Source: Pseudoalteromonas piscicida
GTDB taxonomy: Bacteria > Pseudomonadota > Gammaproteobacteria > Enterobacterales > Alteromonadaceae
DNA: 64,000 nucleotides
Reading direction: 5' to 3'
NCBI RefSeq assembly: GCF_000238315.3
Contig: NZ_CP011924.1
Span: 2,609,501 to 2,673,500 of the forward strand
Numbering within the stretch: the first letter of the stretch is position 1; each line of letters starts with the position of its first letter. The notes beneath the pieces were generated by a model. That model saw only the letters and a program-made list of their open reading frames with translations, did no database searches and was not told the DNA's origin. Made by a program: the position numbers and the translations under genes. Shown in pieces: positions 1 to 64,000 of the stretch.

Positions 1-1
1 A

Positions 2-1822
2 CTTCTGATTCAGAAAGGTAAAGAGCAAGGTTATTTAACTTTTGCAGAAGTTAACGATCATCTTCCACAAGACATCATAGACTCAGATCAGGTAGAAGAT
101 ATCATCAGCATGATCAACGACATGGGTATTCAGGTCTCTGAAAATGCGCCTGATGCTGATGAGTTGATGATGCAAGAAACAACAACAGATGAGGATGCTG
201 CGGAAGCAGCGGCTGCGGCATTAGCAACAGTAGAAAAAGAAATTGGCCGCACAACTGACCCTGTTCGTATGTATATGCGTGAAATGGGTACGGTTGAACT
301 TCTAACTCGTGAAGGCGAAATCCAAATCGCTAAGCGTATTGAAGAAGGGATCAACCAAGTACAGATTTCTGTTGCAGAATATCCTGAAGCTATTACTTAC
401 CTGCTAGAGCAATGGGACAAGTACGAAGCAGAAGAAATGCGCCTAAGCGACATCGTTTCTGGTTTCTTTGATCCTAATGCTATCGAGGAAGACGAAGCGC
501 CAATTTCAGCAACACACATCGGTTCTGAGCTAAGTGATGAAGACTTAGATGACGAAGATGATGATGAAGATGATGACGATGATGACTCAGAAGAAGGCGA
601 TTCAGGTCCAGATCCTGAAGAAGCTCGTGAGCATTTTGAACAACTTCGTACGCTGTACAATAAAGCGCGAGAAATTTTTGAAAGTAAAGGTCGCTCGCAC
701 CCAGATGCGAAAGCTGCAATTCAGGAAATCGGCGATCACTTCCGTACTTTCAAGTTAGTTCCTAAGCAATTCGACCGCATGGTAAACAACATGCGCGACA
801 TGATGGATAAAGTGCGTGTTCAAGAACGCATCATCATGAAACAAGCAGTTCAGATTGCTAAGGTACCGAAAAAGGTTTTCGTTAAGCACTTTGCTAACAA
901 TGAAACCGATACCGCATGGATCGATGCTGAAATTGCATCAGGTGAAAAACACTCAGCAAAACTTGCTGAAGTAAAACCTGAAATCGAGCGTTGTGTTAAC
1001 AAGCTTAAAGCGTTTGAAGATAGCACAGGTCTTAGCATTGAGCGTATTAAAGACATCAACCGTCGCATGAGTATTGGTGAAGCAAAAGCTCGCCGTGCGA
1101 AGAAAGAAATGGTTGAAGCGAACTTACGTCTTGTAATTTCAATCGCTAAAAAGTATACCAACCGTGGTCTGCAGTTCTTGGATCTGATCCAAGAAGGTAA
1201 CATCGGTCTGATGAAAGCGGTTGATAAATTTGAATACCGTCGTGGTTATAAGTTTTCAACATACGCAACTTGGTGGATCCGTCAGGCGATTACTCGCTCA
1301 ATTGCGGATCAGGCAAGAACTATTCGTATTCCAGTGCATATGATTGAAACAATCAACAAGCTGAATCGTATCTCTCGTCAAATGCTACAGGAAATGGGCC
1401 GAGAGCCAAGTCCTGAAGAATTGGCAGAACGTATGATGATGCCTGAAGACAAGATCCGCAAAGTGTTAAAAATCGCCAAAGAGCCAATCTCAATGGAGAC
1501 GCCAATTGGTGATGATGAAGATTCACATCTTGGTGACTTTATCGAAGACACCACTATCGAGTCGCCGATTGATTCAGCAACGATGGAAAGTCTTCGTGGC
1601 GCAACCAACGAGGTACTTGCAGGCCTTACCGCTCGTGAAGCTAAAGTACTACGTATGCGTTTCGGTATCGATATGAATACAGACCACACGTTAGAAGAAG
1701 TGGGTAAACAGTTTGATGTAACACGTGAGCGTATTCGTCAGATTGAAGCTAAAGCGCTACGTAAGCTGCGCCACCCTTCTCGCTCAGATCTATTAAAGAG
1801 CTTTTTAGACGTTAAGGGCTAA
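2..1822 (+). CDS. rpoD: RNA polymerase primary sigma factor RpoD (sigma-70), 5' truncated by window edge
   Basis: Housekeeping sigma factor that directs RNA polymerase to -10/-35 promoters. The reading frame is open from base 2, upstream of the first ATG at 110, and encodes the usual region 1.1 ([16 protein letters not shown]), so the true start lies before the window. Region 2 ([20 protein letters not shown], then [13 protein letters not shown]), region 3 and the region 4.2 helix-turn-helix ([22 protein letters not shown]) are intact and the protein ends normally. The non-conserved region holds a long Asp/Glu run (about nt 527-600) built from GAT/GAA codons, longer than I recall for enterobacterial RpoD. 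A terminator follows the stop. Identification is certain; only the N-terminal few residues are missing. Confidence 0.98.
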
Positions 1823-1840
1823 AAAGTAGCAAATAAGATT

Positions 1841-1867
1841 AAGGCCGCTATTCAGCGGCCTTTTTTA
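1841..1867 (+). terminator. Intrinsic terminator of rpoD
   Basis: Nine-base stem AAGGCCGCT / AGCGGCCTT with a 4-nt loop, followed by a T run, 18 nt after the rpoD stop codon. Confidence 0.93.
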
Positions 1868-1896
1868 TATTAATTGGATTAAATAGGTATACACAC

Positions 1897-2769
1897 ATGG
1901 CTTGGATCCAAATCCGAATTTATTCAGATAAAGCCGATGCCGATGCTTTAAGCGATATGCTTATGGATGTCGGTTGTCCGTCTGTCACATTCATGGATAG
2001 TAAAAACAATCCCGTTTACGAACCAAAACCTGGCGAAGTCATCTTATGGCCTGAGACAACCGTGATCGGTTTATTTGAAGCAAACCATGATATGCAAGCA
2101 GTCGTTGACTTTGTCCAGTCACATTATGACAAGCCGTTAAACTACAAGCTTGAACAGCTAGAAGACAAAGACTGGGAACGCGAGTGGATGGATAATTTCC
2201 ACCCAATTAAGTTTGGCGAGAGATTATGGATCTGCCCAAGCTGGCGTGATGTGCCAGATCCCAATGCCGTCAATGTGTTACTAGATCCAGGCCTTGCATT
2301 TGGTACTGGTACTCATGCGATAACCGCACTTTGCCTGCAATGGCTAGAACAACAAGACCTCAGTGGCAAAACGGTCGTTGATTTTGGCTGTGGCTCTGGG
2401 ATTTTAGGCATTGCAGCAATCAAATTAGGCGCTGAGCGTGTGATTGGTATTGATATCGATCCACAAGCGCTGATCGCAAGCCGCGATAATGCCGAGCGTA
2501 ATGGCGTCGCAGATAAACTAGAAGTGTATTTACCTGAAAACCAGCCGCAATTCAGTGCTGATATCGTTGTTGCTAATATTCTTGCACAGCCGCTGAGAGA
2601 GCTACACGAAATCATTCTCGGCTTCTTGGGCGACAAAGGCGCCATCGCTATGTCTGGTATTTTAGAAGAGCAAGCGCAATCCGTTGCGGATGTTTACGCA
2701 CCATTTTTAAAGCTAGACAACATTGCCCAACAGGGTGAATGGACGCGCGTCAGCGGTGTGAAAAAATAA
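1897..2769 (+). CDS. prmA: Ribosomal protein L11 methyltransferase
   Basis: SAM-dependent enzyme that trimethylates ribosomal protein L11. At 290 aa it has the family's normal length. An N-terminal substrate-recognition domain (about residues 1-60) precedes a class I methyltransferase domain with the SAM-binding motif [13 protein letters not shown] near residue 165, the acidic loop GIDIDPQA and the NILAQPL motif near residue 227, which is typical of PrmA. It follows the rpoD terminator and is followed by its own hairpin, so it is probably monocistronic. The adjacency to dusB-fis matches the E. coli order prmA-dusB-fis. Confidence 0.97.
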
Positions 2770-2833
2770 GGCTGCTAACGTAACGCTGACAAAAGTATCA
2801 GCGAGTCAATGAAAGTTAGTAAGTTTTAACTGG

Positions 2834-2868
2834 TAAAGCCTGTAATTAACAGGCTTTACGCATTTTTC
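2834..2868 (+). terminator. Intrinsic terminator of prmA
   Basis: Ten-base perfect stem TAAAGCCTGT / ACAGGCTTTA (2834-2843 and 2849-2858) followed by a short T run at 2864-2868. The remainder of the 300-bp gap before dusB is AT-rich and holds the dusB-fis promoter. Confidence 0.8.
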
Positions 2869-3010
2869 ACAGCTTAAATTTTCGGCTCAAATTGTACCTT
2901 TAAAATTGTTTTTGCATAAATTTCGTGCAAATTATCTGGGCTCTCAGGTTGTTATCAAATGTCAACCCATAAAGTTCAAAAAAAAAGCAATTATGTTCAA
3001 TTTATAACCT

Positions 3011-3046
3011 TTGATTTTTGCGAAAAAAACCGTAAACTTAGCGCCC
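3011..3046 (+). promoter_or_regulatory. Probable dusB-fis promoter with GC-rich discriminator
   Basis: TTGATT (3011-3016), a 16-nt spacer and TAAACT (3033-3038), followed by the GC-rich stretch AGCGCCCC before the start site. A GC-rich discriminator is the known hallmark of stringently controlled promoters such as E. coli fis. It lies about 30 nt upstream of the dusB GTG. Assigned by eye. Confidence 0.5.
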
Positions 3047-3072
3047 CTTGAGGTAAGGCGGATTAAACTGTA

Positions 3073-4038
3073 GTGCGTATTGGTCCATACCAACTTGAAA
3101 ACAATCTTATCGTAGCACCAATGGCTGGGATCACCGACAGACCGTTTCGACAACTGTGTCGACGTCTAGGTGCTGGGCTTGCGGTATCAGAAATGTTGTC
3201 TTCAAATCCAAAAGTGTGGAAAACCGATAAGTCGCAAAATCGCATGGATCACAGCGGTGAATCAGGCATTCGCTCGGTACAAATCGCAGGAGCAGATCCT
3301 GAGTTGATGGCGCAAGCAGCACAATTTAATGTCGCAAACGGTGCGCAGATCATAGATATCAATATGGGCTGCCCCGCTAAGAAAGTGAACAAGAAGCTTG
3401 CAGGCTCAGCATTGTTGCAATATCCAGAGTTGGTTGACGAAATCGTAACCGCTGTGGTTGCTGCCGTTGACGTACCTGTGTCGTTAAAAATCCGTACAGG
3501 ATGGGACACAGACAATCGTAACGGTGTTGAGATTGCTCGCATAGCTGAACGTCGAGGCATTGCTTCGCTAGCCGTGCATGGCCGTACAAGAGCATGTATG
3601 TATAAAGGCGAAGCTGAATATGCCACGATCAGAGAAATTAAACGTTCAGTATCTATTCCTGTGGTAGCAAACGGTGACATTACGTCTCCTGAAAAAGCGA
3701 AACAGGTGCTGGAATACACGGGCGCAGATGCCATTATGATTGGTCGAGCCGCCCAAGGTCGTCCTTGGATTTTCCGAGAAATAGACCACTATTTGCAAAC
3801 CGGTGAACATTTGCCAGAACCTGAAATAGCAGAGGTTCGAGCAATATTGATGGAGCACTTAGTAAACCTTCATCAATTCTATGGTGAGCCAATGGGAGCG
3901 CGCATCGCACGCAAGCATGTATCTTGGTATTTGCAGGCCCATGACCAAGAAGGTCAATTTAGGCGAGTATTCAATGCCTTGGAGACGCCAGAAGCGCAAA
4001 TCGAGGCATTAGAAGACTATTTTGAAACATTAGGGTGA
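3073..4038 (+). CDS. dusB: tRNA-dihydrouridine synthase B
   Basis: FMN-dependent enzyme that reduces specific uridines of the tRNA D-loop to dihydrouridine. The 321-aa TIM barrel has the Dus N-terminal signature APMAGITDRPFRQLCR, the catalytic cysteine motif NMGCPAKKV near residue 100, and the FMN phosphate-binding segment MIGRAAQGRPW. The start is GTG at 3073, which gives the conserved N-terminus MRIGPYQL. It is the first gene of the classic dusB-fis operon, 45 nt ahead of fis, and is probably co-transcribed from the promoter at about 3.01 kb, so its expression should follow growth rate. Confidence 0.96.
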   Translation: MRIGPYQLENNLIVAPMAGITDRPFRQLCRRLGAGLAVSEMLSSNPKVWKTDKSQNRMDHSGESGIRSVQIAGADPELMAQAAQFNVANGAQIIDINMGCPAKKVNKKLAGSALLQYPELVDEIVTAVVAAVDVPVSLKIRTGWDTDNRNGVEIARIAERRGIASLAVHGRTRACMYKGEAEYATIREIKRSVSIPVVANGDITSPEKAKQVLEYTGADAIMIGRAAQGRPWIFREIDHYLQTGEHLPEPEIAEVRAILMEHLVNLHQFYGEPMGARIARKHVSWYLQAHDQEGQFRRVFNALETPEAQIEALEDYFETLG

Positions 4039-4083
4039 ATGAATTTATTCATCCTTCAGGCTAACTAAGAAAGAGACATAACG

Positions 4084-4374
4084 ATGTTCGAACAAAATGT
4101 GACTTCTCCATTTATTACTAACGCTCATGTTCAGTCACAAGAGAAACCGCAACCTTTGCGCGATGCAGTTAAAAAAGCTGTACATCACTACCTAAAGCAG
4201 CTTAATGGTCAAGACGTACAAGACGTTTATGAGTTAGTTCTTTCTGAGCTTGAAGCGCCTCTACTAGAAGAGGTTATGACTTATACTCGTGGTAACCAGA
4301 CTCGTGCAGCGATCCTTTTAGGTATCAACCGTGGCACACTTCGCAAGAAGCTAAAAAAATACGGCATGAACTAA
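4084..4374 (+). CDS. fis: DNA-binding protein Fis
   Basis: Small nucleoid protein that bends DNA and activates rRNA promoters during fast growth. The 96-aa product has the normal length. The flexible N-terminal beta-hairpin part and helices A/B ([15 protein letters not shown]) are followed by the C-terminal helix-turn-helix [19 protein letters not shown] and the basic tail [10 protein letters not shown], which is almost invariant in gamma-proteobacteria. It is the second gene of the dusB operon and ends at a strong terminator. Confidence 0.98.
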
Positions 4375-4400
4375 GCACTGCTGGTAAAATTTAGTTGATA

Positions 4401-4425
4401 AAAAAGCACCTTCGGGTGCTTTTTT
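4401..4425 (+). terminator. Intrinsic terminator of the dusB-fis operon
   Basis: AAAAAGCACC-TTCG-GGTGCTTTTT, a perfect stem with a stable UUCG tetraloop and T run, 26 nt after the fis stop. Confidence 0.95.
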
Positions 4426-4585
4426 ATTGTTTAAAATTCAGCAGCTAGCGGACATTTATCCTTTTCATATCGCACTTTTCTCATGTTTATCTCGCCTTTT
4501 AACATCGTCATCTTAACAATAATGCGCTAAAATACCGGCTTTCTAAGCTAGCCCTTAACTAATCATTGAGGAAACCTGAACCATC

Positions 4586-6172
4586 ATGGATATACATCGT
4601 CCAATTCGTCGCGCCCTACTAAGCGTGTCAGATAAAACCGGTATCGTTGAATTCGCCACAGCACTTGCAGCTCAAGGCGTAGAAATTTTATCAACTGGCG
4701 GTACTTGCAAACTACTTGCAGACAACGGCATTAAAGTAACAGAAGTATCTGATTACACTGGCCACCCAGAAATCATGGATGGTCGCGTTAAAACGCTTCA
4801 CCCAAAAGTGCACGGCGGTATCTTAGGACGTCGCGGTCAAGACGAAGACGTCATGACTGAAAACAATATTTCAGCAATCGATATGGTAGTAGTCAACTTA
4901 TACCCCTTCGCACAAACTGTTGCGAAAGCTGACTGTAGCCTAGAAGATGCAATAGAAAATATCGATATTGGTGGTCCAACAATGGTTCGTGCTGCGGCTA
5001 AGAACCACAAAGACGTGACCATTATTGTAAATGCGAGTGACTACAGCCGTGTTATTGAAGAAATGAAGGCGAACTCTGGCTCTACAACATACAAGACACG
5101 TTTCGACCTAGCTATTGCGGCCTACGAGCATACCGCACAGTATGACGGCATGATTGCCAACTACTTCGGTAAAATGGTTCCGGATTATACGGAAGAAGCG
5201 GCTGAGGAAACCAAATTCCCTCGCACTATCAATATGCAATTCACTAAGAAGCAAGATATGCGCTACGGTGAAAACTCGCATCAAGACGCTGCTTTCTATG
5301 TTGAAAACAACATTGAAGAAGCATCCGTCGCGACGGCTAAACAACTTCAAGGTAAGGCGCTATCTTATAACAATATCGCTGATACCGATGCAGCACTTGA
5401 GTGTGTTAAAGAATTTGATAAGCCGGCTTGTGTTATCGTAAAACACGCAAACCCTTGTGGTGTTGCTGTTGATGACAATATTCTTGCCGCCTATGACCGC
5501 GCATTTAAGACCGACCCAACTTCTGCCTTCGGTGGTATCATCGCCTTTAACCGAGAGCTAGACGGCGACACGGCGGAAGCCATTGTAGCACGTCAGTTTG
5601 TTGAAGTTATCATCGCACCGAGCGTATCAGAAGAAGCCGCACAAATCGTTGCTGCGAAGCAAAATGTACGTTTACTAGAATGTGGCCAGTGGTCAAACAA
5701 AACCACAGGTACTGATATTAAGCGTGTTAATGGCGGTATCTTAGTACAAGATCGTGACCAAGGTATGGTTGGTTTGGACGACCTTAAGGTGGTTTCGAAA
5801 CGTCAACCTACAGAACAAGAACTAAAAGATCTACTGTTCTGCTGGAAAGTCGCTAAATTTGTTAAGTCTAACGCGATTGTTTACGCCCGTGATGGGATGA
5901 CTATTGGTGTAGGCGCAGGCCAAATGAGCCGCGTATACTCTGCAAAAATCGCGGGGATCAAAGCCGCCGATGAAAACCTAGAAGTACCAGGTTCTGTGAT
6001 GGCATCTGATGCGTTCTTCCCATTCCGTGATGGCATTGACGCAGCTGCAGCTGCGGGTATTACCGCAGTTATCCAGCCGGGTGGTTCAATGCGTGATGAA
6101 GAGGTGATTGCCGCCGCTGATGAAGCCGGAATGGCAATGGTGTTTACCGGCATGCGCCACTTCCGCCATTAA
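4586..6172 (+). CDS. purH: Bifunctional AICAR formyltransferase / IMP cyclohydrolase
   Basis: Catalyses the last two steps of de novo purine synthesis: formylation of AICAR with 10-formyl-THF and closure of FAICAR to IMP. The 528-aa protein has the usual length. The N-terminal IMP cyclohydrolase (MGS-like) domain starts [17 protein letters not shown] and contains STGGT and [10 protein letters not shown]. The C-terminal transformylase domain contains the KHANPCGVA motif near residue 285 and the terminal GMRHFRH. purD lies about 950 nt downstream. The lipoprotein methyltransferase gene and a terminator sit between them. No convincing PurR box was seen. Confidence 0.98.
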
Positions 6173-6177
6173 TCAAT

Positions 6178-6209
6178 AAAGCGCGAAACTTATGAGTTTC
6201 GCGCTTTTT
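6178..6209 (+). terminator. Intrinsic terminator of purH
   Basis: Thirteen-base stem AAAGCGCGAAACT / AGTTTCGCGCTTT, loop TATG, T run; begins 6 nt after the purH stop. Confidence 0.95.
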
Positions 6210-6272
6210 GTTTCAGCTAATTTCCAGTATTCTGGCTACAGCATAATCATAACAGAATGAAGGAAGCTAACG

Positions 6273-7109
6273 ATGAATCTAGGTATGAAATCTCTTATCG
6301 CTGCGGCAGTATTTACCACTTTAGTGGGCTGTAACGCGACAGAATCCAACTCCAGCCAAGCTGTACCAAGCGCGATTGCAAAAGCCGTTGCTAGCGACAA
6401 TCGAGCTGAGAAAAACAGAGCCCGAGACCAATATCGCCACCCAAGTGAAACGCTTGCTTTTTTTGGCATTGAGCCATCAATGACCGTGGTAGAAATTGCA
6501 CCTGGTGGTGGTTGGTATAGCGAGATTTTAGCGCCGCTGGTTAAAGGTCAAGGCACCTATTATGCAGCGCACTTCCCTGCTGATTCAGATGTTGGCTACT
6601 ATCAACGTTCATTAAAAGGCTACAAAGACAAAGTAGCAACCAACCCAGACTATAGTGAAGTAAAGATCACCGAATTTGCACCAGTGACACACAGTAATAT
6701 TGCGCCACAAGGCAGTGCAGACGTGGTACTTACCTTCCGTAACGTGCATAACTGGTACATGGGTAAAGGGGATGAAGGTGTACTTAGCGCGTTCAACGCG
6801 TTTAATAAGGCACTGAAACCTGGTGGCATTTTAGGTGTGGTTGAACACCGTCTGCCTGAGCACCGCCAACTTGAAGATCAAAAGTCGTCAGGTTATATGA
6901 AGCAAAGTTATGTTGTTGATATCGCCAAGCAAGCTGGGTTTGAATTAGTTGCAAGCAGCGACATTAACGCCAACCCGCTAGACAGCGCCAATCATCCAAA
7001 AGGCGTCTGGACTCTGCCACCTCGCTTAGCGCTGGGTGATGAAAAAGCAGCGCAATATAAAGCGATTGGGGAAAGCGACCGCATGACCTTAAAATTCAAA
7101 AAGCTTTAA
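6273..7109 (+). CDS. Lipoprotein with class I SAM-dependent methyltransferase fold
   Basis: The N-terminus is a lipoprotein signal: a hydrophobic stretch followed by the lipobox LVGC at about residue 20, so the mature protein is probably membrane-anchored in the envelope. The rest resembles predicted methyltransferases (COG4798-type): VVEIAPGGGWYSEIL is a motif I-like SAM loop near residue 73, DVVLTFRNVHNWY corresponds to motif II, and FNKALKPGGILGVVEHR is the post-motif strand. A methyltransferase fold outside the cytoplasm would lack a normal SAM supply, so its real substrate or ligand is unknown. It ends 15 nt before purD and may be co-transcribed with it. Confidence 0.8.
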   Translation: MNLGMKSLIAAAVFTTLVGCNATESNSSQAVPSAIAKAVASDNRAEKNRARDQYRHPSETLAFFGIEPSMTVVEIAPGGGWYSEILAPLVKGQGTYYAAHFPADSDVGYYQRSLKGYKDKVATNPDYSEVKITEFAPVTHSNIAPQGSADVVLTFRNVHNWYMGKGDEGVLSAFNAFNKALKPGGILGVVEHRLPEHRQLEDQKSSGYMKQSYVVDIAKQAGFELVASSDINANPLDSANHPKGVWTLPPRLALGDEKAAQYKAIGESDRMTLKFKKL

Positions 7110-7124
7110 TAGGAAAATTTCGCC

Positions 7125-8408
7125 ATGAATGTACTAGTCATTGGCAGCGGTGGACGTGAGCATGCGCTTGCGTTCAAAGCCGCACAAAACCCATCTGTAA
7201 AAACAGTTTTTGTAGCACCTGGTAACGCTGGTACTGCGCTTGAGCCTAAACTCGAAAACGTGGCTATCGGCGTTGAAGATATCGATGCCTTAGTCGTCTT
7301 CGCTAAAGAAAACAATGTGCAATTAACCATTGTTGGCCCTGAAGCGCCACTGGTTATCGGTGTAGTTGACCGTTTCCGTGACGAAGGCTTAGCTATTTTT
7401 GGACCTACTCAAGCAGCAGCGCAGTTGGAAGGTTCAAAGTCGTTTACTAAAGACTTTTTAGCACGTCACGATATTCCAACAGCGGCTTATCAAACGTTTG
7501 AAGAAATTGAGCCTGCGCTTGCCTACTTGAAAGCGCAAGGTGCACCTATCGTCGTTAAGGCTGATGGTCTTGCTGCTGGTAAAGGGGTCATCGTGGCAAT
7601 GACCGAAGCGGAAGCAGAAGAAGCTATCCGCGATATGCTTGCGGGGAATGCTTTTGGCGAAGCGGGCAGCCGCGTGGTTATCGAAGAGTTTTTAGAAGGT
7701 GAAGAAGCCTCTTTCATCGTCATGGTTGACGGCAAAAATGTACTTCCTTTTGCCACCAGCCAAGATCACAAACGTGCATACGATGGTGATAAAGGCCCAA
7801 ACACAGGCGGTATGGGTGCATACTCTCCAGCTCCTGTAGTCACGCCAGACATTCATGATCGCATCATGGCCGAAGTGATCAATCCAACGGTTGACGGTAT
7901 GGCGAAAGAAGGTCACCCTTATACAGGTTTCCTATACGCTGGTTTGATGATCACTGCGGATGGCACGCCAAAAGTTATCGAGTATAACTGCCGTTTTGGT
8001 GACCCAGAAACACAACCTATCATGTTACGCCTCCAATCTGATTTAGTTGAGCTGATTGAAGCGGCAAACCGTGAAGAGCTTGATCAAACATCGATTGAAT
8101 TCGATCCGCGAGCGGCTGTTGGTGTTGTGCTTGCAGCTAGTGGCTACCCTGGGAACTACCCTAAGGGTGACGCTATTTCAGGTCTTCAAGTGAACTATCC
8201 TGAAGGTGAAAAAGTGTTCCATGCTGGTACTAAGCAAGATGGCGAGCATGTAGTCACCGCTGGTGGTCGAGTATTGTGTGCGACGGCCCTTGGCCACACA
8301 GTAACCGAAGCGCAAAAACGCGCCTACTCTCTAGTGAAAGACATTCACTGGGATGGCGTAGAATACCGTACAGATATCGCATATCGCGCAATCGCACGCG
8401 AAAGCTAA
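7125..8408 (+). CDS. purD: Phosphoribosylamine-glycine ligase (GAR synthetase)
   Basis: ATP-grasp ligase that joins glycine to phosphoribosylamine in purine synthesis. The 427-aa product has the normal length. It begins MNVLVIGSGGREHAL, contains the ATP-grasp loop VVKADGLAAGKGVIVA near residue 145, the segment QDHKRAYDGDKGPNTGGMGA near residue 212 that is diagnostic for PurD, and EYNCRFGDPETQ near residue 285. It is 15 nt downstream of the lipoprotein methyltransferase gene and is followed by a strong terminator. Confidence 0.98.
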   Translation: MNVLVIGSGGREHALAFKAAQNPSVKTVFVAPGNAGTALEPKLENVAIGVEDIDALVVFAKENNVQLTIVGPEAPLVIGVVDRFRDEGLAIFGPTQAAAQLEGSKSFTKDFLARHDIPTAAYQTFEEIEPALAYLKAQGAPIVVKADGLAAGKGVIVAMTEAEAEEAIRDMLAGNAFGEAGSRVVIEEFLEGEEASFIVMVDGKNVLPFATSQDHKRAYDGDKGPNTGGMGAYSPAPVVTPDIHDRIMAEVINPTVDGMAKEGHPYTGFLYAGLMITADGTPKVIEYNCRFGDPETQPIMLRLQSDLVELIEAANREELDQTSIEFDPRAAVGVVLAASGYPGNYPKGDAISGLQVNYPEGEKVFHAGTKQDGEHVVTAGGRVLCATALGHTVTEAQKRAYSLVKDIHWDGVEYRTDIAYRAIARES

Positions 8409-8425
8409 TTCACATTAAGCTTTGC

Positions 8426-8452
8426 AAGGCCAGCCCGGCGCTGGCCTTTTTC
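8426..8452 (+). terminator. Intrinsic terminator of purD
   Basis: AAGGCCAGC / GCTGGCCTT stem (8426-8434 and 8440-8448) with 5-nt loop and T run. Confidence 0.95.
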
Positions 8453-8522
8453 ATTTTTACACACTGCGTTTCTAAGTTTGTAATGGTATCCTACCCTTTT
8501 ATGAGCATTTTTAGGGGCAAAG

Positions 8523-9344
8523 ATGCAAGTACAAGGTACACTCAGCAAGTTGAAATCAGCGCTTGTTGAACCTATTCAATATCAATTACCCGTGGGTGAT
8601 AACTTAGTATCACTCAATGACTACTTTGGTAAACCTGTTACCCTGACCTTCACCGGCAATATATTTTGCAGTAGCTGTGGTAAGAAAACCAAAAAGAGCT
8701 ATTCGCAAGGCCACTGTTTCGTGTGTATGAGAAAACTCGCTAGCTGCGACATGTGCATTATGAAGCCAGAGACCTGCCACTATGATCAAGGCACCTGTCG
8801 TGAACCCCAATGGGGCGAAGAGAACTGTATGATCCCGCACTATGTGTATTTGGCCAATACCTCAGGTCTTAAAGTTGGGATCACTCGTCATACACAGATC
8901 CCAACGCGTTGGGTAGATCAAGGCGCAACGCAAGCACTGCCGATTTTTAAGGTGCAAACCCGCCACCAGTCAGGATTAGTGGAAGTGGCACTGGCTCAGT
9001 TTATTGCCGATAAGACTAACTGGCGCAATATGCTCAAAGGCATCAATCCTGAAATAGACCTCAAAGCAGAAGCCGCTAAGCTTATTCCCGAGATCCAAAC
9101 AAAGCTCGACGAACTTGCTGAACTCTTTGGTGCAACCGCCATTGAAGTGCTGGACGAGGAAGTGGTTGATCTCACTTTCCCTGTAGAGCAGCACCCGAGT
9201 AAAATCAGCTCGTTTAACTTTGATAAAGACCCTGTAGTATCAGGCGTGCTTGAAGGGATCAAAGGCCAATATCTTATTTTTGATAATGGCGTGATCAATA
9301 TCCGTAAGTTTACCTCTTACGAAATCACCTTCTCTGACGAATAA
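8523..9344 (+). CDS. DUF2797 family protein with cysteine clusters
   Basis: A 273-aa soluble protein that matches the DUF2797 pattern of marine gamma-proteobacteria. The first half has several CxxC-like pairs (FCSSCGKKT, CFVC, CDMCIMKPETC, GTC, ENC) that probably bind metal. The middle segment HYVYLANTSGLKVGITRHTQIPTRW resembles the core of a GIY-YIG fold, with YVYLA and KVGIT in the expected places, but I see no proof of nuclease activity. Function is unknown. Its 3' end overlaps that of the convergent GGDEF-EAL gene by 28 bp and no terminator separates them. Confidence 0.8.
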   Translation: MQVQGTLSKLKSALVEPIQYQLPVGDNLVSLNDYFGKPVTLTFTGNIFCSSCGKKTKKSYSQGHCFVCMRKLASCDMCIMKPETCHYDQGTCREPQWGEENCMIPHYVYLANTSGLKVGITRHTQIPTRWVDQGATQALPIFKVQTRHQSGLVEVALAQFIADKTNWRNMLKGINPEIDLKAEAAKLIPEIQTKLDELAELFGATAIEVLDEEVVDLTFPVEQHPSKISSFNFDKDPVVSGVLEGIKGQYLIFDNGVINIRKFTSYEITFSDE

Positions 9345-11833
9345 AATGTATGCCAATCGTCTTCTGTAAGTGGCTTACAGAAGACGTAACCTTGGATTGT
9401 ATGACAACCTAGCTTGCGCAGGTAACGTTTCTGTACAGGCTTTTCAACGCCCTCAGCTACAACTTGCAGGTTGAGCGCCTTAGCCATCGCCACAATTGCC
9501 GAAACAATTTCGCTGTTGCCATATTCATCGGGCACTTTAGCAATAAAACTAGCATCTATTTTTAGGATATCGATGGGCAGTTTAGCCAAGTAACTGAGCG
9601 CAGAATACCCGGTACCAAAGTCATCAATCGCCAGTTTTACACCCAGCTCCTTGAGTTTTCTCAAGGTGTACTTAGCCTCAAGCAGATTACCGATAAAGCT
9701 ATTTTCAGTAAGCTCAAGCTCAAGATACTTGCCGTCGACGTTGTGCTTCTTTAATGCCTGCGCAACACATTGATAAAGGTCGCCTTGAGTGACATGAGAC
9801 GCCGAGATATTAATCGCCAAGCGCCTAATATCAACACCGGCGCGTTGCCATTTAGCCAAGTGCTGACAGGCTTTATCTATTACCCACTGATCTAAACGAA
9901 TAATAAGCCCAAGCTCCTCTGCGAGTGGAATAAATTGAGCCGGCGAGATCATCCCAAGATTTGGGTCGCGCCAGCGCAGCAAACACTCAACACTGGAAAT
10001 ACGACTGCTAGTTAAGCACTGCAAGGGTTGAAAATGCAGTTCAAATTCATCATTTTCTAAGGCATTCTGAAAACGGCTTAGCATGGATAAGCGCTCAAAT
10101 GAGCGTGCATTCATCGAAGCTTCGAATAATTGGAAGGAGTTGCGCCCTACTTCTTTGGAGCGATACATAGCAACATCGGCGTGTTTAAGCAATGTTTCCG
10201 TGTCATGACCATCCTCGGGATAAATAGCTGCCCCCATAGAGGCCGTCGCAGCCACCTGCATATCACCAAGTTGAAAGGGGCTCGATAGTGCCATCAACAT
10301 TTGGTCAGCAAACTCAATGACCTCCGACATGCCATTCACTTCGCTCAGTAGCACAACAAATTCGTCGCCACCAAGTCGCGCTAACGTGTCACCTTCGTTT
10401 AGAATAGACTTTATTCGCTCACTAACCTGTACCAATAACTCATCTCCGGCGCTGTGGCCAAGAGAGTCATTCACTTCCTTAAAGCGGTCTAAATCTATAA
10501 ACATCACACTGAGTTTTTGCTTATAGTGATGCGCTGATGCCAATGCCATAGAGAGTCTGTCGTAAAATAAGCGGCGATTAGGCAGCCCAGTCAATTCATC
10601 AAAATAAGCTAAGCGAGCAATTTTTTCTTCAGCATTTTTGCGCTCCGTAATGTCACTAAAAATGGCCGCGTAGAGCATGTCGTCACTGTACGGCTCTCTG
10701 ATCTCAATAATCGTGAGCCATTCAACATAAATCTCACCGCTCTTTTTGCGGTTGCAGATCTCACCCTGCCACACACCAGTTTCTCTGAGAGTTTGCCACA
10801 TGCTCTGATAATAGCATTCATCATGTAGCCCAGAGCTCAATATGCTGGGGTTTTTCCCTAGTACTTCATAATCTTTGTAGCCAGTAAGCGCACTAAACGC
10901 TGGGTTGATCTGGATTATTTCACCTGAACTTTTGGTGATCATGATACCATCGAGAGAAGCATCAATAATGCGGTTTGCTAGATAAAGATTCTTCTCCGAT
11001 TTTTGCAGTGCAATATCACGTTGTACTAGGACTTTTTCCAGCTCGCTACAATACGCAGTTTCGATTTCAGTCAGGACATTTTTGAGCGCTAATAGCCCTA
11101 TCACTTGTTGCGATTCCGGGGACGTCACCACCAAATGACGAATGGAGTTTACCGTCATCAGCCGATAAGCATCGAATAGGCTGTCTTTTGGCGTCATGGA
11201 GAGCATCGGATAGCTAGCTAATTGCCAGCAAGGCTGACGCCAATCAGGGTTGAGAATAATGTACGCAATATCACGCTGAGTAATAATGCCATACTCATTT
11301 AATTCACGGTTATACACCAGCACAGCGGTAAGCTTAAGCTCACGCATATTATTGATAACATCAGAGACGCAGTCTTCACTGTCTAAAATCACAATGCTCG
11401 AGTCAAAGTGTTGCTCAATTGGTCTAAAATGCAAATAATGGTCGAGCCCTTGGCTGCGCACAATATCGGATAAAGAGACCACACCACAAGGCAGATTATC
11501 CTGGTCCACCACAAGTAAGTGACGGATCCCTAGTTGGTGGAACTTGACCGTCGCCTCACTCAAGGTTTTATCTATTTGAATTTTTTGCACCGGTGTAGTC
11601 ATCACTTCCCGGATCGGCACCTGGGAAAAATCAGGATCGTTAAAGTTGAGCTTAACGCAATCCGACTCAGTCCAGATACCAATAATGTCATCGGCACGGG
11701 TAATAAAGATCGAGCTCACTCTGCTCGCTCGCATTTGCGCAACCGCATCATATAGACTGGTTTGCTCATCGCAACATAACAAGCTATTGGTAAATACTTC
11801 TTTGATCTGTAACTGACGTGAATCACCAACCAT
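9317..11833 (-). CDS. CBS-CBS-PAS-GGDEF-EAL c-di-GMP signalling protein
   Basis: Cytoplasmic c-di-GMP enzyme of 838 aa. Two tandem CBS pairs (about residues 8-130 and 140-270) probably bind an adenosyl ligand. They are followed by a PAS domain (about 285-405), a GGDEF domain with intact RLGGDEF near residue 487, and an EAL domain. In the EAL domain the signature reads ECLL instead of EALL, but the metal/catalytic residues are kept: ELTEN, DDFGTGYSA, KIDASF, AEGVE and QGY. Both activities are therefore possible. The ATG at 11833 was preferred over the upstream GTG (11839) because GAGAG lies 8 nt before it. No membrane segments were seen. It converges on the DUF2797 gene. Confidence 0.93.
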   Translation of the reverse strand: MVGDSRQLQIKEVFTNSLLCCDEQTSLYDAVAQMRASRVSSIFITRADDIIGIWTESDCVKLNFNDPDFSQVPIREVMTTPVQKIQIDKTLSEATVKFHQLGIRHLLVVDQDNLPCGVVSLSDIVRSQGLDHYLHFRPIEQHFDSSIVILDSEDCVSDVINNMRELKLTAVLVYNRELNEYGIITQRDIAYIILNPDWRQPCWQLASYPMLSMTPKDSLFDAYRLMTVNSIRHLVVTSPESQQVIGLLALKNVLTEIETAYCSELEKVLVQRDIALQKSEKNLYLANRIIDASLDGIMITKSSGEIIQINPAFSALTGYKDYEVLGKNPSILSSGLHDECYYQSMWQTLRETGVWQGEICNRKKSGEIYVEWLTIIEIREPYSDDMLYAAIFSDITERKNAEEKIARLAYFDELTGLPNRRLFYDRLSMALASAHHYKQKLSVMFIDLDRFKEVNDSLGHSAGDELLVQVSERIKSILNEGDTLARLGGDEFVVLLSEVNGMSEVIEFADQMLMALSSPFQLGDMQVAATASMGAAIYPEDGHDTETLLKHADVAMYRSKEVGRNSFQLFEASMNARSFERLSMLSRFQNALENDEFELHFQPLQCLTSSRISSVECLLRWRDPNLGMISPAQFIPLAEELGLIIRLDQWVIDKACQHLAKWQRAGVDIRRLAINISASHVTQGDLYQCVAQALKKHNVDGKYLELELTENSFIGNLLEAKYTLRKLKELGVKLAIDDFGTGYSALSYLAKLPIDILKIDASFIAKVPDEYGNSEIVSAIVAMAKALNLQVVAEGVEKPVQKRYLRKLGCHTIQGYVFCKPLTEDDWHTFYSSEKVIS

Positions 11834-11909
11834 AAGCACACTCTCGCAATATTATTCCAATTTGAAGTATACTGGGCGACACTTTTGATAACTTGACCAA
11901 GAACAAATT

Positions 11910-12209
11910 ATGGCGATAAAAACCTATCCTTTATTGCTGGTACTGGACCAAAGTATAGAGTTTATCGAAGATGAAAAAGCACTAAGAGATGCAACGCATC
12001 TGCTCGATGATGCGTCACTCAAACGTGTAATTCTAGTATACACAAACGATTGCTGTAGCAACGTACAAGGTGCACCTGTGCAATGTATTGAGTTGAAATA
12101 TTTAACCGAATTAGTGCAACAATATCTCGTTGACGAAGGCCAGTGTTGTGTGAGCAAAATCCAACTGAGAAATACTCAGCAGGCTTTTGATTTATTAAGT
12201 CTAAGCTAA
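11910..12209 (+). CDS. Small hypothetical protein, possibly DUF4144-like
   Basis: A 99-aa soluble protein, divergent from the GGDEF-EAL gene and convergent with the deacetylase gene, whose stop codon it overlaps by 4 bp. It begins MAIKTYPLLLVLDQSIEFIE. It has no signal peptide or membrane segment, and three cysteines lie close together (NDCCSN and QCIE). Length and character resemble small DUF4144-type proteins of the Alteromonadales/Vibrionales, but this is a weak recollection. Its tight packing between two genes supports it being real. Function unknown. Confidence 0.65.
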   Translation: MAIKTYPLLLVLDQSIEFIEDEKALRDATHLLDDASLKRVILVYTNDCCSNVQGAPVQCIELKYLTELVQQYLVDEGQCCVSKIQLRNTQQAFDLLSLS

Positions 12210-13126
12210 CCGGCTTCAACCAGCGCTTTGATATGTGTCACGGCGCTGCGGCCTAAAGAAGAAAGATCATAGCCCCCTTCTAAGTAGGAAATAATCCCCA
12301 AACAGTCCGATGAGTTTGCAAACTCAACCACTTGCTCAGTAAACCACTGGTAATCTTGTTCAACAAACTTGAGCCCACCCATATCATCTTCTAAATGACC
12401 ATCAAACCCTGCACTGATAAAAATGAGCTGAGGTTTAAATGATTGCAGCTTAGGTAACCATTGCTGCTCCACCAAGGCTTTTAAGTCTGTGCCATCCGCT
12501 CCCGCACTCAACGGGGAATTGATAAGTGTTTGATGATTCTCAATCGCGGTATTTGGATAAAAAGGGTGTTGAAACAAAGAGCAAAGTAACACGCTATGAT
12601 CGTCTTTGAAAATATCTTGTGTGCCATTACCATGATGTACATCGATGTCTAATATAGCCACCCGCTCTACGCCCTTTGTCTTGGCATAAGCGGCAGCAAT
12701 GGCAACATTATTAAAGACACAAAACCCCGATGAAGTACTTTGATTGGCGTGGTGCCCAGGAGGTCTAACAGAACAAAATGCAGCATCAAGTTTACCTGCA
12801 ACCACTTCGTCCACCGCAAGTATTCCTGCGCCGACAGCGCGTTCAATCGCTTTCATAGAATCAGGACAAAGCCAAGTGTCGCCGTCTAACTCGGTTAACC
12901 CTTCATTAGGGATTTTATCCATTACTTCTTTGATCATGGCTTGATCATGAACCAATGCATAGTGTGAGGTATCGGCTTTCAGCGCCGTTTTGTGCTCAAT
13001 GGCGATATCAAGTCCAGACGCTAGCAACCTGTCTGATATCGCATCTAACCTCGCAGGACACTCAGGATGTTCCTCGGTCATTTTATGCTTGCGGCAATAT
13101 GGATGAGTAATAATTGCAGTACGCAT
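12206..13126 (-). CDS. Histone deacetylase family (AcuC/HDAC-like) deacetylase
   Basis: Zinc-dependent amidohydrolase of the arginase/deacetylase fold, expected to remove acyl groups from acyl-lysine or acyl-polyamine substrates. The 306-aa protein shows the whole family signature: HPECPARLDAI, RPPGHHA near residue 125 (catalytic His pair), GFCVFNNVAIAA, the metal-binding ILDIDVHHGNGTQ near residue 167, SAGFDGH near residue 240 and the closing EGGYDLSSL. There is no signal peptide, so it acts in the cytoplasm. The physiological substrate cannot be read from the sequence. The promoter probably lies in the 100 bp between it and the hairpin at 13.2 kb. Confidence 0.93.
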   Translation of the reverse strand: MRTAIITHPYCRKHKMTEEHPECPARLDAISDRLLASGLDIAIEHKTALKADTSHYALVHDQAMIKEVMDKIPNEGLTELDGDTWLCPDSMKAIERAVGAGILAVDEVVAGKLDAAFCSVRPPGHHANQSTSSGFCVFNNVAIAAAYAKTKGVERVAILDIDVHHGNGTQDIFKDDHSVLLCSLFQHPFYPNTAIENHQTLINSPLSAGADGTDLKALVEQQWLPKLQSFKPQLIFISAGFDGHLEDDMGGLKFVEQDYQWFTEQVVEFANSSDCLGIISYLEGGYDLSSLGRSAVTHIKALVEAG

Positions 13127-13188
13127 AACGAATATACATCCTATGTTAGTTTGCGACGTGGTTGATTTAAGTAGCTATCCTTTCACTA

Positions 13189-13218
13189 TATCAAAGCCAC
13201 ATAATTGTGGCTTTGATA
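13189..13218 (-). terminator. Strong hairpin, probable terminator of the serine hydrolase gene
   Basis: Perfect 13-base inverted repeat around TATCAAAGCCAC / GTGGCTTTGATA with a 4-nt loop, 13 nt downstream of the minus-strand hydrolase stop. The T tract after the stem is poor, so termination is inferred from the stem and position. Confidence 0.6.
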
Positions 13219-13230
13219 CTTTGGTATATC

Positions 13231-14793
13231 CTAATGCTGGATTTCTTTCGCCTTTAAATCCAAGTTATGGAAATCGAAACTAAAGTCGGTTATTTCCGGA
13301 TTAACAAATTCCATCGCAGCAGACTCAACCCGTTGAGATTTATCCATCACAAAATTGATGTAAGCATCTGCTTCAAGTAATGGCTCATCCCACCGTACCA
13401 CAAAGGTGTTACCGGTTAGGTGCTCAAGTTTCCCTTTTAAGCGCTTAGTATGCGTAAAATCAATGCGCAGTTCCTTACCGAGCTTTTCCACTACCACATC
13501 GCCATACCAAGCGCTAGTTAGTGTCCCCGTGTAGTGGTTTAATGGTAAAGCTGGTTGTGGTTTTGCAACTTCGATTATCCCAGCTTTAGCGTATTTTTCT
13601 TGTTGCGCCTTAAAGTAGTCATCGGCGATGATCTGCACCCAGTCTTTATCTTCTAGGCCAAGTGCATCTTCAAACACTTCATTGATAATCGCTGAAAGTG
13701 CGGGGTATTTTTGTTGGTTTGATAAGACCACCACACCCAATTTTTTCTCTGGGATCATCGCAACTTGCGACACCATACCTAAAATCCCGCCGCCGTGACC
13801 TACCTTTTTATAACCAAAGTAGTCCTCCACTGCCCAGCCAAGGCCGTACCCTCTAAACTGCTGGTGGTATACTTCTGCGGCTTTTGCTGCGGGAATACGT
13901 GTAATGTGTGGATGCCACATTTGCACTTGTTGCTCTTGGCTAAATAGCTGCTCGCCAGAAGGTAAGCGACCACCTTCAAGCTGAGTTTGTAACCACTTGG
14001 TCATGTCATCCACGTTAGACGCAATGGCGCCAGCACCACGGAAATCTTCTAGGTAGTTAACAAAGAACGGTGTAAGTTTGCCATCCATCGGAATATAGCC
14101 AGTCGCCCAATTACTATTGTTAGCTGGGATCCGAGAGAATCCAGCCTTTGAATCATCCATATCCAGCTTGGTAAACATTTCCTGCTCAACAAAATCGCGC
14201 CAATCTTTACCACTGACTCGGCTTACGACTTCTCCTGCAACCACAAACATCAAATTGTTATAAGCGTAATGGCTACGGAAACTTGAATCAGGTTTGAGAT
14301 GTGAAATACCTGCTAGCAATTCTGGCATGGTTTTATCAGTATCAGGCCAGATCATAAGATCGCCCGCCCCAAGACCCAACCCACTTCGATGACTTAATAA
14401 ATCTCGGATCGTCATCTCTTGAGTAACATAACTATCGTAAAGCTTAAATTCTGGAATGTGTTTGGTGACTTTGTCATCCCAATTCAGTTTGCCTTGATCT
14501 ATCAACATCGCCAGCGCTGCTGCCGTGAATGCTTTGGTGTTGGATGCAATACCAAACAAGGTATCCGCATTGACCTTGGCTGGCTTATTTAAGTGCGTCA
14601 CCCCAAAACCCTTGGTCATCACAACCTTGCCATCTTCTACGATACCGATTGCCAAACCTGGAATATTAAATTTTGCCATTGCGCTTTTTACCGCAGTTTC
14701 AACATCTTGTTGGTTTACTGCCGCACTTACCTGCGCACTAAGAAAACTTGCTGCAACTAGGCCGGAGGTTAATAGCCATTGTTTTATTTTCAT
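13231..14793 (-). CDS. Secreted class C beta-lactamase-fold serine hydrolase with DUF3471-type C-terminus
   Basis: Periplasmic serine hydrolase of the penicillin-binding-protein/beta-lactamase superfamily, more likely an esterase or peptidase than an antibiotic resistance enzyme. The ATG at 14793 was chosen because AAGGA sits 7 nt upstream and it starts directly with the signal peptide (MKIKQWLLTSGLVAASFLSA, cleavage after AQVSA); the upstream GTG at 14817 adds eight unlikely residues. The catalytic SxxK is SNTK (GIASNTKAFTAAAL), the second motif is YNN in HYAYNNLMF, and the third is HGG in KVGHGGGILG. The C-terminal about 120 residues form the separate beta domain common in this group. Confidence 0.88.
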   Translation of the reverse strand: MKIKQWLLTSGLVAASFLSAQVSAAVNQQDVETAVKSAMAKFNIPGLAIGIVEDGKVVMTKGFGVTHLNKPAKVNADTLFGIASNTKAFTAAALAMLIDQGKLNWDDKVTKHIPEFKLYDSYVTQEMTIRDLLSHRSGLGLGAGDLMIWPDTDKTMPELLAGISHLKPDSSFRSHYAYNNLMFVVAGEVVSRVSGKDWRDFVEQEMFTKLDMDDSKAGFSRIPANNSNWATGYIPMDGKLTPFFVNYLEDFRGAGAIASNVDDMTKWLQTQLEGGRLPSGEQLFSQEQQVQMWHPHITRIPAAKAAEVYHQQFRGYGLGWAVEDYFGYKKVGHGGGILGMVSQVAMIPEKKLGVVVLSNQQKYPALSAIINEVFEDALGLEDKDWVQIIADDYFKAQQEKYAKAGIIEVAKPQPALPLNHYTGTLTSAWYGDVVVEKLGKELRIDFTHTKRLKGKLEHLTGNTFVVRWDEPLLEADAYINFVMDKSQRVESAAMEFVNPEITDFSFDFHNLDLKAKEIQH

Positions 14794-14838
14794 TATTTTT
14801 CCTTGGATTTTTGCCACAACTAATCATGATGTTACGAG

Positions 14839-15369
14839 TTAGGCCTTAAGGTTTAACTTTGTAGCATCACAGTGGTAGATGGCTAATTCTTGTTGTTGTC
14901 TGTCACTATTATTATCTGTAACGTGTGGTTGCGCCGAAATTGCCTGTAAATAGCTGGTTGGAAACTGATGCTCCTTTGCCCCAGCGAACACATGATGTAA
15001 GTACCAATCGAAAGGTAATTGTTGTTCCACAAAAGTGTTAGCAATATAGCACCAGGCGTCCACGATACCGCCATCTTGTCTTTCAACTGGCAAGCAATGA
15101 CAGCTGTAGCGCTCCCCTTCAATGTCGTCCAATCGCGCCTTTTCTTGCTCATCCAACGCATACAAAACGCCATAAACATGGCTATTTACTTCAGTGCTCG
15201 GCGTAATACTGCACTTGGCTGAACCATCGGTGCTCAACATATCAAAAGTCAGCCGATAGCCATGCAATTTCCCCACTCCAAGTAGCTTCGCTTGTGGTAA
15301 GCGAGCAAGCAAACGTGCAGTCGACATATTTGAACCAAAGCTAAAGTTAATAATGTTTTTGTCACACAT
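14839..15369 (-). CDS. Gamma-glutamylcyclotransferase-like protein
   Basis: 176-aa protein of the GGCT/BtrG fold, which converts gamma-glutamyl-amino acids into 5-oxoproline and the free amino acid. The substrate loop motif FSFGSNM is at residues 9-15, and the conserved YGVLYALDEQEKARLDDIEG segment near residue 65-85 carries the family's catalytic-region Glu. Its ATG overlaps the stop of the upstream LysE gene by one base (TAATG), so the two are translationally coupled. This suggests a link between amino-acid export and gamma-glutamyl amino-acid turnover, which is an inference from context. Confidence 0.88.
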   Translation of the reverse strand: MCDKNIINFSFGSNMSTARLLARLPQAKLLGVGKLHGYRLTFDMLSTDGSAKCSITPSTEVNSHVYGVLYALDEQEKARLDDIEGERYSCHCLPVERQDGGIVDAWCYIANTFVEQQLPFDWYLHHVFAGAKEHQFPTSYLQAISAQPHVTDNNSDRQQQELAIYHCDATKLNLKA

Positions 15370-15992
15370 TAGACCACCAACCTTACTGCAAGCAATAACA
15401 TGATCACACCGATCCCGCGATCAAACCAATGTCCTGCACGACGAAAAAATTGTCTTACCCTTGTTTTTGATAAAACTAAAGATAAAAACGAAAACCAAGC
15501 CCAGGTAGCCAACGCCATATAAACACCGTAAAACAACTGCACACTGCTTGGTGTGGTTGGCTCAATCACTAAGGTAAAAAGCGATAAGAAAAACAACGTT
15601 GCTTTGGGATTTAAGGCATTGACTAAAAAGCCTCGCTTTAACGCAGTCCAATTAGACTCAGTAACAGCGTGTTCAGTGATATTTTCTTGCTCTGAATTGG
15701 GTTTTGCATACCGCAACGCTTGAACACCAAGGTAAGCGAGGTAAAGCGCGGCTAAGTATTTTACTGCTGTGAACAAGGTTTCAGATTGAGATAGCAGTAA
15801 CGCAACCCCCAATAAGCAATAACTGACATGTACTAAAATACCAAGGCCAACGCCAAAACTTGTCCAAAGGGCGTTTGCTCTACCCTGCTGTACACTTTGT
15901 TTAAGCACTATCGCAAAATCAGGACCGGGACTTGCGACAGCAAAAAAATGTGCCAGCGCAATTAAGATAAACTCATCAAGATAAACGAGCAT
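15369..15992 (-). CDS. LysE/RhtB family amino-acid exporter
   Basis: Inner-membrane exporter of 207 aa. It shows the family's N-terminal pattern FILIALAHFFAVASPGPDFAI and a set of about six hydrophobic helices. The LNPKATLFFLSLF segment near residue 125 is the second family hallmark. The ATG at 15992 was chosen because AGGAG lies 7 nt before it; the ATG at 15998 is too close to this ribosome-binding site and 16022 has none. It overlaps the upstream unknown gene by 17 nt and the downstream GGCT gene by one base, so the three form an operon. The transported substrate is unknown. Confidence 0.92.
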   Translation of the reverse strand: MLVYLDEFILIALAHFFAVASPGPDFAIVLKQSVQQGRANALWTSFGVGLGILVHVSYCLLGVALLLSQSETLFTAVKYLAALYLAYLGVQALRYAKPNSEQENITEHAVTESNWTALKRGFLVNALNPKATLFFLSLFTLVIEPTTPSSVQLFYGVYMALATWAWFSFLSLVLSKTRVRQFFRRAGHWFDRGIGVIMLLLAVRLVV

Positions 15993-16767
15993 GTGCATGC
16001 TCCTGTAAGGCCAGTAAATCACCTCGCTCTGAGTTATCCATTAAGGTATTAATTTGCTTTTTCGCCTTTTTATACTGACTCACAAGGTGTGACTTAAGAT
16101 ACTTATGACCATCTTTCACCCCTTTAAAATGGCATACTAGGGCATGCACAAAAACACTCTGCTGCTCCGTCAGTGCAGCTTTTCGGTTGGCATATTGGTT
16201 GTAGCAAGAACCACATCCTCCCCTAAAGTGATATACGGTATTAGACACCATGACCCCAAAGCCAAAAAAGCTCGCCAGCACATCACAAGCCGCGTCTAAT
16301 TGCGCTTCCCCACCTGGAGGTAACACGCCACGCTGTAAAATTAAAACTTTTGCCATAACACCTGCATAACTGGCGATCAGATCTTGAGGCTGATTTATTT
16401 GATTGGGATTATAAGAAATCAAAATAGGCGCAGCCGGTTCAGCGATAACCGCTTGCTCACCGCGCCAACGCCCTGCAATGTTTAACTTAGTCATGCTGGT
16501 CGACGCGAGCATGCGTTCAGGCGCAACCAAAGTGATTGGCCACCGTTGTAATCCCGCATAGGACTTTACTCGGGAGAAAACCACTGCCGCCATCTCTTCA
16601 ATACTGGATACCGGCTCAGGAAAACAACTGGGAGTCGGAGTAATGATCTGCGTTTCATTTAAAAAGTACTCGCCATCAAAATGCTCAAATGCCCAGACAA
16701 AGGTATCAATTAACCATTGGGTTTCTTCATCGCTAAGCAAAGGTGAGACTTTAAATAAGGACAGCAT
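15976..16767 (-). CDS. Conserved hypothetical protein, first gene of the LysE-GGCT operon
   Basis: 263-aa protein not recognised with confidence. No signal peptide or transmembrane segment is visible. The central part (SYNPNQINQPQDLIASYAGV) and HFRGGCGSCYNQYANRKAA near residue 190 (with a CxxC pair that could bind metal) look conserved. A patterned acidic/alpha-helical region and a basic lysine-rich tail (YKKAKKQINTLM) follow. It overlaps the exporter gene by 17 nt, which implies co-translation. Confidence 0.75.
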   Translation of the reverse strand: MLSLFKVSPLLSDEETQWLIDTFVWAFEHFDGEYFLNETQIITPTPSCFPEPVSSIEEMAAVVFSRVKSYAGLQRWPITLVAPERMLASTSMTKLNIAGRWRGEQAVIAEPAAPILISYNPNQINQPQDLIASYAGVMAKVLILQRGVLPPGGEAQLDAACDVLASFFGFGVMVSNTVYHFRGGCGSCYNQYANRKAALTEQQSVFVHALVCHFKGVKDGHKYLKSHLVSQYKKAKKQINTLMDNSERGDLLALQEHAHARLS

Positions 16768-16848
16768 GCTAATAATTCACTCTTTTCTGGAATAACCCCT
16801 GATAAATAGCATAAACTCTGAGCCTAATGCAAAAACATGGAGTTTCAC

Positions 16849-17178
16849 ATGCCACACTTTATTCTCGAACACTCAGCTAATTTGCCAATTGACACCGAGG
16901 CATTAGTATCACAGGTGCAGCAATTTGCCTGTGCAAGTGGCTTGTTTGATCCAACTTCCGTCAAAACCCGTGCTGTTGCTTTTGAGCATTTTCAGTTAGG
17001 TGATGGCAAACAAGGATTTATTCACCTACAAATCCATATGATGGCTGGTAGAACATTAGAGCAAAAACAAATGCTCACGGAAGGTGCTCTAAAGCTTTTG
17101 CTCGCAAAGGTCGGGGAGCATTTTGCTCTCAGTGTCCATTGTTATGATTTATTATCCGATATTTACCGCAAAAACTAA
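16849..17178 (+). CDS. 5-carboxymethyl-2-hydroxymuconate isomerase-like protein (tautomerase superfamily)
   Basis: 109-aa protein of the CHMI family in the tautomerase superfamily, whose enzymes use an N-terminal proline as general base. The start at 16849 gives MPHFILEHSANL, so Pro-2 becomes the new N-terminus after Met removal; a GGAG lies 8 nt upstream. The upstream ATG at 16837 would bury this proline. No homoprotocatechuate pathway genes are nearby, so the role may not be aromatic degradation. It is 23 nt upstream of rsuA and may be co-transcribed. Confidence 0.85.
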   Translation: MPHFILEHSANLPIDTEALVSQVQQFACASGLFDPTSVKTRAVAFEHFQLGDGKQGFIHLQIHMMAGRTLEQKQMLTEGALKLLLAKVGEHFALSVHCYDLLSDIYRKN

Positions 17179-17201
17179 TTTATTATTCGAGTTATTTAGC
17201 T

Positions 17202-17912
17202 ATGAAATTTCCATGTAGATTGGAGAAATTTTTGAGCCACGTTGCAGAGATGCCGCGCAGCAAGGTCAAAATTAATATTAAAAAAGGTCTAGTTACCGTC
17301 AATGGCAATGTCGTCAAAAAAGGCGATATTCAAGTCACCCAAGCAGACCATATTACTTTCGATGGCAAACGCCTAGAGTATTTGGGTTTACGCTACTATA
17401 TGCTAAACAAACCACAAGGTTATGTATGTGCAAATAGTGATGAATTACACCCTACAGTATTCGATTTAATCGAAGAACCTAACTTAAAAGATTTTCATGT
17501 TGCAGGTAGACTGGACATCGATACGACGGGCTTGGTTCTGCTCACGAACGATGGTGATTGGTCTCATCAAATCACCTCGCCAAAGAAACAAAAGTTTAAA
17601 ACTTATGTACTAGAAAGTCGCGATGAACTCACTGAAGAAGCGCTAACACAGCTTGAGCAAGGCGTTGAGTTACATGGTGAAAGACAAGCAACCTTACCAG
17701 CAAAAGCCGAGCTTATTGATAAATTTGCACTACGCTTATCTATTTGCGAAGGAAAATATCATCAAGTAAAGCGCATGCTTGCCGCAGTTGGCAACCAAGT
17801 AGTTGAACTTCATAGAGAAAACATTGCAGGGATCGAACTTGATCCAACCCTTGCTGAGGGAGAATATCGCCCGTTAACTGATGAAGAAATAAGCATAATT
17901 AATGCAAATTAG
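17202..17912 (+). CDS. rsuA: 16S rRNA pseudouridine(516) synthase
   Basis: Isomerises U516 of 16S rRNA. The 236-aa product has an N-terminal S4 RNA-binding domain (RLEKFLSHVAEMPRSKVK to about residue 60) and the RsuA/RluB-type catalytic domain with MLNKPQGYVCAN, the catalytic motif AGRLDIDTTGLVLLTNDG near residue 105 (catalytic Asp in RLD), and GKYHQVKRMLAAVGN near residue 187. The short length and missing N-terminal extension favour RsuA over RluB/RluF/RluE. It follows the CHMI-like gene by 23 nt. Confidence 0.9.
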   Translation: MKFPCRLEKFLSHVAEMPRSKVKINIKKGLVTVNGNVVKKGDIQVTQADHITFDGKRLEYLGLRYYMLNKPQGYVCANSDELHPTVFDLIEEPNLKDFHVAGRLDIDTTGLVLLTNDGDWSHQITSPKKQKFKTYVLESRDELTEEALTQLEQGVELHGERQATLPAKAELIDKFALRLSICEGKYHQVKRMLAAVGNQVVELHRENIAGIELDPTLAEGEYRPLTDEEISIINAN

Positions 17913-17996
17913 TCTTCACCCTTAAGTAGTATGAGTAAATATCATCTCAAAATAACCCGCATAGGGCATTAACCTACTTACAAACTCCCCCTAAAC

Positions 17997-19670
17997 ATGC
18001 TAAATCATGTAATGAGAGTATTTTTAGGGGGCGATCCTGTGTTTTCTAGTTTCACATTAAAAGCAAAAATAATTACCTTTGCCGCCGCAATATTTGTTTC
18101 ATTACTTGCCGTTGCCTTTGTAGGTCTTCAAGCTCTGCGCCATGCCAGTGAAAGCGATAATATTGCACGTATCAACCAATTAATGAAAAGCACCATTAAT
18201 ATTGTTAAACAGTTTGAGCACTTTGCAGAGCAAGGAAAACTGACTGAGCAACAAGCAAAAGAGATGGCAATTCAGGTTTTAAGAGAAAATAAATACCATG
18301 ACTCTGAGTATGTGTATGTTGTTAATGATAAAATGGACTTCGTAGCAACACCTCATGACCCCCAACTACATAACACCAGCTTTAATGACTTTGAAGATGC
18401 TGACGGCAAAAGCATAGGCAGCATGGTGAAGCGCTTAGTCGGTAACCAATTTGATCAGATCATTACCTACAATTGGACCTCACTACGAGATGGAGAAGTT
18501 GTCGACCTGACCTCAGTGGTTCAAAAAACCCCAGGATTTGGCTGGTACGTCGGCACAGGTATTAGTTATAAAGAAGTGAATGAGCGCTATTGGGACACCG
18601 CAATCTGGTTAGTTGCACTTTCTTTAATGGTTGCCGTTGCATTAACCACCGCACTTGCGCGGTTTGGACTGTCTTTGAATAACAAACTTGGTGCTGAAAT
18701 CAATGATGTACTCGAAATCGTAAAACATGTTTCAAGAGGAAACCTGACTACACCAATCGATACTGATGAATGCCAAGATTATAGTATTCTCGCAGCCATG
18801 GCCTATATGCAAGGCGGACTAAGAGGTGTAGTTGAAGGACTTAAGGAAGCAACCAAGGCGCTACAAAACCAAACATCAGACAGCGAAGTACGCTCAGTAG
18901 AACTTGAGAATCTAACTCGTAGTTTAAATGCAGAAACTCAGATGGTGGCTTCAGCAATTACCGAACTCACAGCATCAGCACAAACCGTCGTCGAACATGC
19001 CGAGCAAGCTGCAGATTCAGTTCAAGAGGCTGAAAAGCAAGGTAATGCAGCCGACAAACTGACCGCCCAGGCAGCGACTGAAATTGCATTATTAGAGCAA
19101 CAAATTGACAGCGCTGGTAATAACATTCAAGTGCTAGATGAAGAAGTATCTAACATAGCCAATGTACTTACCGTTATCCAATCTATCGCCGAGCAAACCA
19201 ACTTACTGGCACTCAATGCTGCGATAGAAGCAGCACGAGCTGGAGAGCAAGGACGAGGCTTTGCTGTCGTAGCGGACGAGGTCAGACAGCTTGCTCAGCG
19301 CACTCAAACCAGTACAGAAGAGATCCGTACCATGATCACTAAGCTGCAAAGTGCGACTCAAGATGCGAAGGCTTCGGTAAGTTTGAGTATTGCAACAAGT
19401 GAAAAGACGGTGAGTATGTCATCTAAAGCTTCCCAAGCGCTTGTGCAAGTCGCCGATTCGTTAAAATCTATATCACAGATGAGTCATCAAATAGCTCAAG
19501 CAGCCAAAGAGCAATTGGATGCAGGTGAAGATACAGCCAAACGTGTCGTTATTATTTCTGATACCGCATCGCAAACGGCTAGCGTCTCAGAAAAAGCGCA
19601 CAAAGCGACAGATACGATTAAATCATTATCCGGAAATCTAGAGCTTGAGATGGCTAAATTCAAGGTGTAA
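17997..19670 (+). CDS. Methyl-accepting chemotaxis protein with single-Cache sensor
   Basis: Inner-membrane chemoreceptor of 557 aa. TM1 (about residues 22-45) is followed by a periplasmic domain of about 150 residues with the sCache-like pattern [20 protein letters not shown] and [12 protein letters not shown]2 (about residues 200-225), a HAMP-like stretch and a long coiled-coil signalling domain follow. The domain carries the invariant hairpin tip [30 protein letters not shown] near residue 410. The ligand is unknown. Starts at 18012 (ATG) or 18039 (GTG) are alternatives. No terminator was seen after it. Confidence 0.95.
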
Positions 19671-19836
19671 AAAACTAAGTTTATCTTTACTTTTCATACC
19701 ATTAGAATAGTGTAAATATATCTAAACTATTATTTGAAAATTTTCTTTAATTTTTCATTCACCTTGTGTTTATTTGGTGTTAAGTTTGTACCTGTCGGGA
19801 GTGTCGGTTGAGTAGTCTGGCACGGCCCTCCTGAAG

Positions 19837-19851
19837 TTGTGATAATCACAA
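19837..19851. promoter_or_regulatory. Palindromic candidate operator upstream of the double-glycine peptide gene
   Basis: TTGTGAT-A-ATCACAA, a 15-nt palindrome with perfect 7-base arms, 65 nt upstream of the peptide start. The half-site TGTGA is CRP-like but the spacing (3 nt between TGTGA and TCACA instead of 6) rules out a normal CRP site. The regulator is unknown. The rest of the 246-nt leader after the MCP gene is AT-rich with a GC-rich patch at about 19796-19832 that could fold. Confidence 0.4.
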
Positions 19852-19916
19852 TAAAAGATAAACCCAATACTATTTGATCACTTGGAATTCAAGTGAGTTC
19901 AATAAGGACTATGATA

Positions 19917-20042
19917 ATGCAAAAGCTAAATTTGAAAGAATGCAAAAAGGTTTCTGGTGGTAATATTTACGAGCCAAACGATCCCAAAGCCGCAAAGAGC
20001 GAAACGCCAACAGCAAAAAATGAAGCTAGCAAAAAAGATTAG
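19917..20042 (+). CDS. Putative secreted peptide precursor with double-glycine leader (41 aa)
   Basis: Short ORF with AAGGA 8 nt before the ATG at 19917. It encodes MQKLNLKECKKVSGG, a 15-residue leader of the double-glycine type (LxLxEC..KVSGG), as used by peptidase C39-containing ABC exporters for class II bacteriocins and signal peptides. Cleavage after GG would release a 26-residue peptide beginning NIYEPNDP, which is hydrophilic, rich in Lys/Ala/Glu/Ser/Thr/Pro and has no cysteine. It is thus unlike pore-forming bacteriocins or lanthipeptides and may be a signal or a non-classical product. Neither a C39 exporter nor a modification enzyme is in the window. Two small membrane-protein reading frames follow directly. 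The leader is seen in sequence; secretion is inferred. Confidence 0.7.
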   Translation: MQKLNLKECKKVSGGNIYEPNDPKAAKSETPTAKNEASKKD

Positions 20043-20051
20043 CACTCACCT

Positions 20052-20198
20052 ATGAAGAAAAACTTTTCATTAGGAGACTTACTCATTCCATACGCCATTG
20101 TGGCAGTAGGTCTCCTAGTTCTGTACGATATTAGGTTTCATTTCTATCTCATTTACCTGTTAATCGTTTTAACAGTCTTTATTTGGGGGCTCGCTTAA
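20052..20198 (+). CDS. Small two-helix membrane protein (48 aa) downstream of the peptide gene
   Basis: Starts 9 nt after the peptide stop with MKKNFSLGDLLIPYAIVAVG and has two predicted transmembrane stretches (about residues 10-26 and 30-47), ending FIWGLA. It overlaps the next reading frame by 16 nt, and the overlap contains a run of five G (20185-20189). It is either a separate small protein (immunity or export helper) or the N-terminal part of one larger six-helix protein from which it is separated by a frameshift. If joined by a -1 shift at the G run the fusion would be 206 aa. Confidence 0.6.
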   Translation: MKKNFSLGDLLIPYAIVAVGLLVLYDIRFHFYLIYLLIVLTVFIWGLA

Positions 20199-20671
20199 AA
20201 GACATCAATATATGCGCTTTATCTCTTCTTGCCATTGTACCGTTTACCCTAGAAACAGCGGTGTTTTCCTCCGGCCTCATCAGTTTAGAATCGTCTAAAG
20301 ATCAGAGGTTACTTCAAAATACTCTCATTTTTGGAGCACACTTTTTAATCGACTTAATGATCGTATTCCCTCTTACATATCGTGTAGAATTGACGAAAAA
20401 GTTATTTCCTAAATTCAAAACTCGCTATACCTTTGCTGATGCAATAATGCCTTGGTTAGCGATATTTAGCGTATGTATGAGCTTTGCTGCACTAGTTGAA
20501 AATTACTTTAGAAATGCGAAGGGTGTAAATCTGACATTTTTCTTCTACAGCTTTGATGTTAGCGGTTACCTGATATACAGCGCTAACTGCCTAATTTTAT
20601 TAATTTTAGCCGCCGTTACTTACAAAGAAGCGTATGATTATGCACTTCCAAGCCTGAGGAAAAAGAGATAA
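20183..20671 (+). CDS. Four-helix membrane protein, unknown, overlapping the preceding small ORF
   Basis: 162 codons from a TTG at 20183, with no good ribosome-binding site, and no ATG or GTG in frame near the N-terminus. Four hydrophobic helices are visible (around SLLAIVPFTLETAVF, FGAHFLIDLMIVFPL, MPWLAIFSVCMSFAAL and YSANCLILLILAAVTY), ending in a basic tail SLRKKR. The weak start and the G5 run in the overlap suggest it is translated by coupling or by frameshifting from the upstream 48-codon frame, or that a single gene has been broken. Family not recognised. It may serve as immunity or receptor partner of the double-glycine peptide (inference). Confidence 0.6.
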   Translation: MGARLKDINICALSLLAIVPFTLETAVFSSGLISLESSKDQRLLQNTLIFGAHFLIDLMIVFPLTYRVELTKKLFPKFKTRYTFADAIMPWLAIFSVCMSFAALVENYFRNAKGVNLTFFFYSFDVSGYLIYSANCLILLILAAVTYKEAYDYALPSLRKKR

Positions 20672-20676
20672 TCAAC

Positions 20677-21468
20677 TCAAAAGTAAGGGTTGACTAGCTC
20701 GATACTCTCACTTTCAAGTTGCTTGTTAAGACCATACTTTTGCTTTAAAGATTGTAACTCGCCAGACGCTTGAAGTTTGGCAAGTCCCTCTTTCAAGGCT
20801 GTTGCTAAAGCCTGTTTATCCTTATTCACAAAGAAATAAAATGCGGTTGAATAAGAAAGGTGGAAATCAGGCACTATCATCAAGTTTGCATTATTTTGCG
20901 CAATGAGTTCTGATTCTGCCTCGATTATTGAACGTGGAAAATAATCTGCTTTCTTATCCGCAATCAGATTAAACATGGTTTGATAATCAGAAATCGGTCT
21001 GACCTTAAGACCGTTGTAGCTTAGAATTTTGGTATCAGGCCAATCGTGCCCCTGAACTGCGGTAAAACGCTTTAATCCATTAAGTGACCGAACTGCTTTT
21101 ATGGCGGGATAAATATCTTTATGAACAATCAGCACACGTTTACCAATAAGTTCATCATACAAGGGGACCTTAATAGGAATAGCAATTCGCTCACGGGCTG
21201 GGCTGGTCATCGACCAATGCAAATCAACCTTACCTCGGCTTAGTGCCATTAACGTGCGCTGTTGATGAGGGTGGATTTTGATGTGTTCAATTTGAGCTGA
21301 GTACTTAGCAGCCGCTAGCGCCTTTTCTAGTAATTCGTAAAGATAAAGATCGCGATCGTACAAGGTTCGCGCTTCTTTCGCGACATAGATTAACTCGGGG
21401 GTTTGCGCCGCTATACAAGCACTTTGAAACACCAGAGCAGAGATAATTACACTCAACTTTAACTTCAT
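20677..21468 (-). CDS. Periplasmic solute-binding protein, SBP_bac_3-like
   Basis: 263-aa protein with a signal peptide (MKLKLSVIISALVFQSACIA) and the two-lobe pattern of family 3 solute-binding proteins. The ATG at 21468 was chosen because GAGG lies 8 nt upstream; the longer frame to 21507 adds 13 residues with no ribosome-binding site. No ABC permease or ATPase is adjacent, so it may be an orphan sensor-type binding protein. It lies next to, and converges on, the small membrane-protein cluster, with 5 nt between the stops. Confidence 0.82.
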   Translation of the reverse strand: MKLKLSVIISALVFQSACIAAQTPELIYVAKEARTLYDRDLYLYELLEKALAAAKYSAQIEHIKIHPHQQRTLMALSRGKVDLHWSMTSPARERIAIPIKVPLYDELIGKRVLIVHKDIYPAIKAVRSLNGLKRFTAVQGHDWPDTKILSYNGLKVRPISDYQTMFNLIADKKADYFPRSIIEAESELIAQNNANLMIVPDFHLSYSTAFYFFVNKDKQALATALKEGLAKLQASGELQSLKQKYGLNKQLESESIELVNPYF

Positions 21469-21554
21469 CGCACAACCCTCTTTTAGGGGAAACAATACTA
21501 CAATCAAGAGTATTTTTACGGATTGCTATTACTATTGCGTAATTAAAAATATAG

Positions 21555-23336
21555 TCAACCTGCATTTTCCAATCGTACAGTCGATACCGTAGGCTTGCGA
21601 CGGTTACATACAAATAAATAGCTATTACGATAGCGCTTTGCTTCTTTCTTAGCATCCGTTGCTAAAGCTGCAACTTGGTGCGAATTTATACAGTGTTGTA
21701 AATCTGGTCTCACTAAACCAATCGATAAAGTGAGTAAAGGTACAAATTGCTTTTGCCCTTCACGATTTGTTGCCCAGTAACCGCCAGCACTAACATGCTC
21801 GGGAGTAAAAAAGGCTTTTGATTTAAGCTCAAACTGAGTGATGATTTCATGACACAACACTTCTGCATCATTATTATCGAACACCACCATAAAGTCGTCG
21901 CCCCCGATATGCCCAACAAAGCTTGAGCTCTGTGCACATACATCAACTGTCACCTCAGCAAGTAGCTTAATCACGCTATCGCCACTGGCATACCCATATA
22001 AATCATTAAACTGCTTAAAATGATTAAGGTCGATATATGCAAGAGAAAAGTCATGATGTGAACGTAACCTTTGCTCTATTGCCTCATTTATCGCGACATT
22101 GCCCGGCAACATGGTTAATGGATTGGCATGTTGAGCATGACGAATTTTTTCTTCTGTAATATGCTTGAGTATGTCTCTCAAGGGCGCTAAGCCAAGATAA
22201 CGACTATCTCTTGTAATAATGATATGACGTCGAATATCAAATTCATGGTCGGTTATTTGCTTACTCACCGTATCAAGCTCTTGCTGCTCATCCACCACTA
22301 ACGGCTGTTTATCCATCAACTTAATCACTGATTTCTTATCGAAGAGTGCATGACCATATGGTGCCGCAAAGACCTCAGTCAGTTGATCTCTATGTAGCAG
22401 CCCAACAGGCTCTCTAGCATCGTTAACCACTGCAAGGCTGGTTAGCTTACGATCTTGTTCAAACAACCTATGAGCATCGATACATTGCGTACATTCATGG
22501 ATAGCATTAGCCTCTTTAGCAAGCCAACCGATTGCCATCGACTGCTCAAATTGATTGAAGGCCGTTTTGGATTCCGTGTGCAAAGATTTAAACAGTGCAA
22601 GTTCAGTGGGAGGCTTTCGAGTTGGCTTAGCAAGTAAGAAGCCCTGCGCAATCACTATACCGAGCTGCTCAATAAGCTTCAGCTCTTCAATTCGCTCAAT
22701 TCCCTCAGCTATAACCTGAGTGCTAGTGGCTTTAGCAAGCTCGATAATGGACTTTAAAAACTCGCGTTTCACCACACTTTGGTCACAATGGTCGATAAAA
22801 TATCTGTCGACTTTGACGCAATCAGGGCATAACTCCGACCACTTCTTGAGACCAGAGTAACCCGCTCCCAAATCATCAATCGCAATTTGAAATCCAAGTT
22901 CTCGATAATGGGTAATTGTAGTTAGTAGCAGATCCGCATCATCTACTTTGTCTTGCTCAGTCACTTCAATGACGACACGCTTGGGATCGAGCCCATACAC
23001 TTCTGTAAGATGTCTGGTTTCGCCCTTTGGGTGGCTCGGATCAAGTAACGCTTTTGGACTAACGTTTAAAAATAACTTACCAGGAAGGTTGAGTGAGACA
23101 AACTGCTTAATAGCGGCTTCACGACAGATAATCTCGAGTTCTGACAAACGCTCCTGCTTACTCGCAATCGCAAAAAGCTTGTCTGGAGATTCCAACAATG
23201 AGCCAGACATGCCACGACTTAATGCTTCAAACCCTAAGATTTGCCGTTTCGCAAGATCGTAGATAGGCTGAAACAGAGTAAATACAGCTTTTTCTTTTAT
23301 TATTGTATTAAGTACTAACGTGCGCGAAGGATCCAC
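21555..23336 (-). CDS. EAL-CBS-GGDEF c-di-GMP signalling protein
   Basis: 593-aa cytoplasmic protein with reversed domain order: N-terminal EAL (about residues 15-255), a CBS pair (about 270-400), and a C-terminal GGDEF domain. The EAL motif FEALSR and catalytic residues are kept (DDLGAGYSG, KVDRYF, AEGIER, QGF), so phosphodiesterase activity is likely. The GGDEF signature reads IGGDDF and the preceding DxLT loop reads NPLTMLPGN, a variant whose activity cannot be decided from sequence. The start is a GTG at 23336; TATACT on the minus strand near 23358 may be its -10. No membrane segments. Confidence 0.9.
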   Translation of the reverse strand: MDPSRTLVLNTIIKEKAVFTLFQPIYDLAKRQILGFEALSRGMSGSLLESPDKLFAIASKQERLSELEIICREAAIKQFVSLNLPGKLFLNVSPKALLDPSHPKGETRHLTEVYGLDPKRVVIEVTEQDKVDDADLLLTTITHYRELGFQIAIDDLGAGYSGLKKWSELCPDCVKVDRYFIDHCDQSVVKREFLKSIIELAKATSTQVIAEGIERIEELKLIEQLGIVIAQGFLLAKPTRKPPTELALFKSLHTESKTAFNQFEQSMAIGWLAKEANAIHECTQCIDAHRLFEQDRKLTSLAVVNDAREPVGLLHRDQLTEVFAAPYGHALFDKKSVIKLMDKQPLVVDEQQELDTVSKQITDHEFDIRRHIIITRDSRYLGLAPLRDILKHITEEKIRHAQHANPLTMLPGNVAINEAIEQRLRSHHDFSLAYIDLNHFKQFNDLYGYASGDSVIKLLAEVTVDVCAQSSSFVGHIGGDDFMVVFDNNDAEVLCHEIITQFELKSKAFFTPEHVSAGGYWATNREGQKQFVPLLTLSIGLVRPDLQHCINSHQVAALATDAKKEAKRYRNSYLFVCNRRKPTVSTVRLENAG

Positions 23337-23448
23337 AGCATTAAACTCACTGTAAAAGTATAATCGCGCACGGTAGCAACAGTGTATGACAGATATATGT
23401 CAATCGGGTGAAATGTACCCAATTTGCAATTGAATGATTTTCAACCGC

Positions 23449-23976
23449 TTACTTCAGCGCTCGCTCTACCTGATCAAAGTGTGCAATCACTTCCACAATT
23501 TCCATCTCTGCACTCTTATAGTCTTCAGCACCACTAAACCCTTTCATCGCAATCGCTTGAACAGTTGCTGGATGCACTAATAAATCTTTTGCATGGTAGC
23601 AAACTGGGTCATCAAACTTGGGTAATTTACCATCTGCGTGATAGCCCGTTTCGATTTCTTCAAGTGGTAAAGTAGGAATGATATCAGCGGCCTTATCCAA
23701 GGCATCTAGATAAGTCTGACACTGAGGATACTTGGCCACAAACTCATTAAGCAAAGTTCTAGAAAGAGTCACAAGATCGGCGGATTGTGCTTCAAGTGCT
23801 GCAGCATCTTTCTCGATACGAATATCCGCAAGTAAGGTCTCGGCTTGTGCTTTATATTGTGCCAAAGATGAGGTTGCTTCCGTGGGAGCGGACTCTGTGC
23901 GTTGTTCTAATTCAGGTTGCTTAGAACATGCGGTCATTAATGTTAATGCGCCAACCGCCATCACAAGTTTGTACAT
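23449..23976 (-). CDS. Small lipoprotein of unknown function, probably Fur-regulated
   Basis: 175-aa protein with a lipoprotein signal, MYKLVMAVGALTLMTAC, and mature N-terminus CSKQPELEQR. The rest is mostly helical and acidic. Two cysteines (PQC and DPVC) may form a disulfide. A 19-bp sequence matching the Fur box at 16 of 19 positions lies 17 nt upstream of its start, so it should be induced by iron limitation. Family not recognised; no transport genes adjoin it. Confidence 0.8.
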   Translation of the reverse strand: MYKLVMAVGALTLMTACSKQPELEQRTESAPTEATSSLAQYKAQAETLLADIRIEKDAAALEAQSADLVTLSRTLLNEFVAKYPQCQTYLDALDKAADIIPTLPLEEIETGYHADGKLPKFDDPVCYHAKDLLVHPATVQAIAMKGFSGAEDYKSAEMEIVEVIAHFDQVERALK

Positions 23977-23992
23977 AAGTATCTCCTTTATT

Positions 23993-24011
23993 GATAACGA
24001 TTATCATTATA
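23993..24011. promoter_or_regulatory. Fur box
   Basis: GATAACGATTATCATTATA matches the consensus GATAATGATAATCATTATC at 16 of 19 positions. It lies directly upstream of the lipoprotein gene on the minus strand and downstream of the secF terminator, so the lipoprotein is the only plausible target. Confidence 0.8.
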
Positions 24012-24058
24012 TACTACTGTCATTTTTTAGAAACAATAAAATGAAGTTTTACAAGCAA

Positions 24059-24086
24059 CAAAAAAGCGGCCAAAAAGCCGCTTTCG
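24059..24086 (-). terminator. Intrinsic terminator of the tgt-yajC-secD-secF operon
   Basis: On the minus strand AAAGCGGC-TTTTTG-GCCGCTTT followed by T's (24063-24070 and 24077-24084), 25 nt after the secF stop. Confidence 0.9.
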
Positions 24087-24108
24087 ATTATCACAATAAT
24101 TTCTGTGA

Positions 24109-25053
24109 TTAAGGCATAGCGTCTAGGTCTGCACCTTCTTTTTCAACTTCTACCGGGATCAAATCTTCTTTGCTAACGCCCATTGCTACTGCAACTGAAC
24201 TCGCTACATAAACAGAAGAATAGGTACCGATAAATACACCGAACAGCAGGGCCGTCGCAAAACCATGAATGGTTTGACCACCCCAAACAAATAGCGCGAT
24301 CAATACAAGGATAGTCGTGATTGAGGTCACTAATGTACGATTAAGCGTTTGTGTCAGTGAAATGTTGATGATCTCTAAGGTGTCATCAATACGTACTTTA
24401 CGGAAATTTTCACGAATACGGTCAGACACAACGATAGTATCGTTGAGTGAATAACCTATTACCGCCAATATTGCCGCTAAAATCGTTAAGTCAAATTCCA
24501 GACCTAAGATTGAGAACAGACCCATTGTCAGTACAACATCGTGGAAGAGTGCAAATACAGCACCTACCGCAAAGCGCCATTCAAAACGAAAAGCAACGTA
24601 AATCAAGATACAGATAAGCGCGGTTAGCATCGCTAAGCCACCCTGCTCTTTGAGATCTTCACCAACACTTGGACCTACGAATTCAATGCGGCGCATCACC
24701 ACACTTTCGTCCGCTTGTTTAAGTGCTGCAATAAGCTGGTTACCTAGTACCTCAGCTTTCACGTCGTCTCCACGAGGGGCGAGTCGTACTAATACCTCTT
24801 GGCTTGAACCAAAAAGTTGCACAGAGGCATCGGCAAAACCGCTTTCAGCTAATACACTACGTACCTTCGCTAAGTCCGCAGGCTGTGAAAACCCAACTTC
24901 AACTGCCGTACCACCGGTAAAATCCAAACCAAAGTTTAGTCCTTTCACCATAAACGAGCCGATTGAAGCCAAGATCAACAATGCCGAGAAAGCCATTGAA
25001 AGCTTTCTTGCCGACATAAAACGGATAGTGCCTTTTAAGTTTAATAATTGCAT
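24109..25053 (-). CDS. secF: Protein translocase subunit SecF
   Basis: Inner-membrane partner of SecD that uses the proton motive force to complete export through SecYEG. The 314-aa product has the usual length, with TM1 near residue 20, the GLNFGLDFTGGTAVEV signature near residue 35, a short periplasmic domain and five more transmembrane helices. It includes IGYSLNDTIVVSDRIREN near residue 200, which is diagnostic for SecF. It starts 9 nt after secD, as in the classical secD-secF operon, and ends at the terminator. Confidence 0.98.
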   Translation of the reverse strand: MQLLNLKGTIRFMSARKLSMAFSALLILASIGSFMVKGLNFGLDFTGGTAVEVGFSQPADLAKVRSVLAESGFADASVQLFGSSQEVLVRLAPRGDDVKAEVLGNQLIAALKQADESVVMRRIEFVGPSVGEDLKEQGGLAMLTALICILIYVAFRFEWRFAVGAVFALFHDVVLTMGLFSILGLEFDLTILAAILAVIGYSLNDTIVVSDRIRENFRKVRIDDTLEIINISLTQTLNRTLVTSITTILVLIALFVWGGQTIHGFATALLFGVFIGTYSSVYVASSVAVAMGVSKEDLIPVEVEKEGADLDAMP

Positions 25054-25062
25054 GTCCGTCTC

Positions 25063-26922
25063 CTAGATTGATAGCTTAGTGATACGTCTGCCACCGATGA
25101 TGGCATTAATAACCGCACGCGTACCAACGATCGCTGTAAACATCGAGGTAATGATACCGATAGCTAAGGTTACCGCGAAGCCTGCAATTGGACCTGTACC
25201 AACAGAGAATAGGATCACCGCAGCAATTAAAGTGGTGATGTTGGCATCAAAAATCGTACTAAATGCACTATCGTAACCATGGTGAACGGCTTGCTGTGGA
25301 CTGCGGCCTTCCGCTATTTCTTCACGAATACGCTCAAAGATAAGTACGTTGGCATCAACGGCCATACCGACGGTTAATACAATGCCTGCAATACCTGGCA
25401 ACGTCAGCGTCGCACCTGGGATCATCGACATCACACCCACAATCATAATGAGGTTAGCCGCAAGTGCTAAGTTTGCTACCAGACCGAAGCCTTTGTAGTA
25501 CAGCAACATAAAGGCAAGAACAAACGCAAAACCAAGGACAACCGCAGTCATACCAGCTTCGATATTTTCCTGACCAAGGCTTGGACCTACAGTACGTTCT
25601 TCAACGATTTGAATTGGTGCAACCAGTGCTCCTGCACGTAGTAGCAAGCTTAAGTTATGTGCTTCTGCTGGGCTATCAATACCAGTAATACGGAAAGAGC
25701 TATTTAAACGCGCTTGAATCGTTGCAACGTTAATCACTTCTTCCACTTTGATTGGTGGTAACGCTTTGCCGTTTTCATCTTTTTTGCCAGACGGTTTGTA
25801 CTCGATGAAAACCGTCGCCATACGTTTGCCGATAGCACGTTTGGTAAAGGCATTCATTTTTGCCCCACCTTTGCTATCAAGCTTGATATTCACCTGAGGG
25901 CGCTGATATTCATCCATACCAGATTGCGCACCTGTGATATGCGTACCTTCAAGAATAACGCGCTTTTTCAGCACGACAGGATAGCCATCTTTATGTGGGA
26001 TCACTTCTGTGCCAGGAGGAATGCGACCTTGTGCTGCTGCACGCACGTCGGCATTTTCGTCTACTTCACGGAACTCAAGTGTCGCCGTAGCACCGAGGAT
26101 CTCTTTCGCGCGAGCCGTGTCCTGAACACCTGGAAGTTGAACAATTATGCGCTCACCACCTTGACGTTGAACATTTGGTTCAGCAACACCCAGTTGGTTA
26201 ATACGGTTACGAATAATGGTTTCATTTTGCTTGATAGCGTATTCGCGCAACTCTTTATATTTAAGGTCGCTAAGGCTTGAGAAGAAAGCGAGGCTATCGC
26301 TACTATCATTGATAAAGTCGTTACCCGGGTAACGCTTTCTCAAGAAGCTCATTGCTGCGTCTTTATCTTCTTCCGAGCGCATCGTTACTTGTACACGTTC
26401 ACTATTAGAAACACGACGAACCGCACGATAACGCAATTTCTCATCACGTAAATCGCTCTTGAAATCTTGCTCCATTTGCTCAAGTGCATTGTCCATCGCC
26501 GTGACCATATCCACTTCCATTGTGAAGTGAACACCACCACTTAAATCTAGACCGAGCTTCATTGGGTTTGCACCTAAGTCTTTTAACCACTCAGGTTGTG
26601 CCGGAGACATATTGATTGCTGAAATATAATCATCGCTTAAGCTATTACGCAAAATATCTTGTGCTTTAAGCTGATCTTCAACATTTTTGAAGCGAACAAG
26701 GATTTGACCATCTTCTAACACAGAAGATTTTACGGCAAGGTTGTTCTTTTGCAGGGTTTCGTTAACTTGATCTAATACACTGAGCGTCGCATCAGCACCT
26801 TTTGTGCCAGATACTTGTATGGCCGGATCGCGACCATACAAGTTAGGTGTGGCATAAAGAATACCGATAGCCAACACAGCGAGAACAAGTAAGTACTTCC
26901 ACATTGGAAACTTGTTTAACAC
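25063..26922 (-). CDS. secD: Protein translocase subunit SecD
   Basis: Inner-membrane SecDF subunit with a large periplasmic domain. 619 aa, normal length. TM1 ([24 protein letters not shown]), the [16 protein letters not shown] motif near residue 118, the periplasmic head ([16 protein letters not shown]) and six C-terminal helices with [20 protein letters not shown] near residue 510 are all present. It is preceded by yajC and followed by secF, the conserved order. Confidence 0.98.
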
Positions 26923-26946
26923 TGGGCTATCCCTTTATTGTTATTC

Positions 26947-27285
26947 TTATAGAGATTTCATTGTACCTTTAGGTAACACAGCTGAAACCGCTGACTTTTG
27001 CACTGTCACTTCAGTTTGGTCGTTTAGTGCGATTACAACAAAGTCTTTATCATCAGCAACCTTTGTGATTTTACCCACAAGTCCACCTTGAGTTAGTACT
27101 TCGTCACCCTTACCTAATGCACCCATTAGGTCTTTGTGTTCTTTAACACGCTTGGCTTGTGGACGGTAAATTAAAAAATAAAATACCAAACCAAAAATAC
27201 CTAACATGATTAGCATTTCCATGCCACCACCAGCAGGTGCTGCCGCAGCAGTACTAGCATGCGCGTTTGAGATAAAAAAGCTCAT
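26947..27285 (-). CDS. yajC: Preprotein translocase accessory subunit YajC
   Basis: Small single-span protein of the SecDF-YajC complex. 112 aa with the transmembrane segment MLIMLGIFGLVFYFLIYRPQ near residue 25-45 and the cytoplasmic motif KRVKEHKDLMGALGKGDEV. The gene lies between tgt and secD, 20 nt after tgt and 24 nt before secD, which is the conserved operon order. Confidence 0.97.
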   Translation of the reverse strand: MSFFISNAHASTAAAAPAGGGMEMLIMLGIFGLVFYFLIYRPQAKRVKEHKDLMGALGKGDEVLTQGGLVGKITKVADDKDFVVIALNDQTEVTVQKSAVSAVLPKGTMKSL

Positions 27286-27305
27286 TTCACTTCCTCGTTT
27301 ATAAA

Positions 27306-28481
<1,176 letters not shown>

Positions 28482-28613
28482 CTAAAAAACGTGCTAAGCC
28501 AATGCTTAGGGCAGTGATCTTTCGATTCTACCAAGATTACTAGCGCAATTCTAATATTGGGATAAAAAACACAAAGTCCATATCGAGCTTGCAACTTTAC
28601 AGCCATAAAACGC

Positions 28614-28640
28614 AAAATGCCCAGCAACACTGGGCATTTT
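28614..28640 (-). terminator. Intrinsic terminator between queA and tgt
   Basis: AAAATGCCCAG / CTGGGCATTTT perfect 11-base stem, loop of 5 nt, T run on either strand, 20 nt after the queA stop. It implies that tgt-yajC-secD-secF has its own promoter. Confidence 0.88.
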
Positions 28641-28659
28641 AATAGTTGTATGGCGTAAG

Positions 28660-29697
28660 TTACTTATCTTGCTTTTGTAAGAACATCGCATCACCGTAAC
28701 TAAAGAAGCGGTATTTCTGTTCAATGGCGGTTTGGTAGGCCTTCATAATATGCTGTTGCCCAGCAAACGCGCTAACTAACATGATTAGCGTTGATTCTGG
28801 TAAGTGAAAGTTAGTCACCATTGCATCTACCACGTTAAAACGGTAGCCCGGATAAATAAAAATATCGGTATCGCCGTAAAGTGGAGCTATTTCGCCACCG
28901 TTTGCTTTTGCCGCAGACTCAAGTGAGCGCACCGACGTAGTACCCACCGCGATGACGCGTCCGCCTCTGGCTTTTGCCGCTTTGATTGCCTCCACGACTT
29001 CTGCTGAGACCTCGATATATTCTGAGTGCATAACATGCTCTTCCACCGAATCGACTCGCACCGGCTGGAACGTACCCGCGCCCACATGCAAAGTAACAAA
29101 GGCCATCTCAACACCTTTGTCTTTTAGCTTGGCCATCAATTCATCATCAAAGTGCAGCCCAGCGGTAGGTGCAGCGACTGCGCCTGGTTTCTCACCATAC
29201 ACAGTCTGATAACGCTCTTTATCTTCATCATCGTCCGGTCTGTCGATATAAGGAGGCAAAGGCATATGGCCAATTTTATCTAAAATAGCCAATACATTTT
29301 CTTCGCCCTCGAATCTCAGCTCAAATAATTCACCATGGCGCTGAACCATTTCTGCGGTTGCTTGGCCTTCAAGCTCAATCTTAGCACCAGGTTTTGGCGA
29401 CTTGCTCGCTCTTACGTGAGCAAGCACAGTACGCTCATCTACAACGCGCTCAACCAGTACTTCGAGTTTTCCACCACTGGCTTTTTGACCAAACATACGA
29501 GCAGGAATAACTTTAGTGTTATTAAAGATGATTAAGTCTTCTGGATTAATAAGTGCCAAAATATCTCTAAATACTTTGTGTTCTATTTCACCACTATTGC
29601 CATTTAAGGTAAGAAGACGACTGCTAGAGCGTTCCTTCATTGGGTGTCTGGCAATCAACTCATCAGGAAGATCAAAACTAAAGTCTGCTACGCGCAT
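28660..29697 (-). CDS. queA: S-adenosylmethionine:tRNA ribosyltransferase-isomerase
   Basis: Adds the ribosyl part of SAM to preQ1-tRNA to form epoxyqueuosine. The 345-aa product has normal length. Conserved segments are [16 protein letters not shown] at the N-terminus, [31 protein letters not shown] near residue 185 and [16 protein letters not shown] near residue 295. It is located directly upstream of tgt in the normal queuosine order and is separated from it by an intrinsic terminator. Confidence 0.98.
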
Positions 29698-30017
29698 GGA
29701 AAGGCCTCATTTCTAAAAGTGCGCCAAGTCTAGTGCGGTGTTTTGGCGAAATCAAGTGCTTGTAACCTTGCGTAAATACCTTTAACCTAGCGAGTCTAAA
29801 ACGGTAATCACCATGTAAAATTTTGTACGGTGTGCACCTTTGTTTAGTACGTTCTTTATTCTTTACGTTTAAACAATAACTTATCGCTATCGGCTATAAT
29901 TTCCGAGCAAAGTTCGCGTCACTGTTTGATTATTATCAAGCGGCGGTTAAGTACGATTTGCTAACTTTAAGACAAGCCCAATGATTGTGTCGCAGTATCT
30001 GGTGAGGTTTTTTTATT
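29698..30017. other. 320-bp divergent intergenic region between queA and the REC-GGDEF-EAL gene
   Basis: AT-rich region that must hold the divergent promoters of queA (minus) and the c-di-GMP gene (plus). No hairpin terminator, repeat or small ORF with a good ribosome-binding site was seen. A GAGG lies 11 nt before the GTG start of the plus-strand gene. Confidence 0.6.
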
Positions 30018-32525
30018 GTGTCTAGACAACTAACGTTGCTCATTGTTAACGCCAGTGCTCACGAGCGTCAAACCTTGACTAAAACTCTTAGTGCATTAGA
30101 TGTCTTTACTATCATTGCCAAGTCCGACTCTCAAGATGCCCTAAGCTTACTGAAGACCCAAGCTGTAGATTTAGTGATCACCGGCTTGGATGTTGGCAAA
30201 ATTGACGGTTGGCGATTCTCTCGCATGATCCGCTCAGGTCTGCTGGCAACGCCCAAAAACACACCCATTGTGCTTATTCCACCGACTTATTGTGAACGAA
30301 TAGCCGAAACCACCGCCCGTAGCTACAGTATTGATGCCGTGCTGCCATTTGAGCGTCAAGACATGTTGCCGCAAATTCTGGCCAATGTGTTGTCAACGCA
30401 TTTAGATAAAAGCAGCCGCCTCAACTTGCTGTTGTTAGAGCCCAACCAACAACGTGCGCAAAAGATATGTGAGCACTTATCGCACAATTTCGTTTGCACA
30501 CATGTAAGCTCGGCGGCCAGCGCTTTATCACTATTTCTACAAGATCACTACGCCATTGTTTTAATGGACACTACGTCTAACTTGTCAGGTTCCGCAGAAA
30601 ACTTAGTCGAAAGTATTCTCAAACATCGTCCAAGCCAAGCCATTGTAACCATTATTGACAAACGCGATGCCGACCATGCCGAACAACTATTATTGTTAGG
30701 TGTTACCGACTTTGTTCGAGCGCCATACGATATGCCGTTTTTAAGCAAGGTATGCGACCATGCGGCGCGGCGAGAAGATTTTATGGTGAGCTATGCTGAG
30801 TTTGCGAATAAAGTTGAGCAACTCAGTCGCAGTGAAAGTCGCTATAAAGATTTATTTTCTGCACACCAACGGATCTTACTGCACCTCAGAACTGTGGTCG
30901 TCGAATTGGATTTGGAAGGCGCGATCCGCTTTATAAATCCAGCTTGGGAATACCTCTCGGGCTTTGGTATTAAGTCGAGCCTCAATACCCAACTAAGCAA
31001 TTACATTGCCAAAGACGAACTTGCAACTTTCAACAAAGTCATTCGAGAAATTCAAAGTGGGGTAAGGCAACATGCGCAAGTCGAGTTGCAACTCTGCCAT
31101 AAAGCTGGACATCTAGTGTGGGTCGAGTGTCGCCTGCAACTTATCAAGAACACCTCAAGTTCAGTCGCAATAACTGCAACACTCGATAACATTCACGAGC
31201 GCAAGCAAGCTGAACTACAACTCAGACACTTAGCACTGCATGATACGCTTACCGGCTTACACAACCGCTACTATTTTGACCAGCAATTAAATCAGCTGTG
31301 CAATGAAGTAAAGTCTGCAGAAGAGATAGAACACGCGCTAATTTACATCGACTTAGATCACTTTAAGATCATCAATGACAGTAAAGGTCACCAGCAAGGA
31401 GATATCGTACTCAAAGAAGTATCTGAGTTGTTTGGCGACAAAATAGGTGAAGAGCACCTCACTTTCCGTATTGGTGGAGACGAATTTGCTGTACTGCTTA
31501 AGCACACCAATTTACTCGACGCTCATATGTGCGCTGAAAGCATCTGCATGGCTATCGAAGAACATAAATTTCACTTTGAAGACAATGCATACTCTCTCAG
31601 TTGTTCTATCGGATTAACGCAAATTACCAATGAAAATGCGGATCCCAGCGAGTGCTTAAAACAAGCAGACATAGCCCTTTATATTGCCAAAAATCTCGGC
31701 CGCAACTTGGTTCATTGTTATAACAAAGAAGATGAACAAAACCAGACACTGCAAACCGGTTTAGAATGGGGCCATAGTGTTAGGCAAGCGCTTCAGAACG
31801 ACAGCATAGAACTCCACTATCAACCGATCTGGGATTTCAAAAAACAACAAATAGCCTATTACGAAGCACTGCTTAGATTAAAGATCAACGGTGAGACTAT
31901 TTACCCAAATCAGTTTATTCCTGCATTAGAGCTACTTAATGATACATTTTTGATGGATCAATGCGTGATCAGAACAGCCATTAAAGCACTGGCGGAACAC
32001 GAGATCCTGAGCCAAGTGGCGATTAACTTATCCGCTCATTCATTTTTAGATGAACGACTGCAGCCACACATTCAAGCCTGCTTAAAAGAGCATCAAGTTT
32101 CAGCTAATCGCGTTATTTTTGAGATCACTGAATCTGCCAGTATTAACAATCTTAACGCAACCCAGACGATGATCAAAAACCTGAACGATCTTGGCTGTCA
32201 TTTCGCTATTGATGATTTCGGGACAGGCTTCAGCACTTTTAGCTACCTAAAACAGCTACCCGCACAGCATGTTAAGATAGATGGTTCCTTTGTTCGAGAC
32301 ATGCTCAACGACCCAATTGACCTGGCGCTGGTCAAAGCTGTAAACGATATTAGTCACTCATTAGATAAGTGTTCAGTTGCCGAATATGTTGAAAACAAAG
32401 AAATATTTCAACAACTTAAAGAAATAGGTGTGGACTATGGACAGGGTTACTTTATCTCCAGACCGCTCCCTATTGAGCAACTAGCGAGCAGTGCAAAAAC
32501 TATTTTATCTCTAAAAACAGCGTAG
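30018..32525 (+). CDS. REC-REC-PAS-GGDEF-EAL c-di-GMP response regulator
   Basis: 835-aa cytoplasmic protein beginning at a GTG. Two tandem receiver-like domains (about residues 5-125 and 135-250) precede a PAS domain (about 280-395), GGDEF (RIGGDEF near residue 483) and EAL (EALLRL near residue 615). The first receiver has a Gly where the phospho-Asp is expected (DLVITGLDV), so it is probably a pseudo-receiver; the second keeps an Asp (IVLMDTT). The GGDEF and EAL signatures are intact, including ITESA, DDFGTGFS, KIDGSF and QGYF; the usual AEGVE reads AEYVE. No histidine kinase is adjacent. Confidence 0.93.
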   Translation: MSRQLTLLIVNASAHERQTLTKTLSALDVFTIIAKSDSQDALSLLKTQAVDLVITGLDVGKIDGWRFSRMIRSGLLATPKNTPIVLIPPTYCERIAETTARSYSIDAVLPFERQDMLPQILANVLSTHLDKSSRLNLLLLEPNQQRAQKICEHLSHNFVCTHVSSAASALSLFLQDHYAIVLMDTTSNLSGSAENLVESILKHRPSQAIVTIIDKRDADHAEQLLLLGVTDFVRAPYDMPFLSKVCDHAARREDFMVSYAEFANKVEQLSRSESRYKDLFSAHQRILLHLRTVVVELDLEGAIRFINPAWEYLSGFGIKSSLNTQLSNYIAKDELATFNKVIREIQSGVRQHAQVELQLCHKAGHLVWVECRLQLIKNTSSSVAITATLDNIHERKQAELQLRHLALHDTLTGLHNRYYFDQQLNQLCNEVKSAEEIEHALIYIDLDHFKIINDSKGHQQGDIVLKEVSELFGDKIGEEHLTFRIGGDEFAVLLKHTNLLDAHMCAESICMAIEEHKFHFEDNAYSLSCSIGLTQITNENADPSECLKQADIALYIAKNLGRNLVHCYNKEDEQNQTLQTGLEWGHSVRQALQNDSIELHYQPIWDFKKQQIAYYEALLRLKINGETIYPNQFIPALELLNDTFLMDQCVIRTAIKALAEHEILSQVAINLSAHSFLDERLQPHIQACLKEHQVSANRVIFEITESASINNLNATQTMIKNLNDLGCHFAIDDFGTGFSTFSYLKQLPAQHVKIDGSFVRDMLNDPIDLALVKAVNDISHSLDKCSVAEYVENKEIFQQLKEIGVDYGQGYFISRPLPIEQLASSAKTILSLKTA

Positions 32526-32683
32526 TAACATTTTTATACTAAAGGTTACTTTTACTTCTTGCAAAGTCCACTATAATTAAAGAAACCAGTTTAAAATGTC
32601 ACCAAATTTTAAGGTAACACCTTAATTTTATAGACATTCAAAGGATTGAGTTACATCTTGCTATGGACTTCAAGGGGTAAATT

Positions 32684-32881
32684 ATGCTGTCATTATCACT
32701 GTTTTTACTACTTACAAACTTGCTCATCGCGTATCAATGTTACCGCTATGCCAACACTAAAGGATATCCGGTAAAATTGTTCACAGGGCTTGGTTTGCTA
32801 CCCTACTTTAATCTAGTGGTTTGGGTTTACTTACTCTTTTTACCAAATTTAACTACTGCAAAAAATATAGAGCAGGCTTAA
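32684..32881 (+). CDS. Small membrane protein of unknown function (65 aa)
   Basis: ATG preceded by AAGGGG at good spacing. Two hydrophobic stretches (LSLFLLLTNLLIAYQCYRYA and FNLVVWVYLLFLP) suggest a two-helix inner-membrane protein. It follows the c-di-GMP gene by 158 nt and ends near a bidirectional terminator. Family not recognised. Confidence 0.6.
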   Translation: MLSLSLFLLLTNLLIAYQCYRYANTKGYPVKLFTGLGLLPYFNLVVWVYLLFLPNLTTAKNIEQA

Positions 32882-32927
32882 TACAAGCAAGTGTAGTTCC
32901 TTTACTAGCGTAAGTTCCTTTATAAAT

Positions 32928-32953
32928 AAAACAGCATGTAATCATGCTGTTTT
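32928..32953. terminator. Bidirectional intrinsic terminator
   Basis: AAAACAGCATG-taat-CATGCTGTTTT, a perfect 11-base stem with T/A runs on both sides, between the convergent small membrane-protein gene and the sigma-operon third gene. Confidence 0.9.
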
Positions 32954-32971
32954 GTCCCAAGCTTAGGTTAA

Positions 32972-33862
32972 CTAAAAGCGATAGCTAGTTACTGTCTCGG
33001 CTAGCTCCTTAGCCGTTTTCTCACCTTTAACACATTGCTGCACCAAGGATTTTGGATAAACAAATACCTGTTTATTGTTTGGATTACTAAGCTCACTGTA
33101 AATAAAACTTACATGCTCATTTCTAGGTAAACTTCTTAAACCTGCACCATAGTCACATAAACTTCGGGCTAAGCTGGTTACTAGCATTTTTTCAAGCGCC
33201 TGCTGCTTTTCTGCTTTCTCTTTCGCTCGTTTGACCCGAGAAGCTTCAAGACTTGCTTTCAGCTTATCCTTAAGGTCTTTTAATTCCGAATCCTTAAGTG
33301 AAAGCTTTTCTATGCGTTTCTCAACTTCTCTCAATGACTCCGTAAATTCTTTTACTTGATCATCACTTTCGTGCCTTTTCGCAAACTCCAGCTCCGCTTT
33401 TTGGCGTTCAAGTTCCCTCAATTGAATTCTATTCTCTCTTTCTTGCTCTACGGCTTCGCGGACCTTCTCGGCTCCTGCTCTCACTTTCTCAGCTGCATCC
33501 GAATAAGCTTGAGAAAAAGCTTCAGCTATCGGCTGTGAAATCTCAATCTCCGCGATGTCCATATCAAATTCCGGCAGTTCAAACTCCCCTATTGCAGCCA
33601 CATCATCGAGATTATCGATATGAGAGATCCACTCTAAACGGTGCCGGCGTTTTAATGCCAGTTCAAACACAACTCCCTGATCTTTTAAATAATAGCCAGA
33701 AACACTACGAACTTGATCTTGTGTGTCATGCTGTAATGCACTCATTAATACCCGCTCAAAAATAGTAACCTCACGCTTTAGCGCTTCATCAACAACTTGG
33801 GCCTGAGCAAAGCTTGTAGCAATGGCTGCGACAGCGCCAAAACAAAGTGGAATTAACTTCAT
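32972..33862 (-). CDS. Secreted coiled-coil protein of the ECF sigma operon
   Basis: 296-aa protein with an N-terminal signal peptide (MKLIPLCFGAVAAIATSFAQ, cut near AQA). The middle (about residues 115-230) is a long charged coiled coil rich in Glu, Lys and Arg. The C-terminus (ARSLCDYGAGLRSLP) is globular with two cysteines, DYGAGLRSL and QQC. Third gene of the operon: it overlaps the anti-sigma gene by 4 nt. Its role is not known; by context it is likely an envelope protein whose synthesis is driven by the sigma factor. Confidence 0.75.
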   Translation of the reverse strand: MKLIPLCFGAVAAIATSFAQAQVVDEALKREVTIFERVLMSALQHDTQDQVRSVSGYYLKDQGVVFELALKRRHRLEWISHIDNLDDVAAIGEFELPEFDMDIAEIEISQPIAEAFSQAYSDAAEKVRAGAEKVREAVEQERENRIQLRELERQKAELEFAKRHESDDQVKEFTESLREVEKRIEKLSLKDSELKDLKDKLKASLEASRVKRAKEKAEKQQALEKMLVTSLARSLCDYGAGLRSLPRNEHVSFIYSELSNPNNKQVFVYPKSLVQQCVKGEKTAKELAETVTSYRF

Positions 33863-34431
33863 GGTTTACCTCGATACTGTGCTAAATTTTGTGTCGGTGT
33901 TTGCTCTACTTGCTCTGCCAATTCATTCAATTGCAGCCTAAGTAGGGCTTGATCTTGCGCTCTTTGTGCTTGGATCAGATCAACGAGATTATTCATTGCC
34001 AAACTGCGCTCTTTACGATTTTGTTCAACCACTTGTGTTGCTAACTTGGCAAGCGTAGCTTGATCTATTGGCTTAGTCTCATCAAGTTTTGCAAGCATGG
34101 CCTGCATAGCGCTTTGCTGCTGTGCCAGTTGTGTTTGTTGAACACTCAACTGTTGATGCAAGCCTAAATTCTGTAGCCAAAGCCCTGATACACCAAGCCC
34201 GACAACCAGCCAAGCTGCAACGGCAGCCACTGGCCAAGCGCGAGTTTGATGCTGCAAAGTGAGTTGTGAGGGAGGCGCTTGCTCTTCAAAGCTAGCAGCA
34301 CGTTGTTGCCAAGTAGTGGCAGCACTCATCATTTCTCGATATTCACTATCTGCCTGAAGTTCAGCCAACTCTGCCTCAGAAAGCACTTTACCATCTAACC
34401 ACTGCTCAAATAAGTGTGCTAATTTAGCCAT
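33859..34431 (-). CDS. Probable anti-sigma factor (single-span membrane protein)
   Basis: 190 aa. A cytoplasmic N-terminal part (LAHLFEQWLDGKVLSEAELA) is followed by one transmembrane helix (AVAAWLVVGLGVSGLWLQN, about residue 68-86) and a Gln/Ala-rich periplasmic coiled coil. It overlaps the sigma gene by 8 nt and the third gene by 4 nt. The position directly after an ECF sigma gene and the N-in single-helix design indicate an anti-sigma factor; no zinc-binding ZAS motif (HxxxCxxC) was seen, so the family is not one I can name. Confidence 0.75.
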   Translation of the reverse strand: MAKLAHLFEQWLDGKVLSEAELAELQADSEYREMMSAATTWQQRAASFEEQAPPSQLTLQHQTRAWPVAAVAAWLVVGLGVSGLWLQNLGLHQQLSVQQTQLAQQQSAMQAMLAKLDETKPIDQATLAKLATQVVEQNRKERSLAMNNLVDLIQAQRAQDQALLRLQLNELAEQVEQTPTQNLAQYRGKP

Positions 34432-34972
34432 GATTTTGCACCTCTAGTTGCCCTTTCATCTTACCTAACGCACTGTATAGCCTAGCCTTTACCGTATTAC
34501 TTGATAACTCAAGCTGCAGCGCAATTTCATCAAAGGTGTAATGCTGGAAAAACTTTAGCTCCACGACAATGCGCTGCTCAAATGGTAGTTGTTTCAGCGC
34601 GATATATATCTCTTCATTACTTTGTTGTTGCGCTATTTTGCTGTCTGGTCCGTGTTGCGGCATCTCAGGTTCTTTCCCTTCAATCGATTCAAACTTATGT
34701 TTTCGCATGTGATCCACAATCCTTGCATGGGTGATTTTAAATACCCAAGTCGAGAACTTGGCATCGCCATTAAAGGTATGCAGATTTCGATACATACTTA
34801 AAAATACATCTTGAGCAATATCTAGCGCGTCTTGCGGATTACCAACCAGCCTCAAACATTGGTTATACACACGGCTATGATGCTGGGCGCAAAGCTTTGA
34901 CCATGCCCCTTGATTACCTTGCAGTGCTCTTTTTATTAATTGTTTTTCGCTATTAAAAAACACGCAGTTCAC
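34424..34972 (-). CDS. ECF-type RNA polymerase sigma factor
   Basis: 182-aa sigma-70 family factor with region 2 (ARVYNQCLRLVGNPQDALDIAQDVFLSMYRNLH..FSTWVFKITHARIVDHMRK) and region 4 (LPFEQRIVVELKFFQHYTFDEIALQLELSSNTVKARLYSALGKM). There is no region 1 or 3. Start codon as in the longest frame (MNCVFFNSEKQLI). First gene of the sigma/anti-sigma/coiled-coil operon; a GAACAA...CTACGA promoter-like pair 30-50 nt upstream suggests autoregulation. The signal it answers is unknown. Confidence 0.93.
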   Translation of the reverse strand: MNCVFFNSEKQLIKRALQGNQGAWSKLCAQHHSRVYNQCLRLVGNPQDALDIAQDVFLSMYRNLHTFNGDAKFSTWVFKITHARIVDHMRKHKFESIEGKEPEMPQHGPDSKIAQQQSNEEIYIALKQLPFEQRIVVELKFFQHYTFDEIALQLELSSNTVKARLYSALGKMKGQLEVQNHG

Positions 34973-34999
34973 TCATCCAATATACTCACTAACTGTTAA

Positions 35000-35026
35000 T
35001 CGTAGCGGGCGCAAAAAAAGTTGTTC
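35000..35026 (-). promoter_or_regulatory. Candidate autoregulated ECF promoter of the sigma operon
   Basis: On the minus strand GAACAA (35021-35026) and CTACGA (35000-35005) are separated by 15 nt, in the spacing and with the GAAC-type -35 usual for ECF sigma promoters. It lies 28 nt upstream of the sigma start. Assigned by eye; no other copy of the motif was found in the window. Confidence 0.45.
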
Positions 35027-35044
35027 AGACGGGAAAATTTTTTG

Positions 35045-35069
35045 AAAAAAAAGCACCGTTAAGGTGCTT
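35045..35069 (-). terminator. Intrinsic terminator of oxyR
   Basis: On the minus strand AAGCACC-TTAAC-GGTGCTT followed by a T run, 12 nt after the oxyR stop. Confidence 0.88.
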
Positions 35070-35081
35070 CTTTCGTCATCA

Positions 35082-35993
35082 CTACTGCGACTGACATTGG
35101 CCACTGATGTAGCCACCAACAAAGTCGCTAAACAGTCTAAAATCTCTGATCCGCCCCGTGGTACGACGCCAAATCAAGCCAATCTCACGATATGCATGAT
35201 CTTGTGGTGGCATAGCCACTAAAGGTTTACCTTCCAAAATCCCCGCATTGATCGCCATTTGAGGTAAAAACGTTACGCCATTTTTATATTCCACCATACT
35301 TAATAAAGTATGTAGGTTTGCCGCCTCAAATGGATTAATGCACGCGCTACGGTTTAAGTGGCAAGCGCTAAGAGCATGTCCCGTCATACAGTGCTCTTTT
35401 TCGAGTAAAAATACACTTTGCTCAGGTAACAGGTTAAAGTCCTCTATCGGCTCCGGTACGCTGTACTCAGCGTGGCGAACCAAGCTAAAGTGATCTTTTG
35501 CAAGCACTTGAGTATGGAACTTATCGGTTCTATATGGCAGCGCCAACATGGCCATATCAATATGACCATGCTCTAACTTATCCAGTAAGTTATCACTGGT
35601 ATCTTCAACCAGTACCAAATTAAGCGCTGCAAACTCCTTTTTGCACGCCTGATAAAGTGGCGCAGCAATAAAACTCGCAATGGTGGGAATGATCCCTAAC
35701 GTCAACTTGCCTGATAACGGATTTTTATAGCTTTTAGTTAGCTCTTTAACGCTCATGGTGTCGTCGATAATTTTCCGCGCTCGTTCAACCACTTCCTCAC
35801 CAATATCGGTAAACATTAGGCTGCGATTTTCGCGTTCAATTAGCTGACATCCTAATGTCTCTTCAAGGTTTTGTATCGCGCTACTTAGCGTCGATTGACC
35901 AATAAAGCATGCTTCCGCTGCACGACCAAAATGTTGGTGCTGATGCACCGCAAGAAGGTATTGTAGTTGTTTGATACTAGGTAAATTCGTCAC
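35082..35993 (-). CDS. oxyR: Hydrogen-peroxide-inducible LysR-type activator OxyR
   Basis: 303-aa LysR-family regulator with N-terminal winged helix-turn-helix (LQYLLAVHQHQHFGRAAEACF..QSTLSSAIQNLEETLG) and a C-terminal sensing domain. It carries EKEHCMTGHALSACHL near residue 200, i.e. two cysteines with eight residues between them, matching the redox pair Cys199/Cys208 of E. coli OxyR. It is therefore called oxyR. It is oriented toward the sigma operon and followed by its own terminator; pit terminates upstream of it on the same strand. Confidence 0.9.
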   Translation of the reverse strand: MTNLPSIKQLQYLLAVHQHQHFGRAAEACFIGQSTLSSAIQNLEETLGCQLIERENRSLMFTDIGEEVVERARKIIDDTMSVKELTKSYKNPLSGKLTLGIIPTIASFIAAPLYQACKKEFAALNLVLVEDTSDNLLDKLEHGHIDMAMLALPYRTDKFHTQVLAKDHFSLVRHAEYSVPEPIEDFNLLPEQSVFLLEKEHCMTGHALSACHLNRSACINPFEAANLHTLLSMVEYKNGVTFLPQMAINAGILEGKPLVAMPPQDHAYREIGLIWRRTTGRIRDFRLFSDFVGGYISGQCQSQ

Positions 35994-36025
35994 AAGCTTT
36001 ACTCTTAATTTTCAACAGCACAAAT

Positions 36026-36060
36026 AAAAAGACCCCAACACCAAAGGTGTTGAGATCTTT
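36026..36060 (-). terminator. Intrinsic terminator of pit
   Basis: On the minus strand a 15-base stem (36028-36042 with 36046-36060, one or two mismatches) around CAACACC-TTT-GGTGTTG, followed by T's; 42 nt after the pit stop. Confidence 0.85.
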
Positions 36061-36101
36061 TCAAGCTAAAAGTCTGTCTTTTTGAAAAGTGTGGTTTATT
36101 T

Positions 36102-37370
36102 TTATACGCCGAACACTAATCTCAAAATATAGAATATAACAATAGCAAGGGCAGCACCAACTGGCAATGTAATTACCCAAGAAACTACGATGTTACGGAT
36201 AACACCCATGTTTAATGCCGCAATACCACGTGCCATACCCACACCCAATACCGCACCAACTAAGGTTTGAGTTGTAGAGATTGGTAGGCCTGTGCCTGAT
36301 GCGATTACTACTGTTGAAGCAGCAGCAAGTTCAGCTGCGAAACCACGGCTAGGAGTAAGATGCGTGATGCCTTCACCGATAGTCTTGATAACTTTCTTAC
36401 CAAGGATCGCAAGACCCGCAACAATACCTAAACCACCTAGTGGTAAGATCCACCAAGCTAGGGCCGCTTTCTTAGCAATTTCACCGTCGTTTTCAACAAT
36501 GTTTACCACAGCAGCTAATGGACCAATTGCGTTAGCAACGTCATTCGAACCATGCGCGAATGCCATACAACATGCTGTTAGTACCATAAGGATAGCGAAT
36601 ACTTTTTCAACATTATTGAACTGCATTTGCTTGTCTGCATTGGGATCCATTTTCAGCTTAGAAATCGCAATCTTACCGATAATAGCAATGATAATAGCGA
36701 TACCGATAGCAAGCGCAAAACCTTCGAATGTGCCGAGCTTGATACCAATATGCTTAAGACCTTTTTTGATCGTAACCAAAGACATAACAAAGCCCGCTAG
36801 ACCCATGTAAATAGGCACAAAGCGTTTGGCATTTTCTAATGGCTTATTGGTATCAAAAATGAGCTTTTGGGCACTCATAAAAATGAGATAAGCAATAAAG
36901 CCAGAGATGGCCGGGGTGACAATCCAGCTCCCAACTATGCCTGCAACTTTACCCCATTGAATTGCTTCGCTGCCTACAGCAACTAGCGCAAAACCAATGA
37001 TTGCACCAATAATTGAGTGCGTCGTAGATACAGGCCAACCTAACATTGAGGCCATCAATAACCAGCTACCCGCAGCAAAAAGTGCAGAGATCATTCCCAG
37101 TATCATCAGTTCAGGAATATCGATGAAAGGAGTAGAATCTATAATCCCTTTTCGGATCGTTGATGTTACCTCACCACCAGCAAGATAAGCACCAGCGAAT
37201 TCGAAGATCATAGCAATGATAATTGCTTGTTTGATGGTAAGTGCTTTTGAACCTACCGAAGTACCCATATCATTCGCAACATCGTTTGCGCCAATACCAT
37301 AAGCCATAAAGAAACCAACTGCTGCGGCAATTAAAACCAATACTGTGCCGTAGGATGCAATAATATCCAT
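36102..37370 (-). CDS. pit: Low-affinity inorganic phosphate transporter (PiT family)
   Basis: Inner-membrane metal-phosphate/proton symporter of 422 aa with about ten transmembrane helices. The duplicated PiT signatures are visible as GANDVANDMGTSVGSKALT near residue 27 and HGSNDVANAIGPLAAVV near residue 275, plus STTHSIIGAIIGFAL and STTQTLVGAVLGVGMARG. It lies 36 nt after a DUF47 gene, its usual partner, and has its own terminator. Presence next to pst genes gives low- and high-affinity phosphate uptake in one block. Confidence 0.95.
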   Translation of the reverse strand: MDIIASYGTVLVLIAAAVGFFMAYGIGANDVANDMGTSVGSKALTIKQAIIIAMIFEFAGAYLAGGEVTSTIRKGIIDSTPFIDIPELMILGMISALFAAGSWLLMASMLGWPVSTTHSIIGAIIGFALVAVGSEAIQWGKVAGIVGSWIVTPAISGFIAYLIFMSAQKLIFDTNKPLENAKRFVPIYMGLAGFVMSLVTIKKGLKHIGIKLGTFEGFALAIGIAIIIAIIGKIAISKLKMDPNADKQMQFNNVEKVFAILMVLTACCMAFAHGSNDVANAIGPLAAVVNIVENDGEIAKKAALAWWILPLGGLGIVAGLAILGKKVIKTIGEGITHLTPSRGFAAELAAASTVVIASGTGLPISTTQTLVGAVLGVGMARGIAALNMGVIRNIVVSWVITLPVGAALAIVIFYILRLVFGV

Positions 37371-37406
37371 AAGAAACCTTACTTTATTTTAAAAGATCGA
37401 TTTTTA

Positions 37407-38084
37407 TTAACGAGCTAACATCAGCTCAAGACGTGAACCAACGCGCTCTGCGATATCTGCAAGCCCACCGACCCATTCGATGATCTTGTATAAGAACATC
37501 GCATCAATTGGGTTAAGCTCGCTTTCAACAGCGCGTAACTCTCGACGAATTTTAATTTGCATATCGTCGGTATCTTGCTCGATGACATCAAGCTCAACTA
37601 GCATTTTTTCAACTAAAGTGACTTCACGGCCTCTAAAGCCTGTCTCAAGCAGTTCATTAAACTCATTAATCGCTTCTGATGCTTGTTTAGTTGCGTCCAC
37701 ACAACGAGTGACGTAAGCAAGAAAATCTTTTTGAATGGATTCAGGGATGACCATTTCACGACCGATAACGCGACCTGCGATATCTTTCGCTTTGTTGGCT
37801 ATCTTATCTTGGTGGGTGATAAGTTCCAGTAAGTCAGTCCGTTCTACTGGCATGAATAAACCACGAGGCAAATGTAAGCGTACTTCACGCTTTAGTTCAT
37901 CTGCTTCACGCTCTAGGTTGCGGATTTCAATGCGAATTGCATCCGCTTCTGTCCACTCCCCTTTGAAGACATGGTTAAAAAATGGGATCAAAGCCGCACT
38001 GGCTTGATGGACTATTTTTATATGCTCTTCAATTGGCTTAATAGGAGATTTAGCAAATACTCCTAAAAACGCGTTACTAGGCAT
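37407..38084 (-). CDS. DUF47 (PhoU-like, TIGR00153) protein partnered with Pit
   Basis: 225-aa all-helical protein. The segment ADELKREVRLHLPRGLFMPVERTDLLELITHQDKIANKAKDIA near the middle is the signature of DUF47/TIGR00153 proteins, which resemble PhoU and are usually encoded upstream of pit. It starts the pit operon here and is thought to modulate Pit activity; that role is family knowledge. No Pho box was found before it. Confidence 0.92.
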   Translation of the reverse strand: MPSNAFLGVFAKSPIKPIEEHIKIVHQASAALIPFFNHVFKGEWTEADAIRIEIRNLEREADELKREVRLHLPRGLFMPVERTDLLELITHQDKIANKAKDIAGRVIGREMVIPESIQKDFLAYVTRCVDATKQASEAINEFNELLETGFRGREVTLVEKMLVELDVIEQDTDDMQIKIRRELRAVESELNPIDAMFLYKIIEWVGGLADIAERVGSRLELMLAR

Positions 38085-38191
38085 AACTGACCCTTAAATC
38101 ATATTTGTATGCATGTGCAAAGTGTAATTTTACAGCATTGAGCGCTGTTGTGAACGGTTTTATTGCAAGTTTAGATGAACTTACTATGAAA

Positions 38192-38212
38192 TTGCGCGCC
38201 GAAAGCGCGCAA
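38192..38212 (-). terminator. Hairpin, probable terminator of pstCAB-phoU
   Basis: TTGCGCGC-cgaaa-GCGCGCAA, a perfect 8-base GC-rich stem 15 nt after the phoU stop. The T tract behind it is short. Confidence 0.7.
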
Positions 38213-38226
38213 CTAATTGATAAGCA

Positions 38227-38928
38227 TCACAAGGTTTTTGCGATATCTTCTTGAGATGTATGACGAATATCTTTGCCATTTACGAAATAAATCACATATT
38301 CCGCAATATTTTGGCAACGATCGCCGATACGCTCTAATGAGCGTACAGACCAAATTAAATCCATAATTTTTGGAATAGAACGCGGGTCTTCCATCATATA
38401 GGTCATAATTTGACGCGTTACAGCTTCGTATTCACGGTCCACTTTGGCATCCGCTTTGTGCACTTCAAAGGCCTTTTGCGCGTCCATCCGGGCAAACGCA
38501 TCGAGCACATCATGCAGCATTTGTGATACTTGTCGACCCATATTGTCAATATTCACCAATAGATCTTGCTGATCTTTGGTAAACGAATCCAAGGCAACTT
38601 TGGCAATACGCTCCGCTTCGTCTCCGATACGTTCAAGATCTGCAATCGTTTTAGCGATGGCAACCACCAAACGCAAGTCACTGGCTGCAGGCTGTCTTTT
38701 GGCGATGATACGTGTACATTCTTCGTCAATATTCACTTCCATCGCATTGACTTTGTAGTCGTTCTGACTGACCTTTATCGCTTTTTCAGCATCATTGTGA
38801 TTAACCGCATCAAGCGCAGTGTTTAATTGCTGCTCTACCAGTCCACCCATACTGAGTACGTGATTTCTCACGTTTTCTAGCTCTTCATTAAAGCGGCCAG
38901 AAATGTGCTTATTAATATTGTGTTCCAT
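38227..38928 (-). CDS. phoU: Phosphate signalling complex protein PhoU
   Basis: 233-aa three-helix-bundle repeat protein that links Pst transport to PhoR/PhoB repression. Metal-binding repeat motifs are present (ERIGDEAERIAKVAL near residue 95 and ERIGDRCQNIAEYVIY near residue 200, the usual E(K/R)IGDxxxxIA pattern). It is the last gene of the pstC-pstA-pstB-phoU operon, 23 nt after pstB. Confidence 0.97.
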   Translation of the reverse strand: MEHNINKHISGRFNEELENVRNHVLSMGGLVEQQLNTALDAVNHNDAEKAIKVSQNDYKVNAMEVNIDEECTRIIAKRQPAASDLRLVVAIAKTIADLERIGDEAERIAKVALDSFTKDQQDLLVNIDNMGRQVSQMLHDVLDAFARMDAQKAFEVHKADAKVDREYEAVTRQIMTYMMEDPRSIPKIMDLIWSVRSLERIGDRCQNIAEYVIYFVNGKDIRHTSQEDIAKTL

Positions 38929-38951
38929 TATATTCTCCTCGCAAGCTCGCC

Positions 38952-39779
38952 TTAACCGTAACGACCTGTAATATAGTCTTCTGTTTTCTTCTTAGACGGC
39001 GTGGTGAATAAGGTATTGGTATCTGCATACTCAATTAACTCACCCATATACATAAACGCATTTTGATCAGATACACGCGCAGCTTGTTGCATGTTATGTG
39101 TAACGATAACTACAGTATACTTGTTTTTCAGGTCGTTAATGAGTTCTTCGATAACCAATGTTGAAATTGGATCAAGTGCTGATGTTGGTTCATCAAGTAA
39201 CAACACTTCTGGTTCAATCGCGATAGAGCGAGCAATCACCAAACGCTGCTGCTGACCACCAGATAAACCAAATGCACTGTCGTGAAGTCGGTCTTTTACT
39301 TCATCCCAAAGTGCGGCGCCACGGAGTGACTTTTCAACCACTTCGTCTAACTTGCGCTTATCTTTGATCCCTTGCAGACGTAGACCATAAACCACATTCT
39401 CATAAATAGATTTAGGGAAAGGGTTTGGTCTTTGGAATACCATGCCTACGTTACGGCGCAGTGCCGCAACATCTACGCTCTTGTCATAAATGTTCTGTCC
39501 TTGAAGGTTGATTTCTCCTTCAATACGACAGCTATCAACAAGGTCGTTCATACGGTTAATACAACGCAATAACGTTGACTTACCACAACCTGATGGGCCG
39601 ATAAACGCGGTTACCTGCCCTTTTGGGATCAACATATTAACGTTGCTAAGGGCTTGTTTATCACCATAGTAAAGATCTAGGTTTTTGATCTCTAGTGCGG
39701 TGAGTTCTGGACTTAAGTTTGCTAAATCAAGCTTGTTATTGCCGTTTGCTTGATTGACTTCTGGCGCTACTGTAATCAT
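38952..39779 (-). CDS. pstB: Phosphate ABC transporter ATP-binding protein
   Basis: 275-aa ATPase of the high-affinity PstSCAB importer. Walker [20 protein letters not shown] near residue 55, signature [16 protein letters not shown] near residue 165, Walker [17 protein letters not shown] and the switch His ([15 protein letters not shown]) are all intact. It is preceded by pstA (27 nt) and followed by phoU (23 nt). Confidence 0.98.
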
Positions 39780-39806
39780 GTTTTTACCTATTAAAAATCT
39801 TTACTA

Positions 39807-41456
39807 TTAATGCTCTAACGATCTGAATTTTTCGCGTAAGTGGTTACGAATACCAATTGCTGTGATATTCAGTGCAATAATCACTGTAACCAGTAGGAAC
39901 GCGGTTGCATAAACCAAAGGTCTAGCAGCTTCAACATTCGGGCTTTGGAAGCCAACATCATAAATATGGAATCCTAAGTGCATAAACTTACGATCCAAGT
40001 GAATATAGGGGAAGTTTCCGTCTAGCGGTAGGGTTGGTGCCATTTTTACTACACCAACCAACATCAGAGGAGCCACCTCGCCCGCGGCACGAGCAACAGC
40101 AAGAATAAGACCCGTCATAATTGCCGGACTTGCCATTGGAACAATGATCCGCCATAGGGTTTCTGCTTGAGTCGCACCAAGCGCAAGTGAACCATGACGC
40201 ACTGAGCTTGGGATCCGAGACAGACCTTCTTCCGTGGATACAATAACCACAGGCAAAGTAAGGATAGCAAGTGTAAGTGCAGACCAAATCACACCCGGTG
40301 TACCAAATACAGGACTTGGCGCAGCCTCAGGGTAGAAAAGTTCGTCAATTGACCCACCTAGCATATAAACGAAGAATCCTAAGCCAAACACCCCATATAC
40401 AATGGATGGAACACCTGCAAGGTTGATCACCGCGATACGGATCATCTTAGTCACAGCGTTCTTTGCTGCATATTCATGGAGATAAATCGCGGCAATAACA
40501 CCGAATGGAGTCACGATCACCGCCATCAGCATAACCATAAATACCGTACCAAAGATTGCTGGGAATACCCCACCTTCGGTGTTTGCTTCACGCGGGTCAT
40601 CACTCACAAACTTGCTGATTTGCACCAGGTAGTGACCCACCTTGGCAAAAAAGCCCATGTCATTTGGAAACCAAACGTCCAACACTTGATACAGAGGTAA
40701 AGTCACTTCTTCACCACGCATATCACGCACCACAACTTGGTCACGCTTGGCCTGTTTTCTTAGCTCAAATAAACGCTTTTCAAAGACTTTGTAATCTTCG
40801 CGTAACTCAGCACGGCGTGCATTTAACTCTGCTAACTTTTCCTCTGTCAGGTCATTATCAAGCTGATACGACTTTTCTTTTAAACGTAGACGTTCAAGCT
40901 CATAGTTAATGTGCCCGATTTCGCTATTTTGTAGATCAAGCGCTTCGTCATTAAGGTCAACGGCGCGTTCAACAAGCTCATGTAGCCTTTCAATCGGCTG
41001 CTCAGTGACTACTTTACCGTCTTCTAAAACGCGGGCAACATAGCCATAGAAATTACCATTTTTACTACGCTCAAATACCGCTAATTCCGCTGGTGTAGAC
41101 TGGCTTTTGATATCTGTTGATAATACCCAACGGAAATCAAGTTCTACATATTCACGGTTACCCGTTTTAACGAGCAACCGCTCGATTTGCTCGCTGTTGT
41201 ACCCTGAAAGGTCGAATCCAGCCGCTTCAAGGCGAGATTTTGGTACCATCTCGCGGTCGTATATTTCACCAATAACGGTCTGCTTGGCAACTGAACCGTC
41301 GAGATGCATCTCAACAACTTGAGACGGCCAAAAGAAGCTCAGTCCTTTCCATGCAATCATCGCAAGTAGTCCAATTACTGAAATCAAACTAATACTGACC
41401 GCGCCACCTGTCATCCAGATCCACGGAGAACCTGACTTAAACCACTGTCTTACCAT
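39807..41456 (-). CDS. pstA: Phosphate ABC transporter permease PstA, extended form
   Basis: 549-aa inner-membrane permease, almost twice the length of E. coli PstA (about 296 aa). After TM1 (about residues 15-38) a soluble domain of about 240 residues is inserted, including a coiled coil (INYELERLRLKEKSYQLDN). The C-terminal 270 residues form the normal permease with FGVIAAIYLHEYA and the EAA-loop region LSRIPSSVRHGSLALGATQA. Extended PstA and PstC go together in marine gamma-proteobacteria; the inserted domain's function is not known to me. Confidence 0.95.
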   Translation of the reverse strand: MVRQWFKSGSPWIWMTGGAVSISLISVIGLLAMIAWKGLSFFWPSQVVEMHLDGSVAKQTVIGEIYDREMVPKSRLEAAGFDLSGYNSEQIERLLVKTGNREYVELDFRWVLSTDIKSQSTPAELAVFERSKNGNFYGYVARVLEDGKVVTEQPIERLHELVERAVDLNDEALDLQNSEIGHINYELERLRLKEKSYQLDNDLTEEKLAELNARRAELREDYKVFEKRLFELRKQAKRDQVVVRDMRGEEVTLPLYQVLDVWFPNDMGFFAKVGHYLVQISKFVSDDPREANTEGGVFPAIFGTVFMVMLMAVIVTPFGVIAAIYLHEYAAKNAVTKMIRIAVINLAGVPSIVYGVFGLGFFVYMLGGSIDELFYPEAAPSPVFGTPGVIWSALTLAILTLPVVIVSTEEGLSRIPSSVRHGSLALGATQAETLWRIIVPMASPAIMTGLILAVARAAGEVAPLMLVGVVKMAPTLPLDGNFPYIHLDRKFMHLGFHIYDVGFQSPNVEAARPLVYATAFLLVTVIIALNITAIGIRNHLREKFRSLEH

Positions 41457-41471
41457 GTCATGTCACTCCAA

Positions 41472-43706
41472 TTACATTGAGCTGTACTTTTCACGCAGCT
41501 GCTGACGAACAAACTCAGCAACGGTGTTAAATACGAAAGTAAAAATAAACAATACAAAGGCAGCTAGGAACAGGATGCGATAGTGAGAGCTGCCAACTTC
41601 AGACTCCGGCATTTCCACCGCAATGTTTGCAGCAAGCGTACGCATACCTTGGAAGATACTCCAGTCCATGATTGGCGTGTTACCAGTTGCCATTAATACA
41701 ATCATGGTTTCCCCTACGGCACGGCCAAGACCCATCATTACCGCAGAGAAGATACCTGGACTTGCTGTTAGTAATACTACACGAACCAAAGTCTGCCACT
41801 GCGTGGCACCGAGTGCTAATGAGCCATTAGAAAGGTGTTTAGGTACGCTAAATACCGCATCTTCGGCAATAGAGAAGATAGTAGGAATAACCGCAAAGCC
41901 CATCGCGATACCCACTACTAGCGAGTTACGCTGGTCAAATGTTAGACCTAACTCATTGGTTAGATACTGACGCACATTACCGCCAAACAGCCAAGACTCA
42001 ATACCAGCGCTCATGGCGAATGAAATCCAGCCTACAATGAGTACAACAGGGATCAGTAAGATTGAATGCCAGCCTTCAGGCACAACGTGTCTTACTTTTG
42101 CAGGTAGCTTAGTCCAGCCAAATGCTGTTGCTATCATCGCAATTGGTAATAGCACCAATAAAGCAACCACAGCGGGTAGATGCGTTTCAATTAACGGAGC
42201 TAGCCAAAGACCCGCCAAGAAGCCCAAGATAACCGTTGGTAGTGCTTCCATTATCTCGACCGTTGGTTTCACCACGCGGCGTAATTCACTCGACATGAAA
42301 TAGGCAGTGTAGATTGCTGACGCTAATGCAATAGGAACAGCAAACAACATAGCGTAAAGCGCCGCTTTAATGGTACCGAATGAAATAGGCACTAATGAAA
42401 ATTTCGACTCAAAGTCATCACTCGCAGAGGTTGACTGCCAAGTATAAGCAGGCTCTGGATACCCTTCGTACCAAACCTCTTGCCACAAAGCAGACCAAGT
42501 TACTTCAGGGTGCTCATTATGTAGCTCTACTACCGTTAACGTATCATCGGCAAGTAACAAGGCGGCATTAGCACGCGGCGCTACCGCAAACTTCTGAACT
42601 GCTTTATCTGTGATTTTACCTTGCCATAAGTGCGCTTCACTGGTGGTGTAATATAGACCTAATTGACCATTTTCATTGGTCGTGAAGAAAGTACGACGAT
42701 AATATTCACTAAATAGTTTGACCTGTTTGCTCTTTGGTGTCTCAAAAGAGCGGATTTTAGCAAACTGGCGTCCATCATCGGTATTGACTTCAAACCACTG
42801 TGAAACCTCACCGTTGTCGTTAGCAAGCATTAACGAGTTGGCGCCCGCTAGCAGATTCATATCGACCAAGTTGGCATTTTCTTCGTTTGCAGCAAGCAAT
42901 TGGAATAACTCAACTTCAGAAGCATAGCGAGAATCAAAGACGTAAACCTGATTTGCTGAGCGAACAAATGTGCGCGATGTGTCTGGAGAAATAAGTAACT
43001 CATCAACGCGACCATCAATATCTAGCTCGGTACGCTCAACCGCCCACTCAACCTCTCCAGTAAACATGTTTTCTTCTGCAACAAAAGAGGCAAAAATCAC
43101 ACGTTTATCCGCAGTCTGTGCAACAACAGCGGTTTTGTCTTCGAAGTGACTAAAGGCGAATTTACGAATTGCTTGCCCTTGTTCATCAACAATCAGTTGC
43201 TTCGCATTAAGTGGATAACTTAAGCGAGGGGTTAAAACACGTTGATTTCCCGGAAAGCTTACCGTAAACATCGGCTTCACGAGTTGTACCTGACCGTTAT
43301 CCAGACCAAATGCATATTGCCCTAAGAAAGGCGCACTTTCTGCAAATGCTGTGACATTACCGTCAAGTTCAACATCCAATGTATCTAGTAATTTACCGGC
43401 GCTTTCACCTTTGATCTGGTAATAATCTACCGAACCTCTGCTGCCGAGTAAGTACGCAATTTCCGTTTGTTCTTCTACCCCTACACCTAAATATGTTTTG
43501 TCTTGTGTAAGCTGAATATCCATACGCTTTTCAACCTTTGCTGATTCAAAGATTGGTTGAACGACATATAGTAAATAGAAGAAGATAAGTAAAAGTGCGA
43601 CTAATACCATTACTCCACCAGAAGTAATGCCAAATTGTGCAAACCTGTCTTTAAAGAGACGGCTTCTATCCGTTTTAAAGGATGGCTTTTGCGGATTTGA
43701 AGTCAT
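41472..43706 (-). CDS. pstC: Phosphate ABC transporter permease PstC, extended form
   Basis: 744-aa permease starting at the ATG at 43706 (AAGGG 8 nt upstream; the frame to 43739 is unsupported and overlaps the -10 element). TM1 (VALLLIFFYLLYVVQPIF, about residue 38-56) is followed by a large periplasmic-side domain of about 370 residues with a repetitive beta pattern (for example NGQVQLVKP, NGQLGLYYT), likely propeller-like. The last 290 residues are the normal permease with EALPTVILGFLAGLWLAP and SLALGATQWQTL. First gene of the operon, under a Pho box. pstS is not adjacent. Confidence 0.95.
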   Translation of the reverse strand: MTSNPQKPSFKTDRSRLFKDRFAQFGITSGGVMVLVALLLIFFYLLYVVQPIFESAKVEKRMDIQLTQDKTYLGVGVEEQTEIAYLLGSRGSVDYYQIKGESAGKLLDTLDVELDGNVTAFAESAPFLGQYAFGLDNGQVQLVKPMFTVSFPGNQRVLTPRLSYPLNAKQLIVDEQGQAIRKFAFSHFEDKTAVVAQTADKRVIFASFVAEENMFTGEVEWAVERTELDIDGRVDELLISPDTSRTFVRSANQVYVFDSRYASEVELFQLLAANEENANLVDMNLLAGANSLMLANDNGEVSQWFEVNTDDGRQFAKIRSFETPKSKQVKLFSEYYRRTFFTTNENGQLGLYYTTSEAHLWQGKITDKAVQKFAVAPRANAALLLADDTLTVVELHNEHPEVTWSALWQEVWYEGYPEPAYTWQSTSASDDFESKFSLVPISFGTIKAALYAMLFAVPIALASAIYTAYFMSSELRRVVKPTVEIMEALPTVILGFLAGLWLAPLIETHLPAVVALLVLLPIAMIATAFGWTKLPAKVRHVVPEGWHSILLIPVVLIVGWISFAMSAGIESWLFGGNVRQYLTNELGLTFDQRNSLVVGIAMGFAVIPTIFSIAEDAVFSVPKHLSNGSLALGATQWQTLVRVVLLTASPGIFSAVMMGLGRAVGETMIVLMATGNTPIMDWSIFQGMRTLAANIAVEMPESEVGSSHYRILFLAAFVLFIFTFVFNTVAEFVRQQLREKYSSM

Positions 43707-43737
43707 CAATATACCCTTTGGTTTAAAAATTGGGGGC

Positions 43738-43771
43738 ATTATATTTCATCAAGATGACAGTTGTGTTACAC
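43738..43771 (-). promoter_or_regulatory. PhoB-dependent promoter of pstC (Pho box plus -10)
   Basis: On the minus strand GTGTAAC-ACAA-CTGTCAT (43754-43771) is a 7-4-7 direct repeat close to the PhoB box, with the second repeat exact. Exactly 10 nt later comes a perfect -10, TATAAT (43738-43743), which is the spacing of Pho-class promoters where the box replaces the -35. Confidence 0.75.
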
Positions 43772-43940
43772 CTGAGACACAATTGAACTTTCTTCAATTG
43801 GCATTTACCCTCAAATTCATTATAAGAATAATGGAACTAATCGGCTCAAAAAACGCTCTGATTGTTAGCCTAGAGTAAATACATAAATTTCGTTGCATTT
43901 CTTTACATTAAGTGTTTCTGAGCACTGGACAAAGTAAGTT

Positions 43941-43956
43941 TTTAGACTAGTCTAAA
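43941..43956. promoter_or_regulatory. Perfect 16-bp palindrome upstream of gcvR-like gene
   Basis: TTTAGACTAGTCTAAA, 55 nt upstream of the ACT-domain gene start. It is a candidate operator; the regulator is not known. MetJ-like AGAC/GTCT halves are present but not in the MetJ repeat arrangement. Confidence 0.4.
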
Positions 43957-44011
43957 TCATGCGCCGAATTCGTTTTTTCGCCTACGGGCGCCACAAAAAA
44001 AGAGACATGAT

Positions 44012-44518
44012 ATGAAGCAGTTAATATTAACACTTATAGGTAAGGACCGACCGGGTCTCGTTGAGGAAATCTCTTCCACTATTCTTTCCCACCATGGCAA
44101 TTGGTTAACCAGTAATTTAAGCCACCTTGCTGGACAATTCGCAGGCATAGTGCAGGTTGAGGTTGCTGAAGAACATTTGCAAGAAATACAAGATGCATTG
44201 CATAAATTGCCAGGTTTAGACGTGAGAGTTGAATCAGGCGAAAACTTGCCAGCGCAAGAAGAGCCAGACACATTAAATTTAATCATTACAGGCAACGATA
44301 GACCGGGAATTGTGCAAGAACTTGCTACGGTTATTCGCCACAAAGGTGCAAACATCACGCACCTAACTTCAAAACAACGTAGTGCTCCAAACTGGGGACT
44401 ACCTATTTTCAGCGCTTTTGCAACCGTGACTTTACCTGCCGGCACGGTCAAAGAAAACGTAATTGAAGCACTCGAGTCAATCACCAGTGATTTGATCGTG
44501 GACATAGAAGAAAACTAA
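44012..44518 (+). CDS. gcvR: GcvR-like ACT-domain protein (glycine cleavage system transcriptional repressor family)
   Basis: 168-aa protein with two ACT domains, each opening with a similar pattern: LTLIGKDRPGLVEEISSTIL (residues 5-24) and IITGNDRPGIVQELATVIR (residues 90-108). ACT domains bind amino acids. In the GcvR family the protein binds GcvA and represses gcvTHP when glycine is low; this is family knowledge, and no gcv genes are in the window. It ends 107 nt before the ppk start, with a long hairpin between. Confidence 0.85.
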   Translation: MKQLILTLIGKDRPGLVEEISSTILSHHGNWLTSNLSHLAGQFAGIVQVEVAEEHLQEIQDALHKLPGLDVRVESGENLPAQEEPDTLNLIITGNDRPGIVQELATVIRHKGANITHLTSKQRSAPNWGLPIFSAFATVTLPAGTVKENVIEALESITSDLIVDIEEN

Positions 44519-44545
44519 AACCTACACTATACTCATGATGGTTGA

Positions 44546-44579
44546 ATGACAAACACGACAGGCGCGTTGTGTTTGTCAT
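44546..44579 (+). terminator. 14-bp hairpin between gcvR and ppk, overlapping the Pho box
   Basis: ATGACAAACACGAC / GTTGTGTTTGTCAT (one G-U pair), 6-nt loop AGGCGC. It is weak as a terminator because only AATTATG follows. The right arm contains the first PhoB half-site and the left arm its inverse, so it may act on transcription or on PhoB binding. Confidence 0.55.
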
Positions 44580-44606
44580 AATTATGTCACACACCCTGCT
44601 TAAGCT
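44573..44606 (+). promoter_or_regulatory. PhoB-dependent promoter of ppk-ppx (Pho box plus -10)
   Basis: TTGTCAT-AATT-ATGTCAC (44573-44590) matches the CTGTCAT-N4-CTGTCAC direct repeat with one mismatch in each half. TAAGCT (44601-44606) lies exactly 10 nt downstream as the -10. The ppk start follows about 20-30 nt later. Confidence 0.8.
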
Positions 44607-44625
44607 GTAAAAATAAGCTGTACCT

Positions 44626-46734
44626 ATGGAAAGAACCATGCAGGCCGTATCTCCAGAGCATAAAACTATCACGTACTTTGCCAAAGAATTAAGCTGGCTT
44701 TCTTTTAACGAACGCGTTTTACAAGAAGCCAAAGACCCAACCAACCCGATCATCGAGCGGATCCGCTTTCTTGGTATATTTTCCAATAATTTAGACGAGT
44801 TTTTCCAAGTTCGTGTTGCAGATGTAAAGCGCCGTATCTTATTAAATAATCTGCCTGATACCAATTTCGATGAAGATGAAGTGCTACTCGCCGACATTCA
44901 AAAGAAAGTGTTGGAACTGGGTAAGAAGTTTAGTGTTATTTATGATCAGATCCTCATCGATTTAAATGAGCATCATATCCATATTAAGCAACCTGATGCG
45001 CTGTCTGACTTCCACAAGAATTGGTTGGCTAACTACTTTAAAGACCAAGTGCTACCTCACCTATTACCAATGATGATTAACGAAAGTAAGGACTATTCGG
45101 ACAACATCAATGACACCATGACCCACCTATTTGTGGAGTTAAATGGAGAAAAACAGCATCACGCCTTTTTGGAAGTCCCGACTGACCGTCTGAACCGTTT
45201 TGTCCAGCTGCCACCAGAAAAAACCCGAAGGCATAAAACGATTGTGTTGCTTGATGACGTTATTCGATTTTTTATTGCCGATGTGTTTAAAAGTTTTTTC
45301 AAGTTTGAGCGCATTGAAGCCTATTCGATGAAGCTCACTCGAGACGCTGAGTACAACTTAGATGATGAGCTAGAAGAAGGCGTGTTAGATACGATGTCTA
45401 AAGGCCTGAAACAGCGTTTATATGCCGAGCCTGTACGTTTAGTCTACGAAGAATCTATGCCTGAAGAAATGCTCAAGCTGATGAAAAAGCGCTTAGGGGT
45501 GACAGGTCAAGATGCCATGATCCCAGGCGGTAGATATCGCAATTTCAGAGATTTTATTTCTTTTCCAAATGTTGGCCGCGGCTATCTAGAAAACAAGCCA
45601 TTACCGCCGCTTAAAAGTGCAGCCTTTTCAAAATATAGTAGTGTCTTTCGCGCGATTTCAGTTCAAGATATCTTGCTATATTACCCCTACCACACCTTTA
45701 ATCACATGCTGGAATATATCCGCCAAGCGGCGTTTGACCCCAGAGTGACACAAATAAAGGTCAACATTTATCGCGTGGCAAAGCAATCTCGATTGATAGG
45801 CTCATTGATCAATGCGGCAAAGAATGGCAAAAAAGTCACCGTGATGGTTGAATTGAAAGCCCGCTTCGATGAGCAAAATAATATTGAATGGGCAAAACTC
45901 ATGAGTGAATACGGTATTAAGGTCATGATTGGCATACCGGCGCTTAAGGTCCATAGTAAACTTTGTGTGGTTCACCGTAGAGAAAAAGGCAAAATCGTCA
46001 AATATGCACACATAGGTACGGGTAACTTCCACGAAAAAACTGCTCGGATTTATACTGATTTCAGTCTATTTACCAAACACCCCGATATTACGGAAGAATG
46101 CGATAGCGTGTTTCGCTTTATCGAGAGTAGTTACCTGCCGTTTAAATTCGAACACCTGATGATTTCCCCCATCAATGCACGCAGTAGAATTGTAGAGTTG
46201 ATCGATGAAGAGATAACTCATGCAGAGCAAGGGAGAACAGGAAAAGTAACAATTAAGATCAACAACTTAGTTGATAAGCAGCTCGTTGATAAGCTTTACG
46301 AAGCATCGCGAAAAGGCGTCAAGATCCGCCTCATTGTGCGGGGTATGTGTGCCCTTGTACCGGGCCTTGCACAGTTTAGCGATAATATAAAAATCATTAG
46401 TATCGTCGATCGTTTCTTAGAACACCCGCGAGTGATGATTTTCGACAACAACGGCGACCCCAAGGTCTATATTTCTTCAGCTGACTGGATGACCCGTAAC
46501 CTTGACCACCGTGTTGAAGTCGGCACACCTATTTATGCCGAGCATTTGAAGAAACTAATTATCGATATCATTGAACTGCAGTTTAAAGATCGCACCAAAG
46601 CCAGAGTTATTGACGCCGAACAGAAGAATCTGTACGTTCGCCGAGGTAACCGTAAAAAAATTCGCTCTCAGATTGCGATTTATGACCATTTAAAAAAATG
46701 GGAGTTACACCAATTAAATGAAGCGAAAGAATAA
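44626..46734 (+). CDS. ppk1: Polyphosphate kinase 1
   Basis: Makes inorganic polyphosphate from ATP, reversibly. 702 aa, normal length. N-terminal domain with ELSWLSFNERVLQEAKDP..NPIIERIRFLGIFSNNLDEFF; the C-terminal phospholipase-D-like domains carry the catalytic histidines in VHSKLCVVHRR near residue 445 and AHIGTGNFHEKTARIYTDF near residue 463. The ATG at 44638 (GGAAAG 4-9 nt upstream) is an equally likely start. Expression from the Pho box links it to phosphate limitation. It is followed 17 nt later by ppx. Confidence 0.97.
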   Translation: MERTMQAVSPEHKTITYFAKELSWLSFNERVLQEAKDPTNPIIERIRFLGIFSNNLDEFFQVRVADVKRRILLNNLPDTNFDEDEVLLADIQKKVLELGKKFSVIYDQILIDLNEHHIHIKQPDALSDFHKNWLANYFKDQVLPHLLPMMINESKDYSDNINDTMTHLFVELNGEKQHHAFLEVPTDRLNRFVQLPPEKTRRHKTIVLLDDVIRFFIADVFKSFFKFERIEAYSMKLTRDAEYNLDDELEEGVLDTMSKGLKQRLYAEPVRLVYEESMPEEMLKLMKKRLGVTGQDAMIPGGRYRNFRDFISFPNVGRGYLENKPLPPLKSAAFSKYSSVFRAISVQDILLYYPYHTFNHMLEYIRQAAFDPRVTQIKVNIYRVAKQSRLIGSLINAAKNGKKVTVMVELKARFDEQNNIEWAKLMSEYGIKVMIGIPALKVHSKLCVVHRREKGKIVKYAHIGTGNFHEKTARIYTDFSLFTKHPDITEECDSVFRFIESSYLPFKFEHLMISPINARSRIVELIDEEITHAEQGRTGKVTIKINNLVDKQLVDKLYEASRKGVKIRLIVRGMCALVPGLAQFSDNIKIISIVDRFLEHPRVMIFDNNGDPKVYISSADWMTRNLDHRVEVGTPIYAEHLKKLIIDIIELQFKDRTKARVIDAEQKNLYVRRGNRKKIRSQIAIYDHLKKWELHQLNEAKE

Positions 46735-46751
46735 CCGTTGAGGAAGAATAT

Positions 46752-48236
46752 ATGCGCGACTACCCTTCTATTGCCGCAGTGGACTTAGGTTCAAATAGTT
46801 TTCACCTTGTTGTAGCAAGAGAAGTAGATGGTCGCCTTCAACTCCTCCATAAAGAAAAACAACGTGTATACTTGGCCGCAGGCCTTGATGATGATTTCAA
46901 TTTAAGTGACGACGCAATAGCCCGAGCATTAGATACACTCTCACAATTTGCGACGACACTACATGATTTTCCGAAAGAATCCGTGCAAGTAGTGGCAACC
47001 TATACACTGCGAAATTGCAAAAACCTTAATTATTTTCTCGCTAAGGCAAAACAAGTTTTTCCATACCCAATCAATGTGATTTCAGGTCAAGAAGAAGCTC
47101 GGCTTATTTACCAAGGTGTCGCCAACCATGAACATGACAGTCATAACCGTTTGGTTATCGACATCGGTGGTGGCAGCACCGAGTTGGTTATTGGTCAGCA
47201 CCTAACACACAAACTGTTAAGTAGTCGCAATGTAGGCTGCGTGACCATGCAAAAAGCCTACTTTGCTGATGGTAAGCTATCTGCAAAGCGATTTAAAAAA
47301 GCAGAAATAAAAGCAGAGCAACAAATTGAGAGTGTTACCGCGAGCTACTTAAGGCTCGGCTGGAATAGCGTTATCGGTACTTCCGGTACTATTAAGGCGA
47401 TTGCGGCCATGGTTCACGAGCTCACTCAAGCCGATGAAATTACCCTCCCTATTTTGGAGCAAATTAAGCAGTTATTTATTGATGCTGGACACATAGACAA
47501 CGTCTCCTTAAAAGCACTACCTGAGGAGCGAAAAACCAGTATTGCTGGCGGCCTTGCTGTATTGATAGCACTGTTTAGACAATTAGGACTTGAGCGCATG
47601 CGCCTTAGTGAATATGCATTGCGAGAAGGCTTATTGTTTGAAATGCATCAAACCGACGAGTTTGATATTCGTACCCGCACAATTAACACGTTCAGCGATC
47701 ACTATAATATTGATAAGCAGCACGCCGAAAATATTTGTGAAACCATAAAGCTTTTTAGCACTCAACTAAAGGCGCAATGGCAACTATGCTCTTATGATGT
47801 CGAAATGTTATGTTGGGCAGCAAAACTCCACGAAGTTGGGCTTGCCATTAACTCTTCCGGCATGCATAAACACGGTGCATATATTGTCAGGCACAGTCAA
47901 CTTCCGGGCTTTACTCAAGCCCAGCAATTAAGGCTAAGTGCACTTGTACGCTTTTATCGAAAAAAAATAAAAATGCCAGAGTTAACAGAGTTAATCGACG
48001 AAGAACTAACCCACTTTAACCGTATTTTGGCAGTGTTTCGTCTCAGTGTTTTAGTGAACCAAAAACGCCAGCAAGACCAACTCCCAGAGCTAAGCATCAC
48101 AGCCGTTGATAACGCCTTAATACTTCACATTGCAGCTGAGTGGATCGAATCACATTCACTGTTTCAAGCAGATTTAGAGCAAGAACAACACTATTTAAAA
48201 ACAATAGGTATTCAATTTAACCTGAGCTTTGGATAA
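46752..48236 (+). CDS. ppx: Exopolyphosphatase (Ppx/GppA family)
   Basis: Processively releases phosphate from polyphosphate. 494 aa of the ASKHA-fold Ppx/GppA family, with the nucleotide-phosphate loops VDLGSNSFHLVVARE near residue 10 and VIDIGGGSTELVIGQ near residue 137. The C-terminal HD-like domain continues from about residue 300. It is 17 nt after ppk; the ppk-ppx operon couples synthesis and breakdown of polyphosphate. A hairpin-like ATTAGCGC / GCGCTAAT pair with a long loop lies after the stop but is too open to call a terminator. Confidence 0.95.
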   Translation: MRDYPSIAAVDLGSNSFHLVVAREVDGRLQLLHKEKQRVYLAAGLDDDFNLSDDAIARALDTLSQFATTLHDFPKESVQVVATYTLRNCKNLNYFLAKAKQVFPYPINVISGQEEARLIYQGVANHEHDSHNRLVIDIGGGSTELVIGQHLTHKLLSSRNVGCVTMQKAYFADGKLSAKRFKKAEIKAEQQIESVTASYLRLGWNSVIGTSGTIKAIAAMVHELTQADEITLPILEQIKQLFIDAGHIDNVSLKALPEERKTSIAGGLAVLIALFRQLGLERMRLSEYALREGLLFEMHQTDEFDIRTRTINTFSDHYNIDKQHAENICETIKLFSTQLKAQWQLCSYDVEMLCWAAKLHEVGLAINSSGMHKHGAYIVRHSQLPGFTQAQQLRLSALVRFYRKKIKMPELTELIDEELTHFNRILAVFRLSVLVNQKRQQDQLPELSITAVDNALILHIAAEWIESHSLFQADLEQEQHYLKTIGIQFNLSFG

Positions 48237-48336
48237 GTATTACCAATAGCTAGCATTAGCGCTTAGATGGGCAGCTAGAAAGGCGCTAATTATCCGCAAC
48301 TCCTATTACTTACCTTTTCATATTGTCAGGTGAGAA

Positions 48337-49614
48337 CTACTGTTCATCACCTGCCACAATAGAGAGGATCTCATCTGCGTAGGCTCGACTAGAAAGCGCC
48401 ATATCATAGAGATAATTGGTCGGTGTTGCTGGTCGAATAGCTTGTAAAATAAGCTCAGCCTCGCGCCAGTCATTGCGCTCAATTTCGAATGCTAAACGTA
48501 GCGCTCCACCAAGCAATCCTTGATAACTCAGTAACGCGCTGGAAAGCGAATCATCGAGAGAAAATTCCGCAGCAATCACAGAAAGATCAACATCAAGGAT
48601 CACATCTAGGATAGACATGAGACCAAGTAAATAGCCGGTTTCTGCCATTTCTTCGCCCCCTGGCATCAAAAATGTTTCCACAAACTTGGCACGAGTTAAC
48701 CCCATTCTTGTCAGCTCACTGGGCTTATCTGAACCCAATTCGCTCAACGCGAGTACTTTAACAAACTGCCTAATTGCGTCTTCACCTAAATACACAACGG
48801 CCTGAGAAATAGACTTGATTTCTAATCTGTCTTCACCGGCTTTCGCGTTCGCCAGTTTTAGCAATCGTGCGGTTAAACTCAGATCTTTGCTTACTCTAGT
48901 TTGTATTTCTTTAAAGCATAAAGACTTTCTGGCTGTTGCTTGTAGCAGCTGAAAGACCACCATTTTCGATGGTTCCACGTTGCCATGGTTGAGCATTTCA
49001 GGCTTGGCGAAAAAGAAACCTTGGAAAAAATCAGCTCCAGAGGATTTGATGATCTCGAACTCTTCTTTTGTTTCGATACGCTCAACAATAACCTTAATAT
49101 CGGGATACTGACGCTTGAGCTTTTTTACCGTCATATTGGTTTTTATAATTGGCTGCTCAACCTCAATTTTGACGAACTCCATGAGTGGTAACAGCGGATC
49201 CCACTTTGACGTGCCGTCGTAGTCATCTAGCGCAAACCGGTAGCCTTTCTCTGTTAACTTAGTCACTGTATTCACCAGTGAAGGAATATTTTTAGAGCGC
49301 TCAACGATTTCCACCACAATCTTTTGTGGCGCTAATAAGCTAGGTAATTCTTGCAGCAAGGATTCGTCGGATAGGTTGATAAAGGCAAGCTGTCCCGCAG
49401 CCAAACGGTCTACACCGATAAACATTAGGGAATTAAAAAACATTCGCCCAGTCGCTTGCCCATCGCTCACCCCTACTGGGAAAGCATTGTTGTCTGAGTC
49501 TCTGTAAAGCAACTCATAGGCAAAGACTTCTTGATCTGGCCGCAAAATGGCCTGTCGTGCAATATACTGCACCGCTGATTTACGTACTTCAGTCACCGGA
49601 CCACTCATTAACAT
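48337..49614 (-). CDS. Degenerate EAL domain plus HDOD domain protein (CdgJ/YuxH type)
   Basis: 425-aa protein. The N-terminal EAL-like domain (about residues 15-210) lacks key residues: the signature reads YELLYR, the DDFGTG loop reads DDYDGT, although EIVER and QGFFFAKP resemble the family. It is probably catalytically inactive and may bind c-di-GMP. The HDOD domain (about 215-410) carries the pattern KEIQTRVSKDLSLTARLLKLAN. In Vibrio, CdgJ-type proteins control motility. The start at 49614 has AAGGA 6 nt upstream. Confidence 0.88.
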   Translation of the reverse strand: MLMSGPVTEVRKSAVQYIARQAILRPDQEVFAYELLYRDSDNNAFPVGVSDGQATGRMFFNSLMFIGVDRLAAGQLAFINLSDESLLQELPSLLAPQKIVVEIVERSKNIPSLVNTVTKLTEKGYRFALDDYDGTSKWDPLLPLMEFVKIEVEQPIIKTNMTVKKLKRQYPDIKVIVERIETKEEFEIIKSSGADFFQGFFFAKPEMLNHGNVEPSKMVVFQLLQATARKSLCFKEIQTRVSKDLSLTARLLKLANAKAGEDRLEIKSISQAVVYLGEDAIRQFVKVLALSELGSDKPSELTRMGLTRAKFVETFLMPGGEEMAETGYLLGLMSILDVILDVDLSVIAAEFSLDDSLSSALLSYQGLLGGALRLAFEIERNDWREAELILQAIRPATPTNYLYDMALSSRAYADEILSIVAGDEQ

Positions 49615-49823
49615 TCGTATCCTTTATTAGGTAAAAGGAAACCACGTATCTCGGAGCGTATAATATGGTAACGCCCCGAGCAATAAAAAAGTTTCGCTAT
49701 TTTACAACACTTATAACCAAAAGTTACCAACTTATTAAACTAAGTCCTTATAAAGAGTAGGCTTTTAATTCACAGAATGCCAGCGGCTTGCCTGTCTAAG
49801 AAAAGTTAAGCTAAGATGAGTGC

Positions 49824-50561
49824 ATGAAGCAAGTTTTGATCGTCTGGTTATTCGCCTTTGCCGGTTTGACTAAGGCAGAACAAGTCCCCTACTTAAAGTA
49901 CAGTTTAAGTGGCTCGGGAAGCTTTTACCCTTATTTTACTCACAGCGAAGATGCGCCCGGGATCCTACCTGAAATGGTAGAAGCCATTTTGGTTAAGGCA
50001 AAGATCAGAGGCGAAAATCTGCTTCTCCCAGCAAAGCGCACTAACTTTTATTTAGAGAAGCAGCAAATTGATTTTGATATCATCAGTCCAGATTGGCTGA
50101 ACGAGCAGCAAAAGCAAGACGATAGATTTATCTATTCAGACCCCATTCTACCTATTAAAGAGTACGTTGTTACTCGTCAGTCTCAACCGCCAGTACTAAC
50201 CCTAGCGGGTATTGAAGTTGGGACAGTGAGAGGCTACTACTACCATGATGACCACATATTCGAGCGGGTTGATTTCGCATCCGAAAAGGAACTACTGCAG
50301 GCCCTAAACTTACGCCGAATTGAACATATTATCATTGGTGATTTACCCGCATTATATTGGTCAGAACAACTAGGTATTGCTTTTAGCTTCAACCAACTAC
50401 ATTCAGAAGGAATGTTGCAGCTACGCCTGTTAGTTAAGCATCAAGGATTACTTAAGCGGATAAATCAGGCTATCGCACAACTTAAACACGCTGGTGAAAT
50501 CGAAAAAATAGAACAGCAGTATATTTCACAACTACCTATACACGCAAAAGGTGGCAGATAA
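49824..50561 (+). CDS. Periplasmic solute-binding protein, SBP_bac_3-like
   Basis: 245-aa protein with signal peptide MKQVLIVWLFAFAGLTKAEQ (cut after KAEQ). The two-lobe pattern is seen in GILPEMVEAIL, DFDIISPDWLN, YVVTRQSQP, VGTVRGYYYHDD and IIIGDLPALYW. The last 73 codons plus the 3' intergenic DNA form the left part of the tandem repeat unit, so its C-terminus is duplicated 1017 bp downstream. No transport permease is adjacent. phnA starts 107 nt after its stop. Confidence 0.8.
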   Translation: MKQVLIVWLFAFAGLTKAEQVPYLKYSLSGSGSFYPYFTHSEDAPGILPEMVEAILVKAKIRGENLLLPAKRTNFYLEKQQIDFDIISPDWLNEQQKQDDRFIYSDPILPIKEYVVTRQSQPPVLTLAGIEVGTVRGYYYHDDHIFERVDFASEKELLQALNLRRIEHIIIGDLPALYWSEQLGIAFSFNQLHSEGMLQLRLLVKHQGLLKRINQAIAQLKHAGEIEKIEQQYISQLPIHAKGGR

Positions 50562-50611
50562 CCTCTGCTCTGGACATAGATCAAGTTATACGCATAAATT
50601 CTTCCCATAAA

Positions 50612-50641
50612 TTGAGCATCAATTGACGCATTTGGTATAAT
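50612..50641 (+). promoter_or_regulatory. Promoter of phnA copy 1
   Basis: TTGAGC (50612-50617), 18-nt spacer, consensus TATAAT (50636-50641), 28 nt upstream of the ATG. The same elements recur at 51629-51658 in unit 2. Confidence 0.7.
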
Positions 50642-50668
50642 GGCGCTTTTACAGCTTGGGAAATCATT

Positions 50669-51238
50669 ATGACTATCGCTGCCGCGCTTGCTGAGCGCAG
50701 TAACAATCAATGTGAGCTATGTACCTCAACGGATGGTCTCGAAGTATACGAAGTACCACCAGTCGCCGAGGCGCATTCTGACAAATGTGTTTATCTTTGT
50801 AGCCAGTGCAAACCACAGGTTGAAGGTCAACAGGATTTAGAAGCCAACCATTGGCACTGTTTAAACGATAGTATGTGGAGCCAAGTTCCTGCCGTTCAGG
50901 TTGTTGCCTACCGTATGCTTAAACGCCTCGCGCCAGATAATGGTTGGGCTCAAGATGCATTAGACATGCTGTATCTAGAAGATGAGACTCGAGCATGGGC
51001 TGATCAAGCACTTGCAGAGGATGACGACCTTGTCCACTTAGACAGTAACGGGGTGAAGCTGAGTGCTGGTGACACTGTAACCTTGATTAAAGACTTAGAT
51101 GTTAAAGGTAGTAGCCTAGTTGCAAAACGCGGCACTGCGGTACGTAACATTCGTCTTTCGCCTTCAAACCCAGAGCATATTGAAGGCCGTGTAGAGGGTC
51201 AAAACATCGTTATTTTAACGAAGTTTGTTAAGAAATAA
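50669..51238 (+). CDS. phnA: PhnA/YjdM-like zinc-ribbon protein, copy 1
   Basis: 189-aa soluble protein. The N-terminal cysteines (NQCELCTSTDGL, then YLCSQCKP) form a zinc-ribbon-type CxxC...CxxC set. The C-terminal 70 residues (LVHLDSNGVKLSAGDTVTLI, then DLDVKGSS and VRNIRLSP) match E. coli PhnA/YjdM. The name refers to alkylphosphonate use, but the molecular function is not established; no phn lyase genes are present. This copy is identical to the second copy 1017 bp later, and has the MITE left end 61 bp after its stop. Confidence 0.9.
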   Translation: MTIAAALAERSNNQCELCTSTDGLEVYEVPPVAEAHSDKCVYLCSQCKPQVEGQQDLEANHWHCLNDSMWSQVPAVQVVAYRMLKRLAPDNGWAQDALDMLYLEDETRAWADQALAEDDDLVHLDSNGVKLSAGDTVTLIKDLDVKGSSLVAKRGTAVRNIRLSPSNPEHIEGRVEGQNIVILTKFVKK

Positions 51239-51299
51239 CTAGCGCTAGCTAACACACCCCAAGATAAACTGCTAAGTATCTTCAATACCTTATCGACTA

Positions 51300-51360
51300 G
51301 GGCCTGTTGATCTTTGCTGTTTGATTTTTGTTCTCCTGAGTGTGTTTTGGTCGCGACGCT
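51300..51360. mobile_element. Truncated MITE left end within unit 1
   Basis: The first 61 bp of the MITE, starting GGGCCTGTTGATCTTT, are repeated here; the copy ends abruptly at the duplication junction and joins solute-binding protein coding DNA. The right inverted repeat is absent. Confidence 0.85.
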
Positions 51361-51578
51361 TACCCGCATTATATTGGTCAGAACAACTAGGTATTGCTTT
51401 TAGCTTCAACCAACTACATTCAGAAGGAATGTTGCAGCTACGCCTGTTAGTTAAGCATCAAGGATTACTTAAGCGGATAAATCAGGCTATCGCACAACTT
51501 AAACACGCTGGTGAAATCGAAAAAATAGAACAGCAGTATATTTCACAACTACCTATACACGCAAAAGGTGGCAGATAA
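51361..51578 (+). pseudogene. Duplicated C-terminal fragment of the solute-binding protein
   Basis: Encodes LPALYWSEQLGIAFSFNQLH and onward to the stop, identical to the end of the gene at 49824-50561. It lacks the signal peptide and first 170 residues, and the only upstream start is an in-frame TTG within the MITE remnant (51321). It is a by-product of the tandem duplication and not expected to be functional. Confidence 0.9.
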
Positions 51579-51685
51579 CCTCTGCTCTGGACATAGATCA
51601 AGTTATACGCATAAATTCTTCCCATAAATTGAGCATCAATTGACGCATTTGGTATAATGGCGCTTTTACAGCTTGGGAAATCATT

Positions 51686-52255
51686 ATGACTATCGCTGCC
51701 GCGCTTGCTGAGCGCAGTAACAATCAATGTGAGCTATGTACCTCAACGGATGGTCTCGAAGTATACGAAGTACCACCAGTCGCCGAGGCGCATTCTGACA
51801 AATGTGTTTATCTTTGTAGCCAGTGCAAACCACAGGTTGAAGGTCAACAGGATTTAGAAGCCAACCATTGGCACTGTTTAAACGATAGTATGTGGAGCCA
51901 AGTTCCTGCCGTTCAGGTTGTTGCCTACCGTATGCTTAAACGCCTCGCGCCAGATAATGGTTGGGCTCAAGATGCATTAGACATGCTGTATCTAGAAGAT
52001 GAGACTCGAGCATGGGCTGATCAAGCACTTGCAGAGGATGACGACCTTGTCCACTTAGACAGTAACGGGGTGAAGCTGAGTGCTGGTGACACTGTAACCT
52101 TGATTAAAGACTTAGATGTTAAAGGTAGTAGCCTAGTTGCAAAACGCGGCACTGCGGTACGTAACATTCGTCTTTCGCCTTCAAACCCAGAGCATATTGA
52201 AGGCCGTGTAGAGGGTCAAAACATCGTTATTTTAACGAAGTTTGTTAAGAAATAA
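51686..52255 (+). CDS. phnA: PhnA/YjdM-like zinc-ribbon protein, copy 2
   Basis: Identical in protein and DNA to copy 1, with the same promoter (TTGAGC/TATAAT at 51629-51658). Two copies presumably double the dosage. It is followed by the left arm of the disrupted terminator and then the intact MITE. Confidence 0.9.
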   Translation: MTIAAALAERSNNQCELCTSTDGLEVYEVPPVAEAHSDKCVYLCSQCKPQVEGQQDLEANHWHCLNDSMWSQVPAVQVVAYRMLKRLAPDNGWAQDALDMLYLEDETRAWADQALAEDDDLVHLDSNGVKLSAGDTVTLIKDLDVKGSSLVAKRGTAVRNIRLSPSNPEHIEGRVEGQNIVILTKFVKK

Positions 52256-52280
52256 CTAGCGCTAGCTAACACACCCCAAG

Positions 52281-52599
52281 ATAAACTGCTAAGTATCTTC
52301 AATACCTTATCGACTAGGGCCTGTTGATCTTTGCTGTTTGATTTTTGTTCTCCTGAGTGTGTTTTGGTCGCGACGCTCGACTTGCCGCCTAGTAATCTAG
52401 GCAAAAGTTGAGCAACAATGAACAAAGCGCACTCAGGTGAACCCAAAGGGCAGCGCTTGATTAGCATTTCTACTGTGTTCTCGCCTGACTCACATAGAAT
52501 AACTATGCTACGCAGGCTCTGCCTTGTACAAATACCAATCAAACTGCTGCAAAAACAAACTTGAAAGGTAAACAGGCCCTAGATAGCTTAGCAGTTTAT
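52281..52599. terminator. Terminator stem split by MITE insertion
   Basis: ATAAACTGCTAAGTATCT (52281-52298) is complementary to AGATAGCTTAGCAGTTTAT (52581-52599) apart from one unpaired base, and the right arm continues into TTTTTAC. It is placed between convergent phnA and rlmJ and reads as a bidirectional terminator whose loop now carries the MITE. Confidence 0.6.
52317..52579. mobile_element. MITE-like element (263 bp) with TA flanks
   Basis: Terminal inverted repeats GGGCCTGTTGATCTTT and AAAGGTAAACAGGCCC match at all but two positions. TA lies immediately outside each end (52315-52316 and 52580-52581), compatible with a TA target duplication as made by IS630/Tc1-type transposases. An internal palindrome (GCCTAGTAATCTAGGC at 52387-52402) is also present. 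No transposase is encoded, so it is a non-autonomous element. Confidence 0.8.
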
Positions 52600-52604
52600 T
52601 TTTA

Positions 52605-53447
52605 CTATTCTTCTACTAATTGAATGCTGCGATAAAACGCACCATCATCCTCGGCCAATAACGAAACCAGCTCGGGCAGCACTTGATCCATGGTTTTCTT
52701 TAAGGTCCAAGGCGGATTGATCACCATCATTCCAGAAGCCGTCATGCCTCGTTCTTGGGTATCTGCGCGGGTGGCAAGTTCAAACACTTGAATATTACGC
52801 ACTCCAGATTCAATCAGGCTCGACTCCATTGCATCAATGCGTTCACGGTCAACAACAGGATACCAGATCATATACACGCCGGAATCAAACTTTTTGTGCG
52901 CTTTTATGATGCTTTTAACCGCAACATCATAATCGGATTTGATCTCATAAGGAGGATCCATCAGCACGCAAGCTCTACGTGAAGCAGGAGGCACCAATCC
53001 TAACAGCCCTTTAAAACCATCACTCCCGGTGACGCGCAGTGATTTTTTATGTGCCGTATTTTGCTGTAACAGCTCTAGATCTTTTGGGTGTAGCTCAAAA
53101 AACCAGCCGTTATCCTGACGACGTAAGAAGTGCTCCGCCACCTTAGGAGAGCCTGGATAATGACTTAATTTATCGCCTTCGTTAAAAGACTTGATTAGTG
53201 CCACATAATCGCTAATTGCCGACACGGATCCAGAATAATTCCACAGCTTAGCGATGCCTTGCAGATACTCCTGAGTTTTTTGTGCATCACTGCTCGCCAG
53301 CTCAAAAAAACCAGCGCCAGAGTGCGTATCCACGTAATCGTACGGCTTATCTTTTTTAGCCATGTATGACAGAGATTCTGCCAATACTAAATGTTTGATC
53401 ACATCGGCAGGGTTTCCTGCATGAAAAGAATGTCGGTAACTGAGCAT
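52605..53447 (-). CDS. rlmJ: 23S rRNA (adenine(2030)-N6)-methyltransferase
   Basis: 280 aa from the ATG at 53447, which gives the family N-terminus MLSYRHSFHAGNPADVIKH; the frame to 53510 adds 21 residues without support. Conserved segments are VDTHSGAGFFEL (SAM motif I), PGSPKVAEHFLR, ELHPKDLE, the catalytic DPPYEIK near residue 164 (N6-adenine methyltransferase DPPY) and GMMVINPPW. Modifies A2030 of 23S rRNA. Its terminator shared with phnA is split by the MITE. Confidence 0.95.
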   Translation of the reverse strand: MLSYRHSFHAGNPADVIKHLVLAESLSYMAKKDKPYDYVDTHSGAGFFELASSDAQKTQEYLQGIAKLWNYSGSVSAISDYVALIKSFNEGDKLSHYPGSPKVAEHFLRRQDNGWFFELHPKDLELLQQNTAHKKSLRVTGSDGFKGLLGLVPPASRRACVLMDPPYEIKSDYDVAVKSIIKAHKKFDSGVYMIWYPVVDRERIDAMESSLIESGVRNIQVFELATRADTQERGMTASGMMVINPPWTLKKTMDQVLPELVSLLAEDDGAFYRSIQLVEE

Positions 53448-53669
53448 AACCCCGCCTTGATAAAAATAATAACAACACAGGTGAAATAAACCTGAGCTAA
53501 ATTTGAGCAATGATTCATCAATTTTTAACTTTAGACTGAATCACTTCTGAACAAAATATTCCAATATCGGCATTATCTCTTAAAAGTTGAGAAAAATCAG
53601 CAGAAAGTCGCGTAAACACTAGCATCCTTAGCCGCTTTGTTTTACATTTGCATGACAAATCACAGTCAT

Positions 53670-53909
53670 ATGAGCGCATTAATGAATAACCAAGATCTCC
53701 AAAAACTCGACCAGTTGATTGACCAACTTTTGAGCCAAAATAACCAGTTAAAATCGGAAGTTTCGGCACTAAAAGAACAAAATCAAAAACTCATCGATGA
53801 AAATGAAACCCTACAGCTTGAAATGCTAGAAAGCGAAGAAAAGCAAAAAGAATTTAGTTCATCTTTATCTGGCCTACTTGATAAGTTGCAAACACAACAG
53901 GCTAGCTAA
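53670..53909 (+). CDS. TIGR02449-family coiled-coil protein
   Basis: 79 aa from the ATG at 53670; the start is not decided and 53682 (MNNQDLQKLDQL) is also possible. Almost the whole protein is a short coiled coil (LIDQLLSQNNQLKSEVSALKEQNQKLIDEN), of ZapB-like type. Its stop overlaps the zapA ATG (TAATG), so the two are coupled. This pair is found in many gamma-proteobacteria and suggests a role at the division site. Confidence 0.85.
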   Translation: MSALMNNQDLQKLDQLIDQLLSQNNQLKSEVSALKEQNQKLIDENETLQLEMLESEEKQKEFSSSLSGLLDKLQTQQAS

Positions 53910-54193
53910 TGTCTGAGCAGAATAACCAAGTAACAGTGACGTTACTTGGCAAGTCACATCAATTTGCATGTGCGCCAGATCAAGAAGAAGCGCTGCATAA
54001 CGCCGTAGCGCTTTTAGACCGACGTGTAGAAGAAATGCGTAAACGCTCAACCGTTCGCAATGATCACAATGCGTTATTACTCGCAGCCCTACATCTTTGT
54101 CATGATTTACAAGCATTGGAAGCAAAGCAACAGCAAGACACAGAATTCGTTTCCACGCTCATCGACAAGTTAGTGCTGCCAGCAGGCGAATAA
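53909..54193 (+). CDS. zapA: Cell division protein ZapA
   Basis: 94-aa FtsZ-ring stabiliser. The family pattern is QVTVTLLGKSHQFACAPDQ at the N-terminus (beta-domain), AVALLDRRVEEMRK and the C-terminal helix DHNALLLAALHLCHDLQALE. Translation is coupled to the upstream TIGR02449 gene by TAATG and its own stop overlaps the ATG of the next gene (TAATG). Because of this overlap there is no room for 6S RNA, which follows zapA in many relatives. Confidence 0.95.
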   Translation: MSEQNNQVTVTLLGKSHQFACAPDQEEALHNAVALLDRRVEEMRKRSTVRNDHNALLLAALHLCHDLQALEAKQQQDTEFVSTLIDKLVLPAGE

Positions 54194-55173
54194 TGCCGAC
54201 ATACTGGAGCAAACCTATCTTACGCAGCATCTCTCTTATTTGGGCTATCACTCTATTGGCGGCAAGTTTTAAAAGCACCGCCGCCAATGCTAACCAGTTC
54301 CATAAAGTCAATGACGCGGTTTATTTTATCCAAGGAAAAGATAGCGCTTTACAGCCCAATCAAGCTTTAGTTATTGGCAAACAGTGTGCACTGTTAGCAT
54401 CCATACATGGCGATCTTGTCGCCACAGAAGCCTTTATCCACGAATTAGAAAAGCGCCTCACCGTTCCGCTTTGTTACGTAATCTCTTTGCATGCCGATAT
54501 CAAACAAGACACCAGCATAGTGCTACTCAAGCATGCTTATCCAAATTTACAATGGCTAAGTCCAACGGCAACATCAGCCAACGCATTGACGACAGCCTTT
54601 CACTCACAGCTTGAGCTTTTTAACCAAAGCGTCATGCTTAGTGAAAATCGTATCGCGCTTCTTGAGCCAAGTGAACGGCCAAAGTGGCAAGCCAAACTTG
54701 CACTAGCAAAAAATAGGATTGCAACGTGGTCCAAGCTCGCCACACAAGCGCCATCGAGTAAAGCCATTGATAACGCGCCTAAAACCGTGGAGCTCGGAGA
54801 TTTGGTGGTTGAGCTTACTCAAGTCACGGGCTTTAGCGGTCATGACATCAGTGTTTATCTGCCAAAATATCAAGGCTTGATAGCAGGTTATAGCGTGGAT
54901 CAGATCCCACTTGCGCATTTACCACATACTACACAGTGGCAACAAGCGATTACTCACTTTAATCGCTATGCACTCGATTGGATATTACCAGCAACAGGAA
55001 AACCCTATCGTCCAGAAATGCTGACCACTCCAGCACAATTTTTGGCTTTATTAGAGTTACAAGACACTCAGCAAGCAATTGAAAAAATAAGTATTTTATA
55101 TCCAGATAAGCACATGCAGCAACGCGCGTTATTGCAGTGGCAGCACTTTCAACAGCAAAGAAATTTTGAATAA
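54193..55173 (+). CDS. Secreted protein with degenerate metallo-beta-lactamase fold
   Basis: 326 aa. The N-terminus is a signal peptide (MPTYWSKPILRSISLIWAIT, cut near SFKSTAANA). The pattern VNDAVYFIQGKDSALQPNQALVIG then LLASIHGDL resembles the first strands of SoxH/quinoprotein-relay MBL proteins, and CYVISLHADIKQD occupies the place of the zinc motif THxHxDH; most metal ligands are lost. Catalysis is therefore unlikely. Its ATG overlaps the zapA stop by 1 nt. Assigned from fold pattern only; function unknown. Confidence 0.6.
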   Translation: MPTYWSKPILRSISLIWAITLLAASFKSTAANANQFHKVNDAVYFIQGKDSALQPNQALVIGKQCALLASIHGDLVATEAFIHELEKRLTVPLCYVISLHADIKQDTSIVLLKHAYPNLQWLSPTATSANALTTAFHSQLELFNQSVMLSENRIALLEPSERPKWQAKLALAKNRIATWSKLATQAPSSKAIDNAPKTVELGDLVVELTQVTGFSGHDISVYLPKYQGLIAGYSVDQIPLAHLPHTTQWQQAITHFNRYALDWILPATGKPYRPEMLTTPAQFLALLELQDTQQAIEKISILYPDKHMQQRALLQWQHFQQQRNFE

Positions 55174-55200
55174 AACTTAACCTCTCGGTATAGTTAAAGG

Positions 55201-56697
55201 ATGAACAGAGTATTAATACAGCTGAGCGGGTTAATATTATTAACCATGCTCTCTGGGTGTAAAAGCAGTAGCAGTCCACAGGTGAGCAGGCAAGCCATTT
55301 TGTCGGCTCTCACTCAAGTGCCCGTAGAAAAGCCAGTCACGCCTCCTGCTATAGTTGAGGTAAAACCACCCAAAGCCACTACTGTTAAAGCCCCTCTCAG
55401 AGACGATGATTTATGGCAACACATACGCCAAAAGCTCAGTTTTAATACTGCACCTCACCCAAGACTTGATAAGCGCATAAAATGGTATTTATCATAGCCT
55501 AATTATCTCAATGTGGTAAATAGGCGCGCCGCTCCCTACTTTTATCACGTAGTAAAAAAGGTAGAACGCAAAAGCCTTCCTATTGAAATCGCATTACTTC
55601 CTTTTGTCGAAAGTGACTTTAGACCAAAAGCAAAATCGCAACAAAATGCTGTTGGAGTTTGGCAGCTAGTGGATGCCACTGCCTACCATTTCGGCATCAA
55701 GAAAGATGAATGGTATGACGGTCGACAGGATGTGTTAGCATCGACCGACGCCGCGCTTGATTATTTGCTGTACTTGCATGAACGCTTTGATGGCGACTGG
55801 CTACACGCGCTTGCAGCCTACAATAGTGGTGAAGGGCGCGTCAAAAAGGCCATCGCAAAAAATAAAAAAACAGGAAAGTCGACCCACTTTTGGCATTTAA
55901 CATTACCAAAAGAAACTGCAGACTACGTGCCCAAACTCTTAGCGCTCAGCCACTTACTAAAAACCTCACCCAAGGGTTTTAAGATACCAAGTTTGCCCAA
56001 TAAAGCCACTACGTCGATACTTGATATTGGACAGCAATTTGACGTCAATCAACTGGCTAAACTCAGTGGCATCAAAAAGCGTCAACTATACGCACTCAAT
56101 CAAGGGATCTTAAAACATAGAAGCTCTCCAAACGGTCCGCACAAAGTGTTATTACCGTTATCCGAGCAAGCATTATTGAAAAGTGCATTTTTCAGGGAAA
56201 ACTTCAGCCAAGGCTACACAGTCAAAGCCAACGACACACTCTACCGCATCGCATTAAATGCGGGGATGAGTGTTAGTGCACTGAAAGCGCTAAACAATAA
56301 GCGCTCTGATTTGATCCGAGTTGGCGAAAAGCTATTAGTTTCCGAGAGTAATGAGCAGTTAGATTTACTCGTCGACTATGATGTAAGCCCTTATATTAAA
56401 GAAATAAAAGCCAAACCCATACCTCAAGTGGAACATCACCACACCATAAAACAAGGTGAGTCATTGTGGACAATCAGCCGTCACTACAAGGTCGCGGTAA
56501 AAGATTTATTAAATTGGAATTCACTCACGGCACAGAGTCTATTAAAACCGGGCAAAGTGTTAATGGTATTTTTACCGGCTCCTGCTGCGCCAAAAAGCAA
56601 TAAGACTCAACCAGCTAGCTCCTCAATCTCTAGCATTGAAGCGCTCCAATCAATACTGCGCCATGGCAAACCAAAGCAAGGTGAGAGCCCAAATTAA
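55201..56697 (+). pseudogene. mltD: Membrane-bound lytic murein transglycosylase D, interrupted by in-frame TAG
   Basis: One frame of 499 codons with a single internal stop, TAG at 55495-55497 (after IKWYLS). Before it is a lipoprotein signal (LTMLSGC) and the DDLWQHIRQK segment; after it PNYLNVVNRRAAPYFYHVV continues exactly where MltD should (the usual sequence is WYLxHPxYL). The catalytic Glu is in LLPFVESDFRP, with NSGEGRV, and two LysM domains follow (YTVKANDTLYRIA and HTIKQGESLWTIS). One C-to-T change (CAG to TAG) would explain the stop. The enzyme would be lost unless the stop is suppressed or re-initiated at the GTG at 55513; the latter product lacks the signal peptide. Confidence 0.88.
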
Positions 56698-56798
56698 AGG
56701 GATAGACTTGCGTCCGAGAAGCGCACTCACGTAAACTACACGCTTTACAGGTGGATGCTAAATGGCGTCACCGAATACTATTTATTTAAGGTTTACTT

Positions 56799-57287
56799 AT
56801 GCAAATTGCAAAGAACACAGTGGTAGAGTTTCACTACACACTTCACGAAGGTGACAGCCAAATCGAATCAAGCAAAGAAGGCGAGCCACTAAACTACCTG
56901 CACGGTACTGAAGGCATGCTACCAGGTCTTGAAAGTGAACTTGAAGGTAAAACCGGTGGCGATAGCTTTACGGTAACCTTAACGCCTGAGCAAGCTTATG
57001 GCGAATATCAAGAAGGTCTAGTACAGCGCATTCCTATTAAGCACCTTCAAGGTATTGGTGACAGCAAAGTTTGGAAGCCAGGCATGACTGCTATTGTCGA
57101 TTCAAACCAAGGTCGTCATCAGGTTAAGGTAGTAAAAGTAGGACGCTTTAATGCGGACTGCGACTTAAACCACCCATTTGCAGGCAAAACACTAACGTTT
57201 GATGTTGAGATCCTTTCTGTACGCGAAGCAACTGCAGAAGAAATTTCACATGGTCACGTACACGCTGCTGGCGGCTGCGGACACTAA
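56799..57287 (+). CDS. slyD: FKBP-type peptidyl-prolyl isomerase SlyD-like
   Basis: 162-aa cytoplasmic chaperone with peptidyl-prolyl isomerase activity and Ni binding. It starts [19 protein letters not shown], contains [20 protein letters not shown] (FKBP half and IF-domain boundary), and the IF domain follows. The C-terminal metal tail [12 protein letters not shown] is a short His/Cys-rich tail as in SlyD. The stop is 2 nt before the SDR start, so co-transcription is likely. Confidence 0.93.
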
Positions 57288-57289
57288 TT

Positions 57290-58018
57290 ATGAACCAAGT
57301 TGCCATCGTTACCGGTGGCAGCTTTGGCATTGGCGCCGCCATTGTCAACAAGCTGCTATCGCAACAATACACCGTTTATAACCTCGATATTCAGCCCAGT
57401 GAACAAGGGATTTTTCGCCATTGTGACGTCAGTAAAGTCGCCGATGTAAAAGCAACAATTGCAGATATAGTCGCAGAAACAGGGAAAATAGATGCGCTCG
57501 TTTCAAACGCGGGGAAGCATCTGAGTGCTACAATCGAAGATACCGACGAAGCCACATTTGATGCCCTTTTTGCATTGAATGTGAAAGGCGCTTATGCTGC
57601 CATTCAAGCCGTATTACCAAGCATGAAATCACAAGGTAGCGGTAGCATCGTATTGATGTCTTCGGATCAGGCCGTTATTGGTAAACCTAACTCCTTCGCT
57701 TACAACCTGTCTAAATGTGCGCTTGCTTCGATGGCGAAAACCACAGCATTGGATTACGCCAAATTTAACATTCGCGCGAATGCAGTGTGCCCTGGCACAA
57801 TTGAAACTCCATTATTCCATCATGCCATTGATAGTTACTGCGCACGTAGCGGCGCTGATAAAGCGGAAATCGTTGCAGAAGAAGCCCAGTTACAGCCGTT
57901 GGGTAGATTAGGGCAGCCGCAAGAGGTTGCAGCGCTGGTCGCTTTCTTGCTAAGTGAAGATGCGAGTTTTATTACAGGTAGCCTGCAAAGCATTGATGGC
58001 GGTTATACCGCACAGTAA
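57290..58018 (+). CDS. Short-chain dehydrogenase/reductase
   Basis: 242-aa NAD(P)-dependent oxidoreductase with the Rossmann loop [12 protein letters not shown] at residue 8, NAG (VSNAGKHLS), active-site Ser (VLMSSDQA) and the catalytic YNLSK near residue 142. The substrate is unknown. The next gene is a fuconolactonase-like amidohydrolase, so a sugar-acid/lactone pathway is conceivable, as in L-fucose oxidation, but this is inference. Confidence 0.9.
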
Positions 58019-58032
58019 AAAAGGAATGCGTG

Positions 58033-58866
58033 ATGAGTCTGAGAGTTATTGATAGCCACCTACACTTTTTCGATTTAGCGTTAGGACAATATTCTTGGCT
58101 CAAGCACAACCCGCCCGCTTGGCCTAATCTGGAAAAAATAAGACAGAACCATACCCTTACAAGTCTTCCCCAACATTCACAGTTTACACTCGAAGCCTTA
58201 GTGCATGTGGAAGCCGGTTTTGATAATCAAAATCCCATCAACGAATTACATTGGTTAAATCAGGAACTGGGCAGCTTTCCTTTTAAAGCCGTCGGTTATG
58301 CCCCCATCAACGCGACTCCTGAGCAATTTAGCGCAGCCATAGCGCATTTAGCACATCCTCACCTAGTGGCGATAAGAGACATCACCGAAGGCAGTGACAG
58401 CCAACGTTTATCCGCGCCTTTCGTGCTCGAAAATCTCACTTGTCTTGCCGAGCACGGACTACATTTTGAGGCGCAATTAGAATTTAAACAAAGCGAAAAA
58501 GTCGACCTTTTATTACAACTTGCAGAACAAGAAGCTGATTTAAAAATCGTATTTAACCATGCAGGGTTTATTGACGCTACCAGCCCTTGTACAGATATAT
58601 TAAGGCGCATTGAAGCGCTTAATAATGTCATGATTAAGTGCTCTGGCCACGAAATGTTAGGAAATCCACTCACACTCTCTAAGTGGCTTACTCACTTAAT
58701 CACACATGCGGGAGAAGAGAGCCTAATGCTAGGTTCGAATTATCCGGTTTCTCTTATGCAAAAAAGCTATTGGCAAATATGGCAGGACTATCTTGACGTA
58801 ATAGGCATATCGTCAACTTGGCATAAACTCAGCCGAGACAATGCTAAAAGTTGCTATGGATTATGA
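58033..58866 (+). CDS. Amidohydrolase family 2 protein, L-fuconolactonase-like
   Basis: 277 aa of the COG3618 type. N-terminal metal motif DSHLHFFDL (residues 8-16, HxH), FEAQLEF near residue 155, VFNHAGF and SNYPVSL near the C-terminus (place of the Asp ligand: LGSNYP has Asn where most members have Asp). AAGGA lies 7 nt before the ATG at 58033, so this start was chosen over the GTG at 58030. It is coupled to the SDR gene (14 nt). The enzyme probably opens a sugar lactone, but the Asp-to-Asn change could affect activity. Confidence 0.82.
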   Translation: MSLRVIDSHLHFFDLALGQYSWLKHNPPAWPNLEKIRQNHTLTSLPQHSQFTLEALVHVEAGFDNQNPINELHWLNQELGSFPFKAVGYAPINATPEQFSAAIAHLAHPHLVAIRDITEGSDSQRLSAPFVLENLTCLAEHGLHFEAQLEFKQSEKVDLLLQLAEQEADLKIVFNHAGFIDATSPCTDILRRIEALNNVMIKCSGHEMLGNPLTLSKWLTHLITHAGEESLMLGSNYPVSLMQKSYWQIWQDYLDVIGISSTWHKLSRDNAKSCYGL

Positions 58867-59631
58867 GCGGATCTGGACGAGATCGTAAGCAACTAGCTCA
58901 GGTACTATACGCTGTAGTTTTTCTTCCGTTTGATCTAAGGTGTTTAAGCACTCGCAATATTCTGCCGCTTTTTCTTCTAATTGATGGGCCTTTTTCTGCA
59001 GCGATTTATCTATCTCTTTCGAAATAATCTCCATGCGTTGCCCCATATCGTTAATGCGATCTTCGATATTCCCTTCGCGAGATTTAAATGCATCCCCCAA
59101 AGAGACTAAAATAGAGCCCAACGAACCATGAACAGCAGAGTGAATTTTTTGGCTGATCTCTTTAGTAAAGAAATCATCAATTTTAGAAAGTGACTGTGGT
59201 GCGATAAAAAAGAAATCATCTCCACGCTTAAACTTATCCATCAGCGCACGTTCAACGTATTGCAACTGCGTTTTGAGCACTTCAGGTTCTTTGTCGGACA
59301 TCCCCTCAACTACTTGCTCAATTGCACTCAACCCAAGGTTGACGCCATCGGTCGCCAGATTAACCAGCTCAGGAACGGTATCCCGTATTCCTAAAGAATA
59401 CTCGCGCACCACTTTCTCCCCTTCCTGATCTAACTCAATCCAGCGGCCTAAAATAAAAAGCTGACTATCATTGTTGATTTGAATTCGGGTCTGACCATCA
59501 TCAACGATACGAATTTCGTTGTCAGTGATGATAAGACCATGCCCAAGTTCAACATCGCACTTATTGTTAGCATAAGCAGAAGACGTAAATACGGCACAAG
59601 ACAAGGCTATCGCGCTGAGTAATCGATTCAT
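58861..59631 (-). CDS. DUF2884 (YggN-like) secreted protein
   Basis: 256-aa protein with signal peptide (MNRLLSAIALSCAVFTSSAYA). Residues 25-90 show the DUF2884/YggN pattern: CDVELGHGLIITDNEIRIVDDGQ then REYSLGIRDTVPELV. The rest is helical and charged. Good ribosome-binding site (GGAGG). The last 6 bp overlap the amidohydrolase gene end. Function unknown; located in the periplasm by signal peptide. Confidence 0.85.
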   Translation of the reverse strand: MNRLLSAIALSCAVFTSSAYANNKCDVELGHGLIITDNEIRIVDDGQTRIQINNDSQLFILGRWIELDQEGEKVVREYSLGIRDTVPELVNLATDGVNLGLSAIEQVVEGMSDKEPEVLKTQLQYVERALMDKFKRGDDFFFIAPQSLSKIDDFFTKEISQKIHSAVHGSLGSILVSLGDAFKSREGNIEDRINDMGQRMEIISKEIDKSLQKKAHQLEEKAAEYCECLNTLDQTEEKLQRIVPELVAYDLVQIRS

Positions 59632-59807
59632 ATGGCCTCCTGTGTGCAGAATGTAAGACGGGAAAGGGGTGCTTCGGAGAGTACCAAAAGATCAAACAAT
59701 CCCAAAGCCATTTTAGACGGATGAAAGTAACAAGCTATGTCTGACTGACAATATTAGAAATCCATACCCGTTAGAGTCAAAGGCAGTAGCAATAACACTA
59801 ATAAGGG

Positions 59808-60311
59808 CTATTGATAGTATCTCACTAACCTGACAAAGGCATCCGCTGTTTTAATAGTTGGATTATTTTTACCATCAGCAAACTGATACACCCAAGCAAA
59901 CTGAGGTTGGCTAGTTTGGGTCGTAGCCGACCAATAATTATTACTTTTGGTCGTTGGAAATACCGTTATGTTTATTGCTGGAGTCACACACTCATGATAC
60001 ACAATACTGGCTAGTTCTTTAACGTTGGGCACTTGCCAATCTGTAAACCCTGCAAATTGGTCTTCGTTGGCAACCATCAATGCCTGTTGCCAAGTAAGTT
60101 GCTGAGCATTGTCTTCACAGCTTTGAGAAGTCGCGTTATAACTTTGCCCAAAGTTGCAGCGCTGCCACATTAATCCCGTTTGGCTATCCAGCACAGTACC
60201 GTTGCTGTTTATCGTATAGCGGCTGGTATTAGAGCTGGTACCAACGCAAGTTTGCGCTTGGCAAACAGCCGTGAATGACAAAGTAAATAGTATAGTTGCA
60301 ATAATTTTCAT
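59808..60311 (-). CDS. Secreted DUF1566 domain protein
   Basis: 167 aa, signal peptide MKIIATILFTLSFTAVCQA. The rest is a single DUF1566 (Lcl C-terminal) domain with VLDSQTGLMWQRCNFG, FAGFTDWQVPNVKELASIV, NNYWSATTQ and the closing FVRLVR. Cysteines probably form disulfides. It is 10 nt downstream of the larger DUF1566 lipoprotein gene, so the two are probably one operon. Confidence 0.85.
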   Translation of the reverse strand: MKIIATILFTLSFTAVCQAQTCVGTSSNTSRYTINSNGTVLDSQTGLMWQRCNFGQSYNATSQSCEDNAQQLTWQQALMVANEDQFAGFTDWQVPNVKELASIVYHECVTPAINITVFPTTKSNNYWSATTQTSQPQFAWVYQFADGKNNPTIKTADAFVRLVRYYQ

Positions 60312-60321
60312 ACCACGCTCC

Positions 60322-62007
60322 CTAAGGATTCCTTACCAACCTAACAAATGCGCTGCTAGACTTTTCTACTGCAAAATCATTGCCCGTATCCATGTCGATA
60401 ACATAAGCTCTTCTCAGCGTGCCTCCAGTACCATCTAAACTCGACTGCAAGGTCCAGTAATAGCGATGACCAAGCGTGGTTGTGCTAGGTAAGTTAGGGA
60501 AAAGCGCTTCATCTATCACCGCAGTACTTGCATTGCCGTAATCAAGTAGCCCAAGTAGTTCCATATAAGTTGGTAAGCGCCAATTGTTACCACCGCAGTA
60601 ACTTTGCTCTCCAACGGCAGGGTTATTCACTTCATCAATCAAAGCTTGAATACCACAGTGGCTATCCTGCGGGCAGGTTGTATTTGCTGCAGCCTGCACA
60701 CTCCCCTCAGCAATCGCCCCGTCTACCTCAACATACCAGGTATAACTATTTTGTGCGTTGCGAGAAGAAGTATTTGGTAATGTACCCGAACTTGCTTCCT
60801 TTACTTCCCAAATAAGTCCTGTGACGTTATCACGAACACAAGCAAAGTCCGTAGCGTCATCAGGCAATTCATCCGCAAAGCGATTTAGTTTGGTGAAGTC
60901 AAAACCTGCTCGCCCACTGCCTTCTTTCGCCACCTGAGTGGCAAAATTATCACGCCCACGCTGCGCATCTTGAGCCGAAAACTGCGTCATACTGCAGGTG
61001 ATCACATCCGTATTGTTAAAACATGCAGTTTGGCCACTATCGTTTAGTTTACCTAATGGCTTTTTCTCGATATCAATGCGCACGTTGTCAGTAGCAGAGC
61101 GGTTTTGCGAGTCAGTAACAGTCAGCTCAAATTCCACTTGCGACAAAATATTTTGATCTGGTGCATTAAACGTTGTTGAACACCCGGTAACAGAACTTAA
61201 CGCTATCTGAGTGCCAGACGTCACCTGCCGCCATACACACTGTTTCTGACCAGATACAGTATCACTGTTTGAACCGTCAAGCGTGACCTCATCAAACTCT
61301 TGCACTTGCTGGTCGCTCCCAGCATCTGCCACTACCACATCCGAATTCGCAAGTAGCCCGAGGGTAAACTGGGTACTGGCTTGTCCGCCTTCATCATCGG
61401 TAACCGTCAACTGCCAGATTGACGCCTGAGAGGTAGCCAATAATGGATGAACAAAAGATAAAGTAGCCGTATTCAACCCCGTTGGCTGTATTGTTGTGGG
61501 ACCACTTACTTGCTGCCACTGATAAGCAACCACTTGTCCATTTTCATCTGGATCGGAAGAGCCTGCGCCACTTAGGACGATAGTGTCTTTATATTTGGCT
61601 GGTAGTGTTTCCGGTGCACTTTGGCTGATACTTGGTATAGGTAATTGATTGTTAGATTTGATAGCAACCGTCACTTGGTCGCTTGCAAGACTGCCATCAG
61701 GCGCAACATAATCAACCTGAATAAGTAAATTGACATCGGCTTTAATATCCGGAGCAACAAAAGCGGCTTGTTGCTCCGTAATTGGAAATTCACTGACGTT
61801 TGCACCAGAGATAACTTGCCAGTTAAAAGTACCACCTGCGGGTGATGCTTGTGCATTCAAGGTAACTTCTGTTTTTTCAGTTACTTGGACATCAGCACCC
61901 GCGTTAACCGATGCGCTGACTTGGCTCGGTTCATCACTCCCAGAGCCTCCGCCACAACCCGTTAATATTAACGCAAGTACAACCCAACTTCCCTTGAATG
62001 CATTCAT
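60322..62007 (-). CDS. PKD/Ig-like repeat lipoprotein with C-terminal DUF1566 domain
   Basis: 561-aa surface protein. The signal peptide ends in the lipobox LTGC followed by GGGSGSDEP, a Gly-rich linker. About residues 35-315 hold three Ig/PKD-like beta repeats of roughly 90 residues (NAGADVQVTEKTEVTLNA, SQSAPETLPAKYKDTIVLSG, DAGSDQQVQEFDEVTLDG). The C-terminal 200 residues are a DUF1566 domain (TGLIWEVKE, NWRLPTYMELLGLLDYGN, FVRLVRNP). Such proteins are probably outer-membrane or surface adhesins; the ligand is unknown. Operon with the small DUF1566 gene. Confidence 0.88.
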   Translation of the reverse strand: MNAFKGSWVVLALILTGCGGGSGSDEPSQVSASVNAGADVQVTEKTEVTLNAQASPAGGTFNWQVISGANVSEFPITEQQAAFVAPDIKADVNLLIQVDYVAPDGSLASDQVTVAIKSNNQLPIPSISQSAPETLPAKYKDTIVLSGAGSSDPDENGQVVAYQWQQVSGPTTIQPTGLNTATLSFVHPLLATSQASIWQLTVTDDEGGQASTQFTLGLLANSDVVVADAGSDQQVQEFDEVTLDGSNSDTVSGQKQCVWRQVTSGTQIALSSVTGCSTTFNAPDQNILSQVEFELTVTDSQNRSATDNVRIDIEKKPLGKLNDSGQTACFNNTDVITCSMTQFSAQDAQRGRDNFATQVAKEGSGRAGFDFTKLNRFADELPDDATDFACVRDNVTGLIWEVKEASSGTLPNTSSRNAQNSYTWYVEVDGAIAEGSVQAAANTTCPQDSHCGIQALIDEVNNPAVGEQSYCGGNNWRLPTYMELLGLLDYGNASTAVIDEALFPNLPSTTTLGHRYYWTLQSSLDGTGGTLRRAYVIDMDTGNDFAVEKSSSAFVRLVRNP

Positions 62008-62022
62008 ATTATTCCTTATGAA

Positions 62023-62355
62023 TTATAGATAACTCTCTTGATGTATTCGCACGAACAACTTAGTGCCAATTTTACTGTAATCTATTTTGTATTCTCGACC
62101 GTCTAAAGCCTGAATAAACAGCAACCGTTTTACTTCACCAAATACATCAATACTCGAAACGTGGACGACCTCTAAATAACGCTCTTTAGCTTCTCTTCGA
62201 TTTCTAGGTAAGTCTTCCTTAAAAGGCACCAAACCATTTGCAGTCACCTTGATTTTTGGGTGTGCTTCACCATTTACAATCACAAGATCTAACTTCTTCT
62301 CTTTGTGAATAATGGTATTACGCCCACTTTTAATATAGGCCGTTTCTAAGCTCAT
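62023..62355 (-). CDS. Hypothetical protein
   Basis: 110-aa soluble protein of no recognised family. It is basic in the middle (PRNRREAKERY), with a C-terminal beta pattern. It starts 22 nt after the upstream DUF2982-like gene (minus strand) and its stop lies 15 nt before the PKD lipoprotein start, so it may belong to the same transcript. Confidence 0.65.
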   Translation of the reverse strand: MSLETAYIKSGRNTIIHKEKKLDLVIVNGEAHPKIKVTANGLVPFKEDLPRNRREAKERYLEVVHVSSIDVFGEVKRLLFIQALDGREYKIDYSKIGTKLFVRIHQESYL

Positions 62356-62377
62356 ATTGGTGTATCCTGTTACATCT

Positions 62378-63097
62378 TCAGTAGGTGGTTTGTTCTTCTA
62401 ACAATGCTTTTACCACCTCTTTAGGGTTAAGTTTCCAGCGGTTTAACATGACTGAAAATTGCCAAATATCCCTGTCTAAGGCAGTCGCGGGGATCAATAA
62501 ATCATATCCCGTCACTGTCTTTAAATTATCCATCCGGTTTGCAAACATTGCCATTAAACCAGTATATTCTTTTCCCGCCTTGGAGCGAAAAACGGTTTCT
62601 TCTATCAACCATTCAGATGGGCAGTTGCCATTTTCACAATGCATTTTAACAGCTTGTAAAAAAATATGCCGCTGCTCGATCAATAATTTACCCGCAAGTC
62701 TAGGTGTTAAATTTAATAAAAACGCATCAATATCATTAAGTTTAATACCAACTGCATTTAACTCAAGTGTTTCAACACCTTGTTGAACTTTGGGAATGCC
62801 GCTGGAATGGAAGTTTACAATGGATAGCAGCCAAGCTCCATATTTATGCACATACCTAAACTCTTGTTCTGTAAAATATAAACTAAAATATGGTTGCTGA
62901 CTTTTGAGAAAGCCAACAAAAATAGCCACTAACATGGCGCTGGCAAGAAATATTTCTACAATAGTAATAGCTGTACCACGCAAGTTGACAAAAAGCATGA
63001 TAACAACCAATCCAATTGCACCAACCAGCATAAATTCAACGCCATTGCGGTCAGCGGTTGCACGTAGTTTTGCTTCAAGCATGTGTATACCAGACAT
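62378..63097 (-). CDS. DUF2982-like membrane protein
   Basis: 239 aa. Two N-terminal transmembrane helices (EFMLVGAIGLVVIMLFVNLRG and IVEIFLASAMLVAIFVGFL) precede a cytoplasmic domain with the pattern YVHKYGAWLL, GIKLNDIDAFL, LTPRLAGKLLIEQRHIFLQ and MFANRM, which I associate with DUF2982 of Alteromonadales/Vibrionales. Start not decided: 63082 (MLEAKLRATA) is equally possible; neither has a clear ribosome-binding site. Function unknown. Confidence 0.65.
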   Translation of the reverse strand: MSGIHMLEAKLRATADRNGVEFMLVGAIGLVVIMLFVNLRGTAITIVEIFLASAMLVAIFVGFLKSQQPYFSLYFTEQEFRYVHKYGAWLLSIVNFHSSGIPKVQQGVETLELNAVGIKLNDIDAFLLNLTPRLAGKLLIEQRHIFLQAVKMHCENGNCPSEWLIEETVFRSKAGKEYTGLMAMFANRMDNLKTVTGYDLLIPATALDRDIWQFSVMLNRWKLNPKEVVKALLEEQTTY

Positions 63098-63310
63098 AAA
63101 AGATGTACATGATGATCGCCCATGCGACTAATTTACGTATTGTGATGCATCGTTTACATGAATGACTGTGTTTCATAATATTTAATTTAGGTACAAACAC
63201 TTAAATTGAATTACATTTTCGTTTAATGCACAAATTTACAGGATATGCCGTCGACTTTGTTAGCCTTTAATTTTGTAAACTAGAGACAAATTATAATCTG
63301 GGTCACTTTT

Positions 63311-64000
63311 ATGCGTCATCAATCAGGAAAAGCACTGTTTCCTTTTATCATTGTAGTGCTAGTCGTCATCAGCGGCTATTTATATTTACCAGCCTCGGAA
63401 GGCAAAATGAGTGGCAACTCGGCACCCGTAACCTCCGTTCAAGCTCATACCGTAACCAAAGAGGAACGTATTATTGCTGTTCACTCTATTGGTTCCGCCA
63501 GAGCAAATCAAGCTATCAACGTGAGTAGCGCCCAAAGCGACTATGTGGCAGCCCTATATTTCGATGACGGAGACGTAGTAAAAAAAGGCGATCAGCTAGT
63601 CCAGTTGCGTGATGCCGAAGAGAAACTCGATATCGAAGCGCTGAAAGTGACGCTAAAGGAAGAAATTAGACAACTAAACCGCCTTAAAGACCTCGCAAAA
63701 ACTCAATCGGCGGCTCGCTCTCAACTAGAAGCGCAATCAGCAAAGGTAGACACCTTAACTGCACAATTAGAAGCCACCAAAACAAAACTCGCCGAGATGA
63801 CCATTTATGCGCCATTTGATGGATTATTGGGTACTCGAAATGTCTCTATCGGTAGCTTCGTAAACAACAATACAGTGATCACCACACTCGATGACATTAG
63901 CATCATTAAAGTGGATTTTCAGGTACCAGAAAAATACCTAGCGCAACTACAACTTGGTATGCAAGTGAATGCACAAAGCGAAGCTTACCCAGAGCAACTA
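63311..64000 (+). CDS. RND efflux periplasmic adaptor (HlyD/MFP family), 3' truncated by window edge
   Basis: 230 codons to the window end without a stop. N-terminal membrane anchor (FPFIIVVLVVISGYLYLPA) followed by the membrane-fusion-protein pattern: barrel/lipoyl half VHSIGSARANQAINV, ALYFDDGDVVKKGDQLVQLRD, an alpha-hairpin (about 90-150, EAQSAKVDTLTAQLEATKTKL) and the second lipoyl half IYAPFDGLLGTRNVSIGSFV. It should pair with an inner-membrane RND pump gene downstream of the window. Substrate cannot be predicted. Confidence 0.93.
   Translation, partial: MRHQSGKALFPFIIVVLVVISGYLYLPASEGKMSGNSAPVTSVQAHTVTKEERIIAVHSIGSARANQAINVSSAQSDYVAALYFDDGDVVKKGDQLVQLRDAEEKLDIEALKVTLKEEIRQLNRLKDLAKTQSAARSQLEAQSAKVDTLTAQLEATKTKLAEMTIYAPFDGLLGTRNVSIGSFVNNNTVITTLDDISIIKVDFQVPEKYLAQLQLGMQVNAQSEAYPEQL

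Follow-up and report, generated by a model that had tools for sequence, protein, structure and literature searches.

A 41-codon gene for a double-glycine (GG) leader peptide and, directly behind it, a gene for a putative six-helix membrane protein form a small cassette in Pseudoalteromonas piscicida. We propose that this locus encodes a secreted peptide signal and a dedicated polytopic inner-membrane receptor that works with XRE regulators, a reading to which we assign a probability of about 55%. The window, i.e. the whole stretch of DNA that was analysed, comprises 64,000 nucleotides of a genome of two contigs and 5.49 Mb. Its features are listed in Table 1.

Table 1. Coordinates of the peptide-partner cassette and its neighbours in the window, with the evidence for each feature.
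Feature	Position	Strand	Evidence
Methyl-accepting chemotaxis protein (MCP), sCache_2 sensor domain	17997..19670	+	Pfam; clade-wide upstream neighbour
15-bp dyad TTGTGA-N3-TCACAA, candidate operator of the peptide gene	19837..19851	.	Sequence and 11-orthologue alignment
Second dyad around CTTG-N5-CAAG, candidate operator or small RNA stem	19878..19896	.	Lies between palindrome and ribosome-binding site
AAGGA ribosome-binding site	19904..19908	+	8 nt before ATG 19917; alignment
GG-leader peptide gene, 41 codons and stop	19917..20042	+	Coding constraint, conserved leader, partner adjacency, database protein P0121
Leader MQKLNLKECKKVSGG (C39-type; V at -4, GG at end)	19917..19961	+	Constraint over 11 orthologues
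Predicted released peptide, 26 residues, P-x-x-P core motif EPNDP	19962..20039	+	Sequence; divergence; GG-x(3-9)-P common to the family
Six-helix (predicted) membrane partner gene, frame changed near 20180-20192	20052..20671	+	Intact relatives, L041 alignment, AlphaFold2 model of P0005
Family 3 solute-binding protein (SBP), convergent	20677..21507	-	Pfam; homologues in cassette-free genomes; replaced in L007 and L094

A preliminary description of this DNA had claimed a short ORF with a double-glycine leader behind a well-spaced ribosome-binding site, and a released 26-mer that is hydrophilic, free of cysteine and begins with NIYEPNDP. The ORF, the leader and the spacing of the AAGGA motif were all found as claimed, and translation bears out the properties of the 26-mer. 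The sequence AATAAGGA at the ribosome-binding site is invariant across the 11-row orthologue alignment, and a 41-aa database protein (P0121) is 100% identical to the window peptide. The start at 19917 is favoured because the frame of an earlier in-frame ATG, at 19911, is not retained in the relative L048. The leader ends in CKKVSGG, with a hydrophobic V at position -4, and its combination of V at -4, L at -12 and GG matches the usual C39-recognition pattern; across the whole family, V or I occupies position -4 in 59 of the 71 GG units.

The description had named two grounds for refutation, lack of conservation in relatives and lack of coding constraint; neither held in a codon comparison of 11 orthologues (the window, L002, L039-L041 and L043-L048). 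The leader (15 codons) is conserved throughout, with pN 0.0005 against pS 0.48, in rows found with a pattern that demands the exact leader (11 of the 11 supplied loci matched it and none was dropped); its variable sites at codon positions 1, 2 and 3 number 2, 0 and 11. The released part of the same orthologues has pN 0.36 and pS 0.61. The P. luteoviolacea type (L003-L005 and others) has a different leader and stands outside this codon set. Because the changes in the leader are almost all silent while the released part diverges, the peptide ORF is, on this sequence evidence, a real gene. The expectation that gene finders would generally overlook it was not supported, several relatives being annotated as hypothetical proteins.

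Two small membrane proteins had been described after the peptide, a 48-codon frame and an overlapping 162-codon frame. Membrane coding does begin within 10 nt (the partner ATG at 20052 lies 9 nt past the peptide stop codon), but by sequence comparison the two frames are a single, frame-changed partner gene, whose 5' piece reads 20052-20198 and whose 3' piece reads 20183-20671. In the relatives L002-L005 one ORF of 204-209 aa runs across both window frames, the intact database copies P0001, P0004 and P0005 have 206 aa, and the window and the intact copy of L041 share 96.9% identity in an alignment of 621 columns that contains one gap; it is from these intact relatives and this one gap that we deduce the frame change. 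Either a real mutation or a sequencing or assembly error could have produced it. Three database relatives given as 162-164 aa (P0003, P0006 and P0011) look like late start choices and not frame changes, since contigs of matching length carry full ORFs (L002, L025 and L039). Matches of the 3' frame to PsiE and DUF412 were below cut-offs and were discarded. The single gap relative to L041 could also mean that the window copy is itself decaying, which would be compatible with any reading of the family, and a copy in genome G488 is likewise split, with stops. We consider decay of the window copy less likely than not, as its peptide gene is intact and encodes the same protein as that of L041, and an assembly error could account for the frame change.

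The association between leader peptide and membrane protein, suggested by the preliminary description, recurs across the partner family. The test scored same-strand ORFs of 25-170 aa that contain GG-x(3-9)-P and end between -320 and +100 of the partner. Such an ORF was found before 54 of the 87 stand-alone partners that have 320 nt of upstream sequence (53 of 84 after removal of L001, L146:4508 and L117:5450), as against 2 of 174 control ORFs from these loci, all 200 aa or longer; the same test gave 0/18 for XRE-fused partners and 23/870 for shuffled upstream sequence. Among the 33 loci that failed the strict test, 18, picked by hand and eye after the fact, carry a variant, with AG, GA, GN or CG in place of GG or with a C-terminal unit, and 15 of the 87 tested loci have neither the strict nor the variant motif. 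At L051 and L053 a second partner gene stands in tandem behind the first, and no peptide ORF of its own was found upstream of it.

The partner family was detected in 44 of the 108 genomes of the genus with profile A3, built from 18 sequences. The wider profile A4 (19 sequences) detected it in 19 of 295 genomes of the bacterial family, which we take to be the Alteromonadaceae of GTDB, covering 8 of the 52 sampled genera with up to 10 places per genome; the window genome has nine. A4 matched 3/375 genomes in the order sample and the narrow profile A2 matched 3/394, all within the genus, and A4 matched 2/369 in the class sample, namely the window genome and G572 (a weak match with stops). The order, class and family genome sets are samples of these groups. 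Members were taken from the fetched loci, a part of all listed places, and comprised 150 distinct sequences and 108 representatives at less than 90% identity, classed as 89 stand-alone and 19 XRE-fused. The 89 include two XRE-bearing fragments (L146:4508 and L117:5450) and the 3' piece of the window (L001); L151:47, by its position a cut fused member, lies outside the 87 tested loci. L142:9926 forms a very long branch in the partner tree and may not belong to the family.

The partner gene has pN 0.18 and pS 0.77 in ten of the 11 orthologues, the window being excluded. A Pfam and NCBIfam scan of 19 members returned only HTH or sub-threshold matches, and the six-helix partner family is without a name in either collection; searches of the open-licence PMC literature listed no description of it. 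AlphaFold2 modelled the intact relative P0005 (75 rows) as six long helices, with pLDDT 85.6 and pTM 0.76, and the fused member P0056 as an HTH that a linker joins to six helices (pLDDT 82.1, pTM 0.62). In a six-helix model with both termini inside, K and R account for 13 of the 37 residues of loops assigned to the inside and for none of the 16 outside. Four residues (N53, R111, D130 and E150) are invariant in the 75 partner rows. The periplasmic and cytoplasmic halves of the helices are equal in entropy (1.86 and 1.84), and no ligand-specificity face is visible. The partner had no sequence match among solved structures, and fold searches gave no convincing relative; the fused model has weak Foldseek matches to PrgX and Rgg2 (TM about 0.2), which we read as matches of the modelled HTH part only. 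A single weak match to KwaA (E 0.0095, in 1 of 19 members) was treated as chance, and a defence-system identity was set aside.

The proposed link to transcription comes from XRE proteins. A small XRE gene (77-163 aa) lies on the same strand upstream of 68 of the 87 stand-alone partners (68 of 84 in the cleaned set), and a fused XRE lies within 1.2 kb of 16 stand-alone loci. Each of the 19 fused representatives has an HTH that shares 55-76% identity with its closest small XRE. For the membrane part, identity to the closest stand-alone partner is 51-80% in 15 of the 19, the comparison being void for the other four, whose best row was the cut fused member L151:47. Two XRE subfamilies, one starting like MIDGDDLRAMR and one like MQTPEEYEVSQRIG, each occur both as separate proteins and fused to the partner, which argues that the partner works with an XRE regulator. 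Plain immunity would not predict a fusion of XRE and partner. A DNA-binding domain and membrane helices are thus joined in one protein, as in transmembrane regulators, in the 19 fused relatives but not in the window partner and its clade. Elsewhere in the window genome, L090:2375-7542 (G000:C2:421374-426541) holds an array of four XRE-fused partners together with a fifth, stand-alone one, a small XRE and a single GG peptide.

The 64-kb window contains no C39 exporter, as the preliminary description had said. The genome has one C39 peptidase match, at G000:C1:3194077, about 0.5 Mb from the window; it carries ABC domains and has an HlyD adaptor as neighbour. The surrounding locus (L087:2697-7783, G000:C1:3190696-3195782) is lanthipeptide-like and comprises this C39 ABC exporter, the adaptor, a LanC-like protein that seems to have a signal sequence, and a GG peptide rich in Cys (MKLALNKKC...TPQIAGG...). 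Its exporter may serve the cassettes as well. The conserved co-occurrence with C39-type ABC exporters that had been proposed as a check was found within the genus, where a C39 match of at least 100 bits is present in 44 of 44 genomes with the partner family versus 21 of 64 without it (Fisher p 1.7e-14, with shared descent left uncorrected). At the level of the bacterial family, C39 occurs in 205 of 295 genomes and in 18 of the 19 that bear the partner family, little above background, and in two of these 18 (G870 and G933) the match is weak.

The peptides share a core plan, exemplified by GGNIYEPNDP in the window and by GGSIYKPNKP, GGTAIKPPRA, GGSGIHKGDDPK and GGSLGVIKDDPR. In 50 of 71 units, GG is directly followed by S, G or T; the twelve-residue cores contain Cys in 2 of 71 and have a mean GRAVY of -1.0, and the core is 16-30 residues long in most single-unit relatives. 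A script counted more than one GG..P unit in 12 of 54 precursors. On manual reading four of these (L112, L114, L142 and L174) were overlapping-GG artefacts, so that eight multi-unit precursors remain, and that of L164 has five units. In L163 and L180 a copy of the unit of about 10 residues, without a second GG, stands at the very C-terminus. These multi-unit precursors and C-terminal repeats suggest that the active unit is short.

A different precursor is found at L171:1033-1290 (minus strand), which appears to be of Sec type, with an apparent signal peptide and two copies of SSGGTKGDPI or SGGTKGDPI. Its genome, G890, is the only one of the 19 family-bearing genomes without any C39 match, which suggests that the export route switches with the exporter. 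The rule is not strict, since L168 (genome G918) lacks a GG leader despite a strong C39 in the genome. Upstream of the partner, the precursors of L168 and L170 lack a GG leader, terminate in SSGDRGTRPK and SSDGNGGKPK and differ in their N-terminal part, which is rich in Ser and Gln. A bacteriocin-leader model and a few bacteriocin models matched the peptides of two relatives below cut-offs, and a bacteriocin identity was not assigned on these matches. Features of lanthipeptides and other RiPPs are also missing from the window, whose core has no Cys and whose neighbours (MCP, SBP and EAL-GGDEF) include no modifying enzyme.

The above findings suggest the following model. The GG leader would guide the precursor to an ABC exporter with a C39 peptidase, whose gene lies elsewhere in the genome, and this exporter would cut after GG and export the remainder. 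Probably the initial 9-12 residues form the active unit, whose plan is approximately GG-S/G/T-x(3-8)-P with a further P, K or R after it. The six-helix membrane protein of the same or a neighbouring cell would read the peptide; a cytoplasmic XRE regulator, either the product of a gene just upstream or part of the receptor protein itself, would carry the signal to DNA. We infer export, cleavage, binding, signalling and active-unit length from computed features, namely the coding peptide, the cassette architecture, the receptor family and its six-helix model, the XRE fusions and the exporter co-occurrence. Several observations weigh against the peptide-signal reading. The clade of the window has no XRE gene beside it and the receptor gene of the window is frame-changed; the exporter is not linked to the cassette and already has its own GG peptide, a Cys-rich one; the two helix halves do not differ in entropy, some loci have no peptide motif, and the C39 co-occurrence is uncorrected for phylogeny. 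In addition, a GG peptide next to an inner-membrane protein is also the layout of a microcin with its immunity protein.

This last point leads to the main rival, in which the peptide is a class II microcin-like bacteriocin that inhibits close relatives, the six-helix protein protects the producer and the XRE protein regulates production. A GG leader, an adjacent inner-membrane protein and a peptidase-containing ABC transporter (PCAT) with adaptor in the genome are a known layout (PMC10233263), the core diverges across orthologues, there are several systems per genome (nine places in that of the window), and known immunity proteins span 51-216 aa, one reaching the upper figure (PMC9746304, PMC10233263). 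In the genome of the window a PCAT and a membrane fusion protein are present, though unlinked and about 0.5 Mb away, and the adjacent membrane protein falls within that range in relatives (204-209 aa), the window copy being frame-changed. The core, however, does not fit: known class II cores have 60-90 residues (PMC10233263, which also calls class II exporters promiscuous) against 26 here and 16-30 in most single-unit relatives, and the twelve-residue cores are hydrophilic and nearly Cys-free. An immunity role does not easily account for direct fusion to XRE or for arrays in which fused partners stand in tandem next to a single peptide. Because of the short hydrophilic cores, the repeated short units and the XRE fusions, we prefer signalling and regard the bacteriocin explanation as less likely, albeit the strongest competitor. 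If it were true, these would be very short bacteriocins with an unusual immunity family.

The clade to which the window belongs differs in its surroundings. In 14 of 14 representatives (window piece included) an MCP gene lies upstream on the same strand, and an adjacent small XRE was found in 0 of 14; the members from L051 and L053 are second copies, further from the MCP. An unrooted tree of 86 partners, from which the window piece was left out, places the remaining 13 clade members on one side of a branch with support 100/100. The partners of L007 and L094 form the other main branch of the clade and retain the MCP linkage with a different downstream neighbour, the SBP gene being swapped for another gene. 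Upstream of the MCP, L094 and the window share a pseudouridine-synthase-like gene. On the downstream side, an EAL-GGDEF protein (Pfam) follows the SBP. A homologue of the SBP is present in 11 of 12 chosen cassette-free genomes of the genus, in 10 of them at 45-55% identity, and no MCP motif was found within about 1.5 kb in those 10 loci (with less flank in L192). The SBP, which the preliminary description had named with the MCP as a possible sensor, is probably outside the cassette. An insertion of the cassette between a conserved MCP and SBP was considered and dropped, as no empty site appeared among the 12 cassette-free genomes.

Under the peptide-signal reading, the output in this clade would be an XRE protein acting in trans or the adjacent chemoreceptor. 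That the receptor acts on the chemoreceptor and not on an XRE protein, the self-made peptide being a chemotactic cue, is suggested by the invariable MCP and the lack of an adjacent small XRE, by the well-supported single branch and by a linkage that outlasts the change of downstream neighbour in L007 and L094, but we think it improbable, since the further shared upstream gene in L094 lets common descent of one locus explain the linkage without function, and no protein combining MCP and partner was observed.

The best-documented examples of peptide communication come from Gram-positive bacteria, where histidine kinases serve as receptors of GG peptides. In the XRE peptide receptors Rgg and PrgX the sensor part is a soluble repeat domain, and to our knowledge the EbfG/PteB system of Synechococcus elongatus has no adjacent receptor family. 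With class II microcins such as microcin V the cassette shares a GG leader with C39-type features, an adjacent inner-membrane protein, and a PCAT and HlyD adaptor in the genome; it differs in its 26-residue hydrophilic core, in a six-helix family with XRE-fused members and in its unlinked exporter. Like Rgg and PrgX, it ties an XRE HTH regulator to a short peptide, but its sensor is modelled as a six-helix membrane domain with positive-inside loops, unlike an RRNPP protein. With Gram-positive PCAT-exported GG peptides, whose roles include communication and competition (PMC7018657), it has in common a short unmodified GG peptide with a diverging core; here the host is Gram-negative, the partner is not a histidine kinase and the XRE is split or fused. 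The fused relatives, and only these, resemble ToxR-type transmembrane regulators in joining a DNA-binding domain to membrane helices, with the difference that here the domain is an XRE HTH and the helices number six; the word XRE does not occur in the main text of a survey of such regulators (PMC10269533). Small secreted GG-motif proteins outside the Gram-positive bacteria with a non-antibiotic role, in biofilm, are described for EbfG/PteB (PMC4997328).

The analysis brings together many GG peptides of Gram-negative marine bacteria, most of them with a partner from a membrane family that has no Pfam or NCBIfam model. A possible wider picture, which we offer tentatively, is a Gram-negative peptide language of GG..P peptides of about 10 residues, several per genome, with a shared C39 exporter and an undescribed six-helix, membrane-embedded peptide sensor for XRE factors that is split from them or fused to them, one clade having been rewired to a chemoreceptor. 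With the naturally occurring fusions to DNA-binding domains, the signalling hypothesis can be put to a direct test.

Ahead of the peptide gene lie two dyads that are, from their sequence, candidate operators. The perfect palindrome that had been described there is present in the window, but it is not fixed: 3 of 11 orthologues (the window, L041 and L047) show perfect symmetry over 15 bp, and in L048 it is altered in both arms, a two-sided change. The 5-bp arms TTGYG-N5-CRCAA are retained in 8 of the 11, as read from the alignment by eye. By the same reading, CTTG-N5-CAAG is present in 8 of the 11 orthologues, has N7 in L044 and is absent in L002 and L043. A pattern scan of the whole genome found TTGTGANNNTCACAA at two sites.
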